DNA from: Acidobacteriota bacterium | GTDB lineage: Bacteria > Acidobacteriota > Blastocatellia > Pyrinomonadales > Pyrinomonadaceae | DNA length: 64,000 nt | Reading direction: 5' to 3' | NCBI GenBank assembly: GCA_025463135.1 | Contig: JAOAPY010000016.1 | Coordinates: 124,001 to 188,000, forward strand | Shown here: piece after piece, positions 1-64,000 of the stretch | Position numbering within the stretch: position 1 is the first letter of the stretch | Layout: every line of letters starts with the position of its first letter | Notes under the pieces: model-generated | What the model saw: only the letters and a program-made list of their open reading frames with translations | Databases searched by the model: none | What the model was told of the DNA's origin: nothing | Made by a program: the position numbers and the translations under genes

Positions 1-83
1 GATGAAGCGCCGTTTTACAGCTCAAATGCTACGGGCACGATTAGCGAGACAACAACGGGTTGCCGAACGCATTTCATGTCCCC

Positions 84-3000
84 TTATGGCTTATGATAGT
101 TCGGGTAGGGCGGATGATCGGGAATCACCACCGGATTCTTCTTGAGCGCCTCGAGGGTTATCTGCACGGCCTTTTCCAGTTGCGGATCATGTCCTGCCGC
201 TACCGCGGCCGGATCGTTCTCGACTTCAATGTCGGGTGCAATGCCGCGATTCTCTACTTCCCAATCGCCTTTTAATCCATAGATGGCCCCGCGCGGCGCG
301 GTGACAAACCCGCCATCCATCAAAGACGGATAGCCCCAGATACCTACCAACCCACCCCAGGTGCGCGTTCCCACCAGGGGGCCGATCTTGTCCTGGCGAA
401 ACATCCACGGTAAAGCGTCGCCACCTGAGCCTGACATCTCGTTAATGATCATCGTCTTTGGACCATAGATCTGCGCCAGCGGTGAACAGAACTTTTCTCC
501 ATCGCGCGTGATGGCACAGTTACGTAACGGCCGTTCGAGTTCATCGATGATATAGTCGGCCACCTGTCCGCCGTGGTTGTATCGTTCATCGATGATCGCG
601 GCTTGTTTTCCTACCTGCGCAAAATAAAAGCGGTTGAAATTCAGGTAGCCGCCGGTGGCCGTGTCTGGTACGTGCACATAAGCGACCTTGCCGCCGCTCA
701 TCTGGTCCACTTTGCGCCGGTTGTCCTCTTCCCAAGCCCGGTTGCGCATCGCGAATTCGCTGCCCACCGGGACGACTGTCACCTCGCGCGCACCTTTGCC
801 ATCCGGACTGGGTCCTACTTTGATGCGAATCTGCGTATCGGCCGTATTCTCGAAGTATTTGTAGACATCAACCGGCGGCCTGACATCGATACCATTGACC
901 TCGAGCAAATAGTCGCCGACTTTCACTTCGACTCCAGGTTGGGTTAGCGGCGCGCGCAAATCCGGGTTCCAATTTTCGCCGTTAAAGATGCGTGCGAACC
1001 TATAGCGTCCATTTTCGATGTGATAGTCTGCGCCCAACAACCCGCCTTTAACTTTCCTGGACTGTGGGACGTCACCACCGCCCATGAACATATGCCCAAT
1101 CGTAATTTCGCCCAGCATCTCGTCAAACAAATAGTTGACATCGTCGCGTCCGCCGGCGCCCTTGAGATATGGCGCATATTTTCTCTCCGCCGCTGCCAGG
1201 TCTAATCCGTGATGACCGGGATCGTAAAGGAAGTCCCGCTGGATGCGCCAAACCTCGTGGTACATCTGGTTCCATTCGGTGCGCGGATCGACATAGACCT
1301 CCATCGCCGATAGCTTCAGCGCTCCCTCGCCGGGCTTGGGGGCGGCCGCAGCAGCAGCGATAAACCACGCCGGGCCCTGGCGGTAGAGTACCTTTTCTCC
1401 GTTGGCTGAAACTGTGAAGCCGCTGATGCCGCCCAAAAACGTCTCAGTCTTGCGCGTGCTCAACTCAAATTTTGAAACAGTCGCTGGAATGATGGGATCA
1501 AATCGCGGCACATCGGGTAATTCACTGAGGAAGAGCACGCCGGTTTTTCCCGTGTCGAGCCCGACGTAATTTGCCGGCTTGATGGGCAAAGAAACAATGC
1601 GCTGACCAATTCCGTCCAAGTCAATGTTGACCACTACGGGCTCTTCTCTCTTCTCGTCTTCCTTACCCTTTTCGCTTTCCTTTCCTTTGTCTGCCTGCCC
1701 GCTCTTATTTGCGTCAGGTTTCTTGTCTTCGGCTTTCTTCTCTTCGGCTTTCTTTTGTTCCTCGGTCTTCTCTTCGTCGCTTTCGGGTTCAACTGGGGAC
1801 TTGTCACCCTTTTTTAAGACCACTGCATAGACACTGCGCAGGACCGGATGTTGATAGCTGGAAAGATCTAACCAACCCGACGACAGTCCGACGTCGGTGC
1901 TGGCCGTAAAGAATATTGCCTTGCCGCCCTTATCAAACACCGGATAACGGGCATCGCCAAGCGACTCAGTTATCTGCGAAGACTTTCTGGTTTCCAGCGA
2001 GTAAACAAAGATCGAGCGCAGATGGTTTTCGAGAAACTTCGAGTACGTCAGCCACTTGCTGTCCGGCGACCATGAGACAGTGAGCTGAACGCTGGGATCG
2101 TCATAGCGATCGGTATCTACTTTGATAGTTGTGCCTTTCTCGACGTCGGCGTACCAGATGTTAAGCCGCTTGTCAGTGAAGGCAATCTTCTTGCTGTCCG
2201 GCGACCAGACCGGTCCATAGAAGAATGACGGCGGGTTGCCCAGATTGATCTTTTTCACCGGTCCGAGTCCTGACTGATCGACCAGATGCAGCGCGTATTC
2301 TCCGGACTCGTCGGAAAAATAGGCGATCCACTTCCCATCGCGGGACCAGGCCGGGTCTCGGTCCGCAGAAGCAGTCGTACGAGTCAGGTTGCGCACGTCC
2401 CCTTTTTCGGCGGGCACTGAAAGAATTTCACCACGCGCCTCGAATACTGCGCGCGCGCCTGTCGGCGAAATTGCGGCGGATTGAATGCGCTCGCCGACCT
2501 TCTCGTAATGAGGTCGCGTTGCCGGCAGGTCACCGGATACGTGAATATCGACCTTGCCCGCTTTGCCGCTTTTCAGATCGAACAAATAGATGCCGCCGAA
2601 CTGTTCGTAAGCCAATGCCTCGGGGCCGGCGGAAACGGATTTCAGATCCAGTCCTTTATTCTCCAGCGCCTGACGTACGGTTCTTGTTTTCGTGTCGTAG
2701 GAAAATAATGTGACCGCGCCATTGCGATCGGAGAGGAAGTACACGGTATCGCCCACCCACACTGGATCAGAATCATTAGAATTTTCTCGGGGGATTTTCT
2801 CCAGCTTCAAATCGCTGAGTTGCAAAAGGTAAATGGGTGTCGTCTGCCCGCCGCGGTATCGCTTCCAGGATGTTTGCCATTTCAAGTTGGGCACATAAGC
2901 AATGCGTGAACCATCCGCCGAAAAAGAGCCTCTGTCGGCCCGCCACATCGGCAGCACTTCAGGCGATCCGCCCTCGACTGAAACTGTGTACAACCGTGTA

Positions 3001-3401
3001 AAGTCAGCGTACGACTCACGTCCTGATTGGAACAGCACCTTCTTCCCATCAGGCGTCCAGGCGACCGCTACGTCGGCGCCCGGATACCAGGTCAGACGAC
3101 GCGGCTCGCCGCCACCGGCGGGCATGATAAAGGCATCGATGTTGCCGTCGTATTCCCCGGTAAAGGCGATCCACTTGCCGTCCGGCGAAAACAACGGCAG
3201 ACCTTCGTGGCCGCCAGTCGTCAACTGCCGGGCCTCACCGCCCTCTCGCGGTACCGTCCACAGATAGCCTCCATAGACAAAGACAATTTGCGCGCGGTTA
3301 ACGGTCGGCGAATGCACGAGCAGGATTGCATCGTCTGCGGCAAGGGCGACTTGCGCCCCCAACAGTAGAATCGCGGTCATAAGCAAGGTTCGTAAACGCA
3401 T
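84..3401 (-). CDS. Tricorn-like S41 family protease, secreted
   Basis: A 1105-residue homologue of the tricorn protease, which degrades peptides. An N-terminal signal peptide (about 20 residues, ending near ALAADDA) points to export. The first half carries WD40/TolB-type propeller repeats with recurrent SPDGKWIAF and WSPDSKKIAF motifs. A Lys/Glu-rich low-complexity linker lies near residues 590-630. The C-terminal part has a PDZ-like segment and the S41 core, with the nucleophile context NEMSGSGGDALP and a conserved His in GEITIGHMF. I chose the inner ATG (MRLRTLL) over an upstream in-frame codon because GGAGGAAG sits directly before it and the signal peptide then starts correctly. It stands alone, divergent from the aromatic operon. 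Family call secure; substrate unknown. Confidence 0.93.
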   Translation of the reverse strand: MRLRTLLMTAILLLGAQVALAADDAILLVHSPTVNRAQIVFVYGGYLWTVPREGGEARQLTTGGHEGLPLFSPDGKWIAFTGEYDGNIDAFIMPAGGGEPRRLTWYPGADVAVAWTPDGKKVLFQSGRESYADFTRLYTVSVEGGSPEVLPMWRADRGSFSADGSRIAYVPNLKWQTSWKRYRGGQTTPIYLLQLSDLKLEKIPRENSNDSDPVWVGDTVYFLSDRNGAVTLFSYDTKTRTVRQALENKGLDLKSVSAGPEALAYEQFGGIYLFDLKSGKAGKVDIHVSGDLPATRPHYEKVGERIQSAAISPTGARAVFEARGEILSVPAEKGDVRNLTRTTASADRDPAWSRDGKWIAYFSDESGEYALHLVDQSGLGPVKKINLGNPPSFFYGPVWSPDSKKIAFTDKRLNIWYADVEKGTTIKVDTDRYDDPSVQLTVSWSPDSKWLTYSKFLENHLRSIFVYSLETRKSSQITESLGDARYPVFDKGGKAIFFTASTDVGLSSGWLDLSSYQHPVLRSVYAVVLKKGDKSPVEPESDEEKTEEQKKAEEKKAEDKKPDANKSGQADKGKESEKGKEDEKREEPVVVNIDLDGIGQRIVSLPIKPANYVGLDTGKTGVLFLSELPDVPRFDPIIPATVSKFELSTRKTETFLGGISGFTVSANGEKVLYRQGPAWFIAAAAAAPKPGEGALKLSAMEVYVDPRTEWNQMYHEVWRIQRDFLYDPGHHGLDLAAAERKYAPYLKGAGGRDDVNYLFDEMLGEITIGHMFMGGGDVPQSRKVKGGLLGADYHIENGRYRFARIFNGENWNPDLRAPLTQPGVEVKVGDYLLEVNGIDVRPPVDVYKYFENTADTQIRIKVGPSPDGKGAREVTVVPVGSEFAMRNRAWEEDNRRKVDQMSGGKVAYVHVPDTATGGYLNFNRFYFAQVGKQAAIIDERYNHGGQVADYIIDELERPLRNCAITRDGEKFCSPLAQIYGPKTMIINEMSGSGGDALPWMFRQDKIGPLVGTRTWGGLVGIWGYPSLMDGGFVTAPRGAIYGLKGDWEVENRGIAPDIEVENDPAAVAAGHDPQLEKAVQITLEALKKNPVVIPDHPPYPNYHKP

Positions 3402-3501
3402 TCTTCCTCCAGAGGGACACAATTGTCTTTGATTAGGATCGTGCAGTTTCCGGATCAGGGTCGGTCATATTACGAAGGATCTGCGAGTTGAGTTTCGATG
3501 G

Positions 3502-3604
3502 TCTGGGACCGCACGCATCCTGCGTGCTGGAGTTGGGGCGGTTTCTCCTTGCGATCCCGAAGGCCAGTGCCGCAGCCCCAGCACGCCAGAAGCGTGCGGT
3601 CCCA
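3502..3604. repeat. Palindromic intergenic repeat (GGGACCGCA family)
   Basis: TGGGACCGCACGC at 3504-3516 is answered by its reverse complement at 3592-3604. The left arm also holds a small hairpin (GCACGC, ATCCT, GCGTGC). A sister copy of the left arm lies at 61286-61311, with CACGC/GCGTG changed to CAGGC/GCCTG so that pairing is kept. It lies between the divergent tricorn gene and the aromatic operon promoter. Confidence 0.7.
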
Positions 3605-3623
3605 GGGAACCCGATATTTTTCC

Positions 3624-3653
3624 TTGACAGGTTTTTGTACGGCTGTCTATAGT
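3624..3653 (+). promoter_or_regulatory. Sigma-70 type promoter of the aromatic (phe) operon
   Basis: TTGACA at 3624-3629 and TATAGT at 3648-3653 are separated by 18 bases. Transcription would begin near 3660, about 25 bases before the leader peptide start codon. The perfect -35 box suits an operon controlled mainly by downstream attenuation rather than by an activator. Confidence 0.75.
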
Positions 3654-3684
3654 TGGCACTCGTTTCTGTTTTAGAGAGAAACAA

Positions 3685-3792
3685 ATGACGATTACCACGC
3701 ACACCCTCTTTTACTTCGCCTTTACGTACCGCTTCTTCTTTAACGGGGAGAGCGGACCGGCGAAATGTGGACGTGAAGTGCGAAAGACTTAA
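3685..3792 (+). CDS. Phe/Tyr-rich leader peptide (pheL-like) of an attenuator
   Basis: A 35-codon open frame, ATG to TAA, too short for ordinary gene calling. Codons 9-19 encode LFYFAFTYRFFF from its Leu onward: six Phe and two Tyr codons in eleven. A weak purine-rich stretch (AGAGAG) precedes the ATG. It sits between a consensus promoter and a strong terminator, ahead of chorismate mutase, prephenate dehydratase and DAHP synthase, exactly where a leader peptide sensing charged tRNA-Phe (and perhaps tRNA-Tyr) would be. The best known analogue is the enterobacterial pheL system; resemblance in sequence is limited to the Phe run. The peptide itself probably has no other function. A long opposite-strand frame across this region is taken as a shadow. 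Confidence 0.82.
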   Translation: MTITTHTLFYFAFTYRFFFNGESGPAKCGREVRKT

Positions 3793-3837
3793 GCAACCAG
3801 CACTAAATAGCTTCCAAACGAGCCAGCCGCGACTCCC
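3746..3837 (+). promoter_or_regulatory. Antiterminator pairing of the phe attenuator
   Basis: Just after the Phe/Tyr codon run, GGGAG (3746-3750), GCGG (3752-3755) and GGC (3759-3761) are complementary, in order, to CTCCC (3833-3837), CCGC (3827-3830) and GCC (3822-3824). Forming this pairing removes the 5' half of the terminator stem. A competing upstream hairpin, CCGCT (3729-3733) with AGCGG (3751-3755), overlaps the Phe codons, so a ribosome stalled there would free the antiterminator. The pairings are read by eye from sequence; their use is inferred from known attenuators. Confidence 0.6.
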
Positions 3838-3868
3838 AAAACGGGAATTAGTCGCGGCTGGTTTTTTT
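3823..3868 (+). terminator. Rho-independent terminator (attenuator) before chorismate mutase
   Basis: A perfect 12-bp stem, CCAGCCGCGACT at 3823-3834 with AGTCGCGGCTGG at 3850-3861, is followed by seven T residues (3862-3868). It ends only 20 bases before the chorismate mutase start, with no gene other than the leader peptide between it and the promoter, so it must act on the operon itself. Confidence 0.88.
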
Positions 3869-3887
3869 ACGAAAGGAACCACAGTCG

Positions 3888-4190
3888 ATGAATATCCAAT
3901 ACTGGCGCTCGGAAATAGATGAAATCGACCGCACGCTTTTGCAGCTCTTGAACAGGCGGGCGCGCCTGGCCATGAAGGTTGGCGCCCTGAAGCGCGTGGC
4001 AGGCTTGCCATGTTGCGATCCGGAACGCGAGCGCACAGTGCTGTTGACGCTGCAACAAGCAAACAGCGGCCCGCTCGATCAGCGCGCCATTGGCAAACTC
4101 TTTCGCCGCATCATCAGCGAATCAAGACGTGTCGAAGCGGGGGCCATTCAAACAACCGACGGCGCCGAAATGCGCCAGGGCTTGCTGTGA
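3888..4190 (+). CDS. Chorismate mutase, AroQ (all-helical) type
   Basis: A 100-residue monofunctional chorismate mutase, converting chorismate to prephenate, the branch point to Phe and Tyr. The N-terminal helix RSEIDEIDRTLLQLLNRRA and the following MKVGALKR carry the conserved Arg/Lys pattern of the AroQ fold; length is normal for the isolated domain. A sequence AAGGA lies about ten bases before the ATG. The terminator of the attenuator ends 20 bases upstream, and the last codons overlap the prephenate dehydratase start (GTGA). In many bacteria this domain is fused to prephenate dehydratase as PheA; here the two are separate but translationally coupled. Confidence 0.92.
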   Translation: MNIQYWRSEIDEIDRTLLQLLNRRARLAMKVGALKRVAGLPCCDPERERTVLLTLQQANSGPLDQRAIGKLFRRIISESRRVEAGAIQTTDGAEMRQGLL

Positions 4191-4786
4191 TTAATTCAGC
4201 GCCAAGACCAAGAGTCGCCTTTCAGGGTGAGCCTGGTGCGTTCAGCGAAGATGCAGCCATCACGCTGCTCGGTCCCGAGATCGAGTCGGTGCCGCGCCCG
4301 ACCTTTGCTGCGCTCTTCAGTAGCGTTGCCGAAGGGTTGGCAGACTTTGCAGTCGCGCCGGTCGAAAACAGTCTGATCGGGGCAATTGAACCGGTGGTTG
4401 CTTTGCTGCGTGGGAGCGCACTGATTAACAGCGGCGAGATAGTCTGCCGCATTCAACAGCAGTTGATTGGCTGCCCGGGTGCCGTTTTGGAAGATATTGA
4501 AACAGTGGAATCCCATCCGGCGGCTCTGGCCCAATGCCGGCGCTTCTTTACCGAGTATCCGCGAATCGTTTCTATCGCGGTCGACGACACCGCCGGCAGC
4601 GTCGCGCGAATAATCAAAAGCGGCAATCGCACACGCGCGGCGCTGGCAGGACGGCGAGCCGCAAAACTCTACGGAGGCTTTATCATCAAGGAGAACCTGG
4701 AAGACGATCCGGAGAACTACACACGCTTCGTGCTCCTCAGGAGTGGAGAGATTGGTGACTCTTCAAACCGTCCGCCGTTTAGATAG
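4187..4786 (+). CDS. pheA: Prephenate dehydratase, catalytic domain only (no ACT domain)
   Basis: Converts prephenate to phenylpyruvate for phenylalanine synthesis. The catalytic domain begins at RVAFQGEPGAFSEDAA and reaches the conserved Thr-Arg-Phe motif (residues about 179-181), then ends 18 residues later. The C-terminal ACT domain that normally binds Phe for feedback inhibition is absent, so the protein is 199 residues instead of about 280. I start it at GTG 4187, which overlaps the chorismate mutase stop (GTGA); the longer in-frame extension is out-of-frame mutase sequence. The stop codon lies inside a 57-bp palindromic element, which may have cut the gene short. Loss of feedback inhibition would leave the upstream attenuator as the main Phe-sensing control. 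Confidence 0.88.
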   Translation: MINSAPRPRVAFQGEPGAFSEDAAITLLGPEIESVPRPTFAALFSSVAEGLADFAVAPVENSLIGAIEPVVALLRGSALINSGEIVCRIQQQLIGCPGAVLEDIETVESHPAALAQCRRFFTEYPRIVSIAVDDTAGSVARIIKSGNRTRAALAGRRAAKLYGGFIIKENLEDDPENYTRFVLLRSGEIGDSSNRPPFR

Positions 4787-4832
4787 CGGACTTGTCCGCC
4801 CGACCAGGGGCACAAGTGACCCTATCTAAACG
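4776..4832. repeat. 57-bp palindromic element with 11-bp terminal inverted repeats
   Basis: CGTTTAGATAG (4776-4786) and CTATCTAAACG (4822-4832) are perfect inverted repeats, with an inner hairpin CGGACTTGTCCG. A close relative lies at 56458-56513 and a looser one at 51233-51294; single arms appear near 32829 and 6483. The left arm supplies the prephenate dehydratase stop codon. Confidence 0.72.
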
Positions 4833-4891
4833 AAAACGTACAAGAACGAACACGTAGAAGTCATACATCAGTACATAAGGAACTAAGAATC

Positions 4892-5908
4892 ATGATCGTT
4901 AACATGTCAACAATCGCAACTAAAAAAGAGATCGATCACGTCATTGAAAGAATCAAGGAGTGCGGCTATCAAGCGCACGTCATCGAGGGCACCGAACGCA
5001 CTGTGATCGGCGCCGTCGGCAACGGCGGCCGCCGATCAGAAATTGAGGCCCTGCGCGCGGCGCCGGGCGTGCAGGAAGTAATTCAAATCACACATCCGTT
5101 CAAGCTCGTCAGCCTGCAACTACGACAACGCCGCACTGTAGTTGATGTCCGTGGAGTAAAGATCGGCGGCGGCGATTTAGTGGTGATTGCCGGCCCTTGC
5201 TCGGTCGAGTCGGGTGAGCAACTTAGAGAAACTGCCCTGGCTGTAAAGGCGGCCGGCGCGCAAATGTTGCGCGGCGGCGCTTACAAACCCCGCACCTCCC
5301 CGTACGATTTCCAGGGATTAGGGGTAGAGGCCTTGCGGCTTTTGCGTGAGGCCGGCGATGAAACCGGATTGCCAATCGTTACAGAAGTGATGAGCGAAGC
5401 CGACGTCGAAATCGTGGCCGAGTATGCCGACATGCTGCAAGTGGGCGCTCGGAACATGCAGAATTTCTCGCTTCTCAGAAAGCTGGCGAAGTTTGCGCGG
5501 CCGATTCTTTTGAAGCGTGGACCATCCGCCACCATCAAAGAATGGCTGCTGGCAGCCGAGTACCTCCTGGCCGGTGGCAATGCGAATGTGGTGCTTTGCG
5601 AACGCGGCATCAAGACTTTTGAAACAGCCACTCGGAACACTTTGGATTTGTCGGCCATAGCGTTGGCAAAAGAGTTATCACATTTGCCGGTGCTGGCAGA
5701 TCCATCGCACGGCACTGGCTTGCGCAGCCTGGTGCCACCGATGTCAAAAGCTGCGGCGGCGGCGGGCGCGGACGGGTTAATGATCGAGGTCCATCCCTGC
5801 CCTGAACGAGCGCTCTCGGATGGACCCCAATCTTTAGATCTGCCGGGCTTTGCCGCACTGATGCGGGAACTCGGCCAGCAGCCTTTGAAGGAAGTGCGCG
5901 CTGCGTAA
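4892..5908 (+). CDS. aroF: 3-deoxy-7-phosphoheptulonate synthase (DAHP synthase, type I beta)
   Basis: Catalyses the first step of the shikimate pathway, joining phosphoenolpyruvate and erythrose 4-phosphate. Residues 1-75 form the ferredoxin-like regulatory domain seen in the Thermotoga enzyme, where it mediates inhibition by Tyr and Phe. The TIM-barrel core follows, with GPCSVES at 101-107, KPRTSPY at 132-138, QIGARN-type text ([10 protein letters not shown]) and DPSHGTG near residue 270. Length (338) is that of the regulated form. AAGGA lies about ten bases before the ATG. The gap to prephenate dehydratase is 105 bases with no terminator obvious beyond the palindromic element, so it is probably cotranscribed and under the same attenuator. 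Confidence 0.95.
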
Positions 5909-5947
5909 GCACCAAACCTTGTCAGCAACCTGGGAGCTTGCGTTAGA

Positions 5948-6367
5948 TCAGCCACGCTTGCGCGTCGGTTTGTCCTGACCGGAACGGCTGAATTGCGTGT
6001 AGGCAACGCGGAACAGCTCTGAGAGGGCTGACGCGGTTTCGGGTGTGAGATTTTGATCGGCGCGCAAGTGCGCCTCAACAATTTCCGGCGTCGACTCATG
6101 CGGATAATAAATTACGGCTGACGCTTCGTTGCTGTCAGGATGCCGACCAGCCAGGATACGCTCCATTGGCATATCCAGCCAGGAGGTCAGGCGCGCAATG
6201 TTGTCGGCGTCGGGCTTGCCTGTACCATTCTCAATGCGCGAGAGAGTCGAAGCGGAAACACCGGTCTTGTCCGCAACGTCCCGCAAGCTCAAGCTCAATT
6301 CTTCGCGGCGGCGGCGAATTGCCCGTCCCAACTCTTCCGTATTCACCAAATTTTTTGAGCGCGTCAT
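5948..6367 (-). CDS. XRE-family helix-turn-helix regulator
   Basis: A 139-residue protein with a Cro/C1-type helix-turn-helix at residues about 10-65 (LGRAIRRRREELSLSLRDVA, then GVSASTLSRIENG), followed by a C-terminal segment with LRADQNLTPETASALSELF. I start it at the inner ATG (MTRSKN), preceded by GGGGGTAAAGG; an earlier in-frame ATG would add an unlikely hydrophobic stretch. It converges on aroF. Such regulators often pair with an ImmA/IrrE-type peptidase, but none is adjacent here. Its target is unknown. Confidence 0.82.
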   Translation of the reverse strand: MTRSKNLVNTEELGRAIRRRREELSLSLRDVADKTGVSASTLSRIENGTGKPDADNIARLTSWLDMPMERILAGRHPDSNEASAVIYYPHESTPEIVEAHLRADQNLTPETASALSELFRVAYTQFSRSGQDKPTRKRG

Positions 6368-6524
6368 TCCTTTACCCCCGACACTCAAGAAGATTTTGCA
6401 GGCAAACCATAGCATATGGGGGTTTTAGTCGCAAGACCTTGTGTTACCGGTGAGACATTGCTCGCGGGTGCTTCCGTAGCCGGCGGACAAGTCCACCCTC
6501 GAAACGGGTACGACTACTGGATGC

Positions 6525-8267
6525 TTACTGTTGAGCGCGACTGCGCAGAGCTGTCTTCGCGAGGTCGCGTGCATGTGGCAGAACGTCGACACCTTTGGCG
6601 ACTTGAGGATCATCAGTGGTCACAAACACGCGCTCGGCCATCACTCGACCATAGGCTGCAGTAACCAGATTGAAGCGTAATTGTGTAGTTATGAATTTTC
6701 GATTGCCGTCGAGTTGGGCGGCAGTTATTTTAAGCGCCGGCTGATTGGCCACGAATACTTTGAAGGCGTTGAAGGCCGCATCGGTGATCTGAAAGTCCAA
6801 CGGTTCCAGTTCATGTCGGAAATTAATCGGCCCTTGCACTTTGTAAGCGTCCAGGCCGCTTACGCGTTGATTTGCCAACTCGCGCGAGAAAGCAAAGATT
6901 GGGTTCAGCAAGCGCCGCTGAAAGAGCGAGACGGTGCGCGGCTCAACAACCTCATCTGGCGCAATGCCGCCCCCACCATAAACAGCGCGACCAGTGTCTG
7001 TGTGTTTCTCGGGTCCAATAGGCTTCATCGTCTGATCTTTTTGATCGAGACGAGTGGAGCCGCCATGTGTGTAGTAATCGTAAAATCCGCCATTCGAATA
7101 GTCCCGCTGAATCAGGCGTCCGGAAGGCGTGTAGTATTTCGCGGAAGTCAGCGTCAGTCCGGCGCCATGCTCCAGCGGGATGATGCTCTGGACCAGGCCC
7201 TTCCCGAAACTCGTCTTGCCCACAATCAAAGCGCGATCGTGATCCTGCATGGCGCCCGCAACGATTTCCGAGGCTGACGCAGTAGCCTCATTGATCAGAA
7301 TCACCAGCGGAGTAAGATCAGGTGAGCGGTTCTGCGACAGGAACGTGTTATCTCGAAAACCGTTTCGTCCTTTTTGACTCAGGATCACTTCGCTGTTGGG
7401 CAGAAAGGTCTCGGCCACCCGTATCGCCTGGTCCAAAAACCCGCCCGGATTATTCCGCAGATCCAACACCAGCGAAGTCATGCCCTTGCCGTGCAATTCT
7501 TCCAGCGCCCCTTGTAATTCTTCTGTAGTGGTGTAGTTGAAGCCCCGCGACATATCGACATAGCCGATGCCAGGGCCGATCATGTAGGCATCGGGTATGG
7601 ATGGCTGCGGAACGGCCTGACGTGTGATGGGAACAATTTCTACCTGGCCGTTAGCCGCGCGCTCGACCGTTACTTTCACCAGCGAGCCGCGCGGGCCGCG
7701 GATCTTGTCTCGTACTTCCAGAGAACTCTTGCCGGTCATCTTTACGCCGTCGACCGCGATGATTCGGTCACCAAAGCGCAGGCCTCCGCGGGCGGCGGGC
7801 GAATTCTCAAAAGTAGCAGTGATGAAGGTGTCGCTGTCTTCCACAACAACATAACTCTGGATTGAGGCGCCGATGCCGAAATACTCTGAACGCTGGTCCG
7901 TCTTCAATTCGTCGAATTCTTCCTTATCAAAATAGTTTGAATGCGGATCAAGCGAGCGCAGCATCCCGGTGATAGACGATTTGAACACTGCGTTGTAATC
8001 CAGCTTGCTGCCCTCGACGTAGTTCTCCTCGACGAGTTTCAGTGCTTCCTGAAAATCTTCTTCGATTGGCGAGACGCCACGAACACGGCTACGCCGCCCG
8101 GTAGGACTTGCTGCAGATGGCTTTCCTGACGCAGTCGTAGTTGTGGATGATCCCTGCGGTTTCTGCTGCGCGCTGACGCCACTGTTGACCAGGCTCGGCA
8201 TAACGAGCGACAACACAAATAGCGTGACCAATAATTTTGATAATAAATGCGAGAATTTCTTTTTCAC
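6525..8267 (-). CDS. C-terminal processing protease, S41A (CtpA/Prc family)
   Basis: A 580-residue exported serine protease that cleaves envelope proteins near their C-termini. A signal peptide (KKKFSHLLSKLL and a hydrophobic stretch to VSAQQ) is followed by a Ser/Thr-rich segment, a PDZ domain (about residues 125-215, with SEYFGIGASI and FENSPAARGGLRFGDRI), and the S41 core with DLRNNPGGFLDQA. The catalytic pair is Ser331 in ATASASEIVAG and Lys356 in GKTSFGKGLVQ, with the 25-residue spacing of the family. I prefer the GTG at 8267 (preceded by AGGGG) over the upstream GTG because the signal peptide then starts with Lys residues. A C-terminal extension of about 200 residues is not assigned. 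Confidence 0.92.
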   Translation of the reverse strand: MKKKFSHLLSKLLVTLFVLSLVMPSLVNSGVSAQQKPQGSSTTTTASGKPSAASPTGRRSRVRGVSPIEEDFQEALKLVEENYVEGSKLDYNAVFKSSITGMLRSLDPHSNYFDKEEFDELKTDQRSEYFGIGASIQSYVVVEDSDTFITATFENSPAARGGLRFGDRIIAVDGVKMTGKSSLEVRDKIRGPRGSLVKVTVERAANGQVEIVPITRQAVPQPSIPDAYMIGPGIGYVDMSRGFNYTTTEELQGALEELHGKGMTSLVLDLRNNPGGFLDQAIRVAETFLPNSEVILSQKGRNGFRDNTFLSQNRSPDLTPLVILINEATASASEIVAGAMQDHDRALIVGKTSFGKGLVQSIIPLEHGAGLTLTSAKYYTPSGRLIQRDYSNGGFYDYYTHGGSTRLDQKDQTMKPIGPEKHTDTGRAVYGGGGIAPDEVVEPRTVSLFQRRLLNPIFAFSRELANQRVSGLDAYKVQGPINFRHELEPLDFQITDAAFNAFKVFVANQPALKITAAQLDGNRKFITTQLRFNLVTAAYGRVMAERVFVTTDDPQVAKGVDVLPHARDLAKTALRSRAQQ

Positions 8268-8411
8268 CGAAGCAAACCCCTGATAAGTTTCCCAAAGCAC
8301 CACGCGAACGTTCGCGGAATCGAAATTAATCACCCGCCACGCAGCAAAAGCAATACTACACGGATGCCCGAGAACGGAGCAAGGTTATCGGCCAAACGGG
8401 TAGCCAAACGG

Positions 8412-8629
8412 GTAGTGGTGCAGTTTGATTTAGTAAGACGCATTTCCCATTGTGGGCCATCGTTACAGAACCGGGAGAGGTAGCGACCGGATCCTTCGCT
8501 CAAGCGTGGGTTGTTAAAAAACCTTAGGAATCATGATGTAGTAATCATGATGATTGAAGGATGCGGTCGCTACCGCTCCCCGGTTCTGTATAGCTATTGC
8601 ATTTTCACTCCATCAAACTGCACCAGTAC
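8412..8629. repeat. Nested palindromic element, about 218 bp (MITE-like)
   Basis: Outer arms at 8412-8429 and 8612-8629 match as inverted repeats at 17 of 18 positions (core TGGTGCAGTTTGAT). Inside, a second inverted repeat of about 34 bp runs from 8464 (TACAGAACCGGGAG...) to 8590. The centre holds repeats of ATCATGATG. It fills the gap between two divergent genes. It has no open frame and no second copy in the window. Confidence 0.68.
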
Positions 8630-8743
8630 CTCCCTGATGGGTTGGCTTGACGATTGTTTGAAGCCATCCGTAGAATGAGTTTCAGGTAATTTCCGTAATC
8701 ATTGAATTGCTGCGTGAATTTGTCCAGCTGAAGGAGTTCGATC

Positions 8744-9166
8744 ATGAGCAGTCCTTATCAACGCCCCGAACCGGAGTCCACGGAAAACGTGGACGATCTT
8801 ATTCTTCACGATGGCGATTCAGACGAGCACTCTGAACGAACCAAGTCCTCTGTCCGCGATCTGGCCTCGCGTATCCCAGAATCATTGAGCGCCATTGGTC
8901 GCGACATCAGCAGAACGATCGAGCGAGCAATCTCGGCCAAGGACGAATATGTAGTTGCGGTCAAGGTATCTCCCGAAGCGCAGGAAAAACTCGAACAGTT
9001 GGTTCAGGCCGGCGTCTTTCACAACCGCGCCGAAGCCGCGGGTTTCCTGATTGATGAGGGCATCAAAACTCAAGCGGCGCTGTTCGAACGGGTAGAGCAG
9101 AAGTTGGCCGAGATTGAACGTCTAAAAGCCGAGCTGCGGGGATTAATCAACGAGAAGCCGACCTAA
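8744..9166 (+). CDS. Small protein with ribbon-helix-helix-like segment
   Basis: A 140-residue protein I do not recognise by name. The first 45 residues are acidic and probably disordered. Residues about 66-108 (VVAVKVSPEAQEKLEQLVQA, then NRAEAAGFLIDEGIK) have the strand-helix-helix pattern of RHH/MetJ-Arc DNA-binding proteins, and the last 30 residues form a charged coiled-coil helix. GGAG lies eight bases before the ATG. It lies upstream of the M16 peptidase pair in the same direction, with a gap of about 110 bases. DNA binding is inferred only from this pattern. Confidence 0.72.
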   Translation: MSSPYQRPEPESTENVDDLILHDGDSDEHSERTKSSVRDLASRIPESLSAIGRDISRTIERAISAKDEYVVAVKVSPEAQEKLEQLVQAGVFHNRAEAAGFLIDEGIKTQAALFERVEQKLAEIERLKAELRGLINEKPT

Positions 9167-9277
9167 CTGGCACCGGGCTGGACCTCCGATTCAGTCTCCC
9201 ACACGCCTAAACACCTAACCTTCGCTTACGGCTGAGAATCGCCCCCTGGGCCCAAGCGAATACTGAGAGCCAACAAC

Positions 9278-10774
9278 GTGCCAGAAAACTTTCAACTCCC
9301 GGAAACACCAATCGAACAATTCACTCTCGCCAACGGACTGCGCGTCGTCCTGAGCAGGGACCCGGCTGTGCCGGTTGTCTCGGTCGTGGTCTATTACGAC
9401 GTTGGCTCGCGCAACGAGAAAGAGGGCCGCACGGGTTTCGCGCATCTGTTCGAGCACATGATGTTTCAGGGTTCGGAAAATGTCCCCAAGGCCGCCCACT
9501 TCCAATACATTTTCAATGCCGGCGGCACCATGAACGGGACCACCTCGACCGAGCGCACCAACTATTTCGAGACCCTGCCGGCAAATCAACTGCCGTTGGC
9601 CTTGTGGTTGGAAAGTGACCGCATGCGTTCGTTGAAGGTCACGCAGGAAAATCTCGACAACCAGCGCCAGGCGGTGCAGGAGGAAAAGCGTTTACGCTAC
9701 GATAATCAGCCTTACATCAACGCCTTTCTTCTGATCAATGAACTGATTTTCAAGAACCCTGCCAATGCCCATTCGACGATCGGTTCGATGGAAGACCTGG
9801 ACGCCGCCACCATCGACGACATTCGCGGGTTCTTTCGCGTCTACTATGCTCCGAACAATGCGGTGCTCACCGTCGTTGGTGATTTTGATTCCAAGCAGGC
9901 CAGGCACCTGATTGAAACATACTTTGAGGGCATCCCACGCCAACCCGATCCGCCACCTGTAAACGTTAGCGAACCACCTGAAGTCGGCAAGTCACAAGAG
10001 GCGTATCACGACAAACTTGCCCCGGCGCCGGCGTTTATTCTCGGTTGGAAGATTCCGCCGCGCCGAACGCCCGATCACTACGCGCTGGCGCTGGCCGGCG
10101 ATCTGCTCTTCGCGGGTGAAAGCTCTCGCCTCTATCAGCAACTGGTAAAAGGCGACGAGTCGGTGGTGTCGATTCAGGGCGAAGTAGACGATCGACGCGG
10201 GCCTTCGGCTCTCTATGTTTTTGCTTTGCCCAAGCCTGGTGAAGACATTCCCACGATTCGCGAGCAGATCTTCAATGAGATCAAGCGCCTGGCAACGGCA
10301 GGACCAAGTGATGAAGAAATGGAGAAGCTGCGCAACACGCTCTCCAACGATGCGGTCCGGGGCCGGCAGTCAACACTCTACCGAGCACAACGAATTGCTG
10401 AATATGCGCTTTACGACGGAGACCCTACCTTGTTCGATCACGAGCTTGATTATTATCTGAAGGTCACAGCCGATCAAATTAAAGCCGTTACCGCAAATTA
10501 CCTGGACGTCGACAATCGCGTAGTTCTCGATGTCGTCCCGGCCATGCTGGCCGAAGCGAGTGCGGCCACGACCGCCGGTTCGGCCCAGTCGAACGGCGAG
10601 TCACCACAGCCCACCGCGCCGGCGCCGCAGATTCCTGCTGGTCCAAAAACCGAGCCGCCATCAGCCAGCCAGATTCAAACTCCGCTGGGCGATTCCGGCG
10701 CGCCCGAAACAGAGCGACCACTGTCAGAGCCACCGGCTCCCGTAGAACCTGGCTCAGGACCAGTACATCCGTAA
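9278..10774 (+). CDS. M16 family zinc peptidase, catalytic-type subunit
   Basis: A 498-residue pitrilysin/mitochondrial processing peptidase-type metalloprotease. The inverted zinc motif HLFEH is at residues 56-60, with the downstream Glu in AVQEEKRLRYDN near residue 136. Two M16 lobes follow, then a Pro/Ala/Thr-rich tail of about 75 residues (mostly PAPQ/EPP text) that looks disordered. The start is a GTG with only a weak purine stretch before it; no signal peptide is evident. The next M16 gene begins two bases after its stop, so the two are likely one dimeric enzyme made from one mRNA. Confidence 0.92.
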   Translation: MPENFQLPETPIEQFTLANGLRVVLSRDPAVPVVSVVVYYDVGSRNEKEGRTGFAHLFEHMMFQGSENVPKAAHFQYIFNAGGTMNGTTSTERTNYFETLPANQLPLALWLESDRMRSLKVTQENLDNQRQAVQEEKRLRYDNQPYINAFLLINELIFKNPANAHSTIGSMEDLDAATIDDIRGFFRVYYAPNNAVLTVVGDFDSKQARHLIETYFEGIPRQPDPPPVNVSEPPEVGKSQEAYHDKLAPAPAFILGWKIPPRRTPDHYALALAGDLLFAGESSRLYQQLVKGDESVVSIQGEVDDRRGPSALYVFALPKPGEDIPTIREQIFNEIKRLATAGPSDEEMEKLRNTLSNDAVRGRQSTLYRAQRIAEYALYDGDPTLFDHELDYYLKVTADQIKAVTANYLDVDNRVVLDVVPAMLAEASAATTAGSAQSNGESPQPTAPAPQIPAGPKTEPPSASQIQTPLGDSGAPETERPLSEPPAPVEPGSGPVHP

Positions 10775-10776
10775 AT

Positions 10777-12492
10777 ATGAATCAACAGGACGATTTTCGC
10801 CGCTATGCACCGGCGCCACTTCCCTCCAGCGAAATAAAAATTCCGACTCCTTACCAAACGGTGTTGCCTAATGGCCTGACGTTGGTGGTGGTTGAAGACA
10901 AGCGTCTGCCGTTGGTGAGTTATCGTCTGGCTTTTCGTACCGGGGATGCGCATGACCCGCCCGAACTGCCTGGTCTGACAGACATGATGGCCGGACTCCT
11001 GACTGAAGGCACGGTCTCACGGACCAGTCGTCAGATCGCTGAAGAGGTCGAGCGCATGGGCGCCACCCTGCACGCCGGGGCAGGTTCGGATTTCACGACG
11101 CTTTCTGCCTCCGCTCTTGCAGTATTCGGCGACAAGATTCTCGAGCTGATGGCTGACGTCACACTGCGTCCCTCGTTTCCTGAAAATGAAGTCGAGCTGA
11201 CCAAACAGAACACCAAAGAAAGTCTGAAACAACAGCGGGCGCAACCGTCGTTTCTCGCCAATGAGATGGTTTCGCGAGTGATGTTTGGCGAGCATCCGTA
11301 TTCCAGGATCGTGCCTACGCCCGAATCAATTGATAACACCACACGAGAGCGTTTGGTTGAATTTCACCGCTCGGTCTTTGTGCCCAACAACGCGGTCTTC
11401 CTGATTGTCGGTGACGTGGACCGTGCGGTGGCTGAACAGAACGTGGCAAAACTGTTTGGCGACTGGCCGCGTAGCGAAGCCGTTCCGGACAGCTTTCCGC
11501 AGCCGCCTGACAGAACAAAGCGAGTCGCTTATGTTATCGATCGCCCCGGCTCAGCGCAGTCGAACATCGTCATCTCGAGCAAAGGCGTCAATCGCACCAA
11601 TCCCGATTACTTCCCGCTGCTCCTGATGCACACGGTGTTGGGTGCGACGGCATCTTCCCGCCTCTTCATGAATCTCCGTGAAGAGAAGGGCTATACCTAT
11701 GGAGCTTATTCCAATCTTGATACGCGGCGCACGGCGGGAACTATCCGCGCGACTGCCGAAGTGCGCACTCCGGTCACCGGCGATTCGTTGAAAGAGTTCT
11801 TCTACGAATTGGATCGCATTGGCAGTGAGCCGGTGACTGAGAAAGAAATTTCCGATGCCAAGTCTTATTTAACGGGTGTCTTCCCGATCCGCCTGGAAAC
11901 GCAGGAAGGACTCATCGATCAATTGGTGCAGATTAAGATGCTGGGCCTGCCTGACAACTATCTGCAACTTTATCGCGAGCAGGTGCAGAAAGTGACGAGG
12001 GAAGAAATCCAGGAAGTGGCACAAAAGTATGTAAGGCCGGATGAAGCCGCGATTGTAATTGTCGGCGATGGCGCCCAGGTGCTCGAACAACTCGAACGCT
12101 ATTGTTCAGAGATAGAGTTCTATAACACCGCCGGCAAAAAGAAAGATCGTCCCACAGCTGTTGGTGTGGTAACCGAGTCAGACGATTCCAGCCTTGCCGG
12201 CACGTGGTCTCTTGAAATTCAGACGCCATTTGGTCAGGACGTGGCGGCGACTCTCACCCTCAATCAGAATTCTGAAGGATTTAGCGGCAAAGTAGAATCA
12301 GAAATGGGACAAGGAGAGCTGGCGAATGTCACGCGCGACGGGCCTCAGTTCCAGGCGACGTTATCCTTCGCAATGGAAGGAGCTGCCATGGACGCCACCA
12401 TCAGCGGCAGTGTCGCAGGATCCCGGATGGATGGAACCATTAGTCTTAAGAATTTGCCCGCGCTGTCGTTTAGCGGTCATCGCGCTGAATAG
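10777..12492 (+). CDS. M16 family peptidase, non-catalytic-type partner subunit with extra C-terminal domain
   Basis: A 571-residue M16 protein whose zinc motif is lost: where HxxEH is expected it reads GLTDMMAGLLTEG (residues 66-78). It keeps the substrate-binding REEKGYTYGAYS motif of the regulatory subunit. This matches known bacterial M16B heterodimers in which one chain is active and the other holds substrate. After residue about 460 is an added beta-rich domain of about 95 residues (GTWSLEIQTPFGQ to the end) not typical of the family. It starts two bases after the active-type gene. Confidence 0.9.
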   Translation: MNQQDDFRRYAPAPLPSSEIKIPTPYQTVLPNGLTLVVVEDKRLPLVSYRLAFRTGDAHDPPELPGLTDMMAGLLTEGTVSRTSRQIAEEVERMGATLHAGAGSDFTTLSASALAVFGDKILELMADVTLRPSFPENEVELTKQNTKESLKQQRAQPSFLANEMVSRVMFGEHPYSRIVPTPESIDNTTRERLVEFHRSVFVPNNAVFLIVGDVDRAVAEQNVAKLFGDWPRSEAVPDSFPQPPDRTKRVAYVIDRPGSAQSNIVISSKGVNRTNPDYFPLLLMHTVLGATASSRLFMNLREEKGYTYGAYSNLDTRRTAGTIRATAEVRTPVTGDSLKEFFYELDRIGSEPVTEKEISDAKSYLTGVFPIRLETQEGLIDQLVQIKMLGLPDNYLQLYREQVQKVTREEIQEVAQKYVRPDEAAIVIVGDGAQVLEQLERYCSEIEFYNTAGKKKDRPTAVGVVTESDDSSLAGTWSLEIQTPFGQDVAATLTLNQNSEGFSGKVESEMGQGELANVTRDGPQFQATLSFAMEGAAMDATISGSVAGSRMDGTISLKNLPALSFSGHRAE

Positions 12493-12592
12493 ACGCAGCA
12501 CTGCGTTCGAGAACCGGATCCAAGCACTCTCCTGATTTTTAACCTTGTGTAGCCGCTGGCGTGAAATCTCCACGGCGCAAGGCCGTGGCCTC

Positions 12593-12626
12593 AAAAAAAA
12601 CGCCCAGCATACAGAGCACGCTGGGC
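12593..12626 (-). terminator. Rho-independent terminator of the giant two-gene unit
   Basis: Read on the - strand, GCCCAGC and GCTGGGC (12620-12626 and 12602-12608) form a 7-bp stem, followed one base on by eight T (12600-12593). It lies about 117 bases after the stop of the 1442-residue gene and converges with the M16 operon. Confidence 0.75.
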
Positions 12627-12742
12627 AAATGACAGGAGGAACCGAGTGTTACGGTTGCCGCTTGATGTGCGGCATTTCCCATAACCTCGATTACTCCGAT
12701 GCTATTCCTTTCCTTAACGGTTGCTCGACCAAATTTGCCCCC

Positions 12743-15700
12743 TTACTCACTCACTAAAGCATCATCCAGTTCGAAGGCTTCGGCATAAATCAAACGGCCG
12801 GGCTGGGCCACCGTCCGCCCTTCCACAATGGTGTAGTTCGCCGAAATATATTCGTGCTCTTCGATCAACAACCTGAATTCGCCCGGCTCCGGCGCTTTGG
12901 TAAAAACAACCGTACCTTTCCAAATGACCAGATCGGGCCAATCCTTAACTGGAGCGTCACCGGCCGAGTCAACCCGCGCAATGGTTTTTGGCACATCCTT
13001 CCAGGTCAAGTCGCTTTCAATGTCCGGATCTCGGCGCTGCACGCGCACTTGAATCCTGGTCGGGCGGGGGCTGGGATCGGTGGGTTTGGGTTCCGCCTTG
13101 ACAACCGCTTTCGGGCCTCGTGGAGCCACGCCCGAGACAACCACGCGCAACGTGCGCGGGTGATGCGGGTCGGCCGTGACCAGCGCCGAACGATCGGGAG
13201 TAAGTTGGGCGAAGTCGGCAAGGACCACGCGCGAGATCATCGCGTCCGGCAAGGCGTGGGGCTGGTAACGCACCAATGCCAACCTAACAAAGGGCATGTA
13301 GACCGGCATAAATGTGTCAATCGTAAGATCCGCGAACCAAAGTTTGCGTTCCGGATCAAATTCCGGCTTAAAGCCTACGACGTCAACTGGTCCGCCATTG
13401 GCGCGCGGTGGTCTTGATTCCTCCAACGACACTCGGGAATCGCTCTCTACGCTGTCGGTAAAGTTACCGATGGCCGGGACTCCTCCCAGTGGGGATGTTT
13501 GCCAGATCGGATCCATGCCCCACTGTGTGATCAGCGACTTGAATTTGTCTCGATTCGCTTCGAGATCTCCGTTCGAGTCGTTCCACAGTGTGACACCCAA
13601 CAGCTCTCCTTCTCCGGAAGAGAACCACGGGCGGTGAAAATACACACGCAAGCCCCCGCCAAAGCGGACACTGCGTTTCATATTCGTCTCAACCTGTCTT
13701 TGCCAGCCAAAGGTTGGAACTACGTAGGCTATGTCGGGCGCCAGTGGGCGCGCTGAGGCCGGCACATCGACTGTTACCTCCTCGCTCTGGCGCGTAAAGC
13801 CGCCCTCCTGATCATCGGGGAAGTACTCGCGAAAGCGCGAGGTTGCGACAGCCGTGTATTTGATCACGTGATGTTTCGTGTCGTTGAGAATGTGACGCGG
13901 AGCAGCCTCTGCGAATACCAACGGGTTTTGCGGGTTACCGGTCCAATCACCGGCGCGGGTAAACGCAATCTGATCGTGTTCCGGGTCGTAATAACCGACG
14001 GCCCTCGGCTTGGTTTCCGAGGCGTAGAGATAGTCTTCGTTAAGACCGGCCAGGGACAATTCGTCGGCGGTAGCGGTGCGATGTACGGTGCCCAGGGTGG
14101 CACTGACTCCATCGTCAACGGGATCGTCGAACGCGGCCATTATGTCTATCCGGGCTGTGCCCGCGCCATGCACTTTTAGTGCGCCGGTTAGATAAGCATC
14201 GGTCGCGCCCGGACGCCGCCAGGCCGTGATTGGCGCCAGCTCGGTGGGATCGCTGACCCCACGATTGGGAGCAGTTTCCAGCGGACTTCCATGCACCTGC
14301 TGGTGCTCAACGTGCAAGGCAGTAAATTCCGGCCGGCCAATTGGCTGTTGTACGGCGTGCACCAGCGTCAACAATCGCGGCGGCGTAAGCATCCAATGGC
14401 CGCCTTCCACCGCCCGCTGCAGCACATGCGCAATCCTGTCGATATCCAGGCCCGGTACCAGAAACTGCTGCTGTGCGTGATTCTCGGTGAGGTCGGCGAT
14501 GTACTCTCGCAGCCATTGCCATACTCCCATTAGTTTCAGGTCGTCGGTGGTCAGGTAACTCGTGAGCGGCACAACTTTGCTGCGACCCTTGGCCAACAGC
14601 ACCGTGAGCACGCGCTCGTCCGGATCCCAATGGGGTGGCTGCTCTGCCTGGCTCACAACCGGCTCGTCCAGGCGCAAGCGAAAGCCGCGCGTATCTTGCC
14701 AATCACCGGAATCACCAAAACTAATCAGCGTGGCCGAGCCCGCCCGTGGATTGGGATCGTTTAAGGGATCGTATTGGACTGGGCCGGCCCCGCCGCTATC
14801 CGGCGTCACTTTTCCGATCGACTCTGCTAACGAGCCGGGCAAGTCGCGAATGGCCGCACCCCGCGACAAGGGATCGGGAAGATAAGGCAAGTCGTCGAGG
14901 CGATCGGCGGCCTCCAGAGGATAGTCGTTTACTTTGCCCTTGATATCGATCGACGCGGTATTGAATTCACCCGCGTCACGATCGACGATTAGTTGATAGG
15001 TTGCCGCATCGCTTTTAAGTTTGCCCGCGGCATCATCAAACATCCCCAGGCGCTCGCCCATTTCGACGCTGGTGCGTGGCGGCAAGATATGCCGGTCGGC
15101 TGCCGTCAGGTCAGCACCTTCGCCATCCTTGCTGAGCTCGGAATTAAAAGTGCGAATCACCAGACGATCCACGGCCGAGCCCGGATCTTTAACAGCTCTT
15201 TCGTCACGGATAATCACGACGGGCGCGCCGACGGGTTCGAATCGCAGATAGGTAAAGCCTTCCGCATCACGCGGCAGTCCAAACACTGACGACAACAGAT
15301 CCGCGACCTCGTTGTCATGCGCCAGACTGTTCCCAGCCAGGTCGACGGCGCGGGCGCGAATGCGATAACGGACGCCAAAGCAAAGACGCGGCAGCGAGCC
15401 CGGCAGCACTTCGTACCTGGTTGTCATCTTGAACGGCGTTTCCGCCTCGTCTTCAGCAAACTTTTCCGGCTCATCGTCGCGCGGCACCGCGTCGGCGGGA
15501 TTGGGATAGCGACTGAGGTGTTTGGCCGGCGTGGGCGCACTCAAACTCCAACCTGACCAACGCGCGATGGCCTCGTGCAAATAGAGATCCGTGGTAGCTG
15601 GTTGTGCGCCCTTTGCCGGCTGCATAGCTGCCAACTGCACAAACCCCTCTTCCCTGTTTTTGGGTACAAAACTCTTGGCGCCAATCTGGTATTGACCTCG

Positions 15701-17071
15701 ACGCAAGTGCAGTGAATGCCAGGCATTGGTGCGCGAGTCCCAAATGTCCAGACGATAGCCGCGGTTCAGGTCCTCAGCAAAAAAGGGCCGCTTCTGCTTC
15801 CCGCCGCTGGTGACTGCATCGTTGAACTCTTTGGACTGGCCCAACGTGTCGAGCAACTGCAAAGCACGCCGGTCCGCATACAGTGAAAAGCCCCCCGAGC
15901 GCAGGGACGGTAGCGTCGCGTCCGGATCAAAAACTTCAGAATGCTGCGCTCGCTCGGGCCGCGCTGAGCTCTCCACATTATGACCGCCGGACGGATTCAT
16001 GGTCTCAGCGAGCATGATGGTTTTGTGCATCCCACCATCGACATCAACCTGAGCCAGGCCAAACAGCTCGGGCTGCAATACGAGCAAGCCAAAGATTGAA
16101 AACGGAGCTCGCAAGTCTTTCCCCGGACGCGGCGCGGCCAGGAAGAGTCGCTTTCCCTCCAGGACCGCATGAATATATGCAGTTTCCAGCTTTGGAGTTT
16201 CCGGCACGATTGCCCAACGCGTTCCGGGCGTAACTTTTTGCACGAAGATGGTGCCCGGTACACCAAAACCTGTCTCTGGTATGAACTTGCGCGGTAACTC
16301 GAGATCGAAAACCAGACCCAGGGCGCGCAGCAGTTCAGGATAGGCATTGAGCGCGGTCAATGCCTGGTGGAAATCGAGAATCTTACCTTTATCAATCTTC
16401 AGCTTGTTACGCTTTTCCGGGGTAGGCATGTGGTGAAACACTGAGAAGGGCACCGCGATGTTTTGCAACGCTCCGGCACTATGATTGCCCGTGATCAATC
16501 CTTCGTGGTCCAGTTCACCACTCAGTGGTGATTGCAGGTGTCTTTCCCAGTTGTCTTTGGTTACACGCACTCGATCGCGCAAGCTCTTAGCCAAATCGCC
16601 GTTCCAGTGAATCTCCATTCCATGGACCAATTCCATTAGTAGCCCGCGGTTTCCGGACTGTTCGCGATTGTTATCGGCGGGTAGCGCCAGCGTCACGCCG
16701 GCTTTCTGATAGATACCTTTAATGGCACTCAACGTGTCCCGGACCGGATAAGAAATGATCGCGCGATCCGAATAGTCGTCGAACTGATGCGAGCGCACAA
16801 AGGTTTCTTCGTTGAATAATTCCTCCCACAAATCGGGCCGCAGAGGATCATGATCGATCTGGGTGGCGAAGGTCCTGGTTCCACAACGCAGTTCCAGCTC
16901 CAGGCCTCTGGTCCTTAAGCGACGCGTCCAGCGCAGCCAGTCGCGAAAGGCGCCCAGATTGTCCGCGCCTTCGAGGCGAGGCGAGACAAGCACTGATACC
17001 GGCATGGTGTCGCCGTCCGCGGTAATCCCACGGGGCATCACGGTGAAAAGAATGGTCTGCTCGATTGCCAT
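12743..17071 (-). CDS. Giant protein of unknown function, second of a pair
   Basis: A 1442-residue protein that I do not recognise. No signal peptide or membrane segment is apparent, so it is probably cytoplasmic or exported by a route without a signal peptide. The sequence is rich in beta-type text and Pro. A stretch near residue 590 (YRIRARAVDLAGNS) resembles a fibronectin-III-like or carbohydrate-binding Ig-like strand pattern, and the C-terminal 250 residues again look like two beta-sandwich domains. I start it at ATG 17071 (MAIEQT), eight bases after GGGGAG; the first in-frame GTG at 17089 would overlap the upstream gene. The gap to the 1086-residue gene is 14 bases, and a terminator follows, so the two genes form a unit. 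No function is proposed. Confidence 0.8.
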   Translation of the reverse strand: MAIEQTILFTVMPRGITADGDTMPVSVLVSPRLEGADNLGAFRDWLRWTRRLRTRGLELELRCGTRTFATQIDHDPLRPDLWEELFNEETFVRSHQFDDYSDRAIISYPVRDTLSAIKGIYQKAGVTLALPADNNREQSGNRGLLMELVHGMEIHWNGDLAKSLRDRVRVTKDNWERHLQSPLSGELDHEGLITGNHSAGALQNIAVPFSVFHHMPTPEKRNKLKIDKGKILDFHQALTALNAYPELLRALGLVFDLELPRKFIPETGFGVPGTIFVQKVTPGTRWAIVPETPKLETAYIHAVLEGKRLFLAAPRPGKDLRAPFSIFGLLVLQPELFGLAQVDVDGGMHKTIMLAETMNPSGGHNVESSARPERAQHSEVFDPDATLPSLRSGGFSLYADRRALQLLDTLGQSKEFNDAVTSGGKQKRPFFAEDLNRGYRLDIWDSRTNAWHSLHLRRGQYQIGAKSFVPKNREEGFVQLAAMQPAKGAQPATTDLYLHEAIARWSGWSLSAPTPAKHLSRYPNPADAVPRDDEPEKFAEDEAETPFKMTTRYEVLPGSLPRLCFGVRYRIRARAVDLAGNSLAHDNEVADLLSSVFGLPRDAEGFTYLRFEPVGAPVVIIRDERAVKDPGSAVDRLVIRTFNSELSKDGEGADLTAADRHILPPRTSVEMGERLGMFDDAAGKLKSDAATYQLIVDRDAGEFNTASIDIKGKVNDYPLEAADRLDDLPYLPDPLSRGAAIRDLPGSLAESIGKVTPDSGGAGPVQYDPLNDPNPRAGSATLISFGDSGDWQDTRGFRLRLDEPVVSQAEQPPHWDPDERVLTVLLAKGRSKVVPLTSYLTTDDLKLMGVWQWLREYIADLTENHAQQQFLVPGLDIDRIAHVLQRAVEGGHWMLTPPRLLTLVHAVQQPIGRPEFTALHVEHQQVHGSPLETAPNRGVSDPTELAPITAWRRPGATDAYLTGALKVHGAGTARIDIMAAFDDPVDDGVSATLGTVHRTATADELSLAGLNEDYLYASETKPRAVGYYDPEHDQIAFTRAGDWTGNPQNPLVFAEAAPRHILNDTKHHVIKYTAVATSRFREYFPDDQEGGFTRQSEEVTVDVPASARPLAPDIAYVVPTFGWQRQVETNMKRSVRFGGGLRVYFHRPWFSSGEGELLGVTLWNDSNGDLEANRDKFKSLITQWGMDPIWQTSPLGGVPAIGNFTDSVESDSRVSLEESRPPRANGGPVDVVGFKPEFDPERKLWFADLTIDTFMPVYMPFVRLALVRYQPHALPDAMISRVVLADFAQLTPDRSALVTADPHHPRTLRVVVSGVAPRGPKAVVKAEPKPTDPSPRPTRIQVRVQRRDPDIESDLTWKDVPKTIARVDSAGDAPVKDWPDLVIWKGTVVFTKAPEPGEFRLLIEEHEYISANYTIVEGRTVAQPGRLIYAEAFELDDALVSE

Positions 17072-17085
17072 GGTTTCTCTCCCCA

Positions 17086-20000
17086 TCACGCAAAGGCCAG
17101 CGCGTAGTCATTCCACATCTGCGGCTCGCTGAACAATTGACCGAACTTCGGGTCTCCGCTGCCACCAAAGGCGCGCTCAACTGTAAGTTCAACCGAAGCG
17201 CTAAAGAACAGTACTTCTACTTCCACTGTGAGTGTCGCCCGGCCAAAGGCCTTGTCCCGCCCGCTGTCATAGGTAAAGCTCAAGTTAAATTCCACAGTTA
17301 CCTTGATAATCCCCAGGACGCTGAGCGAGCCGCCCATGCGCAGATAACCGGAGAGGATCGCCGCGAGCTCAGTGGAGGTTTCTTTTCGTTGCAGTGAAAA
17401 ATAGATTCCCGCCATGATGTGGACTTCGCCACTGGCCACCCCGATATCGATCGCTGCAGCGGCGCCAAACTCGATGGCCGCCTCGAGCAGTTTGATTCCA
17501 GCCGTGTCGAGTTGTAAGTGGAAAAACCCGCCGCCGCCAAAGAGGCTGACGGTCAGCAGGAAGGGATGTTGTCGCTCGCAAAAATTGAAATCGAATACCG
17601 GCTTGCCATCTAGAAACGGCAACGTCAGGGCCGCACCCACGCTTACGTCCTTGAGGGCAAACACGCCTACGGCAATCGGTGGCAACGAAAAGGAGAAGCC
17701 TGCCTTAATGCCGAGCGGGTTCTGCAGCAAATCAAGCGAGGGGCCCTGCCCGAAAAGTCCGGGCGGAATAGCATTGCGCAACTCCTCCACGAATTGCAGA
17801 TCCCCTGTGAACGTGAGTGGATCCGGCTGCAGTGCGACTGTGACGTCAGGTTTCTGACTGTTCTTCGTGGTAAAGCTGAAGCGGGAAAAATGTATCGCTA
17901 TGTCATTAACGATCGTGACAGTAAAGTTGGTCAACGTTCCCGTGAAGGTGGAAGACGGCGGGTCAGTAATTCCTCCGGGATTCACCGATTTTCTGATCTC
18001 AGCATGAACCGTGAAAGTACTGCCATCGTCCTTCTCAATTTTCGCAACGCCCAGATCTTTGCCCTTAAACTCCGGCTCCCAATCCAGTCTGGTAACGATA
18101 ACTGTGCCGCCATTTTCGAGAGTCGTGTGCATCTGCGGTGCATTCGTGTTCAAGGCAATAGGCGTCGGTAAGTCCATCAAATCCATCAAATCGAAGGTGC
18201 CAAACAGCTTTGCGCCTCCACTCTTGGGGAAAAACTCTTTCGGATCAAACTTATTGGCAACAGCATCCTCAGCCTTTCCAGCCAGCGGACCGAGTTGGCG
18301 CGACAGCGTCGACAGACCCAGATTCGGAGTGGCAAAGCCTCCTGCCTTGTCCGCCCGAAAATCGTTCTGCATCTTTTTCAAACCCGCATTCGGGTCGACG
18401 GGATTCAGATCGCTGTAGCTCGCATCGACAATTTGGGCAAAGACGCCGGTCTTATTCAACGGATCGAATCCATTGGCAACGTATGGCGGAAAGAAACGAA
18501 TTGTAGTCGCTTCATTAGTGCCCAGTAGCTCCTGCACCTGAGGAATTTTTACAGAGGCGCGCAGCATTTTCGGCTGTACCCGCGCCGGATCCATGAAGAA
18601 ATTCAATGTCTGCGTAACGAGTTGCGTGTTGCTGTTGCCCGGGGCGGGTTTCGCGAACATCACTTTCTGTCCGGGAATTTCGACATTGCGATCCGGGATG
18701 TTCTCGCTCTTATTGAAGTATGCGACTGCCGGCGCCGGAGCCTCGTAATCACTCTTGGACACAAACATTAATGGCACCGAGAAATCGGCCGCATGGCCGT
18801 CAATGTCATACCCGACTCCATGAAACTTGAAAGGCACGGGCGTGGTTGGGTCCGCCATGACCTTGACCCAGAAGGACCGATGTCCCACCACTATGTCAGG
18901 TTCGGCGATGTCCGGCGTTACCAGTGTCGTTAGTCGCACGCGTTTGAACGGATTGCCGAAATCATTGTCGGGATAGATTTTTTCCGGCTCGCGAACAACG
19001 ATAAACATTCGCTGGACCAGATAGGCCCCGATGATGCCTTTGTTTTTCCTGAATTTTCGCTCGGTGATTTTGATCAGCGCGGCTTTGTTGCGAAAGCCCC
19101 ACAGTTCGCCCTCGTAAACAATGCGCACATAATGGTCGCGCCCCTGGGTCGCGATATGTACCCATTCGGAAAGATCAAGCGAGGGTTCGGGCTCTGGTTT
19201 CAAAATAGGTACGAACAATTCAGCGAATTCGCGACTGCGCAGCGGAGCCGGCGCCAGTGCCCGGCGTACCGGTTCAAGCAAGTCGACAGAAGCATGGAGT
19301 CCTTCACGCCGTGGCGGTGCAGCATGTGGCGGCGACCAGTGGCCGCGTGACTTCAACCAGCCACCCAGCGGCGACAGCATGATCTGTTCAGCTTCAAAGG
19401 GCTCAGGCACGTAAGGCACATTCAAGCTAAAATTGAAATGCACTCCGAGGTCGATTTGAATCAATGGATCCACCGCAAAAGGGTGTACGGCGCCGAACTC
19501 ACGCGCTACTTCAAAACCACTAAAAGCCGAAGTCAGAATTACGATTTGGTGGCGGTCATTCGGTGACATCGCAGTGCGGCCCAAATCAGGGTCCAGTGCG
19601 GCGGGTTCGGGATAGGGGGCGTAGTCCGGAGACCAAATTGCACGCAACGAGGCTGTTTCCTTCTTGGTAAGCTCGGCGATTCCTTCGGGGTGCTCATCTG
19701 TCACCGCCACTTTGTTAGCCAGGCGTGTATGCCAAAGTTCGGTGCGCCCTCGCGAAGTAAAGAGTCCGGGGCGGTGCAACCACCGCACCTCACTGGTGGG
19801 AGAAATGATCAAACGGTAGGGCAGTTCGATCGCCGTTTCGGTCGCGGTTGGCGGCTTGATTAGTGGCGCCTTTGCGATTTGATCCGGCGTCGGTGTGCGA
19901 CTAATGGCGGCGATTGGATTGACGCTTAGCTCGAGGCCCGACCATTCAAGCAGCCCCGCAATTGAAAACGGGATGCGTGCTTCCGCCTTCACCTTGAACA

Positions 20001-20346
20001 CCAGACGAGTTGGCTTGCCAATGCGCGCGCCCACTTCCCCCGGCAGGTCGGGGTCTTTCATTGTTTTTGCAGTTTCAATTTCCGGATCTTTTCGCTCGGT
20101 TTTGCTTCCGGGTTCAATGACCTTGGGTGGGTCCGAGTGGTCCTGGGGAACTATCGCTGCCTCAAAGTAGGCGTGCTCGGCAATCGTCTGCGGCGGGAAT
20201 GTGATGATCAGAAAGGCCGCCGTCTCAGGCTTGTCAACTACCAGCTCAGGCTTTTTTTTCTTGCCTGATTCCAGTCGCAAGTTGATCGCTTCAACTCTTA
20301 GGTTAAGCAGGTCGTCAGGACGAACAAGATCGATCTTGAACACCAC
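17086..20346 (-). CDS. Giant protein of unknown function, first of a pair
   Basis: A 1086-residue protein I do not recognise. It begins MVFKIDLVRPDDLLNLRVEA without signal peptide; GGGAGG lies about ten bases before the tandem GTG codons at 20346. The first two thirds are Pro-rich and beta-like. The last 230 residues are unusual: amphipathic, Gly/Ala/Phe-rich alternating text (FSLPPIAVGVFALKDVSVGA; FGGGGFFHLQLDTAG; AAAAIDIGVASGEVHIMAG) that would suit long beta strands packed in a barrel or solenoid. It is followed 14 bases later by the 1442-residue gene. Codon and base use look like the neighbours, so no recent transfer is suggested. Role unknown; a large structural or surface assembly is only a guess. 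Confidence 0.8.
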   Translation of the reverse strand: MVFKIDLVRPDDLLNLRVEAINLRLESGKKKKPELVVDKPETAAFLIITFPPQTIAEHAYFEAAIVPQDHSDPPKVIEPGSKTERKDPEIETAKTMKDPDLPGEVGARIGKPTRLVFKVKAEARIPFSIAGLLEWSGLELSVNPIAAISRTPTPDQIAKAPLIKPPTATETAIELPYRLIISPTSEVRWLHRPGLFTSRGRTELWHTRLANKVAVTDEHPEGIAELTKKETASLRAIWSPDYAPYPEPAALDPDLGRTAMSPNDRHQIVILTSAFSGFEVAREFGAVHPFAVDPLIQIDLGVHFNFSLNVPYVPEPFEAEQIMLSPLGGWLKSRGHWSPPHAAPPRREGLHASVDLLEPVRRALAPAPLRSREFAELFVPILKPEPEPSLDLSEWVHIATQGRDHYVRIVYEGELWGFRNKAALIKITERKFRKNKGIIGAYLVQRMFIVVREPEKIYPDNDFGNPFKRVRLTTLVTPDIAEPDIVVGHRSFWVKVMADPTTPVPFKFHGVGYDIDGHAADFSVPLMFVSKSDYEAPAPAVAYFNKSENIPDRNVEIPGQKVMFAKPAPGNSNTQLVTQTLNFFMDPARVQPKMLRASVKIPQVQELLGTNEATTIRFFPPYVANGFDPLNKTGVFAQIVDASYSDLNPVDPNAGLKKMQNDFRADKAGGFATPNLGLSTLSRQLGPLAGKAEDAVANKFDPKEFFPKSGGAKLFGTFDLMDLMDLPTPIALNTNAPQMHTTLENGGTVIVTRLDWEPEFKGKDLGVAKIEKDDGSTFTVHAEIRKSVNPGGITDPPSSTFTGTLTNFTVTIVNDIAIHFSRFSFTTKNSQKPDVTVALQPDPLTFTGDLQFVEELRNAIPPGLFGQGPSLDLLQNPLGIKAGFSFSLPPIAVGVFALKDVSVGAALTLPFLDGKPVFDFNFCERQHPFLLTVSLFGGGGFFHLQLDTAGIKLLEAAIEFGAAAAIDIGVASGEVHIMAGIYFSLQRKETSTELAAILSGYLRMGGSLSVLGIIKVTVEFNLSFTYDSGRDKAFGRATLTVEVEVLFFSASVELTVERAFGGSGDPKFGQLFSEPQMWNDYALAFA

Positions 20347-20585
20347 TGGTGCACCTCCCGCGCTTTAGTTCGGCAGAATGCCGAAGGGGTTTTGAGACGC
20401 AAGCGGTTTATCTACACCACGGTGATAATGAGGTGCACTCCGCCCTGCGAGGCTGAAGTTGAGTTACTTGCCTCTTGCTTGTCGGGCGTCTGGCTTGAAA
20501 GAAATAGCTGGTCCCGCCTGGGACTGGACCAGACCGCAGGCATGCTATTCCCAGAGTGGTTGCAAGGTCAAGGATTTTGGGGAAA

Positions 20586-20660
20586 TTGTAACGCAAACTG
20601 TTAGTTTGCGACCGCGTTGAATGCCACCCCTGCTTCGCAAACTAACAGTTTGCGTTACAA
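20586..20660. repeat. Palindromic repeat (TTGTAACGC family), complete copy
   Basis: Perfect 25-bp inverted arms, beginning TTGTAACGCAAACTG at 20586 and ending CAGTTTGCGTTACAA at 20660, flank a spacer with CGCGTTGAATGCCA. Other copies lie at 21967-22047, 25952-25998 and 32940-33050. It follows the stop of the Ycf48-like gene by five bases and could act as its terminator. Confidence 0.78.
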
Positions 20661-20665
20661 CTACA

Positions 20666-21652
20666 CTAGCGCTCATAGCGTAAGACGACGCCGTCGCCTC
20701 CCACGGCCCAGCCAGTTTTCTTTTGAAAGTGCAGCGCATAGAGGTTTTGCTTGGTGGCACTTTCCTGCTGAAGCCAACTGCGCCCACCGTCGTCGGAACG
20801 CAGTACTACTCCGCCGCGACCAACAATCCAGCCATCATCGTCACTAACAAACTGAACGCTCAAAAGCGTGGAGCGGACCTTCGATTCAACGGGCAACCAT
20901 GATTCTCCTCCGTCCATTGTCCGTAGGACAGTACCGCGCTCGCCGACGGCCCATCCGTTTTTGTCATTGCGAAAATCGATATGATAGAGCGTGGCTTTAG
21001 TATCGGAACGTTGCCGGTTCCAACTCTGGCCGCCATCAAACGTGTGCAGGATTGCTCCCTCGGCTCCCACAATCCAGCCGTGCTTGTCGTCGACAAAATC
21101 CAAATGGATCAGTTCCGCGCGACTCGGAGCTCGCTGCCTTTGCCACGTGTCGCCACCGTCGTCCGTGAAGACCAGGATGCTATCTGTGATTATGTCGCCC
21201 TTGCTTGCCGATCCGACTACCCAGCCTTTCTTCTTGCTCGAAAAGCGCACGCTGTAAAGCTCGACTGCCGCACCCTGGAATTCGCTCGGCAGAAAGCGGC
21301 GCGCTTCACTCCAGCGATTCCCGCTGTCCCGAGTCATGAAGATCGCATTACCCGCCAACAGAAAACCATCTTCCTTGCTGCGAAAGTAGATATCATTGAT
21401 ACCATCTTTGGTATCGACGGTTTGTTTGGCCCAGGTTCGGCCACCATCGTCGGTACGGCTGAGAAGACCGTTGTCGCCCGCCACCCAGCCGCGTTTGCTG
21501 TCCAGGAAATAGACCGTGTTTAGATCCTTGCCGGCTGGACCAATTTTGTTTGCCACCCATCCCACCTGTGCGCGAGCGGGAGCAGCGCAACAGAAAAATA
21601 GCGCAACAATGGTGATCGCTAACCCAACTTTCTTGCCGGTACTTGTCCTCAT
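20666..21652 (-). CDS. Ycf48-like seven-bladed beta-propeller, exported
   Basis: A 328-residue protein with a signal peptide (GLAITIVALFFCCAAPARAQ) and seven repeats ending in GW[VAI]xG text: GWVAGDNG, GFLLAGNA, GWVVGSAS, GWIVGAEG, GWAVGERG, GWIVGRGG and GWAVGGDG. Between them lie Asp-box-like motifs such as DDGGRTW and DGGQSW. This is the fold of the Ycf48/HCF136 photosystem II assembly factor and BNR/sialidase-like proteins. In a bacterium with no photosynthesis gene in view it is best read as a periplasmic propeller of unknown client. AAGGG lies eight bases before the ATG. Confidence 0.88.
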   Translation of the reverse strand: MRTSTGKKVGLAITIVALFFCCAAPARAQVGWVANKIGPAGKDLNTVYFLDSKRGWVAGDNGLLSRTDDGGRTWAKQTVDTKDGINDIYFRSKEDGFLLAGNAIFMTRDSGNRWSEARRFLPSEFQGAAVELYSVRFSSKKKGWVVGSASKGDIITDSILVFTDDGGDTWQRQRAPSRAELIHLDFVDDKHGWIVGAEGAILHTFDGGQSWNRQRSDTKATLYHIDFRNDKNGWAVGERGTVLRTMDGGESWLPVESKVRSTLLSVQFVSDDDGWIVGRGGVVLRSDDGGRSWLQQESATKQNLYALHFQKKTGWAVGGDGVVLRYER

Positions 21653-21866
21653 GTATTTACCCTTGATCTCTCGGACGCCTTTGTCACACCTGCACCAGGC
21701 CTGTGGTCAATTGATTTGTGTTTGCGAATTTGGAGTTGGGGGTTAATTTCGACGGGGTCGCAAATCCGAAATCAGAAATCTCAAATCCGCAATCCAGTCG
21801 CTGTCGGGGACTATGAAACTTGTACCCTAATTTCCGCGGTTTAGACAAGTGAAACAGTTTGAAGAA

Positions 21867-21916
21867 GTGGCACGGGCGTCCCGCCCGTGATCCGCGCGCA
21901 ACAATGCGCGTGCCAC
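21867..21916. repeat. Palindromic repeat (GTGGCACGGGCG family)
   Basis: GTGGCAC at 21867 and GTGCCAC at 21910 bracket an inner hairpin CACGGGC/GCCCGTG. The same left half recurs at 61995-62017. It lies in the 406-base gap between the Ycf48-like gene and the VIT-VWA gene, which holds no gene. Confidence 0.65.
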
Positions 21917-21966
21917 CATCAAACTGGCCCTTTACCCACATTGGCGGCAGTGTCATGATGTCGGTG

Positions 21967-22047
21967 TTTGTAACGCAGGGTGGTAGCTTGCGCGCGTTGA
22001 ATGCCATTCAACGGCGCAAACCCCGACGGGTCGGGGTTTGCGTTACC
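21967..22047. repeat. Palindromic repeat (TTGTAACGC family), diverged copy
   Basis: TTTGTAACGC at the left and GGTTTGCGTTACC at the right are the family ends; the centre has GCGTTGAATGCCATTCAACGGC and an added hairpin CCCCGACGGGTCGGGG. It ends 12 bases from the VIT-VWA stop codon and may terminate that gene. Confidence 0.68.
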
Positions 22048-22058
22048 AGGAAGAACAA

Positions 22059-24242
22059 TTATGGCTTGCTGGCCGTCACGCGGTAAACACGACCCTCGAA
22101 GACAACGACCATCTGTTCACCCAGCGAGAAGAGCCGCGCCAGCTCGGGCTTTCGCTTCAATAAGTTAAAGTATTCATCGCTGCCAAAGGTCAGTTTGGTT
22201 TCGGGAAGACCTGCGTCAGCCTTGAATTCAGAGTCGATCCAAACCCCTTCGCGCAGATAAAACGTCTTACCTCCAACCGACTTCACCGCCGGAGAAAAAT
22301 CTTCTCGGTCTATTCGAGACGTTTCCTGTTGTTGGCGTGCGCGTTTACTCTGTTGCACCGCTACCGCGCCAGTGACGGCTTTTGCATCCGCCGCTTTGGG
22401 TGAAAGCGTGTACAGGCCCTGCACCCCTCGATCCGATCTGGCACCGTTAACCGCGGTGACGTCTCGGACTACCGCCTCCGATTCAACGGCCAGGTAAGAA
22501 GTGTACGGGGTGACGATCCCGTAACGAGTTCCCAGATCAACAATTTCATCGCGCAGCTCTTTCTGCTCGCCATTGGTGCGCACCTGTTCCATCAACCAGC
22601 CGACGCGGCGCGTTGCCCACAGGCGTGGAAGAAAATCATTGGTCTCCTCACGCAGTGGGAACCGCAGCTTGTTATAGAAAATGCTTCGCGCTTTTCCATT
22701 GCTCGTCCCGGTCAAAAGCAGCCGGACACTTTCCAGGGTTGAGGCATTGCGGTACCTGCCGATTAGCGTCAATTGCGTGCCGCGGAAAAGATCGGGCATA
22801 TTGCGCGGATAGATCAGATCGGTTTCCACATCAGGCATTTGGAGTTTCAAATCCGCTAAGACGGGATAGTTTATTTTGGAGAAGAAGTTTGAAACTTTGA
22901 CTTCCAGATCTTCCTTTGGCTCGACGTAATCCGCAACGCCGCCGTTCTCTGCGGCCAGTTTGTCCAAGAGCGCGGTGTTGACATCATAACCAACGCCGAA
23001 GGTGAACAGTCGCATGCCTGGCTTGCGTGCCTTGCCCGCGTTCTCGACTATACGCGCGATATTCGTTTCACCAACAGTCGGCAAACCGTCCGTGAGAAAC
23101 ACAACGATCTTGGGATGATCGCTCGGCGTGAACTGACTGAAAGACGTCTGCAAAGCCTGGTTTATGTTCGTGCCTCCCGCCGGTTTTAAAGATTGGACAA
23201 ATGTCTCGCCACGTTTGCGGCCCTGATCATCGGCAGCGAGCAGTCCCGTTTCCATCAAATGTTCTTCACCCGCGAACGCGACCACGTTGAACCGGTCCTG
23301 CGGGCGCAGGATCCGAATCCCATACAAGAGGGCGAGGCGCGCCTTTTCCATCTTGCCTTCTTCGGCCATTGAGCCCGACGTGTCGAGCACAAAGACAATG
23401 TCCTTCGCTGTGTATTCCTGTTCCGACCAATCGTCTTTCGGTGAGATCATCAACAGGAAGTATCCGTCCTTGCCCGGTTCTCGATGAGTCAACAGCGAAA
23501 CGCCAAAGTCTTCCTGGCTGAGGCCATAAAACAGTTGGAAGTCCTGTGGCTCCTTGCCGCCGGCAGATTCAAAAGAAATGACTGAGCGTCGATCGCCGCT
23601 GCGCTTGATCTCGACCGCATGGCTGGGAGAATAAATGTTCCGCAATGGGTCCTTGCTTTCCAATTCGATCCGGCCGGAGACGGAACCAATCTGCGCCAAT
23701 TGCCGGCCCACTCCCAATGGATAGCGATAGGTGACAGTCCCGGAATCGGATTGCAGAACCTGCGTGTAGGTCAGCTCTAGTTTTTTGTCTGAGTGCGGTG
23801 GAATAGGAAAGATGCTTGCTTGAAATAGATCCTTGCCGGCGTATTCCAGCAGGCCCGGGTCGCGCTGCCTCCTGACAATTTCGTCATAAATGCGTCGCGC
23901 TTCTTCCCGGGACCTGACTTCTCCGACCAGACGCCGCTCGCCATCCCAGATCGCGAACTCGCTGATCGAGGCTGATTCCGGCAGAGGAAAGAAATAAGTG
24001 CCTTCAAGAGTGGCATCTGTATCGTTGCGGAAAATCTGTTCGAGGTGAGTGGTAGCAACTTGCGAAGCAATTTTGGTATCGATTTTGATCGATTTGATTG
24101 GCAGCGCACGCGGCAAAGTAATCGGGCGCGGCGGCAGCGGGCAGCGATTGCAGGGCCCCGGCACAATAACGCCCTGGGCTTGTGTTCCAAGGGCTGCTAG
24201 AAAAACAAGAACGAGGGCTGAGACCCATAGTTTCATTCGCAT
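22059..24242 (-). CDS. VIT and von Willebrand factor A domain protein, exported
   Basis: A 727-residue protein with a signal peptide (KLWVSALVLVFLAALGTQAQ). A VIT (inter-alpha-trypsin inhibitor N-terminal) domain covers about residues 40-165, with TYFFPLPESASISEFAIWDG and REEARRIYDEIVRRQ. A VWA domain follows near residue 280-460, with an intact metal-binding DTSGS motif in FVLDTSGSMAEEGK and a Thr/Asp later (FLTDGLPTVGETN). The remaining 250 residues are not assigned. Bacterial homologues are periplasmic or surface proteins of uncertain role. I start at ATG 24242, where AGGAG lies 11 bases upstream. The gene stands alone between repeat-filled gaps. Confidence 0.9.
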   Translation of the reverse strand: MRMKLWVSALVLVFLAALGTQAQGVIVPGPCNRCPLPPRPITLPRALPIKSIKIDTKIASQVATTHLEQIFRNDTDATLEGTYFFPLPESASISEFAIWDGERRLVGEVRSREEARRIYDEIVRRQRDPGLLEYAGKDLFQASIFPIPPHSDKKLELTYTQVLQSDSGTVTYRYPLGVGRQLAQIGSVSGRIELESKDPLRNIYSPSHAVEIKRSGDRRSVISFESAGGKEPQDFQLFYGLSQEDFGVSLLTHREPGKDGYFLLMISPKDDWSEQEYTAKDIVFVLDTSGSMAEEGKMEKARLALLYGIRILRPQDRFNVVAFAGEEHLMETGLLAADDQGRKRGETFVQSLKPAGGTNINQALQTSFSQFTPSDHPKIVVFLTDGLPTVGETNIARIVENAGKARKPGMRLFTFGVGYDVNTALLDKLAAENGGVADYVEPKEDLEVKVSNFFSKINYPVLADLKLQMPDVETDLIYPRNMPDLFRGTQLTLIGRYRNASTLESVRLLLTGTSNGKARSIFYNKLRFPLREETNDFLPRLWATRRVGWLMEQVRTNGEQKELRDEIVDLGTRYGIVTPYTSYLAVESEAVVRDVTAVNGARSDRGVQGLYTLSPKAADAKAVTGAVAVQQSKRARQQQETSRIDREDFSPAVKSVGGKTFYLREGVWIDSEFKADAGLPETKLTFGSDEYFNLLKRKPELARLFSLGEQMVVVFEGRVYRVTASKP

Positions 24243-24325
24243 GTCTGCTTCAACTCCTAAGGAAATATGGCGGAACAAGCCGCGACTTCAATAATAGAAC
24301 GCAAGGGGAGAGAGTTCTTGCAGAA

Positions 24326-24356
24326 GGGTCTTGGGTCTTGGGTCTTGGGTCTTGGG
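24326..24356. repeat. Heptanucleotide tandem array (GGGTCTT)
   Basis: Four direct copies of GGGTCTT followed by diverging TTTTTGG units to about 24375. Arrays of the related unit TTTGGTC lie at 45864-45997 and 47410-47459. Confidence 0.75.
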
Positions 24357-24400
24357 TTTTTGGTTTTTGGTTGTTGGTTCTCTGTTCTTTGCTTCCTCTC

Positions 24401-24563
24401 ATTCTCACCCGGTTTCAACCGGGTGATAGGCATCTGGCATTTTTGGATCTAACCGTTTCAACGGTTTCCCCGGCGCGAAACGCGAACAACTTTCAGAGAA
24501 ACCGTTGAAGCGCTTCAATCTACAAAAAACAGCCCAATCCCCCGGTTGAAACCGGGTGAGAAT
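24401..24563. repeat. Palindromic element (CCCGGTTTCAACCGGG family), complete copy
   Basis: Perfect 23-bp inverted arms at 24401-24423 and 24541-24563 (each containing CACCCGGTTTCAACCGGG or its complement). Inside is a second pair, CCGTTTCAACGGTTTCC and GAAACCGTTGAAGCG. Related copies lie at 26829-27050 and 27937-28124. It fills the 370-base gap between the VIT-VWA and MFS genes. Confidence 0.8.
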
Positions 24564-24612
24564 TATGGGAAGCCAAGAACCAAGATCAATGACCAAAGAC
24601 CAAAACCCTTCT

Positions 24613-25923
24613 TCAATGCAGCTCCCTTAGTCGTTCATTCCTTATCGCTACGAACACGCTATAAAACACGATTAGCAAACCACCAAGAGCGAGTGTATGC
24701 GGTGCACCGAATCGGTGGGCTGCCACACCTGCAATCAAGTTGCCAAAAGGCATGGTGCCGATGAACGACAGGATGAACATGCTCATCACGCGGCCGCGCA
24801 TGGCGTCGGTAACCAACTGCTGGAGCAGGGTGTTGACCACCGCTACTGATGTGACAATCGAGAACCCAACTGCAAAGAGGAATATCAGGGAAGCGGTAAA
24901 CCTCGTCGACAAGCCAAAGGCAATGAGACTAACGCCAAAAGCAAATGCACCTCCGAGTACCGTCCAACCCTTGCGCTTAAAGTCGCCCAGATACGCCAAC
25001 ACCAGGGCCCCGACAAAAGCGCCCGCGCCCGCTGTACCCATCATCAGCGCGTAGCCGGTTTCGCCAAGATGAAAAATATCGCGCGAGAATATCGGCACAA
25101 AGGTTAGATAGGGCGCACCGAAGAAACTATTGACCGCGGAGATTGATAGCAGAGCAGACACTCGAGGGCGATTGCGAACATAGCGAAAGCCATCCAGCAG
25201 ATCGTTCCACAACGCGCGTCTGTCGCGCACGGAGTGCGAACCGGAGCCTGATGATTTTCCCAATCCCTCAAACCGGACCATAGCCAATGCCACCACCACC
25301 GCGATGAATGACAAGCCGTTGGCGTAGAAGCAACCCGCCAGACCAAAGAACTTGAAACCGATACCGGCGAAGACAGGGCCGACAACTCGCGAAAGTTGGA
25401 ACTGAGTTGAATTGAGCGCGACGGCGTTGGCCACATCTTCGCGTCCGACCAGATCGTAGGTCAGCGCCTGATACGATGGACCAGCTAGCGACATGCAACA
25501 TCCGGTCACAAACGAAAACACCAGGACGATCCAAACACGGCTATCCCAAATATTGCCGGCGCTGTGAATGTATTTGGTGCTGATACATATTGCGAGACTA
25601 AGCGCTGCCAGGCCCGCCACTGCCTGCGTGTAAAGAATCAGGCGACGCCGGTCAATCAGATCCGCGAACACACCACCCAAAAGAGTGAGAACCAGACCAG
25701 GCGACAGAGCTACAAAGCCATCGAGACCCAACCAAAGGGACGAGTGCGTCAGATCATAGACCAGGTAACCCTGTGCGACGGCCTGCATCCAGGTCCCGAT
25801 GTTCGAGAGGAATGCGCCGCTCCAGAAGAGGCGGTAATTTCGGTGACTCAGCGCGCGGAACATTTGCGTTCGGCGCTTCACCACGGTTTTGGGGAGACTG
25901 ACCTCGTCTATTTCTACTCTCAC
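24613..25923 (-). CDS. Major facilitator superfamily exporter (DHA3/EntS-like)
   Basis: A 436-residue membrane protein with about 12 hydrophobic segments. It opens with FRALSHRNYRLFWSGAFLSN and has GGVFADLIDRRRLILYTQ in the loop after the second segment, both usual for the drug/siderophore exporters of the DHA3 group. A charged loop near residues 215-235 splits the two halves. The first codon is a GTG without a clear ribosome site; an inner ATG at 25863 (MFRALSH) is an equally good start. Substrate cannot be inferred. It is not in an obvious operon. Confidence 0.88.
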   Translation of the reverse strand: MRVEIDEVSLPKTVVKRRTQMFRALSHRNYRLFWSGAFLSNIGTWMQAVAQGYLVYDLTHSSLWLGLDGFVALSPGLVLTLLGGVFADLIDRRRLILYTQAVAGLAALSLAICISTKYIHSAGNIWDSRVWIVLVFSFVTGCCMSLAGPSYQALTYDLVGREDVANAVALNSTQFQLSRVVGPVFAGIGFKFFGLAGCFYANGLSFIAVVVALAMVRFEGLGKSSGSGSHSVRDRRALWNDLLDGFRYVRNRPRVSALLSISAVNSFFGAPYLTFVPIFSRDIFHLGETGYALMMGTAGAGAFVGALVLAYLGDFKRKGWTVLGGAFAFGVSLIAFGLSTRFTASLIFLFAVGFSIVTSVAVVNTLLQQLVTDAMRGRVMSMFILSFIGTMPFGNLIAGVAAHRFGAPHTLALGGLLIVFYSVFVAIRNERLRELH

Positions 25924-25951
25924 GTTTGGTGAATATCATCGCACGACGCCT

Positions 25952-25998
25952 TTGTAACGCAAACTGTTAGTTTGCGATCGGCGTCGCAGATAGTTTGC
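25952..25998. repeat. Palindromic repeat (TTGTAACGC family), decayed copy
   Basis: The left arm TTTGTAACGCAAACTG is intact; the right arm is reduced to GATAGTTTGCGTCAA. It lies between the MFS start and the XdhC-like stop. Confidence 0.6.
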
Positions 25999-26018
25999 GT
26001 CAAGTGAAACCGCGATTC

Positions 26019-26816
26019 CTACGTGGTCCTTCGCCAGTTGGACAACGAGCTACCCCCGCCTCCGCGCCGCTCTGCTACGATCTCTGCCATGATCGCCAAA
26101 GCCACTTCTTCGGGTGTGACGGCGCCGATATCCAGGCCAATCGGTGCGTGAACACGCAGTAATTGCTTTTCCTCGGCGCCGGCCTGGCGCAGGCGATCGA
26201 TCACAATATTAGTGCGACGCTTACTGCCAATCATCCCGAGATAGCTTGCCTGCGTCGTGATGCACGCGCGCATGCATTCCTCATCTTCATTGTGGCCCCG
26301 AGTTACCACGGCTACGGAAACACCACGGCCATTCCCAATCGCCTCACGCACGCTCGCGCCCCAATTGCTGGTTAGCGCCAGGTCGATTTTCTCGTCAGGA
26401 AGCAGCGCCCGAGTGAGAAATTCTGCGCGGTCGTCGATCAACGTCACGCGATAGCCAATTAAACTGGCCAGTCGCGCCAGTGAAGAACCCACGTGTCCGG
26501 CGCCGCAAATTACCAGTCGCAACTCGGGTTCGATTCGTTCAAATAGGACCTTCGCATCGTTGAGGTCATGAAGTTGCGGCGCAAATTCCGCAACGGTCAG
26601 CGTGCTGGCTTCCTGCCGTGAATTCAAGAAACGCGAAGAAAACTCCGCCGCTGCGATATCGAGCGCTTTATTCCCCAGGCTTCCTGCTAAGACTTCCGAC
26701 GCACTCAACAACAGCTTGGCCCCAACGCCCTCTGGCGCATGGACCAAAGTTGCCAGCGTCGCCAAGCCGCCTTGCTCGAGCACTCGCGCAATTGATTCTG
26801 TAATCGCCTTGGTCAT
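26019..26816 (-). CDS. XdhC/CoxI family molybdenum-hydroxylase maturation factor
   Basis: A 265-residue protein of the XdhC family, which sulfurates and inserts molybdenum cofactor into xanthine dehydrogenase-type enzymes. The N-terminal XdhC/CoxI domain (residues about 5-90, with GLATLATLVHAPEGVGAKLL) is followed by a Rossmann domain with LVICGAGHVGSSLARLA and the LGMIGSKRR motif. I start at ATG 26816 (MTKAITES). The longer reading begins inside a palindromic repeat, and the repeat's GAGAT serves as the nearest ribosome-site-like stretch. A separate N-domain-only relative lies 600 bases upstream. No xanthine dehydrogenase genes are in the window. Confidence 0.87.
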   Translation of the reverse strand: MTKAITESIARVLEQGGLATLATLVHAPEGVGAKLLLSASEVLAGSLGNKALDIAAAEFSSRFLNSRQEASTLTVAEFAPQLHDLNDAKVLFERIEPELRLVICGAGHVGSSLARLASLIGYRVTLIDDRAEFLTRALLPDEKIDLALTSNWGASVREAIGNGRGVSVAVVTRGHNEDEECMRACITTQASYLGMIGSKRRTNIVIDRLRQAGAEEKQLLRVHAPIGLDIGAVTPEEVALAIMAEIVAERRGGGGSSLSNWRRTT

Positions 26817-26828
26817 CAAGATATCAAT

Positions 26829-27050
26829 CTCATTCTCACCCGGTTTCAACCCGGTGATCAAAGTGGCCTCGTTTCAGTCGAACAGTTTCAACAGTTCCGA
26901 TTGGCAAAGTTGTCAGTACCACCTGCGTAAGCGGGTGGGCCTTTGGCCCGTTGAAGCGTCACCTGAGGGTTTGACCCACCCGCTTACGCAGGGTGGTACT
27001 GCAATTCAGATAGGCTACCGATCACTCGGTGAAACCGCGTGAGAGAATGA
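26829..27050. repeat. Decayed CCCGGTTTCAACCGGG element with a second palindrome nested inside
   Basis: The left arm (CTCACCCGGTTTCAACCCGG) at 26832 and a degraded right arm (CTCGGTGAAACCGCGTGAGA) near 27025 bound the element. Between them lies an unrelated palindrome, 26914-27001, with arms CAGTACCACCTGCGTAAGCG and its near complement. The nested arms are almost perfect while the outer arms have decayed, so the inner insertion is probably younger. Confidence 0.65.
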
Positions 27051-27108
27051 CATGCCTGTGTTGAAGCAACGCTGGGCTGCCATTAGCGAACGCCAATGGC
27101 GTTAAGAG

Positions 27109-27402
27109 CTATCGATGGCCGCGTCGCTCCGTTCTTGAAATACCGAATGCCCTGCGCAACAGCCACAGTGGACCAACTAGCAGGTAAAGAGGATTGCTGA
27201 AGAACGCCGGCTGATTGCCTTCAATCAGGTGACCAACGAATTGCAGGATCCAGCCGGCAATGAACAAACCCAGCGCCCAGCGCCAACTCAAAAAAAACAG
27301 CGGCAGTGAGATGACAATCAGGGGAATACCGACACTGTGCGACAGCCTGTTCAGCGGATGCTGATGTTTGGCTTTGTAGTTTTCGACAAAAGAAGCAGGC
27401 AT
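27109..27402 (-). CDS. Mpo1-like (DUF962) small membrane protein
   Basis: A 97-residue membrane protein with three hydrophobic segments. NYKAKHQHPLNRLSHSVGIP and WILQFVGHLIEGNQPA match the DUF962 family that includes yeast Mpo1, an iron-dependent dioxygenase acting on 2-hydroxy fatty acids; the His residues needed for iron (HQHPLNRLSH, GHLIEGN) are present. It lies between the two XdhC-type genes, 24 bases downstream of the smaller one, and may be cotranscribed with it. Any functional tie to XdhC is unclear. Confidence 0.85.
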   Translation of the reverse strand: MPASFVENYKAKHQHPLNRLSHSVGIPLIVISLPLFFLSWRWALGLFIAGWILQFVGHLIEGNQPAFFSNPLYLLVGPLWLLRRAFGISRTERRGHR

Positions 27403-27426
27403 GACGTCCTTCAGGCTTTTTCAGGG

Positions 27427-27798
27427 TTAAGCGGTCGATACTACCTGTGTCAGCAAGCGAGTGCCGGTGTCAGGTTTCCACACGTCAATAAAGATATCCA
27501 TCGTGCCGCCGCAGACCATTCCTTCCTCGCTTGCTTCTTCGGCAGTCAACGAGAAGTGATGCAAAGCGGATAGTCCGGAGCGATGCGCGGCGCGCGCTTC
27601 AGCCCAGACTTCGGCTTCGATACATCCGCCGCCGACGGTTCCCGCGACTTCGCCATTTTCAAAAAACAACATCTTGGCGCCGCGCCGCTGCGGGGTCGAA
27701 CCGCGCGTGTGCGCGACCGTGGCCACGACTACTCGTTCGCCCCGATCAGTGGCGTCATTGATCAACTTGTAAAGATCCCCTGGCGCGATTGTGCCCAT
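27427..27798 (-). CDS. XdhC/CoxI N-terminal domain protein
   Basis: A 123-residue protein consisting only of the XdhC/CoxI domain: VVATVAHTRGSTPQRRGAKM, GTVGGGCIEAEVWAEAR and EGMVCGGTMDIFID are typical. The conserved Cys in GGGCIEAE and in VCGGTMD are present. The Rossmann part is missing, as in other short XdhC relatives that work beside a full-length one. It heads a likely three-gene run with the Mpo1-like gene and the larger XdhC gene. Confidence 0.86.
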   Translation of the reverse strand: MGTIAPGDLYKLINDATDRGERVVVATVAHTRGSTPQRRGAKMLFFENGEVAGTVGGGCIEAEVWAEARAAHRSGLSALHHFSLTAEEASEEGMVCGGTMDIFIDVWKPDTGTRLLTQVVSTA

Positions 27799-27936
27799 AA
27801 GAGTAGTCAGCAGTCAGGAATTAGCAATCAGACAGTACTACGTACCATGAGCGCAACCAAACCCTGGGGTTAACATCCGACATACGGATGGAAACTCTGA
27901 TCAGGTGCTTCAAAGGAATCTGTGGTTCGCTTTCCT

Positions 27937-28124
27937 CTCATTCGCCCGGTTTCAATCGGGTGAGAGAGTGACTCTTCCAAGGGTGTCAACCGTTTCAACG
28001 GTTTCCAGGCCCCGGGTTAGAGGTTGCAGCGCACAACTTAGCTGACACGAAAGGAAACCGTTGAAACGGTTAGTTCCAATCGAGGCTAGCGTGTGTCACC
28101 CGGTTGAAACCGGGTGAGAATGAG
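27937..28124. repeat. Palindromic element (CCCGGTTTCAACCGGG family), second complete copy
   Basis: Outer arms begin CTCATTCGCCCGGTTTCAA at 27937 and end GGGTGAGAATGAG at 28124. Inner arms are CCGTTTCAACGGTTTCC and GGAAACCGTTGAAACGG. It occupies most of the 405-base gap before the coiled-coil gene; nothing else is seen there. Confidence 0.78.
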
Positions 28125-28203
28125 ATGAAGCCAAAACCGATGTACGCGTTGAGACACTTGATCAGAGTTTCCTGATTGCTGATTAGTGATTGCTGACTCC
28201 TAT

Positions 28204-28980
28204 TTACTGGTTGGGCGGCGGCGCTTCGCCGGGTGTAGGCGGAGGCGTTACGATTGGCGCCTGGTTCATTTGTTGATTGTTTAAGTCAATTTGCTGTTGC
28301 AGCTTGTCCACCTCGGCATCGGCCGTCGTTATCGCACCTTCCAATCGAATCCGGCTCTGCTCGAGCTGGTTGTATTGGGCCTGCAACCTGCTCTTCTGGC
28401 TTTCAAGCTGGGTGCGGCGTTGCTCGCGCGCTACTTCGGGATGCGTAGTGCCGTAAATTGCTACGGCTCGTTCAATATTCTCCGGCTGCAAAGCAAAGTT
28501 AACCTGATCAAGCTGAGCTTGCAGGTCGACTTCTTTAGCCAGGACGTCACGCAACTGCGCGCGAAAGGTCTCGGCCCGTTGTTCGGCACGACTCAGGCGC
28601 TCGAGATCGACCATTGAGCGTTGCTGGCCTTCCATTGAATTCAGCTTATCGGTAAGTTTGTTCAGCTGGCCGGAAAGGTCATTGATGGTGCGGCGCAACT
28701 GTTCCTGATCCGACTCCGGCACCGGAGTGGGCGCCGGTTTCGGGCGCACGGCCCTCGATGACACCGTGCTGCTTTGATCAGCCGTGCTTACGACGCGCGG
28801 ATCAGAAGGATCCGCTGCCTCGTCTGGAGTGGCTGACGGCGCAGGTTGTGCTACGGAAGAAGTAACTCGCCGCGTACGCCGCTTGCGGCGCCGTTGGGCG
28901 CCTGCATCCACAAAGCAGGATCCCAGGATAATCAAAATAGTAACAAGGACTGCGATGTATCGCGCTGAACGCTTCTGCAT
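28204..28980 (-). CDS. Exported coiled-coil protein of unknown function
   Basis: A 258-residue protein with a signal peptide (YIAVLVTILIILGSCFVDAG), then a very basic patch (RRRKRRTRR), a Ser/Thr/Pro-rich linker to about residue 85, and long heptad-like helices from about 90 to 235 (LRRTINDLSGQLNKLTDKLN and later LQAQYNQLEQSRIRLEGAI). The tail is Pro-rich. No enzymatic motif is seen. The SCF near the end of the hydrophobic stretch is not a good lipobox, so it is probably periplasmic. A structural or envelope-spacing role is a guess. Confidence 0.8.
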   Translation of the reverse strand: MQKRSARYIAVLVTILIILGSCFVDAGAQRRRKRRTRRVTSSVAQPAPSATPDEAADPSDPRVVSTADQSSTVSSRAVRPKPAPTPVPESDQEQLRRTINDLSGQLNKLTDKLNSMEGQQRSMVDLERLSRAEQRAETFRAQLRDVLAKEVDLQAQLDQVNFALQPENIERAVAIYGTTHPEVAREQRRTQLESQKSRLQAQYNQLEQSRIRLEGAITTADAEVDKLQQQIDLNNQQMNQAPIVTPPPTPGEAPPPNQ

Positions 28981-29113
28981 TACTCAACTCCCCTCAGAGG
29001 CAAACCTGAAACCAGAATGTAACCCTATTGCTGAGATGCATTCAAGCCGGTGCCTGAGGCTTACACGTCTAAAAAGATCTCAGGTTCCGAAATGACCGCT
29101 GATTCCGTAGGTT

Positions 29114-29974
29114 TCACCCGGAGGACAACTGCATCTGAAAGCTAAGATTCATCGCGCGCGCCGAATTTGTCAGGGCGCCAATACTGATCAGATCGATGCC
29201 GGCTTCAGCATAACTTCGCACCTGGTCAAGCGCGATGTTTCCCGAGCATTCGATCGTAACCGCGGGAGAAAGTTCGCGGGCCATCGTCACCAGTCGGGCG
29301 ACTTCTTCTGCCGCCAAATCGGTCAGCAGGAGCACGTCGGCCTCCTGCTTCAACGCGTCCCTGACCTCGCGCTCGTTGCCCACCTGCACTTCGATCTTGT
29401 GTAACTGACCCAACCTCTCTCTGGCTTTTCTTACCGCTTCGGCAACGCCTCCCGCTACCGCGATGTGGTTGGCCTTAATAATCACGCCATCATCCAGACC
29501 AAAGCGATGGTTGCGGCCGCCGCCCAACAGTACCGCGTATTTTTCCAGCATCCGCAGTCCGGGAGTTGTCTTGCGGCTGTCAACGATGTGCGCGGTGGTC
29601 CCCTCGATCGCCTGAACGTACTGATGAGTAAGCGTGGCGATGCCGGAAAGTCTTTGCAGCAGGTTCAGCGCCACTCGTTCTCCGGCCAGAAGTACATCGG
29701 CAAAGCCGGTCGTGCGCGCGATCACTTTTCCGCCTTCAATCTCTTCACCGTCGGATGCGAACGCTTCGAGTTGCTGTTCGGAATCAAGCGTCATGAAGAC
29801 TTCTTCAGCGGCTTCGAGTCCGGCGACAATCATTTTTTCTCCCGCGAGAAAACGGCCGCGTGCGCGGGTGTTGCGTTCGATGATTGCCTGCGACGTGATG
29901 TCACCGCGGCCCAGATCCTCACGCAGAAAAACTCCAATCTGCGAATAGAGCGCGCCTTCGTCAACCCAGTTCAT
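29114..29974 (-). CDS. nadC: Nicotinate-nucleotide pyrophosphorylase (carboxylating)
   Basis: Converts quinolinate and PRPP to nicotinate mononucleotide in de novo NAD synthesis. The 286-residue protein has the family marks: LREDLGRGDITSQ near the start, LLQRLSGIATLT and DSRKTTPGLR in the middle, GGGRNHRFGL after it, and ECSGNIALDQVRSYAEAG toward the end. I start at ATG 29974 (MNWVDEG), with GGGAGAAA directly before it; the longer frame adds 21 residues derived from a repeat. nadA and nadB are not in the window. It is 96 bases downstream of valS, with a palindromic repeat in between. Confidence 0.95.
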   Translation of the reverse strand: MNWVDEGALYSQIGVFLREDLGRGDITSQAIIERNTRARGRFLAGEKMIVAGLEAAEEVFMTLDSEQQLEAFASDGEEIEGGKVIARTTGFADVLLAGERVALNLLQRLSGIATLTHQYVQAIEGTTAHIVDSRKTTPGLRMLEKYAVLLGGGRNHRFGLDDGVIIKANHIAVAGGVAEAVRKARERLGQLHKIEVQVGNEREVRDALKQEADVLLLTDLAAEEVARLVTMARELSPAVTIECSGNIALDQVRSYAEAGIDLISIGALTNSARAMNLSFQMQLSSG

Positions 29975-30008
29975 AATTTCTCCCTGATCACAGGCGTAAA
30001 GAGTACAA

Positions 30009-30056
30009 GCTTTAGGTTGCGTCTTCAGGGACAGCAACCTGAAGGTTGCACTCTAT
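30009..30056. repeat. Short palindromic repeat between valS and nadC
   Basis: AGAGTACAAGCTTTAGGTTGC and GCAACCTGAAGGTTGCACTCT form imperfect inverted arms. It lies in the valS-nadC gap and might end valS transcription. Confidence 0.5.
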
Positions 30057-30070
30057 ACACCTGTCGCCCC

Positions 30071-32761
30071 TCATCCGAGCGCCTCCATCATCTCTTCCAA
30101 TGCCGCGGTCCGTTGCTTTATATCCGCCTGGCGAGCGCGTAGTTCGTCAACCTTCTCCACCGGCGCTCGCTCGACAAACTGCGGATTCGCAAGTTGCCCT
30201 TCCAACTTCGCTGCCTCGACCCTCAACTTGTCGAGTTCTTTTCGCAGACGCTGTCGCTCCTGCTCAAAATCAATCAAGCCCTCGAGCGGCACGGCGAGCT
30301 CCGCGCCACCCCCAAGCGCGGCACGGGCTGATGCTCGGGACGCATTGAGTTGAGCTTCTACTGAAACGCTCGCGGCACGCGCCAGGCGCGCGATCTGATC
30401 TGCGCTCGCTCTAAATACCTTGCGCAGATTTTCATCAGCAACACCAATCAGGAGCGGCACGCGCTCGCCTGGCTTGATGTTCATCTCCGAGCGAATGTTG
30501 CGCACACGCGAGATCAAATCGATTACTGCCTGCATTTCCGACTCTACCGCTTCATCGATTAACTCAGCGCGGCCTTCAGGATAACCAGTCAACATTACGC
30601 TCGGCGCGGCGCCTTTGTATGCGTGGTGCAGCAGGTCGCCACTAACACCGGGAAGTTGCTGCCACAATTCCTCCGTAATGTAAGGCATGAAAGGATGCAG
30701 CAGCCGCAACGACTGCTCTAACACGCTCACCAGGCGCGAGCGGGCCGAGATGCGTTCCGGAGTCGCCTCTTCCGCCGTTATGCCCGCCTTTGCCAACTCG
30801 ATGTACCAATCGCAGAAGTCGTCCCAGAAGAAGTGATAGAGCGTTTGCACGGCCTCATGAAACTGGTAGCCGGCCAACGCCGCGCGGACGTCGCGTGCGG
30901 TCCTATGCAAACGCGAGATAATCCAGCGATCGTGCAGCGCAAGATCGCCGGCGTCTGCACCTATTGATTCCGGATCAACCCTCGCGCCCTCGGAATTCAT
31001 CAGACAGAACCGCGTAGCGTTCCAAATCTTATTGGCGAAATTTCGATACGATTCAACCTGCTTTTCATTCCACCGAGTGTCCGTGGTGCCTACAGACGCC
31101 AGCGTCAAACGCGTGGCGTCCACACCATATTTATCAAACACCTCGAGCGGATCGACACCATTGCCTTTGGTCTTGGACATACGCTGGCCATGCTTATCCA
31201 GGATTGTGCCCGTGACGAAGACGTCGTCGAAGGGACGCTCATCGACAAACTTCATACCCATCATGACCATGCGCGACACCCAGAGAAAAATGATGTCGCG
31301 CGCGGTTACCAGCACCGACGTGGGATAAAAGTTTCTGAGATCTTCCGTTTCGTTGGGCCAGCCCAGAGTGGAAAAGGGCCAGAGACCGGAAGAAAACCAC
31401 GTGTCCAAAACATCCGGATCCTGGGTCAATTCCACGGTGCCTGCTTTGGCACGAGCCTCTTCTTCGGTGCGCGCCACTATCACATCGCCCGTCGGCGTAT
31501 ACCACGCGGGGATTTGATGCCCCCACCACAACTGGCGCGAGATGGTCCAATCACGGAGGTTCTCGAGCCAGTCGGTGTAGACCTTCCGGTAAGGAACTTC
31601 GGGAAAGAAGCGCGGCTTCTCTGCTCGCGACATGAGATCAAGAGCGAGGTCGCGCAGCTTGTCCATGCGACAAAACCACTGGGTTGAAATCAGCGGTTCA
31701 AGGACGGTCTTACAGCGCTCACACTTCGAGATTGAAAATTCATAGTCCACCACCTTTTCGAGCAGGCCCAGCTCGGCGAACTTCTCAATGACTCTTTCAC
31801 GCGCTTTGTAGCGATCGAGGCCCGCGAATTCCACGCCGGCGTCCGCGGTCATCTTCGCGTGCTGATCTATAACGACTACCTGTGCCAGCTGGTGTCGAAC
31901 TCCCATATCGTAGTCATTCGGATCGTGCGCCGGGGTAATTTTTACGGCGCCGGTTCCGAATTCCTGCTCGACGTACTCGTCGGCAATGACCGGTATCTCG
32001 CGGTCCGTCAAAGGCAAAAGCAAAGTGGCGCCCACCAAATCGCGATAGCGCTCATCATCAGGGTTCACGGCTACCGCGGTATCCCCGAGCATCGTTTCCG
32101 GTCGCGTGGTCGCTACAGTGACTTTGCGATTACTGTTCTGCACCGGATATTGAAGATAGTAAAGCTTGCCCGCTTGTGGTTCCTTCAGGACTTCGAGATC
32201 AGACAGCACTGTCTGGTCATTAGGACACCAATTCACGATGCGATTGCCGCGATAGATCAGGCCTTCGTCGTAGAGACGAACAAAAGCCTCACGCACGGCG
32301 CGCGACAGATCGTCGGCCATGGTGAATTTCTCGCGCGACCAATCGACCGACACTCCCTCGCGGCGCATTTGCTTCGTAATCTGGCCGCCGGATTCAGCCT
32401 TCCATTTCCAGACCCGCTCTACAAACTTTTCGCGCCCCAAATCGTGACGGCTCAATCCCTCTTTCTTGAGTTCGCGCGTGACCATCAACTGCGTTGAGAT
32501 TCCGGCGTGGTCCATGCCAGGAAGCCAGAGCGTGCGATAGCCACACATTCTTTTGTATCTCGTCAACACGTCCATCATCGTGTGCTGGAGCGCGTGGCCC
32601 ATGTGCAGTGAGCCGGTAACATTCGGCGGCGGAATGACTATCGTGAATGTCGGCGCGTTTTCATCCTTATTAATTTCAGGAGCAAAAAAACCCTGCTGCT
32701 CCCAGCGCGCGTAATGATGTTCTTCGGCCTGTTTGGGATCGTATGTTTTCGGGATGTCCAT
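30071..32761 (-). CDS. valS: Valyl-tRNA synthetase
   Basis: Class I aminoacyl-tRNA synthetase charging tRNA-Val. The 896-residue protein has the HIGH-type motif in NVTGSLHMGHALQHT near residue 50, the KMSKS-type motif in GQRMSKTKGNGVDPLEV near 540, the editing domain between them (TTRPETMLGDTAVAVNP), an anticodon-binding domain (DDFCDWYIELAK), and a C-terminal coiled coil (about 830-896) as in standard ValRS. Complete and of normal length. Confidence 0.97.
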   Translation of the reverse strand: MDIPKTYDPKQAEEHHYARWEQQGFFAPEINKDENAPTFTIVIPPPNVTGSLHMGHALQHTMMDVLTRYKRMCGYRTLWLPGMDHAGISTQLMVTRELKKEGLSRHDLGREKFVERVWKWKAESGGQITKQMRREGVSVDWSREKFTMADDLSRAVREAFVRLYDEGLIYRGNRIVNWCPNDQTVLSDLEVLKEPQAGKLYYLQYPVQNSNRKVTVATTRPETMLGDTAVAVNPDDERYRDLVGATLLLPLTDREIPVIADEYVEQEFGTGAVKITPAHDPNDYDMGVRHQLAQVVVIDQHAKMTADAGVEFAGLDRYKARERVIEKFAELGLLEKVVDYEFSISKCERCKTVLEPLISTQWFCRMDKLRDLALDLMSRAEKPRFFPEVPYRKVYTDWLENLRDWTISRQLWWGHQIPAWYTPTGDVIVARTEEEARAKAGTVELTQDPDVLDTWFSSGLWPFSTLGWPNETEDLRNFYPTSVLVTARDIIFLWVSRMVMMGMKFVDERPFDDVFVTGTILDKHGQRMSKTKGNGVDPLEVFDKYGVDATRLTLASVGTTDTRWNEKQVESYRNFANKIWNATRFCLMNSEGARVDPESIGADAGDLALHDRWIISRLHRTARDVRAALAGYQFHEAVQTLYHFFWDDFCDWYIELAKAGITAEEATPERISARSRLVSVLEQSLRLLHPFMPYITEELWQQLPGVSGDLLHHAYKGAAPSVMLTGYPEGRAELIDEAVESEMQAVIDLISRVRNIRSEMNIKPGERVPLLIGVADENLRKVFRASADQIARLARAASVSVEAQLNASRASARAALGGGAELAVPLEGLIDFEQERQRLRKELDKLRVEAAKLEGQLANPQFVERAPVEKVDELRARQADIKQRTAALEEMMEALG

Positions 32762-32939
32762 TTAAGTAATGAGTAAACAGTACTCAGTCGTCGGTAGTTA
32801 GCAGTAGTCAGCTCTGAATCGCGATCTCTCGTTTAGAAGACGGTCTGGTCCGCCGGTTTTCGATTGCCTTGGTCGAGATTCATTGTAAAGCAAAGCCGCG
32901 GGATTTCCATGTGGGGTGCGTTGGCAGTAGTGCCCTAAG

Positions 32940-33050
32940 TTGTACGCAAACTGTAAGGCCACCCCAGCGGGGCAGCCCCGCCGGGGACCACGGGTTGGCG
33001 AAGATTGAATGGCATTCGACGCGGACGCAAACTAACAGTTTGCGTTACAA
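32940..33050. repeat. Palindromic repeat (TTGTAACGC family), copy with extended centre
   Basis: TTGTACGCAAACTGT at 32940 and AACTAACAGTTTGCGTTACAA ending at 33050 (21 bases, last two shared with the terminator A-run) are the arms. The centre has GAATGGCATTCGACGCGG, the inverted form of the family's GCGTTGAATGCCA, plus a GC-rich hairpin. It lies in the 350-base gap between the response regulator stop and the valS start; no gene is seen there. Confidence 0.68.
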
Positions 33051-33091
33051 AAAATCGAGCACGCGGTTCACTGGAACCAGGCGTGCTCGAT
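33049..33091 (-). terminator. Rho-independent terminator of the long response regulator gene
   Basis: On the - strand, ATCGAGCACGC (33091-33081) pairs with GCGTGCTCGAT (33064-33054), with an inner GGTTC/GAACC, and is followed by a run of six T (33054-33049). It lies 22 bases after the stop codon of the gene at 33114. Confidence 0.85.
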
Positions 33092-33113
33092 TGTAATTAA
33101 ATTAAATTAGTAA

Positions 33114-34454
33114 TTACTTGTTTTGCGATTCCTGCTCTTCAAGCCTGCGCTTAATCAAGAGTTCAGAGAGTTGCGGCACAACTTCCCAGGCGATCTCGTG
33201 AATCGCTTTTTCTGATAGCTGTTCGACTGCCCTCCGAGCAATTGCGTCAATGACTTCCGGCGCAAGTTGGTCAAGCGTGATTAGACCAGTGGGACCTGAG
33301 GCGCCTGCAGTTGAGCTGCCGGCTGAGACGACTTCGGCTTCAGGTATCTGAACCGACTCCTGGGCTTCGGGCTCGGCTGAAATGGTTTCCGCGAGCGGTG
33401 CGGCCTCGACGAATTCGGGCGCGCGCATCTCAGACGAATCCGCGATCTGTTCTGAAACACTTTCCACGGCCACCGTGTCAGTAGCAGCAAAAGCAGGGCT
33501 GAAAGCCGGCGCCTCAAATCTGCTGCTCACAGCTACAACCGATTGCCCGTGGCTGCCCATGTTCGGCGCCATGTTGGGCATATCGGCCGGCGGCGCATCG
33601 AAGTCAACATCGAGAATGACGTCATCACTCTCGTCGAAGCCGGACTCGAACTGCTCCAGATCAAGTAATGCGTCATCAAAACTATCAAAACTTTCGGGTC
33701 GGATATCGATACCTGGGTTGGCGTCAGTATTCAGATTGGCAGTCATTGTCTCCGCTTCCAAAACAGTTTCAACTACGGGAACTTCTTCGGACTCTAAATG
33801 CTCCATGCGGTCTCTCAGCTCCGGAGAAAGGGGTTGTGTATCGGCTGTCGTTATCTCCAGCTCTTCGGTGGTCATGGGTTCTTCTGGTGGAGGCACAATT
33901 TCGGGTGGCGGCAGTTCCTGGGTGGTCGCCTCGCGGACCGCTGACGGCGTCGTCTCGCAGGTTGCCGCATCTGAAAGAGCTTCGGACTGAGGAGCTGGAA
34001 CAGGCGCCTCTTCGGCGGCGGCCACAGTGGCCGTCCTCGCGCCGGTTTCCTCGGCGTGGTCCACTGCCGGCTCGCGACCCAACAACGCGCCGACCTTGTC
34101 CATCAGCGTTCGTATCGATTGAAATGGCTTGCTCAAAATATCATCCGCGCCGACTCTGCGCGCCTCCACCTCGTCAAAGGGTTCAAACGAGCCGACCATC
34201 AGCATCACAGGAATATGCTTGAGCCGCTCGGTTTGTTTAATGTGCTCGCAGACCTGATAGCCGTTCAAGCGCGGCATGAAAACGTCTGCCAGTACGACAT
34301 CCGGAGTAGTCTCCTCCAGTTTCTTTATAGCTTCTGCGCCATCGCTGACAGCGATGACTTCCAGGCCTTCCTCGGCGAACGTGAGAGCGACTATCTTCTG
34401 TATTGTAATTGAGTCGTCGGCGAGAAGAAGTTTGCGTCCAGCTAGCAAAGCCAA
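33114..34454 (-). CDS. Response regulator with long acidic extension
   Basis: A 446-residue protein. Residues 1-125 are a complete receiver domain: acidic pair in LLADDSIT, phospho-acceptor Asp in VVLADVFMPRLNGYQV, and conserved Lys in ILSKPFQS. The long middle part (about 135-390) is rich in Glu, Pro, Ala and Thr with no fold apparent. The last 55 residues are helical (LAPEVIDAIARRAVEQLSEK, then WEVVPQLSELLIKRRL), a pattern found at the end of similar single-receiver proteins and possibly a docking helix. No DNA-binding or enzyme domain is seen, so output is by protein contact. The cognate kinase is not in the window. Confidence 0.87.
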   Translation of the reverse strand: MALLAGRKLLLADDSITIQKIVALTFAEEGLEVIAVSDGAEAIKKLEETTPDVVLADVFMPRLNGYQVCEHIKQTERLKHIPVMLMVGSFEPFDEVEARRVGADDILSKPFQSIRTLMDKVGALLGREPAVDHAEETGARTATVAAAEEAPVPAPQSEALSDAATCETTPSAVREATTQELPPPEIVPPPEEPMTTEELEITTADTQPLSPELRDRMEHLESEEVPVVETVLEAETMTANLNTDANPGIDIRPESFDSFDDALLDLEQFESGFDESDDVILDVDFDAPPADMPNMAPNMGSHGQSVVAVSSRFEAPAFSPAFAATDTVAVESVSEQIADSSEMRAPEFVEAAPLAETISAEPEAQESVQIPEAEVVSAGSSTAGASGPTGLITLDQLAPEVIDAIARRAVEQLSEKAIHEIAWEVVPQLSELLIKRRLEEQESQNK

Positions 34455-34668
34455 AACCCTTTAGCTGAGATTAGCGCCACTGACGGGAAAAGCTGCGTTG
34501 GCGCGGGGCATGAAGTTCGGTATGACCCAACCTAACGTCAAGGCCACCATTGAAAACTAACACCCACGAAAGGCGTGCGTCAAGAGCTTATTCGGAAATC
34601 CCTTGAATTGTTGCAATTAGCGCGAGTTTTTGCTCAGCTCAATGATTCGGCTAATAAGTTTTCTGATC

Positions 34669-34694
34669 AAAAAGACCTGCCCGAAAGCAGGTCT
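34669..34694 (-). terminator. Rho-independent terminator of the Cys-rich secreted protein gene
   Basis: On the - strand, AGACCTGC, a six-base loop and GCAGGTCT form an 8-bp stem, running into five T. It follows the stop at 34718 by 23 bases. The rest of the 263-base gap up to 34454 shows no gene. Confidence 0.85.
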
Positions 34695-34717
34695 GATTGC
34701 CCTTCCTATTTTAAGGA

Positions 34718-36784
34718 TTACTTAGTCCTTAAAACGACATCCCAAGCCCAGCGTCCGAGTTGCGCATCATGAACATCCTTTACTTTGGCTCGGTAGCGAA
34801 ACCGATTTCCGTATTCGTCCGTCCTCCTGGACTCTTTGTAATTCAACTCTATTACCTTTAGCCCCAGGTCCCGCAACGTGTGTAACTCAGTCGATTCTGA
34901 GATGCCATTATGGTTCGTGTCCTGCCAGAGCAACAGCGATGGAAAGGCTATATCTCGACGGTCGATTTGGCCGTCGCCATTTCCTCCATTCTCAGGTAGG
35001 TCAAACTCCGCCAGGGCCAGGAATCCGTTATGAAGAGTGGTCGCATGAGGCTGGTCGGTAAAATTACCGAAGAGCTCTTTGGCAGTATCAATTTGCCCGT
35101 TGCCGTTACGGTCAAGCGCCAGCCAGGCGTCGTCACTTCCGGGGGACGTCCATGCAATGAGTTCTTTATGACCATCTCCGCCCATGTCAAAGTGGACGCC
35201 GTTATTGGCATCAGTTAGGGAAAAACCGTTCCCCTCGACGTCTATGAGTAACGGAGTCGGGTCGATGCAACAACCGCCCGACTCTGCGGTGTCCTGTGGA
35301 CAACCAAACTGCCAACGACAATAGTCTGCCGCCCCAACAACAGTTCCCTCCTGGAATGGGGGAGGGTTTCCCGAGTAAGGGCTACAGCTTCCAGCGCAGG
35401 TTTGCGGTGTCACATGACAGGTTTCGCTCGAAAAATTCCAGTACCAGCCGCCGGCACTACATTCACCTTCGGTAGGAGGAAGGTCTCTGCAGGAAAGGTA
35501 GTTGCAGGAAGGCCATGGTTGTACCTGTAAGCTGGGCCTGTACTGACCTGACGGGCACGGCAAAGGCGGCGTCGGTGTCGGGACACCCGCATGCTCGCAG
35601 GTCTGCCGGTAGCAACAACCATTCAGTTCGTACTCGCCTAAAAGAGAATCACAGGCTGGGTGCAACGGGTCCCTACAATCAGCGGCGTGCAGAACGCCCG
35701 TGCCTTGAAGATTGCAATACGCACACGGAGTGGGTGATGGCGTGGGCGATGGTGTTGGTGTGGCTCCGGGACCAAGCCCGCAGTCATACCGAGCAATGGT
35801 CTGGCAAAAATAGTCTACAGTTCCCGCGGTACATTCAATCTTAGAATAAACGAGCTCGCTACAAACGCCCCCAGGGTCTGGTGCCGGGCGATTTTGAATC
35901 CCACAGGCTGGGTGCAAACCGTTATCATAACAAACATAACCAGTCCAAGGGGCAACGGCGACACAGTAACTAAAGGAGCAATTATCAGGAGGCTGGAAAT
36001 TCCGCTCGGCGGGAGGGTGAATGGCTGACTCCAACGGTAAAAATTTAGCCGGCAAGAACATTGCCGGCCTATCCATCAACGATGTTTTGTACTGAACGCC
36101 TGACTTACCATCAGGATGCTTGGGTGGAGACGGTCCTACTTTGTTTATCCGGTCTGTATGATTATCTAGCACCTGTGGTTGCTTTCCCGAAAGAGGATAC
36201 GGATGGATCCCGAAGTAGCCTGTACCGTCCCCGAAACTCAATTCTTGAAATTCGGCTTGGAGCTTTGTTGCTTGCGGATGCCGCTTGGTGCGAACACTTC
36301 TTTCCCACGCTTCGACTGAGCCAAAGTGCGCTTTCAAAACATAGGTTTCGCCTGGCTTGATAGGAGCGTCGTCCGACCCAGCCTTAGTAACGATGTCACC
36401 CAATTCGGCTCTGCCATAGGTGAGGGGAAACACAAGCGGCTCTCCACCAATCTTAACGTCGGTAATTAGTATTACGTAGAAAAAATAGATTGGCTTATCT
36501 CCCGTGTTGGTTAGCTCGAGCTCGAACTCGCTCAACCACTTGTCGTTCTTCAAGTCTTTGAACGATTCCTCTTTTTCTTTCTTCATTTTGATCTTAAAAG
36601 GCAGCTGGGCGGGAACTTTGTTCTCCAGAACTCTCACGTTTTCTGGTACCTCACCGGCAGATGGTGATTGAGCACTACCGGACGTCGAGATGATTCTCAT
36701 CAACAAGAGCAAAGCTGCCAGAATAAACAGTATTGCCCACGCTGGTTTGAGGACTGACGCACCCGCGCTAAAGTAGGATTTCAT
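34718..36784 (-). CDS. Secreted Cys-rich protein with EF-hand-type calcium repeats
   Basis: A 688-residue exported protein. A signal anchor (about residues 13-35) is followed by a domain to about residue 205 that is closely paralogous to the gene at 37046 (shared KDL.N.KWLSEFELELTNTG, YGRAELG and FGDGTGYFG). Next is a region of about 260 residues with 26 Cys and several PTPSPTP linkers. The C-terminal third has EF-hand-type loops, DRNGNGQIDTAKE, GNGDGQIDRRD and DTNHNGISESTE, within a VCBS/dockerin-like context. I start at ATG 36784, with AAGGAG seven bases upstream. It is probably surface-exposed and calcium-binding; biological role unknown. Confidence 0.82.
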   Translation of the reverse strand: MKSYFSAGASVLKPAWAILFILAALLLLMRIISTSGSAQSPSAGEVPENVRVLENKVPAQLPFKIKMKKEKEESFKDLKNDKWLSEFELELTNTGDKPIYFFYVILITDVKIGGEPLVFPLTYGRAELGDIVTKAGSDDAPIKPGETYVLKAHFGSVEAWERSVRTKRHPQATKLQAEFQELSFGDGTGYFGIHPYPLSGKQPQVLDNHTDRINKVGPSPPKHPDGKSGVQYKTSLMDRPAMFLPAKFLPLESAIHPPAERNFQPPDNCSFSYCVAVAPWTGYVCYDNGLHPACGIQNRPAPDPGGVCSELVYSKIECTAGTVDYFCQTIARYDCGLGPGATPTPSPTPSPTPCAYCNLQGTGVLHAADCRDPLHPACDSLLGEYELNGCCYRQTCEHAGVPTPTPPLPCPSGQYRPSLQVQPWPSCNYLSCRDLPPTEGECSAGGWYWNFSSETCHVTPQTCAGSCSPYSGNPPPFQEGTVVGAADYCRWQFGCPQDTAESGGCCIDPTPLLIDVEGNGFSLTDANNGVHFDMGGDGHKELIAWTSPGSDDAWLALDRNGNGQIDTAKELFGNFTDQPHATTLHNGFLALAEFDLPENGGNGDGQIDRRDIAFPSLLLWQDTNHNGISESTELHTLRDLGLKVIELNYKESRRTDEYGNRFRYRAKVKDVHDAQLGRWAWDVVLRTK

Positions 36785-37045
36785 GTCGATCTCCTTCAAC
36801 GACGAATAAAGAGAGGTGACCTGGATGGTGTGGCGACTCTCAAAACTTACAGAGTCCAATCAACGGATGCTCTATAGGCCTGGGGGACAGTGGAGTCAAC
36901 AAAATGCGTCGACAGAAAATGCGATAACTGTAGGCCATCGTCAAATTAAACCTGTTGCCACGACATCCACGCAGATTGGCGACATGCTTTCCATCCAGGC
37001 ACATACAAGCGTGCTCCATCAACCACAGATACGCTCCCGAACTCC

Positions 37046-37642
37046 TCAGTGCATCATTGAGTGATACGGATGGTTCCCAAAGTACCCGGTACCATCGCCG
37101 AAACTGAGGGATTGAAGTTCAGCTCGAATACGTCGTGGCTGGGCAAAGCGATGATCACGAATAGCTCGCTCCCAGGCGGGTACCGGACCTATCTTGAAAA
37201 CATAAGTATCTCCCGGCTTAATAGGTACGTCATTGAGCATTGCCGGGGTTACGATATTGCCCAGCTCCGCTCGTCCATATGCTTGCGGAAACACTAATCG
37301 TTGATCGCCAACTTTTACGTCTGTAATCAATGTCAAGTAAACAAAGTAAATTGGCTTATTTCCCGTATTAGTCAACTCCAGCTCAAAGTCGCTAAGCCAT
37401 TTCTCGTTGTCTAAATCTCGAAATGATTTCTCCTTCTCCTTCTTAATTCTAATCTTAATCGGTACGTCCGTCGGAACCGCGTCTTCAAACTGCCTTACTT
37501 CCTGACGTTGACCGATACTCGCAGCAAGTCGGCCAGTCATTAGAAAGATTGCAAGCATTACGATGGCCAGCAAGATGAGACAAGCCTTGGGAACCCAAAG
37601 TCGAACGCTAACAGAAGCCACGCGAGTGAAGAATGATTTCAT
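37046..37642 (-). CDS. Exported protein, short paralogue of the Cys-rich protein's N-terminal domain
   Basis: A 198-residue protein with a signal anchor (CLILLAIVMLAIFL) and a single domain matching residues about 45-205 of the 688-residue neighbour: IKIRIKKEKEKSFRDLDNEK, FELELTNTGNKPIYFVYL, YGRAELGNIV and SFGDGTGYFGNHPY. It stops where the neighbour's Cys-rich part begins, so it is either a stand-alone form or a truncated duplicate. The start ATG 37642 has GGGGAGG six bases upstream; the longer in-frame reading lacks a signal peptide at its start. The 261-base gap between the paralogues holds nothing recognisable. Confidence 0.8.
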   Translation of the reverse strand: MKSFFTRVASVSVRLWVPKACLILLAIVMLAIFLMTGRLAASIGQRQEVRQFEDAVPTDVPIKIRIKKEKEKSFRDLDNEKWLSDFELELTNTGNKPIYFVYLTLITDVKVGDQRLVFPQAYGRAELGNIVTPAMLNDVPIKPGDTYVFKIGPVPAWERAIRDHRFAQPRRIRAELQSLSFGDGTGYFGNHPYHSMMH

Positions 37643-37907
37643 CGGAGCCTCCCCAGTCAGGACGAGAAGAGGATGGTCAACCACCACGCATCGCTCATGA
37701 GAAGAGCTGGTTGGCAGGTTGGTTATATGGTCACGTCGAACGATAGTCAAGAAAACGAAATCCCGGCTCAAGGCAGTTCCCGCGGCCTTTTTAAACTTCG
37801 TGCAAAGACTTAGGTCCAACTACAATAATCAAATAATTTCAAATAATACGGAATATCTCCTCTGTCTATTCCATTGATTGCGGACAGGTCCATGATGAAG
37901 ACCAGTT

Positions 37908-38831
37908 TCATGCGCGAGGTTTACTCACCACGATGTCATCCCCGGTGTTTTCCTTGCCGTCGGGGCCGGAGGAGCGCAGCGTGAACTGATCGCGCGTCCC
38001 TTCATAGAGGTAGGGGCGGCGCCAGGGATCGAGACGAATTACCGGCGTGAGGTAGCGCGGGCTAAGGAAGTCGATGAGCACGGCTTCGCTCTTTGATTCC
38101 ACATAAAAGCCGCGCTGGCCGCGAAAATCTTCAAGCGCTTTGGCGATTATTTCCAGTTCGCTGCGCGCGCCGTTGACCTTCTCGTTATTGACGGCGCTCA
38201 AGATGGCTTGCGGATCCATCCAGGCTCGCGTGCCGGTGCGAACTCCCGCTACGCGCCAGGACCCTTTGGGATCTTTTTTGAAGCGAAATTCCGCTTCCAC
38301 CTGCGCTTCGATCAGGGCTGATGTTTTCGAACCAAAAGGCACAGCGGGCGGCGAGATTGTTCTGATGCGTACCGCGTCCGAGGGCAGCTGTACGCCGAGC
38401 AATTCTGCCACCAGACAGCGCGCACGCTTGTTACTGGGATCCGATATCTGCTGCGCAGGCGTGGACGGATCAATGCCGTCACAGCCGCCTGCGTTTGCTG
38501 CCACCTTGAGTGCGTGAGTAACCAACTCAATGCTCTGCCATAACTCCTGACCGGTGCGGAACTCCGCAATTCGCCATTGACCTGTCTGGTTCTTCTCAAA
38601 GCGAAAGGCGGTCGCAATTTCCGCCTGGGCTTCGATAGTCGAGTCATCAACCGGGCGCAAAAGACTCACGCGCACGTTGTTTGTTTTTAGATCAAATCCG
38701 GGCATGCCGGAAATTAGTTTTCGCGCTTGCTTCGGGCTGAGGTCGCCTTTAGCCAACACGGCAGGACTGATACCAGACAAAGCCAGCGTTAGCAGGCCGA
38801 ATAAAAAGGTTCTGAAAATTACAGAGTCCAT
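37908..38831 (-). CDS. Exported protein with GspG-like C-terminal segment
   Basis: A 307-residue protein with a signal peptide (FLFGLLTLALSGISPAVLAK). Two repeats share a pattern: VSLLRPVDDSTIEAQAEI...FRFEKNQTGQWRIAEFRTG and VRIRTISP...FRFKKDPKGSWRVAGVRTG, so residues about 30-200 are a duplicated domain. The last 95 residues resemble the C-terminal part of type II secretion major pseudopilins: a helix with LEIIAKALEDFRGQRG, then LDPWRRPYLYEG and SSGPDGKENTGDDI. The pilin N-terminal methylation motif is missing, so it is not itself a pseudopilin. Role unknown. Confidence 0.78.
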   Translation of the reverse strand: MDSVIFRTFLFGLLTLALSGISPAVLAKGDLSPKQARKLISGMPGFDLKTNNVRVSLLRPVDDSTIEAQAEIATAFRFEKNQTGQWRIAEFRTGQELWQSIELVTHALKVAANAGGCDGIDPSTPAQQISDPSNKRARCLVAELLGVQLPSDAVRIRTISPPAVPFGSKTSALIEAQVEAEFRFKKDPKGSWRVAGVRTGTRAWMDPQAILSAVNNEKVNGARSELEIIAKALEDFRGQRGFYVESKSEAVLIDFLSPRYLTPVIRLDPWRRPYLYEGTRDQFTLRSSGPDGKENTGDDIVVSKPRA

Positions 38832-38863
38832 GCTTCTGATTTTTTAGAATCGAGCGGCGCGCT

Positions 38864-39310
38864 TTATTCGCCGCCCTTGCCGATGAGCATTTGCAGCATT
38901 GTCTGAAGCTGGGCCGTGGTAAACGGCTTTGGTAAAAAAACTACAGCGCCGGCAGCGAAACTATCAGATGAAAGCTTGGGATCCTGCTCAGCAGTCATCA
39001 TCATTACCGGAATTCGCATCAAGCGTTTTTCCGTCTTCATGTGACGCACCAACTCGGGACCGGAAATCTGCGGCATCACGACGTCGAGTACCGCGGCGAT
39101 GAAGTCGGTATCTCGCTGTAGGATCTTGTAGGCCTCGCGTCCGTCGCGCGCGGTCACCACAGTGTAGTTGTCCTTCTCGAGGATGGTTTGGACCAGTCGT
39201 AGAATGGCGGGGTCGTCATCGGCCACCAAAATTCGCCGAGCGGCCCTCGTGTCCCTGGCATCCCTGACGTCCGTGTCTTCCGATTTTTTATCTGTAGTCG
39301 TCATAATCAC
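38864..39310 (-). CDS. CheY-like single-domain response regulator
   Basis: A 148-residue receiver domain: acidic pair in RILVADDDPAILRLV, phospho-acceptor Asp in FIAAVLDVVMPQISG, Thr in VMMMTAEQD and Lys in VFLPKPFTTAQL. A charged N-terminal tail of about 25 residues precedes it. The start overlaps the pdxA stop by four bases, so it is translated from the pdxA message; a functional link to vitamin B6 is not known. Confidence 0.9.
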   Translation of the reverse strand: MIMTTTDKKSEDTDVRDARDTRAARRILVADDDPAILRLVQTILEKDNYTVVTARDGREAYKILQRDTDFIAAVLDVVMPQISGPELVRHMKTEKRLMRIPVMMMTAEQDPKLSSDSFAAGAVVFLPKPFTTAQLQTMLQMLIGKGGE

Positions 39311-40365
39311 ACTTCCACTGCGCGGCTGCTCTCACCTGCGCGCGCGGATAATTCCGCCGCCAGTTTGATCGCCGCCACCATGCTCGAATGTTCCGCCAGC
39401 CCCTTGCCCGCAATATCGAACGCAGTTCCATGATCAACAGAAGTGCGGATAAAGGGCAAGCCCAGAGTAACGTTGACGGCCTCGCCAAAGGAGAGACATT
39501 TAATGGGAATCATCGCCTGATCGTGATAGCAGGCGATCACGCCGTCAAATTCGCCGCGCGCCGCTCTCAGGAAAACGGTGTCCGCGGAAATGGGTCCCTG
39601 CACATTCAGATCGTCGACGCCATGACATGACTCAACCGCGGGAGTCATCTCGGAAGCTTCTTCGACCCCGAAGAGGCCGCCCTCGGCGCCATGTGGATTC
39701 AAAGCCGCCAGCGCCAGGCGAGGTCGTTCAATCCCCCAACGCTGCAATTCACGATGTGCCAATTTGATGGTGCGCACCAAACGATCACGCTCGACGAGAC
39801 GAATCGCCTGTGACAGCGGCACATGTGTGGATAAGAGAACGATGCGCAAATTCCCGGCGACAAAAGCCATCGCGAATTCTTCGGTGCTGGTGAGCTGGGC
39901 GAGAAACTCAGTATGTCCCGGGAAACTGTAACCGCCGAGGAACAGCGCCCGTTTGTTTATGGGAGCGGTGCTAATCGCATCGATACTTCCGGCGGCGCAT
40001 AACTCGACGGCGGCCTCGATGTAACCAGCGGCGGCTTTGCCGGCCGCGGCTGATTCAACACCGGGTTCAATGAAACCGTCCAGATTGTCGAGATGGAAGA
40101 TGACTGGCTCGGTCAACTGTTCCGGCAGTAGTTCACCGCGTCGCACAATGTCGTAACCGCATTGCAGATTCAAGGTGCGCGCCGTGTGCGCCAGGAGTTG
40201 CGCATCACCGATAATAACTGGAACGCACAAAGCCTGGATCTCAGGTTCAGCAACGGCCTTTAGAACTACTTCGGGACCGATCCCCGCAGGGTCGCCCATC
40301 GTGATGCCGATGCGCACCAGAGGGCGATGCCCGCTGGGAGATGAGCTATTCCCTAACTGTGTCAT
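39307..40365 (-). CDS. pdxA: 4-hydroxythreonine-4-phosphate dehydrogenase
   Basis: NAD-dependent enzyme of pyridoxal phosphate synthesis. The 352-residue protein opens with RIGITMGDPAGIGPEVVLKA, and has STAPINKRALFLGGYSFPGH and the metal-binding His residues, including HGTAFDIAGKGLAEHSSM near the end. Length is normal. It is followed by a CheY-like gene overlapping by four bases. The gap to the Hfq-like gene is about 50 bases, so all three may be one transcript. Confidence 0.95.
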   Translation of the reverse strand: MTQLGNSSSPSGHRPLVRIGITMGDPAGIGPEVVLKAVAEPEIQALCVPVIIGDAQLLAHTARTLNLQCGYDIVRRGELLPEQLTEPVIFHLDNLDGFIEPGVESAAAGKAAAGYIEAAVELCAAGSIDAISTAPINKRALFLGGYSFPGHTEFLAQLTSTEEFAMAFVAGNLRIVLLSTHVPLSQAIRLVERDRLVRTIKLAHRELQRWGIERPRLALAALNPHGAEGGLFGVEEASEMTPAVESCHGVDDLNVQGPISADTVFLRAARGEFDGVIACYHDQAMIPIKCLSFGEAVNVTLGLPFIRTSVDHGTAFDIAGKGLAEHSSMVAAIKLAAELSARAGESSRAVEV

Positions 40366-40415
40366 TCCTTGACCGCGGGGCGAGGGTTTAGGGCACTATT
40401 TTGAAACCACCGAGA

Positions 40416-40865
40416 TCAGCTGGCCTGGGAAGCGTTCTGGACCTTTTCAACGCGTTCGTCCGCTTTGTACATGTATTTGATATTGCGCTTCAATACCAAA
40501 AGATTGGGAGCGTCCAGCCGGTTAACCTTCAACGCGCCGCGATCGTACCATTCGATCGTGCCTTCGATTTCTTCGCCGTCAAGCAGGACGATAACCATGG
40601 GGGTGTGCGCATCGATCTGCTTCTTGTAGTAAAAAATCTCGGCGCTGGTTTCCAGCGGCGGCGGAACTCGCTTACGAACCTGCACTGCTGCTGATGAGGG
40701 TTGCGGTGCGCGATGCTCGCGGTGCTCACGATGACCGCCACCACCTTCGGATCCGCCGCGTTGTTGATGCCCGTTCGCTCGTTCTCTGGGTGGCGGAGTT
40801 TCACGCACTTCGCGCACTTTCCCTTTGACTTCGGCGAGCGTCGTTCTAATAAGCTTACGATTCAC
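40416..40865 (-). CDS. Hfq-like Sm-fold RNA-binding protein with N-terminal extension
   Basis: A 149-residue protein whose residues 72-136 match the Hfq/LSm fold: [20 protein letters not shown] (Sm1 start), [17 protein letters not shown], then [11 protein letters not shown] in place of the classical Sm2 YKHAIST text. The first 70 residues are basic, Gly/His/Arg-rich (HREHREHR) and look disordered; in most Hfq proteins the disordered tail is C-terminal. I start at GTG 40865, with GGAGGAATACTACA just before it; the longer frame has no ribosome site. It lies downstream of ftsZ and 50 bases before pdxA. It is probably an RNA chaperone, but the altered Sm2 motif means the binding sites may differ. 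Confidence 0.8.
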
Positions 40866-41099
40866 TGTAGTATTCCTCCAGAAGAAGACTGATTGGTTTG
40901 AAATTGAAGCTGAACACGCCAAAACACATTTTTGAGCGGGGACGCGCGCGTGACGCTGATCAGCAGACAATACTCTCGCAGGCTGCGGCCATCCGAGGAG
41001 AGACGTCTAACTATTTACCCGTAATGGAATCCTGCAAGGGATTAGTCGACATGCTACACAACCGTGAAAGAAAAAGCAAAGGAGAAAAAGTGAAATTCC

Positions 41100-41120
41100 G
41101 AAGCGGCAGAGAGCCGCTTC
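41100..41120 (-). terminator. Possible terminator hairpin after ftsZ
   Basis: GAAGCGGC and GCCGCTTC form a perfect 8-bp stem with a five-base loop, but on the - strand the T-run starts only about ten bases later (TTTTT in CACTTTTTC), so it is a weak candidate. It is the only structure seen in the 339-base gap between ftsZ and the Hfq-like gene. Confidence 0.35.
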
Positions 41121-41204
41121 AGGCAGGCACAATGGCGTTCAGTAAATGGCCTCTCCGGCGTGTGTGCATCCAGGAATCTCGAATACTTTTCTTTGCTCTT
41201 ATTT

Positions 41205-42356
41205 CTAATCCGCCTTCTTGCGAATGAAGGTCGGCACATCGAGATCATCGTTTCGATGGTTCATCATCGGGCGGTTGCTGTCGTCGGTTGGACGTTGGAT
41301 ATATCGTGGCGGCGTCGCCGGCATGACGATGTTGGAATTTGCGGCCGCGGCGACCGCGCCCTCTTTTCCGAAGCCGGTCGCGATTACCGTGATGCGCATT
41401 TCACCATGCATTTGTTCGTCAATCACGGCGCCGAAGATAATGTTGGCGTCTTCGTCGGCGGCTTCGCGAATAATTGTTGAGGCGGTGTTTACTTCATAAA
41501 GAGTCAGATCCGGCCCGCCGGTGATGTTTATTAGCACGCCCCGCGCTCCCTGTATCGTTGCTTCTTCGAGCAGCGGCGAAGAGATTGCCTGTTGCGTCGC
41601 TTCGACGGCGCGGTTTTCGCCGCTGGCGCGTCCCGCGCCCATCAACGCCATGCCCATGCCGGACATGATGGTCTTTACATCGGCAAAGTCCAGATTGATA
41701 AGACCCGGAACGGTAATCAAGTCGCTGATGCCCTGAACAGCCTGGCGCAAGACATCGTCGGCAACTCGGAATGAGTCCGACAAGGAACTGCCCCGGTCGA
41801 CTGTGTGCAACAAACGCTCGTTGGGTATCGTGATAACCGTATCAACGCACTCCTGTAACTCCCTGAGTCCCTGTTCCGCCTGCTGCATGCGGCGCCGCCC
41901 TTCGAAAAGGAACGGCTTGGTGACCACGGCGACGGTCAGGGCATTCAATTCGGTGGCCAGTGAAGCCACAATGGGAGCCGCGCCGGTGCCAGTCCCGCCA
42001 CCCAGGCCGGTAGTCACGAAGACCATGTCGGCGCCTTCGAGCACTTCAATGATTTTGTCGGTATCCTCGAGGGCGGCATTGCGTCCCATTCCGGGATCGG
42101 CGCCCGCACCCAAACCCTTGGTGAGGCGACTGCCTAACTGAATCTTGATCGGGGCGTGTGAACGCTTCAAGGCCTGCAAGTCAGTATTGGCAACAAGGAA
42201 CTCGATGCCTTCAATACCGGCTTCCATCATGCGGTTGACGGCATTGCCGCCTCCACCACCAATACCGATCACCTTGATACGCGCGCCGGTAATCGGCGGC
42301 TCATCATCGATGAACATGTTAATGCCTTTGCCTGGTTCACGAGCTTCTGGTGTCAT
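41205..42356 (-). CDS. ftsZ: Cell division GTPase FtsZ
   Basis: Tubulin-like GTPase forming the division ring. The 383-residue protein has [13 protein letters not shown], the tubulin signature [10 protein letters not shown], the T7-loop [11 protein letters not shown] and the C-terminal docking peptide [13 protein letters not shown] that binds FtsA. I start at ATG 42356 (MTPEARE) preceded by AAGGGAG; the longer frame adds 58 residues unlike any FtsZ. It is the last gene of the division cluster, 133 bases after ftsA, and may also have its own promoter in that gap, though none is clear. Confidence 0.97.
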
Positions 42357-42489
42357 AGTCACTCCCTTTCTCCCAAATCGAGATGGCTCCCAAGGACCCT
42401 TTCTTCTATATTGTGCTGCTCGCGCCATAGACCTCGATATATAGCGGACTACATCTTGTGCAACCGGCGCGACAGCATACAACAACTTG

Positions 42490-43752
42490 TCACAAAATAC
42501 TACTGAAACGATTTCGAAATCTGGAAACAAAATGCGTAAGTTTGCCGCTTGATGAGCGGCGATTCAGGCCTGAGCGTGCCTCCATTGCCTGAGCCCGATG
42601 TGCTACCAGGGCGAGACCCGCAGCCGCGGCCCACGCCGGTGTCTGGATGTCTTCGACCAGACCGCCAAACCGATCTCGTTCCGGAAAACCAAGACGCACC
42701 GGCGCGTCAAAAACCTGTTCGGCAATCTCGGTCATGCCATGCAGCAAAGCGCCGCCGCCGGTGAGCACCACGCCGCTGGATAATTGACGTTCCCAACCAG
42801 CGTCCTTGATCTCATCCGCCAGGTGCATCAAAACCTCTTCCGCGCGCGGCTGAAGAATGTCGCAGAGAATTTGTCGCGAGAGCTGTCGTGGCGCCCGGCC
42901 GCCAACTGATGGCACATCGACAAGTTCGCTGCGCTCCATGTCATTGATCGCCGTGCTGCAGGCGCAGCCCACCGTTCTTTTCATCTTTTCGGCTTCGGGG
43001 ATTGGCGTGCGCAGGCCGAACGCGATGTCGTTCGTAAAATGCGAGCCGCCCAGGGGAAAGACGGCCGTATGCTGGACCGCGCCCCGCTGATAAATGATTA
43101 AACCCGTGGTCTCAGCGCCGATGTCGACCAGCGCCGCGCCAAATTCCTTATCATCTTCGGTCAACGAAGCTTCGGCGGCCGCCAGTTGTTCAAGCACCAT
43201 ATCCGCCACCACCAGGCCGGCGCGATTTACCGCATTGATCGCGTTTTGACGCGCGGTTACCGGGCTGGTGACGATATGGACTTTGACTGCCAGGCGAGCG
43301 CCGATCATGCCCACCGGATCATTGATGCCGTCCTGATCGTCGACAATGAACTCCTGCGGCAGTCGATCCACAATCTCGCGTCCCGCCGGTAGTTGAATGG
43401 CACAGGCGGAATCGATGGCGCGTCGCACGTCTTCGTGCGTAATTTCCCGGTCTCGACCGGACACGGCGACGATGGCCTGGCCATTGAAGCCAACAATGTG
43501 CGAACCCGCCAGATTGATGGTCACCTCTTCGGCTTCAATGCCGCTCATCCGCTCGGTCTCTTCCACTGCTTTTTTTATGGCATCGACCGCCGCGTCGGGG
43601 TTTACGATGACCCCCTTGCGCAGCCCGCGCGCCTCGGCCTCGCCCACCCCTATGATTTCGAGCGAGCCCCCTTCGCCCGGTTCACCCGCGATACACGTCA
43701 CCCTGCTAGTCCCTATGTCGAGGCCGACAGTGTGTTGTGAGCGCTTGGCCAT
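42490..43752 (-). CDS. ftsA: Cell division protein FtsA
   Basis: Actin-like ATPase that anchors FtsZ to the membrane. The 420-residue protein has [53 protein letters not shown] and [18 protein letters not shown], and ends with the amphipathic membrane-targeting helix [13 protein letters not shown]. Length is normal. It follows ftsQ by 39 bases. Confidence 0.96.
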
Positions 43753-43791
43753 TTCGGAATTTGCTCCCTCAGTAAACTTGTTGACGACGTT

Positions 43792-44853
43792 TCAATCGGT
43801 GCGCGGACGATTTTGATTCTTCGCTGTTTTATCTTTGGCCGCGCGATTATCTTTTGTGGGTTTGTCGATTCGCGCCGGCTTCGGGGCGTGCGTATCAGGT
43901 TCGCGTGTCGGAGATTCGTTGTCGCCTGCCGCGCCGGCCTGAGTCGACTCGCTGCTAACCTGCTTTCCAGAGGTAAAACCGACGACGGCACGTTTTCCCT
44001 GCGTGAGGTCCACGTAACTGATAAGACCGCCGCGCGGTGTTTCTCGCTGACTGTCCAAAACGCTCAAAGCCTTTTGCAAACGCGGTCCCGGATCTTTCGA
44101 CCCCAATCGCACTTCAATCTCCGAATCGTCCCCGGCCAACTGGGCGCGAATGTCGCGCACGTCGATCAGGTTGACTTCACTCACGCGCTCAGAGATTCCA
44201 GCGGCATCCCAATCGTGTGCGAGATCCAGATATTTTTTCACGCGCTCGCGATTATCGAGCCGGGCTGTCTCCGAGTTCTCTTCGCTCCAGCCGCGCATAA
44301 AGAAGGTCGGCAGCTGATCGGCCGGAGACATTTCGCCGAGTACAACCGCATCGTCATCAACCCAGATCAGGCGTCCCGCCGCCGTCCGCACCACCGCGCG
44401 AGGCACACGCTCGGTAACGCGCACGCGGATGCCGTCTGGTAGCAGTCGCGTTACTACTGCCGTTCGCACCCACGGCAAGCGCTCCAACTGCGCACTTACC
44501 GCCGTTAGGTCGGCGCGCCAGACTCCGAGCGGGGCCAAATCATGCCGAACCAACTGTTGGATCTGGTCCGCCGAAGCGCGAGATGTACCCTTTACTTCCA
44601 CGTGCCGCACCTGAAAGAAAGTGGCAGAAGCCGCCGCGCGGTAACCAGCAAAGATCAACGCGCCCAGGGTAATCGCCAACACGACTTTTGTAACTGAAGG
44701 GAGATAACGAGCAAGCGCGCGCACACGATCGCCAAAGGTCGCCGCCGAGGTACGCCCACCGCGCCGCGCCGGTCGCTGGGCCTGCGGACCCGTGCGCTTA
44801 TTCGCCAGCCCCGCGCGGCCGCCAACTTTTTGGGGGATTGCCTGTTCTCTCAC
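43792..44853 (-). CDS. ftsQ: Cell division protein FtsQ/DivIB
   Basis: A 353-residue bitopic protein linking early and late division proteins. A basic cytoplasmic tail of about 65 residues is followed by one membrane segment (VVLAITLGALIFAGY), then the POTRA domain (FFQVRHVEVKGTSRASADQI) and the beta domain (RVRVTERVPRAVV and VDLTQGKRAVVGF). The C-terminal 60 residues are charged and probably disordered. The start is GTG 44853, overlapping the murB stop (GTGA); the longer in-frame reading runs through murB in another frame. Confidence 0.93.
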   Translation of the reverse strand: MREQAIPQKVGGRAGLANKRTGPQAQRPARRGGRTSAATFGDRVRALARYLPSVTKVVLAITLGALIFAGYRAAASATFFQVRHVEVKGTSRASADQIQQLVRHDLAPLGVWRADLTAVSAQLERLPWVRTAVVTRLLPDGIRVRVTERVPRAVVRTAAGRLIWVDDDAVVLGEMSPADQLPTFFMRGWSEENSETARLDNRERVKKYLDLAHDWDAAGISERVSEVNLIDVRDIRAQLAGDDSEIEVRLGSKDPGPRLQKALSVLDSQRETPRGGLISYVDLTQGKRAVVGFTSGKQVSSESTQAGAAGDNESPTREPDTHAPKPARIDKPTKDNRAAKDKTAKNQNRPRTD

Positions 44854-45857
44854 GACTGCTGCTCCTTCTGGTTGTCCGGGACGTTTTCCGCGGATGGCGC
44901 CGGTTCGTTTGCGCGCCACAACTCCACCTCGTACTCGAGATCGATTCCCTGCTCGCGCTTGACTCGCTCTCGGATCTCTTCGGCCAAAGCAATCGCATCG
45001 GCCGCGCTCGCATTCTCGCCTTCGGTAACAATGAAATTCGCATGGACCGGGGACACCAAAGCGCTGCCCCGTCGCGTTCCCTTCATTCCCAGATCGTCGA
45101 TGATCTTTCCGGTGCCGACTTTTCCGGCCGGAGGGTTTTTGAAGAAGCAACCCGCTGAGCGCGAGCCATGAGGCTGCGAAGCCATCCGGCGGTCCTTTGC
45201 TTCTTCCATGCGCGCGCGAATTTTTTCCGCGTCGTCGGGTTGTAAACGAAGCGTGGCGCCCAGCAACAACTCGCCCTCGCGAAAAGATGTGTGCCGGTAA
45301 TTCCACTGCACGTCGCTTCCGGGAACCTCCACCACACGTCCGCCGCGCGCGGTGCGCACTGTTTCCGTAACGGTGCCGATTTCGTGACCATACGCTCCGG
45401 CATTCATCCAAAGCGCCCCGCCAACAGTGCCGGGAATTCCACCCAGACCCTCAATACCCGACAGTCCCTTGCGCGCTACGTCGATACACAGACGAGGCAG
45501 TGAATATCCGGCGCTGATGGAAACTAAATCGCCATCAAAGAGTGGTTCACCTTTTAGATCTTTCAAACTCAGGATGACGTAGTGGTGTGCGCCATCATCA
45601 GCAAGGACATTGCTGCCGGAACCAAGCGGTCTCCAGGCAACACCCGCCTGGTCCAACTCGTAAACTACGGCGGCCGCTTTTTCTTCAGTGTCAGGAGAGA
45701 TCACCCAATCCACCGCACCGCCAACTCTGAGGCTCGTCAGTTCCGCAAAACGGCGCCCGCGTTCGGCACGCACACCGAGTCGCTCAGCGATTCTTTCGAC
45801 TGCTTCATCGCGCACTTTGAACTGCGGTTCGGGGTTTGATTCCATGACTATCGGCAT
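44850..45857 (-). CDS. murB: UDP-N-acetylenolpyruvoylglucosamine reductase
   Basis: FAD/NADPH enzyme making UDP-N-acetylmuramate. The 335-residue protein has the FAD site SLRVGGAVDWVIS and GSGSNVLADDG, then GIEGLGGIPGTVGGALWMNAG, YRHTSFREGE and SAGCFFKNPPAGKVGTGKII. The catalytic Ser and the last Glu (HANFIVTEGENASAADA) are present. It overlaps ftsQ by four bases. Upstream lies a heptanucleotide repeat array instead of a normal spacer, and no ribosome site is clear; a second ATG 12 bases on is also possible as start. Confidence 0.95.
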   Translation of the reverse strand: MPIVMESNPEPQFKVRDEAVERIAERLGVRAERGRRFAELTSLRVGGAVDWVISPDTEEKAAAVVYELDQAGVAWRPLGSGSNVLADDGAHHYVILSLKDLKGEPLFDGDLVSISAGYSLPRLCIDVARKGLSGIEGLGGIPGTVGGALWMNAGAYGHEIGTVTETVRTARGGRVVEVPGSDVQWNYRHTSFREGELLLGATLRLQPDDAEKIRARMEEAKDRRMASQPHGSRSAGCFFKNPPAGKVGTGKIIDDLGMKGTRRGSALVSPVHANFIVTEGENASAADAIALAEEIRERVKREQGIDLEYEVELWRANEPAPSAENVPDNQKEQQS

Positions 45858-45863
45858 TACTTA

Positions 45864-45997
45864 TTTGGTCTTTGGTCTTTGGTCTTTGGTTTTCGCTCTT
45901 TGCTCTTTGCTCTTTGGTCTTTGGTTTTTGCTCTTCGCCCTTCGGTCTTTGCCCTTTGCCCTTTGCCCTTTGCCCTTTGCCCTTTGCCCTTTGCCCT
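45864..45997. repeat. Heptanucleotide tandem array between murC and murB
   Basis: About 19 units of seven bases: TTTGGTC near murB grading into CTTTGCC near murC. The array fills the whole gap from just after the murC stop to six bases before murB. On the transcribed strand it reads as purine-rich AAAGGGC/AAAGACC units, each with some resemblance to a ribosome-binding site. Confidence 0.88.
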
Positions 45998-47398
45998 TCA
46001 TCCTGTCTGCGCTTCGCCCTTGCCGCGCAGCAATTCCAAAATCTGATCGCCTACTTTATTGACCGTTCCCGCACCCAGGGTGATCACCATATCGCCGGGC
46101 TGCACGCGCTCGCGAATCAATTGCGCGGCATTCTCGATACCGCCGATATAGTGCGCGTCCTTATGTCCGTAACGCGCGATTGCCTCGGTCAGTGTTTCCG
46201 CGGTAACGCCCTCGATCGGTTCTTCGCTGGCTGCGTAGATATCGCTGACCAGCAGCGTGTCGGCGTTATTGAAGGAACGCGCGAACTCGCCCATCAAATC
46301 ATTTGTGCGCGAATAGCGGTGCGGCTGAAACAGCACTACTGTTCGGCGCCCGCCGGAACCGATTTTAGCGGCCGCTAAGGTGGCGCGAATCTCGGTTGGG
46401 TGATGGCCATAGTCGTCAACAACCAGAATGCCATCCACTTCGCCCTTTACCTGAAAGCGGCGCTGCGCCCCTGTGAAAGTCCCTAAAGCTTCCGCGATCT
46501 TCCCGAACGGTACTTCCAGCTCAAAGCCGACTGCTATGGCGGCCAAAGAGTTGTAGACGTTGTGCATGCCGGGCACATGCAGGGTGACCTCACCCACGAC
46601 CTCATTGCCGCGCCAGACAGTAAAAGTTGATCCGAACTCCTGATCGTGTCGAACGTTATGCGCCGACACATCCGCCTGTGCGCTCAGGCCATAGGTGATT
46701 CTTCGTCTTTCAATCAGGGGAATGATTGCCTGCACATTGGGATCGTCGAGGCAAAGCACCGAGGTCCCATAGAACGGCACCTTGTTGACAAAGTTTTTGA
46801 AGCAGGCGCGCACATCTTCCATGTCGTGGTAATAATCCATGTGTTCGCGATCGATATTGGTGACCACCGCGATGGTGGCGGTCAGCATCAGGAACGAGCG
46901 ATCGCTTTCATCGGCTTCGACCACCATCAAGTCACTGGTGCCCAGGTGAGCATTCGATCCGAAGGCGCCGACCACCCCACCCACCACAATGGTGGGATCC
47001 AGGTCCGCGTGTCCGAGCACCGTAGCCACCATGGAAGTCGTCGTGGTCTTGCCGTGCGAGCCTGCTACGGCAACGGTGTGCGGCTTTAAACGCATTAACT
47101 CCGCGAGCATCTCGGCGCGCGGGATCACCGGAATCGAGCGGCGCTGAGCTTCGACAAGTTCCGGATTGTCGTCGCGCACGGCGGTCGAGCGAACAACAAC
47201 ATGTGCATCTCCAACATTGTTCGCCGCATGGCCTTCAGTGAATTCAATTCCCATTTGCTGCAGACGATCGGTAACCGAAGAGTGCTTGAGATCAGAGCCG
47301 GAGACGCGGAAGCCAAGATTAACCAACACTTCGGCGATGCCGGACATGCCGATGCCCCCGATGCCGACGAAGTGGACGTGTTGAATGCGACGAAACAT
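45998..47398 (-). CDS. murC: UDP-N-acetylmuramate--L-alanine ligase
   Basis: Adds the first amino acid to UDP-MurNAc. The 466-residue protein opens with [17 protein letters not shown], has the ATP loop [36 protein letters not shown], and [14 protein letters not shown]. Length is normal. The start is not preceded by a clear ribosome site; a short heptanucleotide array lies there. It follows murG and precedes murB. Confidence 0.96.
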
Positions 47399-47409
47399 AT
47401 CAGAGTGAT

Positions 47410-47459
47410 CTTTGGTCTTTGGTCTTTGGTCTTCGGTTGTTCTTGGTTCTTGGTTCTTA
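47410..47459. repeat. Heptanucleotide tandem array between murG and murC
   Basis: Units of TTTGGTC, then diverged TTCTTGG units, just upstream of the murC start codon. Same unit as at 45864-45997. Confidence 0.78.
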
Positions 47460-47498
47460 TTTCCCCAAAAGGAAAAGCCAAGAACAAAGGTCCAAGTA

Positions 47499-48584
47499 CT
47501 AAGAACTGCTTATCAGTTTCTCAATCAAATCAACCGCGGCCGCGGCCGCTCCCGGCCGGGCCAGCGTTCGTACGGCCTGTTCCATTTCTGTTAAGCGCTC
47601 CGGCGCAGTCACCAATCTTTCAATCTCTTGCGCGAGGCGCGCGCCTGTCAACTCCAACTGTAGAATCATTCGCGCGCCGCCTGCCGTTTGCAGCACCTCC
47701 GCATTGCGACGCTGTTCGAGCTGCCCGGGTAACGGAACCATAATGGCCGCGCGACCGGCGGCCGCCAACTCGGCGCAGGTGGTCGCACCGGCGCGGGCAA
47801 CAATCAAATCCGCAGTGGCAAATGCCGTCACCATATCCTTTATGTACTCCCGCACATCCGCACCCGGCAGCCAACCCGCCTTTTCGTAAGCCGCGCGCAC
47901 ACGCTCAAAATCGCTCGGACCAGTCTGGTGCGTGATCCGCAGTCGATCACGTTGCCCTTCAAGGAACGGCAACGCGGCAATCATCGCTTCGTTCAACGCG
48001 CGCGAGCCTTGCGAGCCGCCGAATAACAACAGCGAAAGCCTTGCCGGATCGCGATGCTTCGCTGGGATTTCAAAGAAGTCCGGTCTAACCGGATTCCCCG
48101 TCACAATAGCTTTGCCGTGAAAGTAGGGGACGGTCACTTCAAAGGAAACCGCCGCCGCTTTAACAAACCGCGCCAGGCGTCGATTCGTAAAGCCTGGTAC
48201 TGCATTCGGTTCCACGACCAAAGTCGGCAACCGCATAAACGCGGCTGTCAATAACACGGGTCCGGTGACATAACCACCGACCCCCACCACGACGTCAGGC
48301 CGAAAACTCTTAACGAGCCGTCGCGCAGCCAGAAAACTCTTAGGCAAGATCAAAAGTCCGCGAGCGCGGGCCAGCAAACCCATGTTTACCAATCCTGCCG
48401 ATTCAATGAGCGAAAGTTCAAAACCTGCTTCCGGCACCAACCGGGTTTCCAGTCCGCGCGCAGTGCCCACGAATTTCACGATAGAGTTGGCGTCGCGTCG
48501 CTTTATTTCCTTCGCCACCGCGAGGGCCGGATAGATATGTCCACCGGTGCCGCCGGCCGCGATCAGCGCGCGCATCGACTTCAT
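47499..48584 (-). CDS. murG: Undecaprenyldiphospho-muramoylpentapeptide beta-N-acetylglucosaminyltransferase
   Basis: Membrane-associated glycosyltransferase converting lipid I to lipid II. The 361-residue protein has the donor/acceptor loop [59 protein letters not shown] and [20 protein letters not shown]. Complete. Its start overlaps the ftsW stop by four bases; a second ATG three codons on is also possible. Confidence 0.96.
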
Positions 48585-49783
48585 CCAAAGCGCGTGGCTC
48601 GCGCGTCACCCGCCAACTGCCCGCGCTCTCGCTGCTGCTTTGCGCCCGCGACCAGCGAACGCAGGCGTTCCAGGTTTCCCGAACCGCCGGGAACAGAGGC
48701 GTACTGCGAAATGTTCAGCAGTATCCCCACCGCTGCCAGCGTAGGGACCAGCGAAGATCCGCCATAAGAAATAAAGGGCAGCGGGATCCCTTTGGTCGGC
48801 ACCAATGCCAGCACCACGCTGATGTTAAACATTGCCTGAGCGACAATACCTGTCACCAGTCCAAGCGACAGCAGCATGCCAAAGCGATCGGGCGCACGCA
48901 GTGCCGTACGAATCCCTCGCCACAGGAACAATCCGAAGAGAAGCACGACACCCAGCGCTCCCGCTAAACCCAACTCTTCACCAATCACGGCAAAAATAAA
49001 ATCGGAGTGAGCGAAAGGCAGAAAGAAAAGTTTCTGCTTGCCCTGTGCAAAGCCGAGCCCATGCACGCCTCCGGAGCCGATGGCGATCAACGATTGCACT
49101 ACCTGATAACTAGTACCCTGCGGATCGGCCCAGGGATCGACAAAAGCAGTCATGCGCCTGATGCGCCAGGGAACAAAGACCAACAGCCCGGCCACGCCCA
49201 ACAGCGCCGGCGCTGCTGCCAATCCCAAATGCCACAGCCGCGCCCCAGCGGTAAAAATAACAACCACAAATACAACCGCCAGCATCAAGGCCGTCCCAAG
49301 ATCAGGCTCGGCTACAACTAACAGCGCCAGGAAGCCGGTCACAAAAGCGCAGGGCAGGAACGTCTGCAACAGCGAACCTTCCTCGCCGGCCCGTTGTTCC
49401 AGAAAGTAGGCGAGAAAGATCGTCAGCGTGAGTTTCGCAATCTCGGAAGGCTGAATGGAAAACCTGCTTAGCTTGATCCAGCGGCGCGCTCCATTAATCG
49501 GCGAGAATCCAAATACGGCCAGCAACATCAAAGCCGTGATGACAAGCAGGCCATAGACTACGCGCCGGTTCCTCAACCAGGTGTAATCCAATTGCATTGC
49601 GATGAACATTACTAGCAAACCGATTCCGGTCCACATTCCCTGCTTGGCGACATAGTAGAACTGGGTGCCGTTTTCCTTTTGAGCTGTAATTGCCGAAGCG
49701 CTGTAGACCATGACCAGTCCGAACAGCGCCAGACCCACTGTCGACAGAAACAACCATTTATCCGGATAAAGTTTTCGCGCCAC
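48581..49783 (-). CDS. ftsW: Peptidoglycan glycosyltransferase FtsW
   Basis: SEDS-family polymerase of septal peptidoglycan. The 400-residue protein has about ten membrane segments, with FSIQPSEIAKLTLTIFLAYF, the loop after it, VAEPDLGTALMLAVV (with the catalytic Asp equivalent) and the ending motif PLPFISYGGSSLVPTLAAV. It works with the FtsI transpeptidase encoded in the same cluster. It overlaps murG by four bases. Confidence 0.95.
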   Translation of the reverse strand: MARKLYPDKWLFLSTVGLALFGLVMVYSASAITAQKENGTQFYYVAKQGMWTGIGLLVMFIAMQLDYTWLRNRRVVYGLLVITALMLLAVFGFSPINGARRWIKLSRFSIQPSEIAKLTLTIFLAYFLEQRAGEEGSLLQTFLPCAFVTGFLALLVVAEPDLGTALMLAVVFVVVIFTAGARLWHLGLAAAPALLGVAGLLVFVPWRIRRMTAFVDPWADPQGTSYQVVQSLIAIGSGGVHGLGFAQGKQKLFFLPFAHSDFIFAVIGEELGLAGALGVVLLFGLFLWRGIRTALRAPDRFGMLLSLGLVTGIVAQAMFNISVVLALVPTKGIPLPFISYGGSSLVPTLAAVGILLNISQYASVPGGSGNLERLRSLVAGAKQQRERGQLAGDARATRFG

Positions 49784-49830
49784 AACGCCCTCGATTGCTG
49801 ACTGCTAAATTCAGATCTCAGATCGGATTT

Positions 49831-51216
49831 TCAGATTTCAAATGCGAAATCCGAAATTCGAAAAATTCGATCGACTTCGCTCTTGAACACGACACCCCGA
49901 TGCTCGAAGCTATCGAACATGTCAAAACTTGCACATGCGGGCGCCAGCAAAACGATATCGCCTGGCTGCGCCGCGCGCGATGCGCTTTGGACCGCGTCAC
50001 GCATGTCGCCGGCCCGTTCATGTGGCGCCTGGCCACCCAATTCCCGCTCAATTGTTTCGGCATCCTCACCGATCAGAATCAGCTTGCGAACTTTCTCATG
50101 CACCAGCGATCCGAGCGGCTCATAAGGAGCTTTCTTTCCGCGTCCACCAAGGATCAGCACTACCTTTCCCGAGTCGTCGCGAAACGCCTCCAGCGCCTTC
50201 AGCGTAGCGTCCACGCTCGTAGCCTTTGAATCGTTATAGAATTTCACCCCATTGATTTCCGCAACAAATTCGAGTCGATGCTCAACGGGGACAAAGCGCG
50301 CCACTGTGTTGCGCAATGAACCGGCGTCGGCGCCGCACGCAATGCCGGCCGCCAGAGCTGCGAGCACGTTTTCAACGTTGTGCAGGCCGCGCAATTTCAT
50401 TTCGTCGCGGAGCATGATCGATTGCTCGTTATTTTCAGTGCGCGCAAAAATCTCGCGTCCCCGTAGAAACAACCCTTCATCAACTTCGTGCTTCACGCTA
50501 AACCGCATCACCTTCGCTCGCAACCCACTCGCCCAGGAAGCAACTATTTCGTCATCCGCATTCAACACGGCGATATCAGCCTGCGTCTGATTCATAAAGA
50601 TCCGATGCTTGGCCGCCGCATAGTCCATAAAATTCTCGTATCGATCCATGTGGTTCGGCGTTACATTCAAAGCCACGGCAACCGCCGGATGAAATTCCCT
50701 GATCGTTTCCAACTGAAAGCTGGAAACCTCCACGACCGTCCAACCGTCTTCCTGCGAATTTTCAACCAGACTTATCAGGGGCTTGCCAATGTTCCCGCCC
50801 ACTTGGACGTGAAAGCCCGCGTGCGTTAACAACTCGCCAATCAGTGACGTGGTCGTCGTCTTGCCGTTTGATCCGGTGATGGCGACGATGCGACCTTTCA
50901 AGTAACGCGAGGCGAGCTCGATCTCACCGATAACTTCTGCCCCCGCGCGTTCCGCGTACCGCAGCGGAATACTTTTGCTCGGTACACCCGGACTAACCAC
51001 TACCAGCTCTACCTGATCCAAAAGCCAACCAGGAACTTCACCGGCCATCAGGCCCACGCCCTGATCTTTGAGCGCCAGCGCCTCGTCACTCCAGTTTTCA
51101 ATCGGCTTGGCATCATTAAGAGCAACGGTCGCGCCCTGTCGGACCAGAAACGATGCGCTCGCGATCCCACTGCGCGCTGCGCCAACCACCAGAACTTTCT
51201 TGCCTGCAACGTCCAT
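49831..51216 (-). CDS. murD: UDP-N-acetylmuramoylalanine--D-glutamate ligase
   Basis: Adds D-Glu to UDP-MurNAc-L-Ala. The 461-residue protein has VLVVGAARSGIASASFL, the ATP loop GSNGKTTTTSLIGELL, LNVTPNHMDRYENFMDYAAA and YNDSKATSVDATLKALEAF. Length is normal; it lies between mraY and ftsW. Confidence 0.95.
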   Translation of the reverse strand: MDVAGKKVLVVGAARSGIASASFLVRQGATVALNDAKPIENWSDEALALKDQGVGLMAGEVPGWLLDQVELVVVSPGVPSKSIPLRYAERAGAEVIGEIELASRYLKGRIVAITGSNGKTTTTSLIGELLTHAGFHVQVGGNIGKPLISLVENSQEDGWTVVEVSSFQLETIREFHPAVAVALNVTPNHMDRYENFMDYAAAKHRIFMNQTQADIAVLNADDEIVASWASGLRAKVMRFSVKHEVDEGLFLRGREIFARTENNEQSIMLRDEMKLRGLHNVENVLAALAAGIACGADAGSLRNTVARFVPVEHRLEFVAEINGVKFYNDSKATSVDATLKALEAFRDDSGKVVLILGGRGKKAPYEPLGSLVHEKVRKLILIGEDAETIERELGGQAPHERAGDMRDAVQSASRAAQPGDIVLLAPACASFDMFDSFEHRGVVFKSEVDRIFRISDFAFEI

Positions 51217-51232
51217 CAGATCCGGCCTGCGG

Positions 51233-51294
51233 CTCGTTTCAAAAGCGGTCTGGTACAGGCGACGAGCGCAGGGCGAGTCCCGCTGCTAAACGAG
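51233..51294. repeat. Palindromic element related to the 57-bp family
   Basis: CTCGTTT (51233-51239) and AAACGAG (51288-51294) bound a 62-bp element with GCGGTCTGGTACAGG inside, a diverged form of the CGTTTAGA...GGACTTGTCC family. It lies in the murD-mraY gap. Confidence 0.55.
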
Positions 51295-51319
51295 TGGGCA
51301 AGTTCTGAGCATAGCCATC

Positions 51320-52474
51320 TCATCTCAATTTCAACGTTGACAGACTCAACAGCGCGAACAGTATTGCCAGAATCAAAGCCCGAAAGACTATCTTCGGTTC
51401 TTTCCAGCCGCCCATTTCAAAGTGATGATGCAGCGGCGTCATGCGAAAAAGCCTGCGTCCAGTGCCGGTAGTGCGTTTGGTCATCTTGAAAAAGCTCACC
51501 TGCAACATCACCGAAAGTGCTTCCAGAACAAAAACGCCGCCAATCATGACCAGCATGAATTCCTGTTTTGTCAAAATCCCAACGGTGCCAATCGCGCCGC
51601 CAATTGCCAGGCTGCCCACGTCTCCCATGAAAACTTCCGCGGGCGGCGCGTTGAACCAGAGAAAGCCCAAACTAGCTCCGGCCATTGCCCCGCAAAAAAC
51701 CGTCAATTCTGCCGCCTCGGGACGGTGCGTCAAATCCAGATAGCGCGCCCACCGTGCGTCACTGCTCAGATAGGTAAAGGCCGTTAACGCCGTCATCGCG
51801 ATGAAGGTCACGCTGATCGCCAGACCATCCAAGCCATCGGTGAGGTTTACCGCATTGGACCACCCCATCAACACGATCGCGATCAAAACAAAATACAAAT
51901 AAGGACCGATGAAGCTGGCCCCATTAGGTTCCGCGGTCGCCTTTAAAAACGGAATCGCTACGTTCCAGGAGTAGTGCGTACCAAAGTATTTCGTCGAAAT
52001 AAAAAGAACTAACCAAACACCTACTGCGATTGAAAATTGCGCCAGTAATTTTTGCTTGCCCGTCAAACCAAGACTGCGCTGCCTGGCCATCTTCGCGTAG
52101 TCATCGACAAAACCAATGGCCGCAAACAGCAGCGTAGCCACCAAAACGGTCCAGACGTAAAGGCTGGACAGCCGCGCCCAAAGTAAAGTCGAAATTACTA
52201 CTGACCCGACAATCAAAACGCCGCCCATCGTTGGGGTGCCGCGTTTGGCCTGATGACCCTGTGGTCCTTCTTCGCGAATTTGTTGTCCGATGTTCCAACC
52301 GCGCAACCTTTCAATTAACCAACTGCCAAAGATCAAGGGAATCAGCAGTCCCGTTATCGACGCGTAGGCCGTGCGAAACGTCACATATTGAAAGACGTTA
52401 AGCGCTTTGACGACAAACCACTCCTTGTCTTTGAAGTGGTTGAAAAGCAGCTCGTAGAGCAGGTAGTAAATCAT
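51320..52474 (-). CDS. mraY: Phospho-N-acetylmuramoyl-pentapeptide-transferase
   Basis: Integral membrane enzyme making lipid I from UDP-MurNAc-pentapeptide and undecaprenyl phosphate. The 384-residue protein has ten membrane segments, [37 protein letters not shown] with the catalytic Asp pair, [26 protein letters not shown] and the late motif [17 protein letters not shown]. Complete. Confidence 0.96.
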
Positions 52475-52536
52475 TTAAGGTGTATTTAACGACCTCGCAG
52501 CCTGCGTTCCGTCTATTCCCTATTCCCCGCCAACTC

Positions 52537-54000
52537 CTATTCGCCGGCCAGTGCGAAATGCGCGCGCAATGCTTTCACAACCTGGTCCGTTTCCACGCCG
52601 CGCGAGCCTTTGATTAGAACCAGATCACCTTCACGCACTTCGGCGACTATGGCGTCAGCTGCCTCCGCGGACGAAGCAAAGAACCTCGTTTCCAGCAAGC
52701 CGCCGTCGCGTGCGCCGGCGATGATGTCCTGCGCCAGGTGACGCACGCCCCACAAAACATTGACGCCTGCCGCGGCGATCTCGCGCCCAGCGTCCCGATG
52801 CAGCTCTCGTTCAGAAGCTCCCAGCTCCAGCATCTCGCCGGCAATCACAATGCGCCGCCGCTTTTCATCACCGGCTTCAGTAACGGTGCGCACCATGCTG
52901 ATCAAAGAACGCGGATTCGAATTATACGAATCGTCGATGACCGTAAAGCCGGCGGCGAACTCGAGCACTTCCCCACGCATCTTCGGCGGCATGGCCGTGC
53001 TCAATGCAGCAGCAATCGCTGTTGGCGAAATTTCAAAAGTCGTTGCCACCGCCGCGGCTGCCAGAGCGTTCATCAGGTTGTGACGACCACTCATCGGCAG
53101 TTCGGCGTGAGTTTCACCCAGCGGGGTGTGGAGGTGGAAACTAATCGACCCCAGGTTGCTCGCATCAATTTCACTGGCGCGCACGTCCGCCCGGTGTTCA
53201 ATACCAAAGGTCATCGCCCTGCCTGAATGTCGGGCCCGCATTCCCATCACCAACTCATCGTCGGCATTGAGGATCGCGATGCCGCCGGGCTTTAGTCCTT
53301 CGATCAATTCCGCCTTCGCGGCGGCGATATTTTCGATCGTGCCCAGGTGCTCCAGGTGAACGGGCGCCACCATCAACTCCACGCCGACATCGGGGGGCGT
53401 TATCTCCACCAGCCGTCGAATCTCGTGGGTGGGTGATGACATGCCCATTTCCAGGACGGCTACGTCAAAGTCCTCGGGTGAGTTTCCTTCGCTAACCAGA
53501 CGTAAGACCGTAAGTGGCAAGCCGAGGCCGTTGTTATAGTTTCGCTCGCTCTTCAGGACGCGATGGCCATTACTCAAGAGCACATGCGCCGTCAACTCCT
53601 TGGCGGTGGTCTTCCCCGCGCTGCCCGTAATACCCACCACCGGCCGAGACCACGCTTCGTAAATACGGTGCGCCAAAGTTTGCAAGGCGTGGATTGCATC
53701 GTCGACTACCAGCAGGCGATCCTTGAACTGCCGGAGTTCGTTATCGTTGGCATGATCCGCACGTACCACAGCAGCAATCGCTCCGCGTGCGAACGCCGCG
53801 GCCACAAACTGATGACCATCGGCAAACGTGCCGTTGAAACCGGCGCGCTCGTAGTCCTGCTGCGAAAGAGCGAAGAAGAGTTCGCCCGCTCCAACAGAAC
53901 GCGAATCAATAGAAAAGTTCGTTATTTCCTTGTCAAACAACACAGCGCTCAGTTCGTCATCCTCAGCGCCCATCAAACTCGCGGCCTGTCTTACCTTCAC
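52537..54000 (-). CDS. murF: UDP-N-acetylmuramoyl-tripeptide--D-alanyl-D-alanine ligase
   Basis: Adds D-Ala-D-Ala to the tripeptide precursor. The 487-residue protein has SIDSRSVGAGELFFAL at the start, the ATP loop GITGSAGKTTAKELTAHVL, EMGMSSPTHEIRRL, and DSYNSNPRSLISMV. It begins with GTG at 54000. Normally murE lies just upstream; here a 308-base gap separates it from ftsI. Complete. Confidence 0.95.
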   Translation of the reverse strand: MKVRQAASLMGAEDDELSAVLFDKEITNFSIDSRSVGAGELFFALSQQDYERAGFNGTFADGHQFVAAAFARGAIAAVVRADHANDNELRQFKDRLLVVDDAIHALQTLAHRIYEAWSRPVVGITGSAGKTTAKELTAHVLLSNGHRVLKSERNYNNGLGLPLTVLRLVSEGNSPEDFDVAVLEMGMSSPTHEIRRLVEITPPDVGVELMVAPVHLEHLGTIENIAAAKAELIEGLKPGGIAILNADDELVMGMRARHSGRAMTFGIEHRADVRASEIDASNLGSISFHLHTPLGETHAELPMSGRHNLMNALAAAAVATTFEISPTAIAAALSTAMPPKMRGEVLEFAAGFTVIDDSYNSNPRSLISMVRTVTEAGDEKRRRIVIAGEMLELGASERELHRDAGREIAAAGVNVLWGVRHLAQDIIAGARDGGLLETRFFASSAEAADAIVAEVREGDLVLIKGSRGVETDQVVKALRAHFALAGE

Positions 54001-54308
54001 GTGCTTTCGGCCTCTTCCCCCGACCCCGCCAACACTGCTCCGGAAGTATCCCGGTCGGGTGTCGCGCGACTCTCAATTTCTTCGGACTGCCCATCCTGTT
54101 GGATGTTGGCATGTGTCCTGTTGGTGGTGCGGCTATAGCGCAATCGCCGGCGACAAGCACTCACGCGATATCGCACACCGTTTCCAAAGCTGACTCCTTT
54201 TAAGGGGCGAGGGGGAATCATGTTTTAGTTCTCTCCTGTCTCTACATTCAGGGTCGCAGAAACTCCGGGAGTACTCAGCTAAGTCTGCCACCTAAATGCT
54301 GCCAATGG
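54001..54308 (-). other. Gap at the usual murE position, with a doubtful 74-codon frame
   Basis: In the standard order murE stands between ftsI and murF. Here 308 bases separate them and nothing resembles MurE (about 500 residues) or a remnant with its ATP loop. The only open frame, 54221 to 53997 on the - strand, codes 74 residues (MIPPRPLKGVSFGNG...) with a basic first half and acidic second half; its TGA overlaps the murF GTG (GTGA), the same arrangement as murB-ftsQ. It has no recognisable domain and could be chance. murE must lie elsewhere if the genome has it. Confidence 0.5.
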
Positions 54309-56369
54309 TCAATACCTGCCAAAGTCAAGATAGACGAATTGCCCGTTCGACACTTCGGCGCCCGGCGCGGGATTCTGTCGCCATACTCGACCGTCTCCGC
54401 GCGCTTCGATTTGCAAGCCAAGCTGTGCGCAGGTTCGCGCGACATCGCGCACGCTGCGCCCGCGCAAGTCAGGCATCAAGATCGCGTTTTTGGTTGCGGC
54501 TACGTAAACAATCTCGCCGTTCCGGTCGCCGCGTGTCACTTCCGGCAAAGTCGTCTTGCGGGCCTCATTTTCCAACTGCGCTTCTTCACGTCGCTTTGTC
54601 ACCGCGGCCGGCGTTTCCTTCGCCTGAGCAATCATCTCGGGCGTCGGTTTTACTTCCGTGTCAGGAGCGACATTCATATCGGGCAGAATTTGTTCGGCAA
54701 TCTCGCGAAACACGGGCGCGGCCACATCACCACCATGATGCGACCCGGCAGGTTCATCGATTACGACGATGATCACTACCGCGGGATTCGAGACCGGGGC
54801 AAAGCCGACAAACGAGGCGACGTATTTTGTGGCGGAATAGCCATGGGTTCGCGGATCGATTTTCTGCGCCGTTCCCGTCTTTCCCGCTGCTGTATAGCCG
54901 TCAAGCTGCGCCTTCTTGGCAGTACCGTTAAGGGTTACGCCCTCGAGCATGCCCTTGAGGGCGTTCGCTGTGTCAGTGCTAATCACTCGGTGCTGTTCCG
55001 GATTTGGTCGATAGACGCTGCTGCCGTTGGCAGAGCGAATCTCTCGCACCAGATGAGGAGCAATACGGATACCGCCATTAGCCACCGTGGCGAACGCAGC
55101 CGCTATTTGCAACGGCGTCACCCCGATCTCCTGGCCCATCGCGATCGAACCAATAGACGATGGCTGCCATCGTTTCAACGGTCGCAGGATGCCGACTGAT
55201 TCACTGGGCAGCTCAACTCCCGTTTTCGATCCGAAGCCGTATAGCTTGATAAAATCGAACATCGAACTGTCCCCGACCTTCAGTCCCAGCTTGATAGCCC
55301 CAACGTTGCTCGATTTGGCAAGCGCCTCGGCAATCGTGAGCAAGCCGAATGGGTGGTGGTCGTGAATCACTCTCCTGGCGACCGTGATCGATCCCATCTG
55401 GCAATCAATCGTGTCTTCCGGTTTGACCAGGCCTTTTTCAATCGCCGCCGAGTAGGCCACGATCTTAAAAGTCGAGCCCGGTTCATATACGTATTCGAGG
55501 GCCTGGTTGATGCGTGTTTCCGCTTTGGCTGCACCCGGTTGGTTAGGATCAAAACTGGGTGCATTGGCCAGCGCCAGGATCTCACCCGTGCGCGGATCAA
55601 GCACTATTGCCGTGCCCGATTTCGCGTTCGAGCGCGCGACTGCTGCCGCCAGCGCCTGTTCGGCCCGGTACTGGATCATTTGATCAATCGTCAGTACGAC
55701 ACTCTGCCCCGGTTGCGAAGGGATCTCATAACTCTGATAAGCCTTGCCCCGAGAGTCTCTCTCGAAAAAGAGCTTGCCCGGTTCGCCGCTAATCTTCTGG
55801 TTGTAAAACTGCTCGATTCCGGCCTGCCCGGTATTATCAAGACCGACGAAGCCCAGTACGTGCGCCGCCAAGGCGCCGTTGGGATAGAAACGCTTGGCTT
55901 CTTTTTGCGCGTGAACACCGTCGAGGCGACAGGCGGAAATCCTTTCGGCCTGCTCAGGAAGAATTCGGCGAGCTATCCAGAGAAAGCGGCGTTTGTCATT
56001 TTTTGCTTCGCTGATCTGTTTGGCGAGCGCCGCACCATCCGTGCCTAACGCCTGGCTGATCAGCTCACTCACCGCGGCAACGTCCTTGATCTCGTCGGGT
56101 GCGACGAATATCGATTCCGTCTCCACACTGCGGGCCAACTGTCGACCTTCGCGATCCGCCAACTGGCCTCGTTCAAAGCCGGTCTCGACTGCTCCCTGTT
56201 GCTGGCTGTGGGCGCGCTCTGTCAACCAATCGTGCAGCGACACCTGGAGGTAGACCAGTCGAACTCCAATCGCAAGCATCCACAAAACGATGAAAGCCGC
56301 GACAAACAGCGCGCGGCGAAGTGATGTATCCGGGCGAATTTTGGCTTGAACTTGAGGACGCGCGAACAT
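54309..56369 (-). CDS. ftsI: Peptidoglycan D,D-transpeptidase FtsI (PBP3-type) with PASTA domain
   Basis: Class B penicillin-binding protein cross-linking septal peptidoglycan. The 686-residue protein has a membrane anchor (AAFIVLWMLAIGVRLVYL), the N-terminal pedestal (RGQLADREGRQLARSVET), and the transpeptidase domain with the catalytic Ser in EPGSTFKIVAY, the SxN motif in AKSSNVGAIKLG and KTG in TAAGKTGTAQKI. The last 55 residues are one PASTA domain (VRDVARTCAQLGLQIEARG), more typical of Gram-positive or SpoVD-type proteins. AGGGAG lies eight bases before the ATG. It follows ftsL in the cluster. Confidence 0.95.
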   Translation of the reverse strand: MFARPQVQAKIRPDTSLRRALFVAAFIVLWMLAIGVRLVYLQVSLHDWLTERAHSQQQGAVETGFERGQLADREGRQLARSVETESIFVAPDEIKDVAAVSELISQALGTDGAALAKQISEAKNDKRRFLWIARRILPEQAERISACRLDGVHAQKEAKRFYPNGALAAHVLGFVGLDNTGQAGIEQFYNQKISGEPGKLFFERDSRGKAYQSYEIPSQPGQSVVLTIDQMIQYRAEQALAAAVARSNAKSGTAIVLDPRTGEILALANAPSFDPNQPGAAKAETRINQALEYVYEPGSTFKIVAYSAAIEKGLVKPEDTIDCQMGSITVARRVIHDHHPFGLLTIAEALAKSSNVGAIKLGLKVGDSSMFDFIKLYGFGSKTGVELPSESVGILRPLKRWQPSSIGSIAMGQEIGVTPLQIAAAFATVANGGIRIAPHLVREIRSANGSSVYRPNPEQHRVISTDTANALKGMLEGVTLNGTAKKAQLDGYTAAGKTGTAQKIDPRTHGYSATKYVASFVGFAPVSNPAVVIIVVIDEPAGSHHGGDVAAPVFREIAEQILPDMNVAPDTEVKPTPEMIAQAKETPAAVTKRREEAQLENEARKTTLPEVTRGDRNGEIVYVAATKNAILMPDLRGRSVRDVARTCAQLGLQIEARGDGRVWRQNPAPGAEVSNGQFVYLDFGRY

Positions 56370-56457
56370 TGCGTATCTCCCTGGCTAAATCAATTGAGTT
56401 CATCTTTTGGTCTGATCTCGGGACCATCAGACCTAATCTGAACTTAAGTAGCGCAGT

Positions 56458-56513
56458 CCGTTTAGAGCTGGGACTTGTCCCACAGACCCGGTAGAAGTGC
56501 CGACTCTAAACGG
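56458..56513. repeat. 56-bp palindromic element, sister of the one after pheA
   Basis: CCGTTTAGAG (56458-56467) and CTCTAAACGG (56504-56513) are perfect inverted repeats; inside is GGGACTTGTCCC. It is closely related to 4776-4832 and lies in the ftsL-ftsI gap. Confidence 0.72.
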
Positions 56514-56527
56514 AAGTCGGTGGCTGG

Positions 56528-56914
56528 TTAACGAGGAAGCGATGCGGCGGATTTGACAACTACCGCGGGGTGCGATTCGCTCCGCTTATCTTCTTTCCTG
56601 ACGGCAATCTGTCCCGGCTGTACCGGTTGCAGCCCGATTCCTCGCGCGGCCGGCTCCAGTCGAACCGGCGAGGTAGCCTCTTCTTTCATCAACATCAGGT
56701 GGCGCTGCTCGTCCAGTAAGCGCTGGTGCTCGCGTCGAAGATCCTGACTCTTATATCCGTACTGAATGGCAGCGAAGTGCTGCTTGGCTGCGAGCAGAAA
56801 GCCGGCGGTCAATGCCAAGCCGCAAAACAACAGGAGGACCAAACGGGAGAGGGCGCTGACGTCGCGTTCGCGATGAATCCTGGAGTTAGCTTGGCCTGGG
56901 GGAAGTCTCTTCAT
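56528..56914 (-). CDS. ftsL: Cell division protein FtsL-like
   Basis: A 128-residue bitopic protein: basic cytoplasmic tail, one membrane segment (LVLLLFCGLALTAGFLLA), then a heptad helix (YGYKSQDLRREHQRLLDEQ) ending in RHLMLMKEEATSPVRLEPAA, the typical FtsL/DivIC layout including the RLEPAARGIGLQPV motif. It lies between rsmH and ftsI, the usual place. Sequence is poorly conserved in this family, so the call rests on layout and context. Confidence 0.85.
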   Translation of the reverse strand: MKRLPPGQANSRIHRERDVSALSRLVLLLFCGLALTAGFLLAAKQHFAAIQYGYKSQDLRREHQRLLDEQRHLMLMKEEATSPVRLEPAARGIGLQPVQPGQIAVRKEDKRSESHPAVVVKSAASLPR

Positions 56915-56936
56915 GGCTCAACCTCGGGGAAAATAA

Positions 56937-57929
56937 CTAACTGACTGGAACCGGCGCGGCATCCTGGCCGGCATTGAGTTTGCGACAGGCACGCAGCTTG
57001 GCACTGCGGGCACGCGGATTCTCGCTAATCTCGGCCTCATCGGCCGTTACCGGACGGCGGGTCAATATTTCAACCGCGGGTCGCGCTCCGCACGAGCAAA
57101 TCGGCAGGCGCGCTGAGCACTGGCACTGGCCTGCCAAACGCCGCAGCTCGCGCTTGATGATTCTGTCCTCGAGCGAATGAAAGCTGATGGCTAAAAAGCG
57201 ACCATCCGGTTTTAAAAGATCTATTGCGGTTTCAACGAAACTATCCAACCCCTCGAGCTCCTGATTAACCGCGATGCGCAATGCTTGAAAAGTCCGCGTA
57301 GCGGGATGAATCCTCTGCGACTTATTATAGCCAACTGCTTTGGCAACCAGGTCAGCCAGGTCACTGGTGGTTGTCACCGGCTGGCCGGCTTCACGTCTTT
57401 CCACGATGCGCCTGGCAATTCGGCGCGAGCGACGTTCTTCCCCATATTGGAAGATGATTCCGGCGATCTCTTCCTCTGATAGTTGCTGCAGCAAATCAGC
57501 AGCTGTATCGGCACTCCCCTGCGCGTCCAGTCTCATGTCGAGCGGTGCATCGAACCGGAAGCTGAAACCCCGCGCGGGTGAATCAAGCTGGAGCGATGAC
57601 ACGCCCAGGTCGACCAGAATGCCGTTGGGATCATGCTCTCCGGTTTCCTCCAGCACGCGAACAATTTCGCGAAAGTTCGCCTGCGCGGCGCGAAATCGAT
57701 TGCCGAAGCGGGCCAACCGCTCGCTGGCCAGCTTGAGTGATTCCGAATCAAGATCGATTCCAATCACTCGGGTGTCGGGTGAAGCATCCAGAATCGCTTC
57801 ACTGTGGCCGCCCAGACCCAGAGTGCCGTCGATAAAGAGACCACCCGGTGCTACGTTGAGAAACTCAAGCGTCTCTCGTAGTAGCACGGGGCGATGGGGC
57901 GCGTCCCTGCCCCCCAAGGACGCAACCAT
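56937..57929 (-). CDS. rsmH: 16S rRNA (cytosine-1402 N4)-methyltransferase
   Basis: Methylates N4 of C1402 in 16S rRNA. The 330-residue protein has HRPVLLRETLEFL, the SAM-binding DGTLGLGGHSEAIL, ILVDLGVSSLQLDSPARGFS, RTFQALRIAVNQELEGL and ISFHSLEDRIIKRELRRL. The start is uncertain: I take the ATG at 57929 (preceded by GGGG) rather than the upstream TTG at 57962. It follows mraZ as in most bacteria. Confidence 0.95.
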   Translation of the reverse strand: MVASLGGRDAPHRPVLLRETLEFLNVAPGGLFIDGTLGLGGHSEAILDASPDTRVIGIDLDSESLKLASERLARFGNRFRAAQANFREIVRVLEETGEHDPNGILVDLGVSSLQLDSPARGFSFRFDAPLDMRLDAQGSADTAADLLQQLSEEEIAGIIFQYGEERRSRRIARRIVERREAGQPVTTTSDLADLVAKAVGYNKSQRIHPATRTFQALRIAVNQELEGLDSFVETAIDLLKPDGRFLAISFHSLEDRIIKRELRRLAGQCQCSARLPICSCGARPAVEILTRRPVTADEAEISENPRARSAKLRACRKLNAGQDAAPVPVS

Positions 57930-57984
57930 CACCACCGCCCCGTGATCTTGTGCAAAGAACAACTAACTACTTTCATTACTGCTC

Positions 57985-58425
57985 TCAAATTCCCAGACGC
58001 GCGATTGCTACTTCATCTTCCTCGGTGTAGGGATTGGCAGCCAGGCGCTGCTGGAATTTCTCCAACTCCCAAACTTCCAGGTATGACAAATATCCGAGCA
58101 CCACCACGTCACCCAGCACCTCTGAACTACGACGCAGCAACGGCTGAATCAATACGCGACCCTGCGCATCCATTGTCTGCTGCTGTCCGAAATAATTTGT
58201 TCTGTCAAGGAACTTGATGCGCGTCGGATCGCGCGAAGGCAACAGCGAAAGACGCTTCTCAATCGACTCCCATTCCGGGAGCGGATAAAGCTGGACGTTG
58301 TCACCGGTAATGCTTGTGACGTAGAATTCGGTTCCGTACTTCTCGTCGATCAAGCGACGAAACGGGGTCGGCACTTTCAAGCGGCCTTTTGGATCTATAC
58401 GCGCCGTGTAATTGCCCCGCAGCAT
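57985..58425 (-). CDS. mraZ: Transcriptional regulator MraZ
   Basis: First gene of the division and cell wall cluster; MraZ is a DNA-binding repressor of its own operon. The 146-residue protein has two swapped-hairpin MraZ domains: [20 protein letters not shown] with the DNA-binding basic residues, and [20 protein letters not shown] for the second. I start at ATG 58425, with AAGG seven bases upstream. Three operator-like direct repeats lie about 80 bases upstream, immediately after a strong promoter. Confidence 0.95.
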
Positions 58426-58505
58426 AAGCACCTTTTGGGAAGAAAGAATTGCGAGCGGCCAAATCTGGAAAAGCGTTCATTGATCGGTTGCTTGCTACGA
58501 GGTTG

Positions 58506-58532
58506 GACCACTCCCGACCACTTTTGACCACT
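58506..58532 (-). promoter_or_regulatory. MraZ operator: three direct repeats with 10-bp period
   Basis: On the - strand the heptamer AGTGGTC occurs three times, at 58532-58526, 58522-58516 and 58512-58506, separated by three bases each. Known MraZ sites in other bacteria are likewise two to four short G-rich direct repeats with about one helical turn spacing, upstream of mraZ. Here they begin about 11 bases past the -10 box, so bound MraZ would cover the start of the transcript. Confidence 0.8.
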
Positions 58533-58542
58533 CGCAGCCCGG

Positions 58543-58571
58543 ATAGTACGCCCCGAGTTTTTGCCTGTCAA
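58543..58571 (-). promoter_or_regulatory. Sigma-70 type promoter of the division and cell wall cluster
   Basis: On the - strand TTGACA (58571-58566), 17 bases, then TACTAT (58548-58543). This is the only near-consensus promoter I see ahead of mraZ and would drive the whole cluster. It faces away from the ZIP transporter gene. Confidence 0.8.
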
Positions 58572-58747
58572 GTAAAAAACCGAGAAAAATTCAACTTTCC
58601 TATGCGTCCATCTGAGAACAGGAATTAGATCCGTACGCCTATTGTCTGCCCTCTCTTGATAGTCGTTCGATAGCCAAGCCTTTACGCATGATGTATAGTG
58701 ACGCGCCAAATCGTTGTTAGCGAAAAGGTGCGCGACACTAAGAACTG

Positions 58748-59551
58748 ATGGAAGCGATCTTCGGAGGATTCAGCGGACTACTCTTGTTCGGCACGCTTGC
58801 TGCCCTCGCAAATTTCGTAGGTGGTTTGCTGCTTATCAAATCCGGAGCGCATCGATTCGGCGAGCGATTCCTCAAGTATCTGGTGGCCCTGGGTGCGGGC
58901 TTTATGCTGGCGGCTATCTTCATTGAGATGCTACCGGAAACAGTCAATATCTGGACCGAGAGCTACAAGGGAGTGAGTGCGGCCAAGGCCGTTGGCGGTT
59001 CGATGACACTGCTCCTGGGTGGTTATCTCCTCATACAACTATTCGAACACACGATTGCTCCGCATTTTCATTTCGGAGCAGAAACGCATCCCGAATCTTT
59101 TATGCGCCCCTCAGCCGCGTACACGGCGGTTGGGGGATTGTGGATTCATACTTTCTTTGATGGCGTTTCCATCGCGGCGGCCTTTCTGGTGAGCTTTCGC
59201 GTCGGACTGTTGGTCTTCATAGCCATCCTCTTGCATAAGATGCCTGAAGGATTTACGGTGGCATCGATCATGCTCGCTTCCGGACGCTCAACCACCAAGG
59301 CCCTGTGGGCCACGCTCGCCATTGGCGCCGCTACCCTGGCCGGGGTAGTAGCAATTGCGTTAGTTCAGGAGAGAGTAACTTCGATCGTCGCGTATGCGCT
59401 GCCCTTTTCGGCGGGAGTTACGCTTTACGTGGCCGCCAGCGATCTGATTCCGGAAGTGAATCAGAAAGAAGAACGGAACCCCATGGTTTCAATCGTCGTC
59501 TTTGCAGGCGTGGCGCTTTTCTATTTACTGCACCGACTGATGGAAGGGTAG
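58748..59551 (+). CDS. ZIP family divalent metal transporter
   Basis: A 267-residue membrane protein with about eight hydrophobic segments. The metal-binding helices carry WIHTFFDGVSIAAAF (helix 4) and ILLHKMPEGFTVASIML (helix 5), the hallmark of ZIP transporters that bring zinc, iron or manganese into the cytoplasm. A histidine-bearing loop (HTIAPHFHFGAETHPE) lies before helix 4. It is divergent from mraZ and is followed three bases later by the TPM gene, suggesting cotranscription. Confidence 0.92.
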   Translation: MEAIFGGFSGLLLFGTLAALANFVGGLLLIKSGAHRFGERFLKYLVALGAGFMLAAIFIEMLPETVNIWTESYKGVSAAKAVGGSMTLLLGGYLLIQLFEHTIAPHFHFGAETHPESFMRPSAAYTAVGGLWIHTFFDGVSIAAAFLVSFRVGLLVFIAILLHKMPEGFTVASIMLASGRSTTKALWATLAIGAATLAGVVAIALVQERVTSIVAYALPFSAGVTLYVAASDLIPEVNQKEERNPMVSIVVFAGVALFYLLHRLMEG

Positions 59552-59554
59552 CTC

Positions 59555-60478
59555 GTGCGCTTCGGAACTCACAGAATCAAAACCATGAGCTCGCGGTACG
59601 CTCGGAATTCAGTTCTCGGAAGAACTGAAATTTTCCCGGTATTAATCTGCCTGTTGGTCGTGGGACTGGCTGTATTGACTGCAGCGGCGCAAACTGCGAA
59701 GTCACCGCTGCCCGCGCCCACGGGATATGTTAACGACTATGCCAACGTCATCGACCCGGCCACAAAAGAAAAGCTCGAAACCATTCTGATCAACCTCAAG
59801 CAGCGCGCTGATATCGAGATTGCGGTGGTGACTGTTCCCTCGACGAACGGCGAAGACATTTTTGATTATTCGTTAGCTGTGGCGCGCGCCTGGGGCATTG
59901 GCGCAAAGGGCGGCGACAAAGCCGGACTGCTGCTATTGGTAGCCATTAATGATCGCAAATACTTTACGCAAACCAGCGATCATCTTGAAGGTGACTTGCC
60001 CGATGGTCTTTCCGGGCAAATTCAACGCGAGCGACTCGTGCCGCAGTTCAAACGGGGAAATTACAGTCAGGGGATCTACGATACCGTCCAGGCGTACGTT
60101 GCCACGTTGGCCGCGAAACGCAACTTTAGTATTGATGGGATCGATAAGAGCTATGCCTATGGAGCCGCAACAAAACAGCAACCCGTTTCCACGAGGAGTG
60201 GTTCATCGCCCATCTCGTGCTGCACCCTGATCGTAATTATTTTCGTAGTCATCCTCGTGTTGTCCGCCATCAAGCGCGGTGGCGGAGGAGGACGCGGCGG
60301 CGGCCTGGGTTGGATGAATATGTTCCTGCTTGGTTCAGCGGTCAACTCCATCACCAGAAGCGGCGGTTCGAGCAGCGGCTGGGGTGGTGGTGGCTTTGGC
60401 GGCGGCGGTGGCGGGGGTTTTGGCGGGTTCGGCGGTGGAGGCAGTTTTGGGGGCGGCGGTTCGGGTGGCAGTTGGTGA
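59555..60478 (+). CDS. TPM domain (YgcG-type) membrane protein with Gly-rich tail
   Basis: A 307-residue protein. After an N-terminal hydrophobic stretch (VLICLLVVGLAVLTAAAQ), the TPM domain runs about residues 45-170 (GYVNDYANVIDPATKEKLET, and GLLLLVAINDRKYFTQTSDH). A second membrane segment (CCTLIVIIFVVILVLSAI) is followed by a tail made almost only of Gly, Ser, Phe and Trp. This is the common layout of proteins encoded with LemA, as here (one gene between). The start is GTG 59555, using GGAAGGG at the end of the ZIP gene; an inner ATG at 59585 is possible. Confidence 0.88.
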   Translation: MRFGTHRIKTMSSRYARNSVLGRTEIFPVLICLLVVGLAVLTAAAQTAKSPLPAPTGYVNDYANVIDPATKEKLETILINLKQRADIEIAVVTVPSTNGEDIFDYSLAVARAWGIGAKGGDKAGLLLLVAINDRKYFTQTSDHLEGDLPDGLSGQIQRERLVPQFKRGNYSQGIYDTVQAYVATLAAKRNFSIDGIDKSYAYGAATKQQPVSTRSGSSPISCCTLIVIIFVVILVLSAIKRGGGGGRGGGLGWMNMFLLGSAVNSITRSGGSSSGWGGGGFGGGGGGGFGGFGGGGSFGGGGSGGSW

Positions 60479-60541
60479 GTTGAGGAGAACGGCTCTTTGA
60501 GCCAATGTCGCGGAAGTTTGCTAATATCGGACCTTAATCAG

Positions 60542-61276
60542 ATGTCCAAAACAATTGTTCAAGACGCTCTCAATCATCTGGTCGGCGACCTGCGTGCAAC
60601 CCACGGAGAGAACCTGGCCTCGGTTGTTTTATATGGCTCGGCGGCGGCCGGCGATCACATCGAGTTGCGGTCAGATTACAACCTGCTGATTGCTTTGCAC
60701 CGCATTACTCCTGAAGATTTGCGTCTCGCGCAAGCGCCCATGCGCGAATGGCAACGGCTGGGCCATCCGCTGCCGGTCTACTTCACGGTCGAGGAACTAT
60801 CGGACGCCGCCGACGTATTTCCTATTGAGTTTTATCAGATGGAAAATGCGCGCATTGTTTTGTATGGCGACGATCCCTTCGCCTTTGTCAAATTGTCGGA
60901 CGTTAATTTGCGGCACCAGGCGGAGTATGAACTGCGCAGCAAGCTTATTCAGTTGCGACGGTTGTACATACCTGCGTCCGTTTCGCTGGAAAAGTTGTGC
61001 GACTTGATGAGCGACAGTCTCGCCAGCTTTGCCGCGCTTTTTCGTGCGGTGTTGATTCTGCATGGGCGCGAAGCTCCGGTGGCCAAGCCCGATTGTGTGA
61101 GAGCCACGGTGCAATTGCTCAAACTCGACCATGAACCTTTCGATCGAATTTTTGAATTCCGCGCTTCCGGTAATTTGCCGGCGACGGAAAAGGAAGCTAA
61201 CGAGATCTTCGGCGCCTACATGGATCAGGTTGAGCGCGTGATCGAAGTAGTGGATGAAATGGATAACCGAACTTAA
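60542..61276 (+). CDS. Nucleotidyltransferase-fold protein
   Basis: A 244-residue protein with the Pol beta/NTase start VVLYGSAAAGDHIELRSDYN near residue 30. The usual second metal ligand is Asn instead of Asp (DYN rather than DxD), so catalysis is doubtful. The rest is helical, as in the HEPN-like half of such two-part proteins (LRSKLIQLRRLYIPASVSLE and later VQLLKLDHEPFDRIFEF). I take ATG 60542 over a TTG at 60497. It lies between the TPM and LemA genes in the same direction; role unknown. Confidence 0.8.
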   Translation: MSKTIVQDALNHLVGDLRATHGENLASVVLYGSAAAGDHIELRSDYNLLIALHRITPEDLRLAQAPMREWQRLGHPLPVYFTVEELSDAADVFPIEFYQMENARIVLYGDDPFAFVKLSDVNLRHQAEYELRSKLIQLRRLYIPASVSLEKLCDLMSDSLASFAALFRAVLILHGREAPVAKPDCVRATVQLLKLDHEPFDRIFEFRASGNLPATEKEANEIFGAYMDQVERVIEVVDEMDNRT

Positions 61277-61285
61277 CTGAACTGA

Positions 61286-61311
61286 TCTGGGACCGCAGGC
61301 ATCCTGCCTGC
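61286..61311. repeat. Short palindromic repeat (GGGACCGCA family)
   Basis: TCTGGGACCGCAGGCATCCT followed by GCCTGC; hairpin GCAGGC/GCCTGC. It matches the left arm at 3502-3527 except for two paired changes that keep the hairpin. It lies in the short gap before lemA. Confidence 0.62.
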
Positions 61312-61344
61312 CTCCGCTGCACATGAATTCAATGGGGAGCTAAG

Positions 61345-61980
61345 ATGCCTAACAGAAGAACACTATTATTTTCATTGGTGATTCTCATATCACTCACGGC
61401 CGGCGGCTGTGGCTACAATTCGCTGACGACCAAACAACAAAACGTCAAAGCCAAGTGGGCCAACGTCGAAGTCCAACTGCAGCGCCGCGCTGATTTGATC
61501 CCAAACCTTTTCGAGGCGGCGAAAGCAGCGGGCTTTCAGGAGCAACAGGTATTCGGCGACATCGCGGCCGCGCGCTCGCGTCTGTTGAGCGCCACCGGCG
61601 CCTCGCCTCAGGGTGCTAACGGCGACAAGACTCCGGAACAAAAGCAGGCGATCATCGAAGCCAACAATAGTTTCGGCGCCACGCTTGGTAGATTGTTATC
61701 ATTGACCGAGAACTATCCGCAGCTGCGTTCGTCCGAGAGTTTTCAAAAGTTCCAGGATGAATTGGCCGGTACTGAAAATCGCATTGCGGTCTCGCGCAAG
61801 GATTACAACGACGCGGTGCAGGACTACAACACGACGCGTGCCAAGTTCCCGACCGTAATCTCGGCGAAATTGTTTGGTTTCAAAGAAGAGCCGTTCTTTA
61901 AGGCGGACGAGGCAGCGAAACAAGTGCCGCGAATCAACGCCAATGAAGTGCGGCCGTCTCCAACCACCGGCACTAAATAA
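61345..61980 (+). CDS. lemA: LemA family lipoprotein
   Basis: A 211-residue protein with a lipoprotein-type signal (LLFSLVILISLTAGGC, Cys22 as the likely lipidated residue) followed by the LemA helical bundle: KQQNVKAKWANVEVQLQRRA, DLIPNLFEAAKAAGF and LTENYPQLRSSESFQKFQDE are diagnostic. LemA proteins commonly sit beside TPM-domain genes, as here; their function is not settled. A terminator follows at about 62045. Confidence 0.93.
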   Translation: MPNRRTLLFSLVILISLTAGGCGYNSLTTKQQNVKAKWANVEVQLQRRADLIPNLFEAAKAAGFQEQQVFGDIAAARSRLLSATGASPQGANGDKTPEQKQAIIEANNSFGATLGRLLSLTENYPQLRSSESFQKFQDELAGTENRIAVSRKDYNDAVQDYNTTRAKFPTVISAKLFGFKEEPFFKADEAAKQVPRINANEVRPSPTTGTK

Positions 61981-61994
61981 GTGCGGCCCGGCAC

Positions 61995-62017
61995 GTGGCA
62001 CGGGCGTCCCGCCCGTG
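61995..62017. repeat. Short palindromic repeat (GTGGCACGGGCG family)
   Basis: GTGGCACGGGCGTCCCGCCC plus GTG, identical to the left half of the element at 21867-21916. Confidence 0.6.
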
Positions 62018-62044
62018 AACTGTCACAGGCATCCAGCTGGATAG

Positions 62045-62082
62045 AAAAGGGCCGCCCTTCAAATTTGAAAGGCGGCCCTTTC
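62045..62082. terminator. Bidirectional terminator between lemA and the microcompartment operon
   Basis: AAAGGGCCGCC and GGCGGCCCTTT are inverted repeats with TTCAAATTTGAA at the top of the hairpin, giving a long stem flanked by A on the left and T on the right. It lies between convergent genes (lemA stop 61980, stop of the - strand gene 62116) and can serve both. Confidence 0.75.
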
Positions 62083-62115
62083 CGATCCTAAATTGATCTG
62101 CTACTCAGCGGACTC

Positions 62116-62550
62116 TCAGAATCCCCTTGAACTACACATCGCGCAATGATCACAAGGCTTGCCGCTCGGATCGATCGAGCAGGTCTTCTCACTCTGAAAG
62201 TAATCCACCAACTCATTCACCACCGCTTCTTCGATGCCAAATCGCTCTTCAGTGGGATGCGCTGCCGCGGCATTCACCCCAGCCAGCCAGGGTGAATGTG
62301 TGGGCGGCACAAAACCGGCAAAGGTACGCTGTGCGGATGTCGTGTGTGTGGATGTATTGTGCGCTTCCCCGCGCGCCTGGGATTCCAATTGCAGCAGTCG
62401 TTTCTGCAAATCGTTTATGCTCGCGCGAACTGCTGCGATCTCCGCATTCAACGGACTGTTCGGTTGCGTGGGGTTTGTTGAAAGACCCGCTGAAACTTTG
62501 CGGGCAATTCGCTCGGCCAGTGCCCGAGCTTGATCTGGTTCAGTGCTCAT
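62116..62550 (-). CDS. Unrecognised protein at the end of the microcompartment operon, Cys-rich tail
   Basis: A 144-residue protein. The first 20 residues (DQARALAERIARKVSAGL) could form an amphipathic helix of the kind used to target cargo into microcompartments; a heptad helix follows (IAAVRASINDLQKRLLQLES). The C-terminus has GIEEAVVNELVDYF and then four Cys in the last 20 residues (KTCSIDPSGKPCDHCAMC), a possible metal site. It is 72 bases downstream of a vertex protein gene in the same direction. I know no family for it; cargo or shell-associated role is inference from place and from the N-terminal helix. Confidence 0.75.
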   Translation of the reverse strand: MSTEPDQARALAERIARKVSAGLSTNPTQPNSPLNAEIAAVRASINDLQKRLLQLESQARGEAHNTSTHTTSAQRTFAGFVPPTHSPWLAGVNAAAAHPTEERFGIEEAVVNELVDYFQSEKTCSIDPSGKPCDHCAMCSSRGF

Positions 62551-62622
62551 TATGATCAGATTTGGCTTACGGTATTAATGGCACAACATATCAGCGCTCA
62601 GAACGCAAACTGAAAGTCTGCG

Positions 62623-64000: not shown

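Follow-up and report, generated by a model that had tools for sequence, protein, structure and literature searches.

A predicted Phe/Tyr leader-peptide attenuator of an aromatic amino acid operon in Acidobacteriota and its probable relatives with other codon specificities

The best point of reference for the locus described here is the pheL–pheA attenuator of enterobacteria (the Phe leader of Rfam), in which a Phe-rich leader peptide is combined with a terminator and an alternative antiterminator ahead of a chorismate mutase/prephenate dehydratase gene. In E. coli pheL, the stop codon of the leader ORF lies inside the 1:2 hairpin region, and the terminating ribosome masks region 2. The classical trp, his, leu and ilv leaders are, to our knowledge, unrelated across amino acids. 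T-boxes bind tRNA directly, without translation, and comprise one RNA scaffold in which the amino acid is re-specified by codon identity. In the trp and his attenuators, stalling at control codons frees the antiterminator (PMC1183508). Among the Actinobacteria, the cys operon of Mycobacterium features Cys-codon leader peptides without a conserved terminator (PMC1262725). Attenuators have also been predicted in Acidobacteria, almost none of them with an associated function (PMC2965389). We found no description of a leader-peptide attenuator from Acidobacteria in the openly accessible literature, in agreement with a preliminary description of this DNA that knew of no such system in a bacterium of this kind.

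The window, i.e., the whole 64 kb stretch of DNA analyzed here, comes from a genome that is placed with the Pyrinomonadaceae (Acidobacteriota). The preliminary description had read from it a consensus promoter, a 35-codon frame with six Phe and two Tyr codons in eleven, a 12-bp perfect stem with seven T and an alternative 12-bp pairing, all lying 5' of genes for chorismate mutase, prephenate dehydratase and DAHP synthase. Each of these elements was recovered, with Pfam matches bearing out the three genes (Table 1). The alternative, antiterminator pairing (3746–3761 with 3822–3837) consists of three short helices of 5, 4 and 3 bp interrupted by two small internal loops. A third pairing, the 1:2 hairpin, holds the sensor codons. 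The leader as a whole folds with z = −4.58 (0/200 shuffles). The terminator was unlisted by the pattern scan, its loop being above the limit of the scan, and is plain from the sequence. The leader ORF is the sole ORF on either strand of the window with eight, or even seven, Phe and Tyr codons per 11, and no ORF with eight appeared in 60 dinucleotide shuffles. The GTGC..GCAC arms of the small hairpin around its stop codon are kept in the nearest relatives; this hairpin would nest within the antiterminator loop, a role predicted from the fold.

Table 1. Leader elements and downstream genes, in window coordinates.
Feature	Position	Strand	Basis
Sigma-70-type promoter, TTGACA (3624-3629), 18-nt spacer, TATAGT (3648-3653)	3624-3653	+	11/12 consensus bases
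Putative weak Shine-Dalgarno-like AGAGAGA, 5' of the leader ATG	3673-3679	+	Sequence
Leader peptide ORF MTITTHTLFYFAFTYRFFFNGESGPAKCGREVRKT, 35 codons; ATG at 3685, stop TAA at 3790-3792	3685-3792	+	Sequence; kept in relatives
Sensor codons 9-19, F Y F A F T Y R F F F (6 Phe, 2 Tyr)	3709-3741	+	
Region 1, strand 1 of the 1:2 hairpin, overlapping the sensor codons	3715-3740	+	Folding
Region 2, partner of region 1 (default) or region 3 (antiterminator)	3745-3764	+	Codons 21-27 of the ORF
Small hairpin AGUGC/GCACU around the stop codon (arms 3777-3781 and 3800-3804)	3777-3804	+	MFE fold
Region 3, terminator 5' arm and antiterminator 3' partner	3822-3837	+	
Intrinsic terminator, CCAGCCGCGACT (3823-3834) / AGTCGCGGCTGG (3850-3861), 12 bp, then T7 (3862-3868)	3823-3868	+	Covariation in 18 loci
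Chorismate mutase CM_2 (PF01817)	3888-4190	+	E 2.1e-24
Prephenate dehydratase, catalytic domain (PF00800)	4187-4786	+	E 1.6e-49
DAHP synthase with ferredoxin-like domain (PF00793, PF18152)	4892-5908	+	E 6.8e-82

Most leaders of the relatives are preceded by similar TTGACA...TATAGT boxes. In three g23 relatives (L006, L009 and L010), the leader ATG lies only ~10 nt past the −10 box, suggesting that the leader mRNA may be nearly leaderless, with a Shine–Dalgarno-free start. Immediately 5' of the promoter of the window leader is a 100-nt imperfect palindrome (3499–3609; DNA folding z −6.9), whose end motif TGGGACCGCACGC is found again with one mismatch at 30893 and 61288 of the window; it is possibly a mobile repeat.

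The locus thus resembles pheL–pheA in its Phe-rich peptide, its mutually alternative terminator and antiterminator, and its place before genes for the same two enzymatic activities, but it differs in several respects. The Rfam Phe leader covariance model does not match it, and there is no sequence kinship. More generally, no Rfam family matches the window at the gathering score, the only hit to its leader at E ≤ 10 is S4-Bacteroidia (E 0.47) on the opposite strand, and seven other leader loci are likewise without a match. Further, the present leader has 35 codons with Phe and Tyr mixed; its ORF spans both strands of the 1:2 hairpin, with a stop codon that begins 26 nt past region 2; and the operon has separate chorismate mutase and prephenate dehydratase genes, the latter without a matched ACT domain, along with DAHP synthase. 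Thus, the analogy drawn in the preliminary description holds for the working principle, and not for membership in the Rfam Phe family or the stop-in-hairpin layout: the mechanism is classical, like that of enterobacterial pheL, without the leader being a member. It shares with the trp/his/leu/ilv attenuators (Proteobacteria, Actinobacteria and hisS of Firmicutes) the placement of control codons where stalling frees the antiterminator.

We then examined this placement by folding the RNA available before the synthesis of region 4 with the ribosome placed at each codon—a purely thermodynamic scan, blind to kinetics, to pausing of RNA polymerase and to the actual ribosome footprint. Without a ribosome, the 1:2 hairpin forms and the antiterminator probability is ~0; it is about 0.05 at most with the A-site at codons 2–6 and 0.27 at codon 7. 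At codons 8–17, both antiterminator helices reach 0.96–1.0; at codons 18–19, the inner helix remains at 0.99–1.0 with the outer one masked; and at codon 20 and beyond, the probability is 0. Thus, the permissive A-site codons (8–19) coincide with the Phe/Tyr run (9–19). When the peptides were circularly shifted, as many sensor codons fell into the permissive part in 0/5000 shifts each for 17 Phe/Tyr, 15 Cys and 7 Tyr leaders (see below), and in 7/5000 for 12 leaders from other classes. For the window leader, the thermodynamic scan has the antiterminator freed by stalling at the sensor codons and not elsewhere, whereas many relatives also tolerate stalling at codons before the run; the edge that is sharp in general is the 3' one.

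In the mechanism we propose, transcription would start near 3660, and the leader would be translated while being made. With ample Phe and Tyr, the ribosome would clear codons 9–19 and cover region 2, after which the 1:2 hairpin would re-form behind it; region 3 would be left for region 4, and RNA polymerase would halt in the T run of the resulting terminator. When Phe or Tyr is short, the ribosome would stall on codons 9–19 and mask region 1, and region 2 would pair with region 3, blocking the terminator and allowing the operon to be read. Without translation, the 1:2 hairpin and then the terminator would form. The translation, stalling, termination and read-through invoked here are what the in silico fold predicts for the cell, and the fold scan favors the earlier proposal that stalling at Phe or Tyr codons would turn this operon on. 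Taking together all the evidence presented here, which is computational throughout, we assign a probability of roughly 0.93 to the leader being a ribosome-mediated transcription attenuator of the chorismate mutase–prephenate dehydratase–DAHP synthase operon.

With the chorismate mutase as query, a search across the order (119 genomes) uncovered the same leader 5' of a stand-alone chorismate mutase at 18 loci that were aligned, with a divergent Phe/Tyr-rich leader at two additional loci in g5 (L020, L025); in the g22 genera with a fused chorismate mutase, the leader is mostly absent. A search of viral contigs returned one weak chorismate mutase relative, which was uninformative. The preliminary description had expected relatives to keep the codon run in an unbroken frame and to show paired changes in both hairpins, and the alignment agrees with it. 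The Phe/Tyr core is kept in the 18 aligned loci (peptide cores FYYFAFTYRF) as well as the two divergent ones. Pairwise differences at the core codons of the 18 loci comprise 225 synonymous changes, 233 Phe↔Tyr exchanges and 209 others; the class {Phe, Tyr} is kept and the individual member is not, with the TTC codon of FAF invariant throughout. Indels that alter the frame length occur only 3' of the sensor codons, and one locus (L015) is devoid of a standard start codon (ATG/GTG/TTG) at the expected place. Given the shifts in length and register past the core, conservation at the protein level is confined to the sensor part.

The paired changes were observed in the terminator stem, where 98.3% of the cells across the 18 loci are paired and four pairs show double changes. 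Double changes occupy 11 cells versus 3.0 in shuffles (0/500), and slid controls are only 19–51% paired. In L014 and L017, region 3 has changed from GCCAGCCGC to GCCGACCGC; region 4 follows (GCGGTCGGC), and region 2 is GTGGT/GCGGT. In the second hairpin, too, regions 2 and 3 from one locus fit each other better than regions combined from different loci, with means of −24.6 kcal/mol for native 2:3 duplexes versus −22.8 kcal/mol for swapped ones (2/20000 permutations), a result that, with covariation of this pairing assessed by swapping only, we count as support and not proof because kinship among the sequences can inflate swap tests. The corresponding means for the 3:4 duplexes, under the same proviso, are −29.1 and −25.6 kcal/mol (0/20000 permutations). 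The sequence, the swap test and the fold scans together support an alternative antiterminator pairing that would exclude the terminator, as is expected of ribosome-mediated attenuators.

The gene content of the source genome bears on why both Phe and Tyr might be sensed. We found no match to prephenate dehydrogenase (PF02153) in this genome, which is 100% complete, while 13/14 control genomes did match; phenylalanine 4-hydroxylase (PF00351) is present, as it is in 97/119 genomes of the order. Hence, Tyr is probably made from Phe, with the operon as the probable source of both, which would explain mixed Phe/Tyr sensing. In those relatives that do possess TyrA (e.g., G001, G038, G101, G102, G106 and G107), it is encoded on the strand of the chorismate mutase gene, a short distance 3' of it. 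Dual sensing of charged tRNA-Phe and tRNA-Tyr, as already suspected from the mixed codons, is therefore quite likely, given this pathway logic and the frequent Phe↔Tyr exchange. The prephenate dehydratase gene overlaps that of chorismate mutase by 4 bases. Prephenate dehydratases usually possess an ACT domain; the Pfam search detected none in the product of 4187–4786, and RNA control may thus stand in for part of the usual feedback on this enzyme. The leader offers a possible route for controlling Phe and Tyr supply in bacteria whose prephenate dehydratase is without its customary ACT domain and whose Tyr apparently derives from Phe.

Classical attenuation is ranked above the readings based on riboswitches, nascent-chain arrest and Phe-only sensing. 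A terminator and an alternative fold by themselves suit many riboregulators, and one could envisage a plain terminator or another riboswitch (T-box or metabolite riboswitch) accompanied by a chance ORF. This is barely credible given the lack of any Rfam match at the gathering score in the window or of a relevant one at E ≤ 10 in the leader, and given that the Phe/Tyr run, absent from the shuffles, is conserved. Moreover, the gene adjoining the leader upstream is on the opposite strand, and so the hairpin is not its terminator. TnaC exemplifies peptide-mediated ribosome arrest in response to Trp, and the strong retention of YFAFTYR in the family, and in part in another family (FTYRYW), could reflect a comparable peptide that itself arrests the ribosome on free Phe or Tyr without slow decoding. 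Yet most core positions accept Phe and Tyr interchangeably, the motif is entirely missing from those related leaders that have Cys or Tyr runs, the residues match the target pathway, and arrest driven by surplus would mean more expression at times of plentiful product; we hence regard it as highly improbable. That only Phe is sensed, with the Tyr codons as passengers, accords with the six Phe versus two Tyr codons of the window leader and the invariant TTC before Ala. It is nevertheless unlikely, as Phe↔Tyr exchange is as frequent as synonymous change, some relatives are mostly Tyr (L017, YYYFAYTYRYSY), and both the presumed derivation of Tyr from Phe in the source genome and the position of TyrA in several relatives point to Tyr as a further product of the pathway.

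Classical attenuation by related leaders appears to extend beyond this operon. A covariance model built from the 18 Phe/Tyr leaders only (R1) had a second match in the source genome (C6:24334-24488, E 1.1e-6; locus L065, C6:24336-24498, minus strand), a Cys-codon leader (MNYAYHCCCCTYCACCPGRDRESF..., with CCCCTYCACC) and terminator before a CysM-type cysteine synthase (best match TIGR01138, below cut-off), a JAB protein and a ThiF/rhodanese/ThiS protein. Within the class, R1 detected such Cys leaders in genera g23, g25 and g29, and, in g22/g28, others that precede a NIR_SIR gene accompanied by siroheme genes (G111: 75 bits, E 8e-15). In L071 and L072 (g22), a Cys-type leader MHFLNSMCCCACMDCMFLSGG precedes genes for a DUF2061 protein, a NIR_SIR reductase and CbiX. 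Like the actinobacterial Cys leaders, that of L065 has Cys-codon runs before cysteine genes; unlike them, the acidobacterial versions possess a terminator and antiterminator and look akin to the Phe/Tyr leader.

R1 also recovered Tyr leaders (NSYRYYYYYGPLS) before phenylalanine hydroxylase. The source genome has one as well, its third leader (L116, G000:C37, about 7950-8300, minus strand), where MINRRHSYYYYYGPLSTW and a terminator precede phenylalanine 4-hydroxylase. This is a putative Tyr attenuator on the Tyr-making enzyme, recurring in many relatives: a Tyr-run ORF is found at 15/20 further hydroxylase genes of the same subclade versus 2/600 random pieces, and at none of the 30 best-scoring phenylalanine hydroxylases, mostly of another subclade (g22 and others). 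A Tyr-rich leader MKMNRNSYRGFYYYVSS (L078), from a different family of the class (G128), lies before a CADD-like haem-oxygenase-fold protein (TIGR04305/PF14518). In f16, another family of the phylum, R1 and R2 detected leaders before chorismate mutase, DAHP synthase, shikimate kinase (peptide FxxCFTYRYWW) and trpB (FFSFTFRYWY), and in two f23 genomes prephenate dehydratase is preceded by MFVDDRSRFYFYFYFPPS, these targets from other classes being assigned by Pfam/NCBIfam. R2 matches occur in 48/396 genomes of the phylum. The R1 matches L066 (within a coding region), L108, L113 and L114 and the R2 match L163 were discarded as false or terminator-only. No Trp or His leader was found upstream of the trpE (PF04715) and hisG (PF01634) of the source genome; thus, the device is not used by every amino-acid operon of this genome.

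In every leader class, the sensor codons match the pathway: the present operon has Phe/Tyr codons, phenylalanine hydroxylase has Tyr codons, trpB and shikimate kinase have Trp codons together with Phe/Tyr, and the cysteine synthase and sulfite/nitrite reductase-type genes have Cys codons. The covariance models match reciprocally between the classes: R1 finds the Cys leaders (E 1e-6 to 8e-15) and a hydroxylase leader (1.6e-10), and the window leader is in turn detected (9.7e-11) by R3, which derives from Cys leaders only. These matches argue against the Cys, Tyr and Trp leaders being convergent look-alikes, although a CCGC/GCGG-type terminator core in most classes aids them. When the terminator is left out, g29-type Cys leaders (YYYYYWCACTFAF, an intermediate form) reach 10–33 bits with the Phe/Tyr profile and most f16 (other-class) leaders 7–43 bits, versus ≤3.4 for shuffles; fully Cys-type leaders (g23, source genome) were not clearly detected by this profile, which favors convergence. 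Kinship of all the classes is thus likely via intermediates, though not fully proven, and convergence appears rather doubtful. We therefore think it probable that these leaders form one family with changed specificity in Acidobacteriota. With somewhat less assurance, we lean toward a single ancestral attenuator that spread through the phylum and was re-specified through changes at position two of codons that start with U—Phe UUY, Tyr UAY and Cys UGY, plus Trp UGG—with every copy suited to its own pathway.

Across all the leader classes, each sensed codon begins with U (UUY, UAY, UGY, UGG); no leaders of the same scaffold for other amino acids were seen with R1–R3, models that would miss such leaders. 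The tRNAs reading these codons commonly carry (ms2)i6A37, and ms2i6A formation is an iron–sulfur-dependent step. As a candidate link, the restriction to UNN codons may tie these operons to the A37 modification (ms2i6A) of tRNAs.

Given the lack of an Rfam match and of a description from Acidobacteria in the openly accessible literature, what appears to be new is the lineage, together with the sensing of both Phe and Tyr and the existence of a re-specified family. The predicted attenuators provide functional assignments in a dominant soil phylum where almost none existed (PMC2965389). Unlike the classical attenuators, the acidobacterial scaffold appears to be re-used for Phe/Tyr, Tyr, Trp and Cys, and such a natural series of one scaffold with different amino acids would make the evolution of attenuator specificity traceable and testable. 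In having one scaffold re-specified for different amino acids it is like the T-box, but in the acidobacterial leaders, which have no match to the T-box covariance model of Rfam, the ribosome would be the sensor. If indeed derived from one ancestral, re-specified leader, this family would be a ribosome-based counterpart of the T-box.

Follow-up and report, generated by a model that had tools for sequence, protein, structure and literature searches.

In the prephenate dehydratase (PDT) family the ACT domain is the carrier of feedback inhibition by phenylalanine, and end-product control of phenylalanine synthesis is usually layered, combining the allosteric ACT domain with control of transcription. 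Paired inverted REP sequences are known as REPINs or BIMEs (PMC3116915, PMC2817692), and the REP tags described are GTAG or CGTC (PMC3733652). A probable PDT without an ACT domain and an inverted REP pair that carries its stop codon occur together in the window, the 64,000-nucleotide stretch of DNA from a member of the Pyrinomonadaceae (Acidobacteriota) that was analysed here. The operon runs in the order Phe-rich leader and terminator, chorismate mutase (CM), PDT and DAHP synthase (DAHPS), with the following features in window coordinates.

3624..3653, + strand: sigma-70-like promoter, TTGACA-18-TATAGT, 5' of the leader (from reading of the sequence; TTGACA...TATAGT also precedes the leader in most of the ACT-less g10 relatives)
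3685..3792, + strand: Phe-rich leader peptide MTITTHTLFYFAFTYRFFFNGESGPAKCGREVRKT, ending at a stop codon (core F(Y/F)YFAFT(Y/F)R conserved in ACT-bearing and ACT-less relatives)
3822..3868, + strand: intrinsic-terminator hairpin, then T7, the putative attenuator (RNA fold of 3796-3872: -33.9 kcal/mol, z -5.8)
3888..4190, + strand: chorismate mutase (AroQ type), a separate gene (PF01817, E 2e-24)
4187..4786, + strand: probable prephenate dehydratase, catalytic domain only, without ACT (PF00800 at residues 10-186; AlphaFold pLDDT 94.8; best PDB match 2qmx, TMq 0.83)
4776..4832, no strand: 57-nt palindromic element of two inverted REP units (REPIN/BIME-like), with the PDT stop in its left arm (11-nt perfect arms; copies compared; 116 REP-unit matches genome-wide)
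4777..4799, + strand: first REP unit, GTTTAGATAGCGGACTTGTCCGC (comparison of copies and genome-wide unit matches)
4808..4831, - strand: second REP unit, inverted, GTTTAGATAGGGTCACTTGTGCCC on the - strand (comparison of copies)
4892..5908, + strand: type-I beta DAHP synthase with an N-terminal ferredoxin-like (FXD) domain (PF18152 at residues 1-67, PF00793; NF006421 over its cut-off)

A second long inverted repeat, GGGACCGCACGC...GCGTGCGGTCCC, is present at 3505-3606, just 5' of the operon promoter.

The PDT is 199 residues long and its GTG start overlaps the stop codon of the CM gene as GTGA. As the original prediction had it, the protein lacks an ACT domain, ends 18 residues after its Thr-Arg-Phe motif, and has its TAG (4784-4786) within the left arm of the 57-bp element. 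The only domain detected is PF00800, which scores 168.6 bits against a curated cut-off of 25.2, and the C-terminal ACT domain of the canonical PDT-ACT architecture was not found in this protein by the domain search. In an alignment of 34 PDTs the PxEN, SHPxALxQC and NxTRF motifs are retained, with N61, H110, Q116, T179 and F181 invariant, and S109 nearly so, in both short and long forms. Low confidence in the AlphaFold model is limited to the final 10-12 or so residues, and the PDT of Chlorobium tepidum (2qmx) is the top match both by sequence and by fold. The gene is likely to encode an intact prephenate dehydratase consisting of the catalytic domain only. The PDT does diverge faster than the DAHPS (65% as against 88% identity to L122/L144), which could be taken as the mark of a decaying pseudogene, or of a changed function with phenylalanine made otherwise, but this is very unlikely for the sole PDT gene of a complete 6.48-Mb genome, one that is grouped with CM and DAHPS downstream of a Phe leader, keeps its conserved-site columns, and has a confidently predicted fold nearest to those of true PDTs.

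The palindrome at the end of the gene is a REP pair (REPIN/BIME-like) belonging to a family of more than 100 copies. Its arms, at 4776-4786 and 4822-4832, are 11 nt each and 100% complementary, and the RNA fold of the 57 nt has an energy of -29.4 kcal/mol (z = -6.8). Other copies in the genome likewise have two inverted units, GTTTAGA-NN-GCGGACTTGTCCGC and a GGGCACTTGTGCCC version, separated by a spacer of variable length, and single units are also found. The element is not a chance palindrome, because there are many genomic copies and the REP unit has 116 matches in the genome with 2 or fewer mismatches, whereas the reversed control pattern has none. Among the 39 copies fetched, 23 do not overlap an ORF of at least 150 aa. 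A RAYT transposase is expected to accompany a REPIN or BIME; the genome does have six Y1 transposase-like (Y1_Tnp) genes, and in none of the flanking stretches fetched for them was a focal REP unit seen. An array of the same units, with a spacing of about 69 nt, is present at L224 (G009:C31, approximately 119942-120197).

PDTs that do have an ACT domain are present close by in the family. Near relatives L010-L021, also Pyrinomonadaceae, have about 95 extra residues including the ACT domain, in L013 and L131 an ACT-bearing PDT adjoins the same DAHPS neighbour, and the domain is also present in nearly all of the more distant Acidobacteriota that were fetched. By this comparison the absence of ACT from the focal PDT is a derived state, because close ACT-bearing relatives exist. 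These relatives, some with the DAHPS adjoining (L013, L131), together with the position of the stop codon within the element, are what speak for the original prediction that an ACT-bearing PDT gene was hit by the element, truncated and so deprived of allosteric control. That course of events is nevertheless extremely improbable. The family-wide search identified nine Pyrinomonadaceae relatives (L122-L126, L128-L130 and L142) in which the PDT has no ACT domain and there is no element, four of them being the nearest to the focal PDT on the tree, and the claim of truncation is refuted by these nine. The comparison of orthologues proposed with that prediction thus turned up relatives with neither ACT nor element, the outcome that had been named in advance as refuting it, and it is with four such relatives that the focal PDT groups (98/89). 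Furthermore, no ACT remnant is present between the element and the DAHPS gene; only 105 nt separate the PDT stop from DAHPS, which leaves no room for one, and the genome has no Phe-type ACT.

The nine element-free PDTs are 50-65% identical to the focal protein, end 10-36 residues past the TRF motif, and are found in the same CM-PDT-DAHPS order. The element itself was found in only 9 of the 119 family genomes. Comparison shows the ACT domain to have been lost before the palindrome landed, because close relatives free of the element are also without ACT. No relative exceeds 66% identity in the PDT domain, so that what happened first in the focal lineage has to be read across a long branch.

A tree of 81 PDT domains, built on the PDT columns alone, comprised 30 ACT-less and 51 ACT-bearing proteins. 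One change separates the two sets, with a split support of 69/90, which gives moderate support to a single loss of ACT. Parallel losses, one in the focal lineage and one in genus g10, with the element helping in the former, for instance through recombination between REP copies, are hardly probable. In their favour, forcing the focal PDT and the nine g10 short forms into a clade costs 7.6 log units relative to the best tree, although with a p-AU of 0.33 such a clade is not rejected. A second, separate loss did also happen in the class, in genus g39 of another family (L228, L229 and L230), where the PDTs stop right after the catalytic domain; there is no CM or DAHPS within the fetched stretch at these g39 loci. 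However, the focal PDT is joined with L122-L125 at 98/89 on the PDT-column tree, and the DAHPS, CM and leader of these four are also the closest to those of the focal operon. Identity to the focal DAHPS is about 88% for L122-L125 and 73% for the ACT-bearing operons of L013 and L131.

A move of the ACT domain to another place in the genome was considered and rejected. The Phe-type ACT profile found no match in a genome-wide search of the window's genome, nor in 13 other ACT-less genomes, whereas the positive controls, four ACT-bearing genomes, gave matches at about 1e-40. Of the matches to the general Pfam ACT models in the genome, two stand-alone ones were read; judged from their sequences, one is a small subunit of acetolactate-synthase type and the other, of 158 aa, a different sort of small ACT protein. 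These searches indicate that the domain was lost outright and not relocated. In the literature searched, no description of the ACT-less PDTs of this clade was found. One assembly, G068, has both a fused CM-PDT-ACT gene (C77) and an ACT-less CM/PDT/DAHPS operon (C304, L171), at a listed contamination of 5%. The PF00800 match is absent from 51 of the 119 family genomes, some of them near complete (e.g. G002), which may reflect phenylalanine auxotrophy or another route.

Comparison likewise places the insertion of the REP pair after the ACT loss, in the variable tail and spacer between PDT and DAHPS. In six of the nine relatives the PDT and DAHPS genes share 4 or 11 nt, and in the other three they are 5-35 nt apart; in the focal operon this junction is wider, at 105 nt. 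When the flanks are joined by script without the element, the reading frame ends 33 residues past TRF, close to the 31-36 residues of L122, L123 and L125, and the element may therefore have cost the PDT some 15 residues of non-conserved tail, the exact boundary depending on the reconstructed tail. The element supplies the present stop codon and has widened the gap to DAHPS; judged against such a reconstructed pre-insertion tail, it would have shortened the non-conserved tail by a few residues at most. Its hairpin may conceivably alter mRNA processing, or DAHPS translation relative to CM-PDT.

The leader core, F(Y/F)YFAFT(Y/F)R, is found 5' of the ACT-less g10 operons and also where an ACT-bearing operon has its CM as a separate gene, and elsewhere in the class, in other families, F-rich leaders precede PDT. 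The leader, still in place in the focal operon, most probably predates the loss of ACT and, since it also precedes ACT-bearing operons, did not arise in compensation. By the criterion applied, such a leader is present in 29 of 30 ACT-less and 7 of 23 ACT-bearing family operons, counts that were coded by hand, are uncorrected for phylogeny and are descriptive; it is absent from most of the fused CM-PDT-ACT genes. An antiterminator was not clearly seen in simple folds of leader fragments. In the ACT-less relatives the leader is conserved in its C-terminal part (SGPA.CE..V) as well.

From what is known of the family, the focal PDT without its ACT domain should escape inhibition by phenylalanine through the ACT route. 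Control by phenylalanine would then most likely fall to the ancestral leader attenuator and possibly also to the co-transcribed DAHPS through its ferredoxin-like domain, a possible regulatory domain that the focal DAHPS retains at its N-terminus. At the focal operon both the attenuator and the DAHPS could sense aromatic end products, and attenuation as the main phenylalanine control is a plausible hypothesis for the clade as a whole. In a divergent ACT-less sub-clade (L153, L154, L167, L168, L173, L175, L177, L178 and L182) the adjoining DAHPS has no ferredoxin-like domain, and most members have TTF or similar in place of TRF. Where neither that domain nor ACT is present, the Phe leader is, as read from sequence, the only visible sensor of phenylalanine. 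It can be suggested, tentatively and at somewhat less than even chances, that the lineage shifted its phenylalanine control from allostery to attenuation, given the clade-wide loss of the PDT ACT domain and the disappearance of the DAHPS ferredoxin-like domain from at least nine operons of the sub-clade. Overall, the locus is very probably best explained by an intact PDT, an earlier clade-level loss of ACT, a later insertion of the REP pair, and control by phenylalanine through the leader and possibly DAHPS.

A clade in which the PDTs are catalytic-only and almost all preceded by a Phe leader, while sister lineages of the family retain ACT, provides a natural experiment in which to ask if attenuation is enough by itself, and it supplies PDTs that are ACT-free by nature. 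The locus also cautions that a stop codon within a repeat should not be taken as evidence that the repeat caused a truncation.

The catalytic fold and conserved residues of the focal PDT are common to the bacterial PDTs that have ACT, such as 2qmx, 6vh5 from Brucella and the P-protein PheA of E. coli. The relatives in the PDB are, however, 267-313 aa long with a C-terminal ACT domain, whereas the focal PDT ends after its catalytic domain. The leader is organized as in the ribosome-mediated attenuators of the pheL/pheA type, with a short ORF rich in Phe codons and then an intrinsic terminator before the Phe genes, yet unlike these its peptide is acidobacterial and there is no Rfam match anywhere in the window, the leader and terminator (3685-3868) included. 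The element resembles REPINs and BIMEs in having two inverted units that form a hairpin, more than 100 units per genome, single units and an array, and a location mostly outside large ORFs; its tag is GTTTAGA, in contrast to the GTAG or CGTC types described (PMC3733652).

What the first reader, a model, noticed from the sequence alone, without database searches (positions are those of the whole stretch)
12743..20346. Two giant unknown proteins in one tight unit
Seen: genes of 3261 and 4329 bases, 14 bases apart, good ribosome sites, shared terminator, no signal peptides. The first ends in 230 residues of alternating hydrophobic, Gly/Ala-rich text suited to a large beta structure; the second has Ig-like stretches. 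I recognise neither. Inferred: they form one complex, 7.6 kb of coding cost kept intact, so it is likely to matter.
Basis: partly seen in the sequence, partly recalled or inferred. Interest (0 to 1): 0.72.

Follow-up and report, generated by a model that had tools for sequence, protein, structure and literature searches.

The report
Widespread uncharacterised giant two-protein module
Two very large bacterial proteins of unknown function, encoded side by side, belong to a hitherto unnamed two-gene unit that has moved as a pair between at least eleven bacterial phyla, so they very probably work together, although what they do (possibly carrying greasy molecules or touching membranes) is still unproven.

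Summary
In detail: gene A (17086-20346, 1086 aa) and gene B (12743-17071, 1442 aa) lie 14 bases apart on the minus strand, with a terminator after B. Neither matches Pfam, NCBIfam, PHROGs, PADLOC or PDB sequences. The pair is no orphan. Type I A->B pairs, always in that order on one strand, occur in about 45 further loci of eleven named phyla, some on plasmids. In 396 genomes of the own phylum, all 16 with A have B beside it. The pair tree ignores taxonomy: the unit travels horizontally. A distant type II pair exists too, one copy in this very genome; hhalign links B to B' (E 2e-14) and the C-terminal domain of A to that of A' (E 3e-10). That domain is a strictly alternating amphipathic beta-meander. 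In nine relatives A begins with a twin-arginine (Tat-like) signal, B never does; on one plasmid a tatA gene follows. Best reading: an obligate two-subunit complex, A presenting a membrane- or lipid-facing beta-sheet, B an Ig-like scaffold, co-exported folded in some lineages and without signal in others, including this one. Functional unit: strong. Physical complex: likely. Lipid role: speculative.

The parts
17086..20346 (-). Gene A, 1086 aa, first gene of the pair; mostly beta; no signal peptide in this copy
   Evidence: ORF; relatives; model pLDDT 73, pTM 0.60
17167..18159 (-). C-terminal amphipathic beta-meander domain of A (residues 730-1060), shared with distant type II A proteins
   Evidence: hhalign E 3.5e-9 and 2.8e-10; porin-like half-barrel matches Z about 11, many ties
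12743..17071 (-). Gene B, 1442 aa from the ATG with a ribosome-binding site (mechanical ORF 1448 aa from 17089)
   Evidence: relatives; partial model pLDDT 65
12785..14350 (-). C-terminal third of B, predicted Ig/Fn3-like beta modules
   Evidence: Z up to 8.2, not diagnostic
15218..16438 (-). Core region of B (ORF residues about 218-624) homologous to type II B proteins
   Evidence: hhalign prob 98.3, E 2.3e-14
17072..17085 (-). 14-base intergenic gap with Shine-Dalgarno-like GGGGAGAG for B
12601..12627 (-). Intrinsic terminator after B

Best explanation
A and B are the two obligate subunits of one accessory protein complex encoded by a self-contained, horizontally mobile two-gene unit (shown at the level of gene order, co-occurrence and co-transfer; the physical complex is inferred). 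A contributes, at its C-terminus, a sheet of about eleven successive amphipathic antiparallel strands with one greasy and one polar face; I infer that this curls into a groove or barrel that holds a hydrophobic ligand or touches a membrane. B, a chain with Ig/Fn3-like modules, is inferred to scaffold or cap A. In a subset of lineages A has an N-terminal Tat-like signal and B has none, so the folded pair is inferred to be exported together, B hitch-hiking on A. In the window's own short-form clade both lack signals, and the complex would act in the cytosol or leave by lysis or another route.
For: Order and adjacency without exception among intact copies: 21 genome loci of eleven phyla plus plasmids, 16 of 16 genomes of the own phylum, 10 of 10 type II loci. 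A and B distances correlate at r = 0.947 over 325 pairs, and the concatenated tree mixes phyla with high SH-aLRT support. Amphipathic alternation is conserved in both types. Tat-like signals in A of L051-L056, L061, L062, L063, one above the curated TIGR01409 cut-off, and a TatA gene 50 bases after B on an S. meliloti plasmid. No such signal in any B checked. Weak lipid hints: Foldseek rows for LptD, P47, MTP and ApoB, a sub-threshold vitellogenin beta-sheet hit in L064 A, phospholipase genes next to two plasmid copies.
Against: No interface was predicted or measured. The co-distance correlation is expected for any two genes that travel together. The best fold matches of the A C-terminus are outer-membrane porins, so a membrane barrel is not excluded, though monoderm hosts (Streptomyces, Symbiobacteriaceae) and Tat-like signals argue against a BAM-inserted barrel. 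Most Tat matches are below curated cut-offs, and most type I A proteins have none. The lipid hints are individually insignificant.
Confidence: 0.42

Rival explanations
1. The pair is a secreted or lysis-released two-component effector (toxin-like): the amphipathic C-terminal sheet of A forms a membrane pore or passes cargo, while B and the variable A N-terminus give targeting. No immunity gene is needed because the target is eukaryotic or distant.
For: Large size, patchy and partly plasmid-borne distribution in soil, plant- and surface-associated bacteria, variable A N-termini (long Tat-like domain, extensions in L042/L045, giant 2000-3300 aa forms), porin-like fold matches.
Against: No catalytic domain and no known toxin family match; no dedicated secretion system or lysis cassette next to most copies; also present in cyanobacteria and methanotrophs.
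Confidence: 0.2
2. It is a cell-envelope or extracellular structural complex (surface fibre, coat or adhesin), Ig-like B combined with beta-rich A.
For: Ig/Fn3-like modules, beta-rich A, Tat-like signals in some A; in Rhodothermales and Ignavibacteria relatives, secreted genes of shared families adjoin the pair.
Against: No cell-wall anchor, repeats or sorting signal noticed; most copies without any export signal; mono- and diderm hosts alike.
Confidence: 0.15
3. It is an anti-phage or anti-plasmid defence (or exclusion) system.
For: Restriction, CRISPR type I-D, Dpd or methylase genes lie within about 15 kb of four plasmid copies; two genes, patchy, horizontally mobile.
Against: No PADLOC match; most chromosomal and several plasmid copies have no evident defence neighbours; no nuclease or NTPase signature; Tat-like export in a subset; no neighbour-density control was run.
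Confidence: 0.13
4. The two genes are inherited together but their proteins act separately.
For: Physical interaction is untested.
Against: Invariant order over two types so divergent that essentially only profile comparison links them, and no intact singleton seen.
Confidence: 0.1

Closest known systems
Large bridge-like or tubular lipid-binding proteins (AsmA/TamB/VPS13 beta-groove; P47/OrfX TULIP; vitellogenin/MTP/ApoB)
   Same: Long antiparallel amphipathic beta-sheet with one hydrophobic face; the P47 family is likewise spread over divergent bacterial phyla (PMC6791001).
   Different: No significant sequence or profile match; Foldseek rows are weak with rmsd above 20 A; no membrane anchor seen.
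Outer-membrane beta-barrels (porins, LptD, autotransporter domains)
   Same: Meander of alternating strands; the A C-terminus aligns with several porins at Z about 11.
   Different: Present in monoderm hosts, no Sec signal, Tat-like signals in relatives; many unrelated barrels tie, so only a strand arrangement is shared.
Tat hitch-hiker complexes (for example hydrogenase subunit pairs; from general knowledge)
   Same: One subunit with a twin-arginine-type signal, the partner without.
   Different: No cofactor or redox family match; co-export not tested; the window copy has no signal.
Large multi-component insecticidal toxin complexes (resemblance recalled from memory, not tested)
   Same: Giant proteins encoded together, patchy, in soil bacteria.
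   Different: No matching family in Pfam.

Membership tests
AsmA/TamB/VPS13-type lipid-transfer proteins | Profile match to a described family of this kind | tested here: not met
   No Pfam match at E<=1 for A
AsmA/TamB/VPS13-type lipid-transfer proteins | Extended amphipathic beta-sheet with a continuous hydrophobic face | tested here: met
   Strands 902-1060: one face mean hydropathy about +1.8 to +3.7, the other mostly below zero; z 7.1. Groove geometry itself was not tested
AsmA/TamB/VPS13-type lipid-transfer proteins | Binds or transfers lipid | not testable with these tools
   needs purified protein
P47/OrfX TULIP proteins | Profile match to the P47 family | tested here: not met
   Pfam scan; PDB profile searches
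P47/OrfX TULIP proteins | TULIP fold | tested here: inconclusive
   5wix E 1.1e-3, TM 0.06/0.11, rmsd 23.5
Outer-membrane beta-barrel proteins | Closed transmembrane barrel | tested here: inconclusive
   Z about 11 half-barrel matches, many ties
Outer-membrane beta-barrel proteins | Export by Sec in diderm hosts | tested here: not met
   No signal in window A, Tat-like in relatives; Streptomyces and Symbiobacteriaceae copies
Tat substrates | N-terminal twin-arginine signal before a hydrophobic stretch | tested here: not met
   Absent in the window copy; present in nine relatives, one above the TIGR01409 cut-off
Known anti-phage defence systems | Match to PADLOC models | tested here: not met
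   0 families for four proteins
Phage structural proteins | PHROG match or regular presence in phage genomes | tested here: not met
   No PHROG match, no phage record; one 16.7 kb putative viral contig holds a pair

The most novel reading that the evidence does not exclude
A previously undescribed superfamily of horizontally mobile two-gene modules that make giant two-subunit beta-rich protein complexes, exported folded through Tat in some bacteria, which carry lipids or other hydrophobic cargo or act on membranes; with at least two anciently diverged types that can coexist in one genome.
Probability: 0.35. Interest if true: 0.85.

Novelty: categorically new. Interest (0 to 1): 0.62.

Why it matters
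A 7.6-kb unit that is kept intact and passed as a pair among eleven or more phyla, on chromosomes and conjugative plasmids, must pay for itself, yet no family, domain or system name in the libraries searched covers it. It defines a clean, testable object: one pair, two types, a conserved C-terminal beta-sheet in A, and variable N-termini. If the complex carries lipids or crosses the membrane folded, it would be a new way for bacteria to handle hydrophobic cargo or membranes. Novelty here means that no match was found; it does not prove that nobody has seen these genes.

Tried and rejected
Pfam, NCBIfam, PHROGs and PADLOC scans of window and variant A/B proteins gave nothing above threshold. 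PDB sequence and profile searches: only noise. Foldseek on viral models: only weak phage fibre or porin-like rows. A close-relative peptide scan with A alone found nothing, whereas B recovered 23 loci. Conserved third gene: none over all loci; recurring neighbours only in the Rhodothermales/Ignavibacteria group. HExxH in B (L052, L058 only) is not family-wide, so no protease claim. The middle and N-terminal parts of A and A' showed no detectable homology. Literature searches found no paper on the pair. Type II in viral contigs: none.

Full report
WHAT IS THERE. Two open reading frames fill 12743-20346 on the minus strand. Gene A runs from GTG at 20346 to TGA at 17086 (1086 aa). Gene B is best read from the ATG at 17071, 14 bases downstream, behind GGGGAGAG, to 12743 (1442 aa). 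A rho-independent terminator with eight T follows B. GC content (0.55 and 0.58) is close to that of the window (0.555). The genes upstream (Ycf48-like, VIT/VWA) and downstream (M16 peptidases, opposite strand) have ordinary family matches and no evident link. Neither A nor B matches any curated family at a meaningful level or any PDB sequence, also not as profiles.

RELATIVES AND ADJACENCY. In the own genome A and B are single; only a fragment of A was seen in one of 60 near relatives. Further away the pair is widespread: 23 genome contigs with B relatives from Pseudomonadota, Thermodesulfobacteriota, Cyanobacteriota, Chloroflexota, Planctomycetota, Actinomycetota, Acidobacteriota, Bacillota (Symbiobacteriaceae), Bacteroidota, Rhodothermota and Ignavibacteriota, plus plasmids of Cupriavidus, Rhizobium, Sinorhizobium, Streptomyces, Diaphorobacter, Agrobacterium and Ruegeria. 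Wherever the contig reaches far enough, A stands directly upstream of B on the same strand. Profile searches of 396 genomes of the own phylum found A in 16 and B in the same 16, adjacent except where the assembly breaks (one genome has A split over two contigs), plus three weak partial B hits. Apparent singletons on plasmids are truncated remnants (L093, L094, L095). A few copies are frameshifted (L060, L092, Tistrella L085).

HORIZONTAL TRANSFER AS A UNIT. A tree of 26 concatenated pairs mixes phyla with strong branches: the window pair joins Rhodoblastus (SH-aLRT 99), Methylobacter lies within cyanobacteria, Bradyrhizobium pairs with an Acidobacteriaceae bin; A and B distances correlate at r = 0.947. 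The quick tree has two long branches (L063, L078) whose place is unsure, and some rows are metagenome bins whose contigs may be misassigned.

A SECOND, DISTANT TYPE. The three weak B hits led to pairs of roughly 1600-1800 aa A' and 1200-1400 aa B' proteins in the same order. More such pairs lie on plasmids of Candidatus Chlorohelix, Microvirga and Tistrella, in further relatives, and, unexpectedly, in the window's own genome on contig C48, where A' and B' are 56% and 66% identical to the Chlorohelix plasmid pair. hhalign links B with B' (prob 98.3, E 2.3e-14, 331 columns) and the A C-terminus with that of A' (E 3.5e-9; 266 columns, E 2.8e-10). The rest of A and A' is not detectably related. 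The unit is therefore defined by the A C-terminal domain and the B core.

ANATOMY OF A AND B. The model of A (pLDDT 73, pTM 0.60) is mostly beta; residues 902-1060 form long antiparallel strands with one hydrophobic and one polar face. The alternation is z 7.1 for type I and 8.5 for type II averaged profiles, and absent from B. Single A sequences score 3.9-6.9, except the frameshifted L085 A' (1.9), against a 95th percentile of 2.7 for neighbouring ORFs. PDB comparison gives porin-like half-barrels at Z about 11 with no stand-out, and weak rows for LptD, P47, MTP and ApoB. The B model is partial (residues 236-1435) and weaker (pLDDT 65, pTM 0.43); its C-terminal part looks like Ig/Fn3 modules, at a level that is common.

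EXPORT. Nine A relatives (Symbiobacteriaceae, Rhodothermales, Bacteroidota, Ignavibacteria, Terriglobia, Desulforhopalus, Streptomyces and two rhizobial plasmids) have an (S/T)RR-x-(F/L/M/V)-type motif followed by a hydrophobic stretch near the N-terminus. One passes the curated TIGR01409 cut-off and several fall below it. With a stricter filter, 2 of 373 neighbouring ORFs match; that filter confirmed four of the six that it was run on and missed two. No B has it. The S. meliloti plasmid carries a TatA gene (PF02416, 36.7 bits) right after B. The window copy and its clade lack any signal. The step from these facts to co-export of a folded A-B complex is inference.

FUNCTION. The unit level (two genes, one function) is strongly supported; a physical complex is likely. 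A membrane- or lipid-facing role for the A sheet follows from its amphipathic pattern and is the reading I commit to, with low to moderate confidence. Phospholipase genes next to two copies and defence genes near four plasmid copies are leads without controls. Effector, structural and defence readings remain open.

VERDICT.

Noticed in passing
window 20586-20611 and 20635-20660 (between the Ycf48-like gene and A); also 25959, 33027: Perfect 26-bp inverted repeat around TAACGCAAACTGTTAGTTTGCG. The motif occurs 89 times (up to 2 mismatches) in this genome against 0 for the reversed control, often as facing doublets about 25 nt apart: a REP/REPIN-like dispersed palindrome.
   Followed up: partly
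own genome contig C48, L081:8420-17086: Second, distant (type II) pair of giant genes, near a thioesterase and a condensation-domain-like fragment and an IS21-like transposase gene by eye.
   Followed up: yes
L052:9992-14539 and L058:2-1072: B proteins of Rhodothermales carry an insert with HExxH (LLGHEASHTIQQ, SHEAAHVLQQ), reminiscent by eye of DUF4157; not found in other B proteins.
   Followed up: partly
L061:10113-24804, L062:12539-27213, L091:8062-23696, L092:9229-23928: On rhizobial and roseobacter plasmids A is giant (3000-3300 aa) and B mostly 1770-1900 aa; the insertions have no Pfam match where scanned.
   Followed up: partly
L052:14536-17182, L058:1069-4191, L053:810-4851 and 14431-16530: Two recurring gene families with signal-peptide-like starts (one 640-700 aa, one with PPPNQLKVADLWR) adjoin the pair in Rhodothermales/Ignavibacteria only; no Pfam match.
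   Followed up: partly
L083:6173-8347 and L085:19419-21539: Catalase genes lie near two type II plasmid pairs; may be chance.
   Followed up: no
L065/L087 (IMGVR_UViG_3300004093_000021): One putative viral contig of 16.7 kb holds a complete type I pair beside ORFs that look by eye like a terminase and an HNH protein; it may be a phage cargo, a prophage boundary or a misassigned contig.
   Followed up: no
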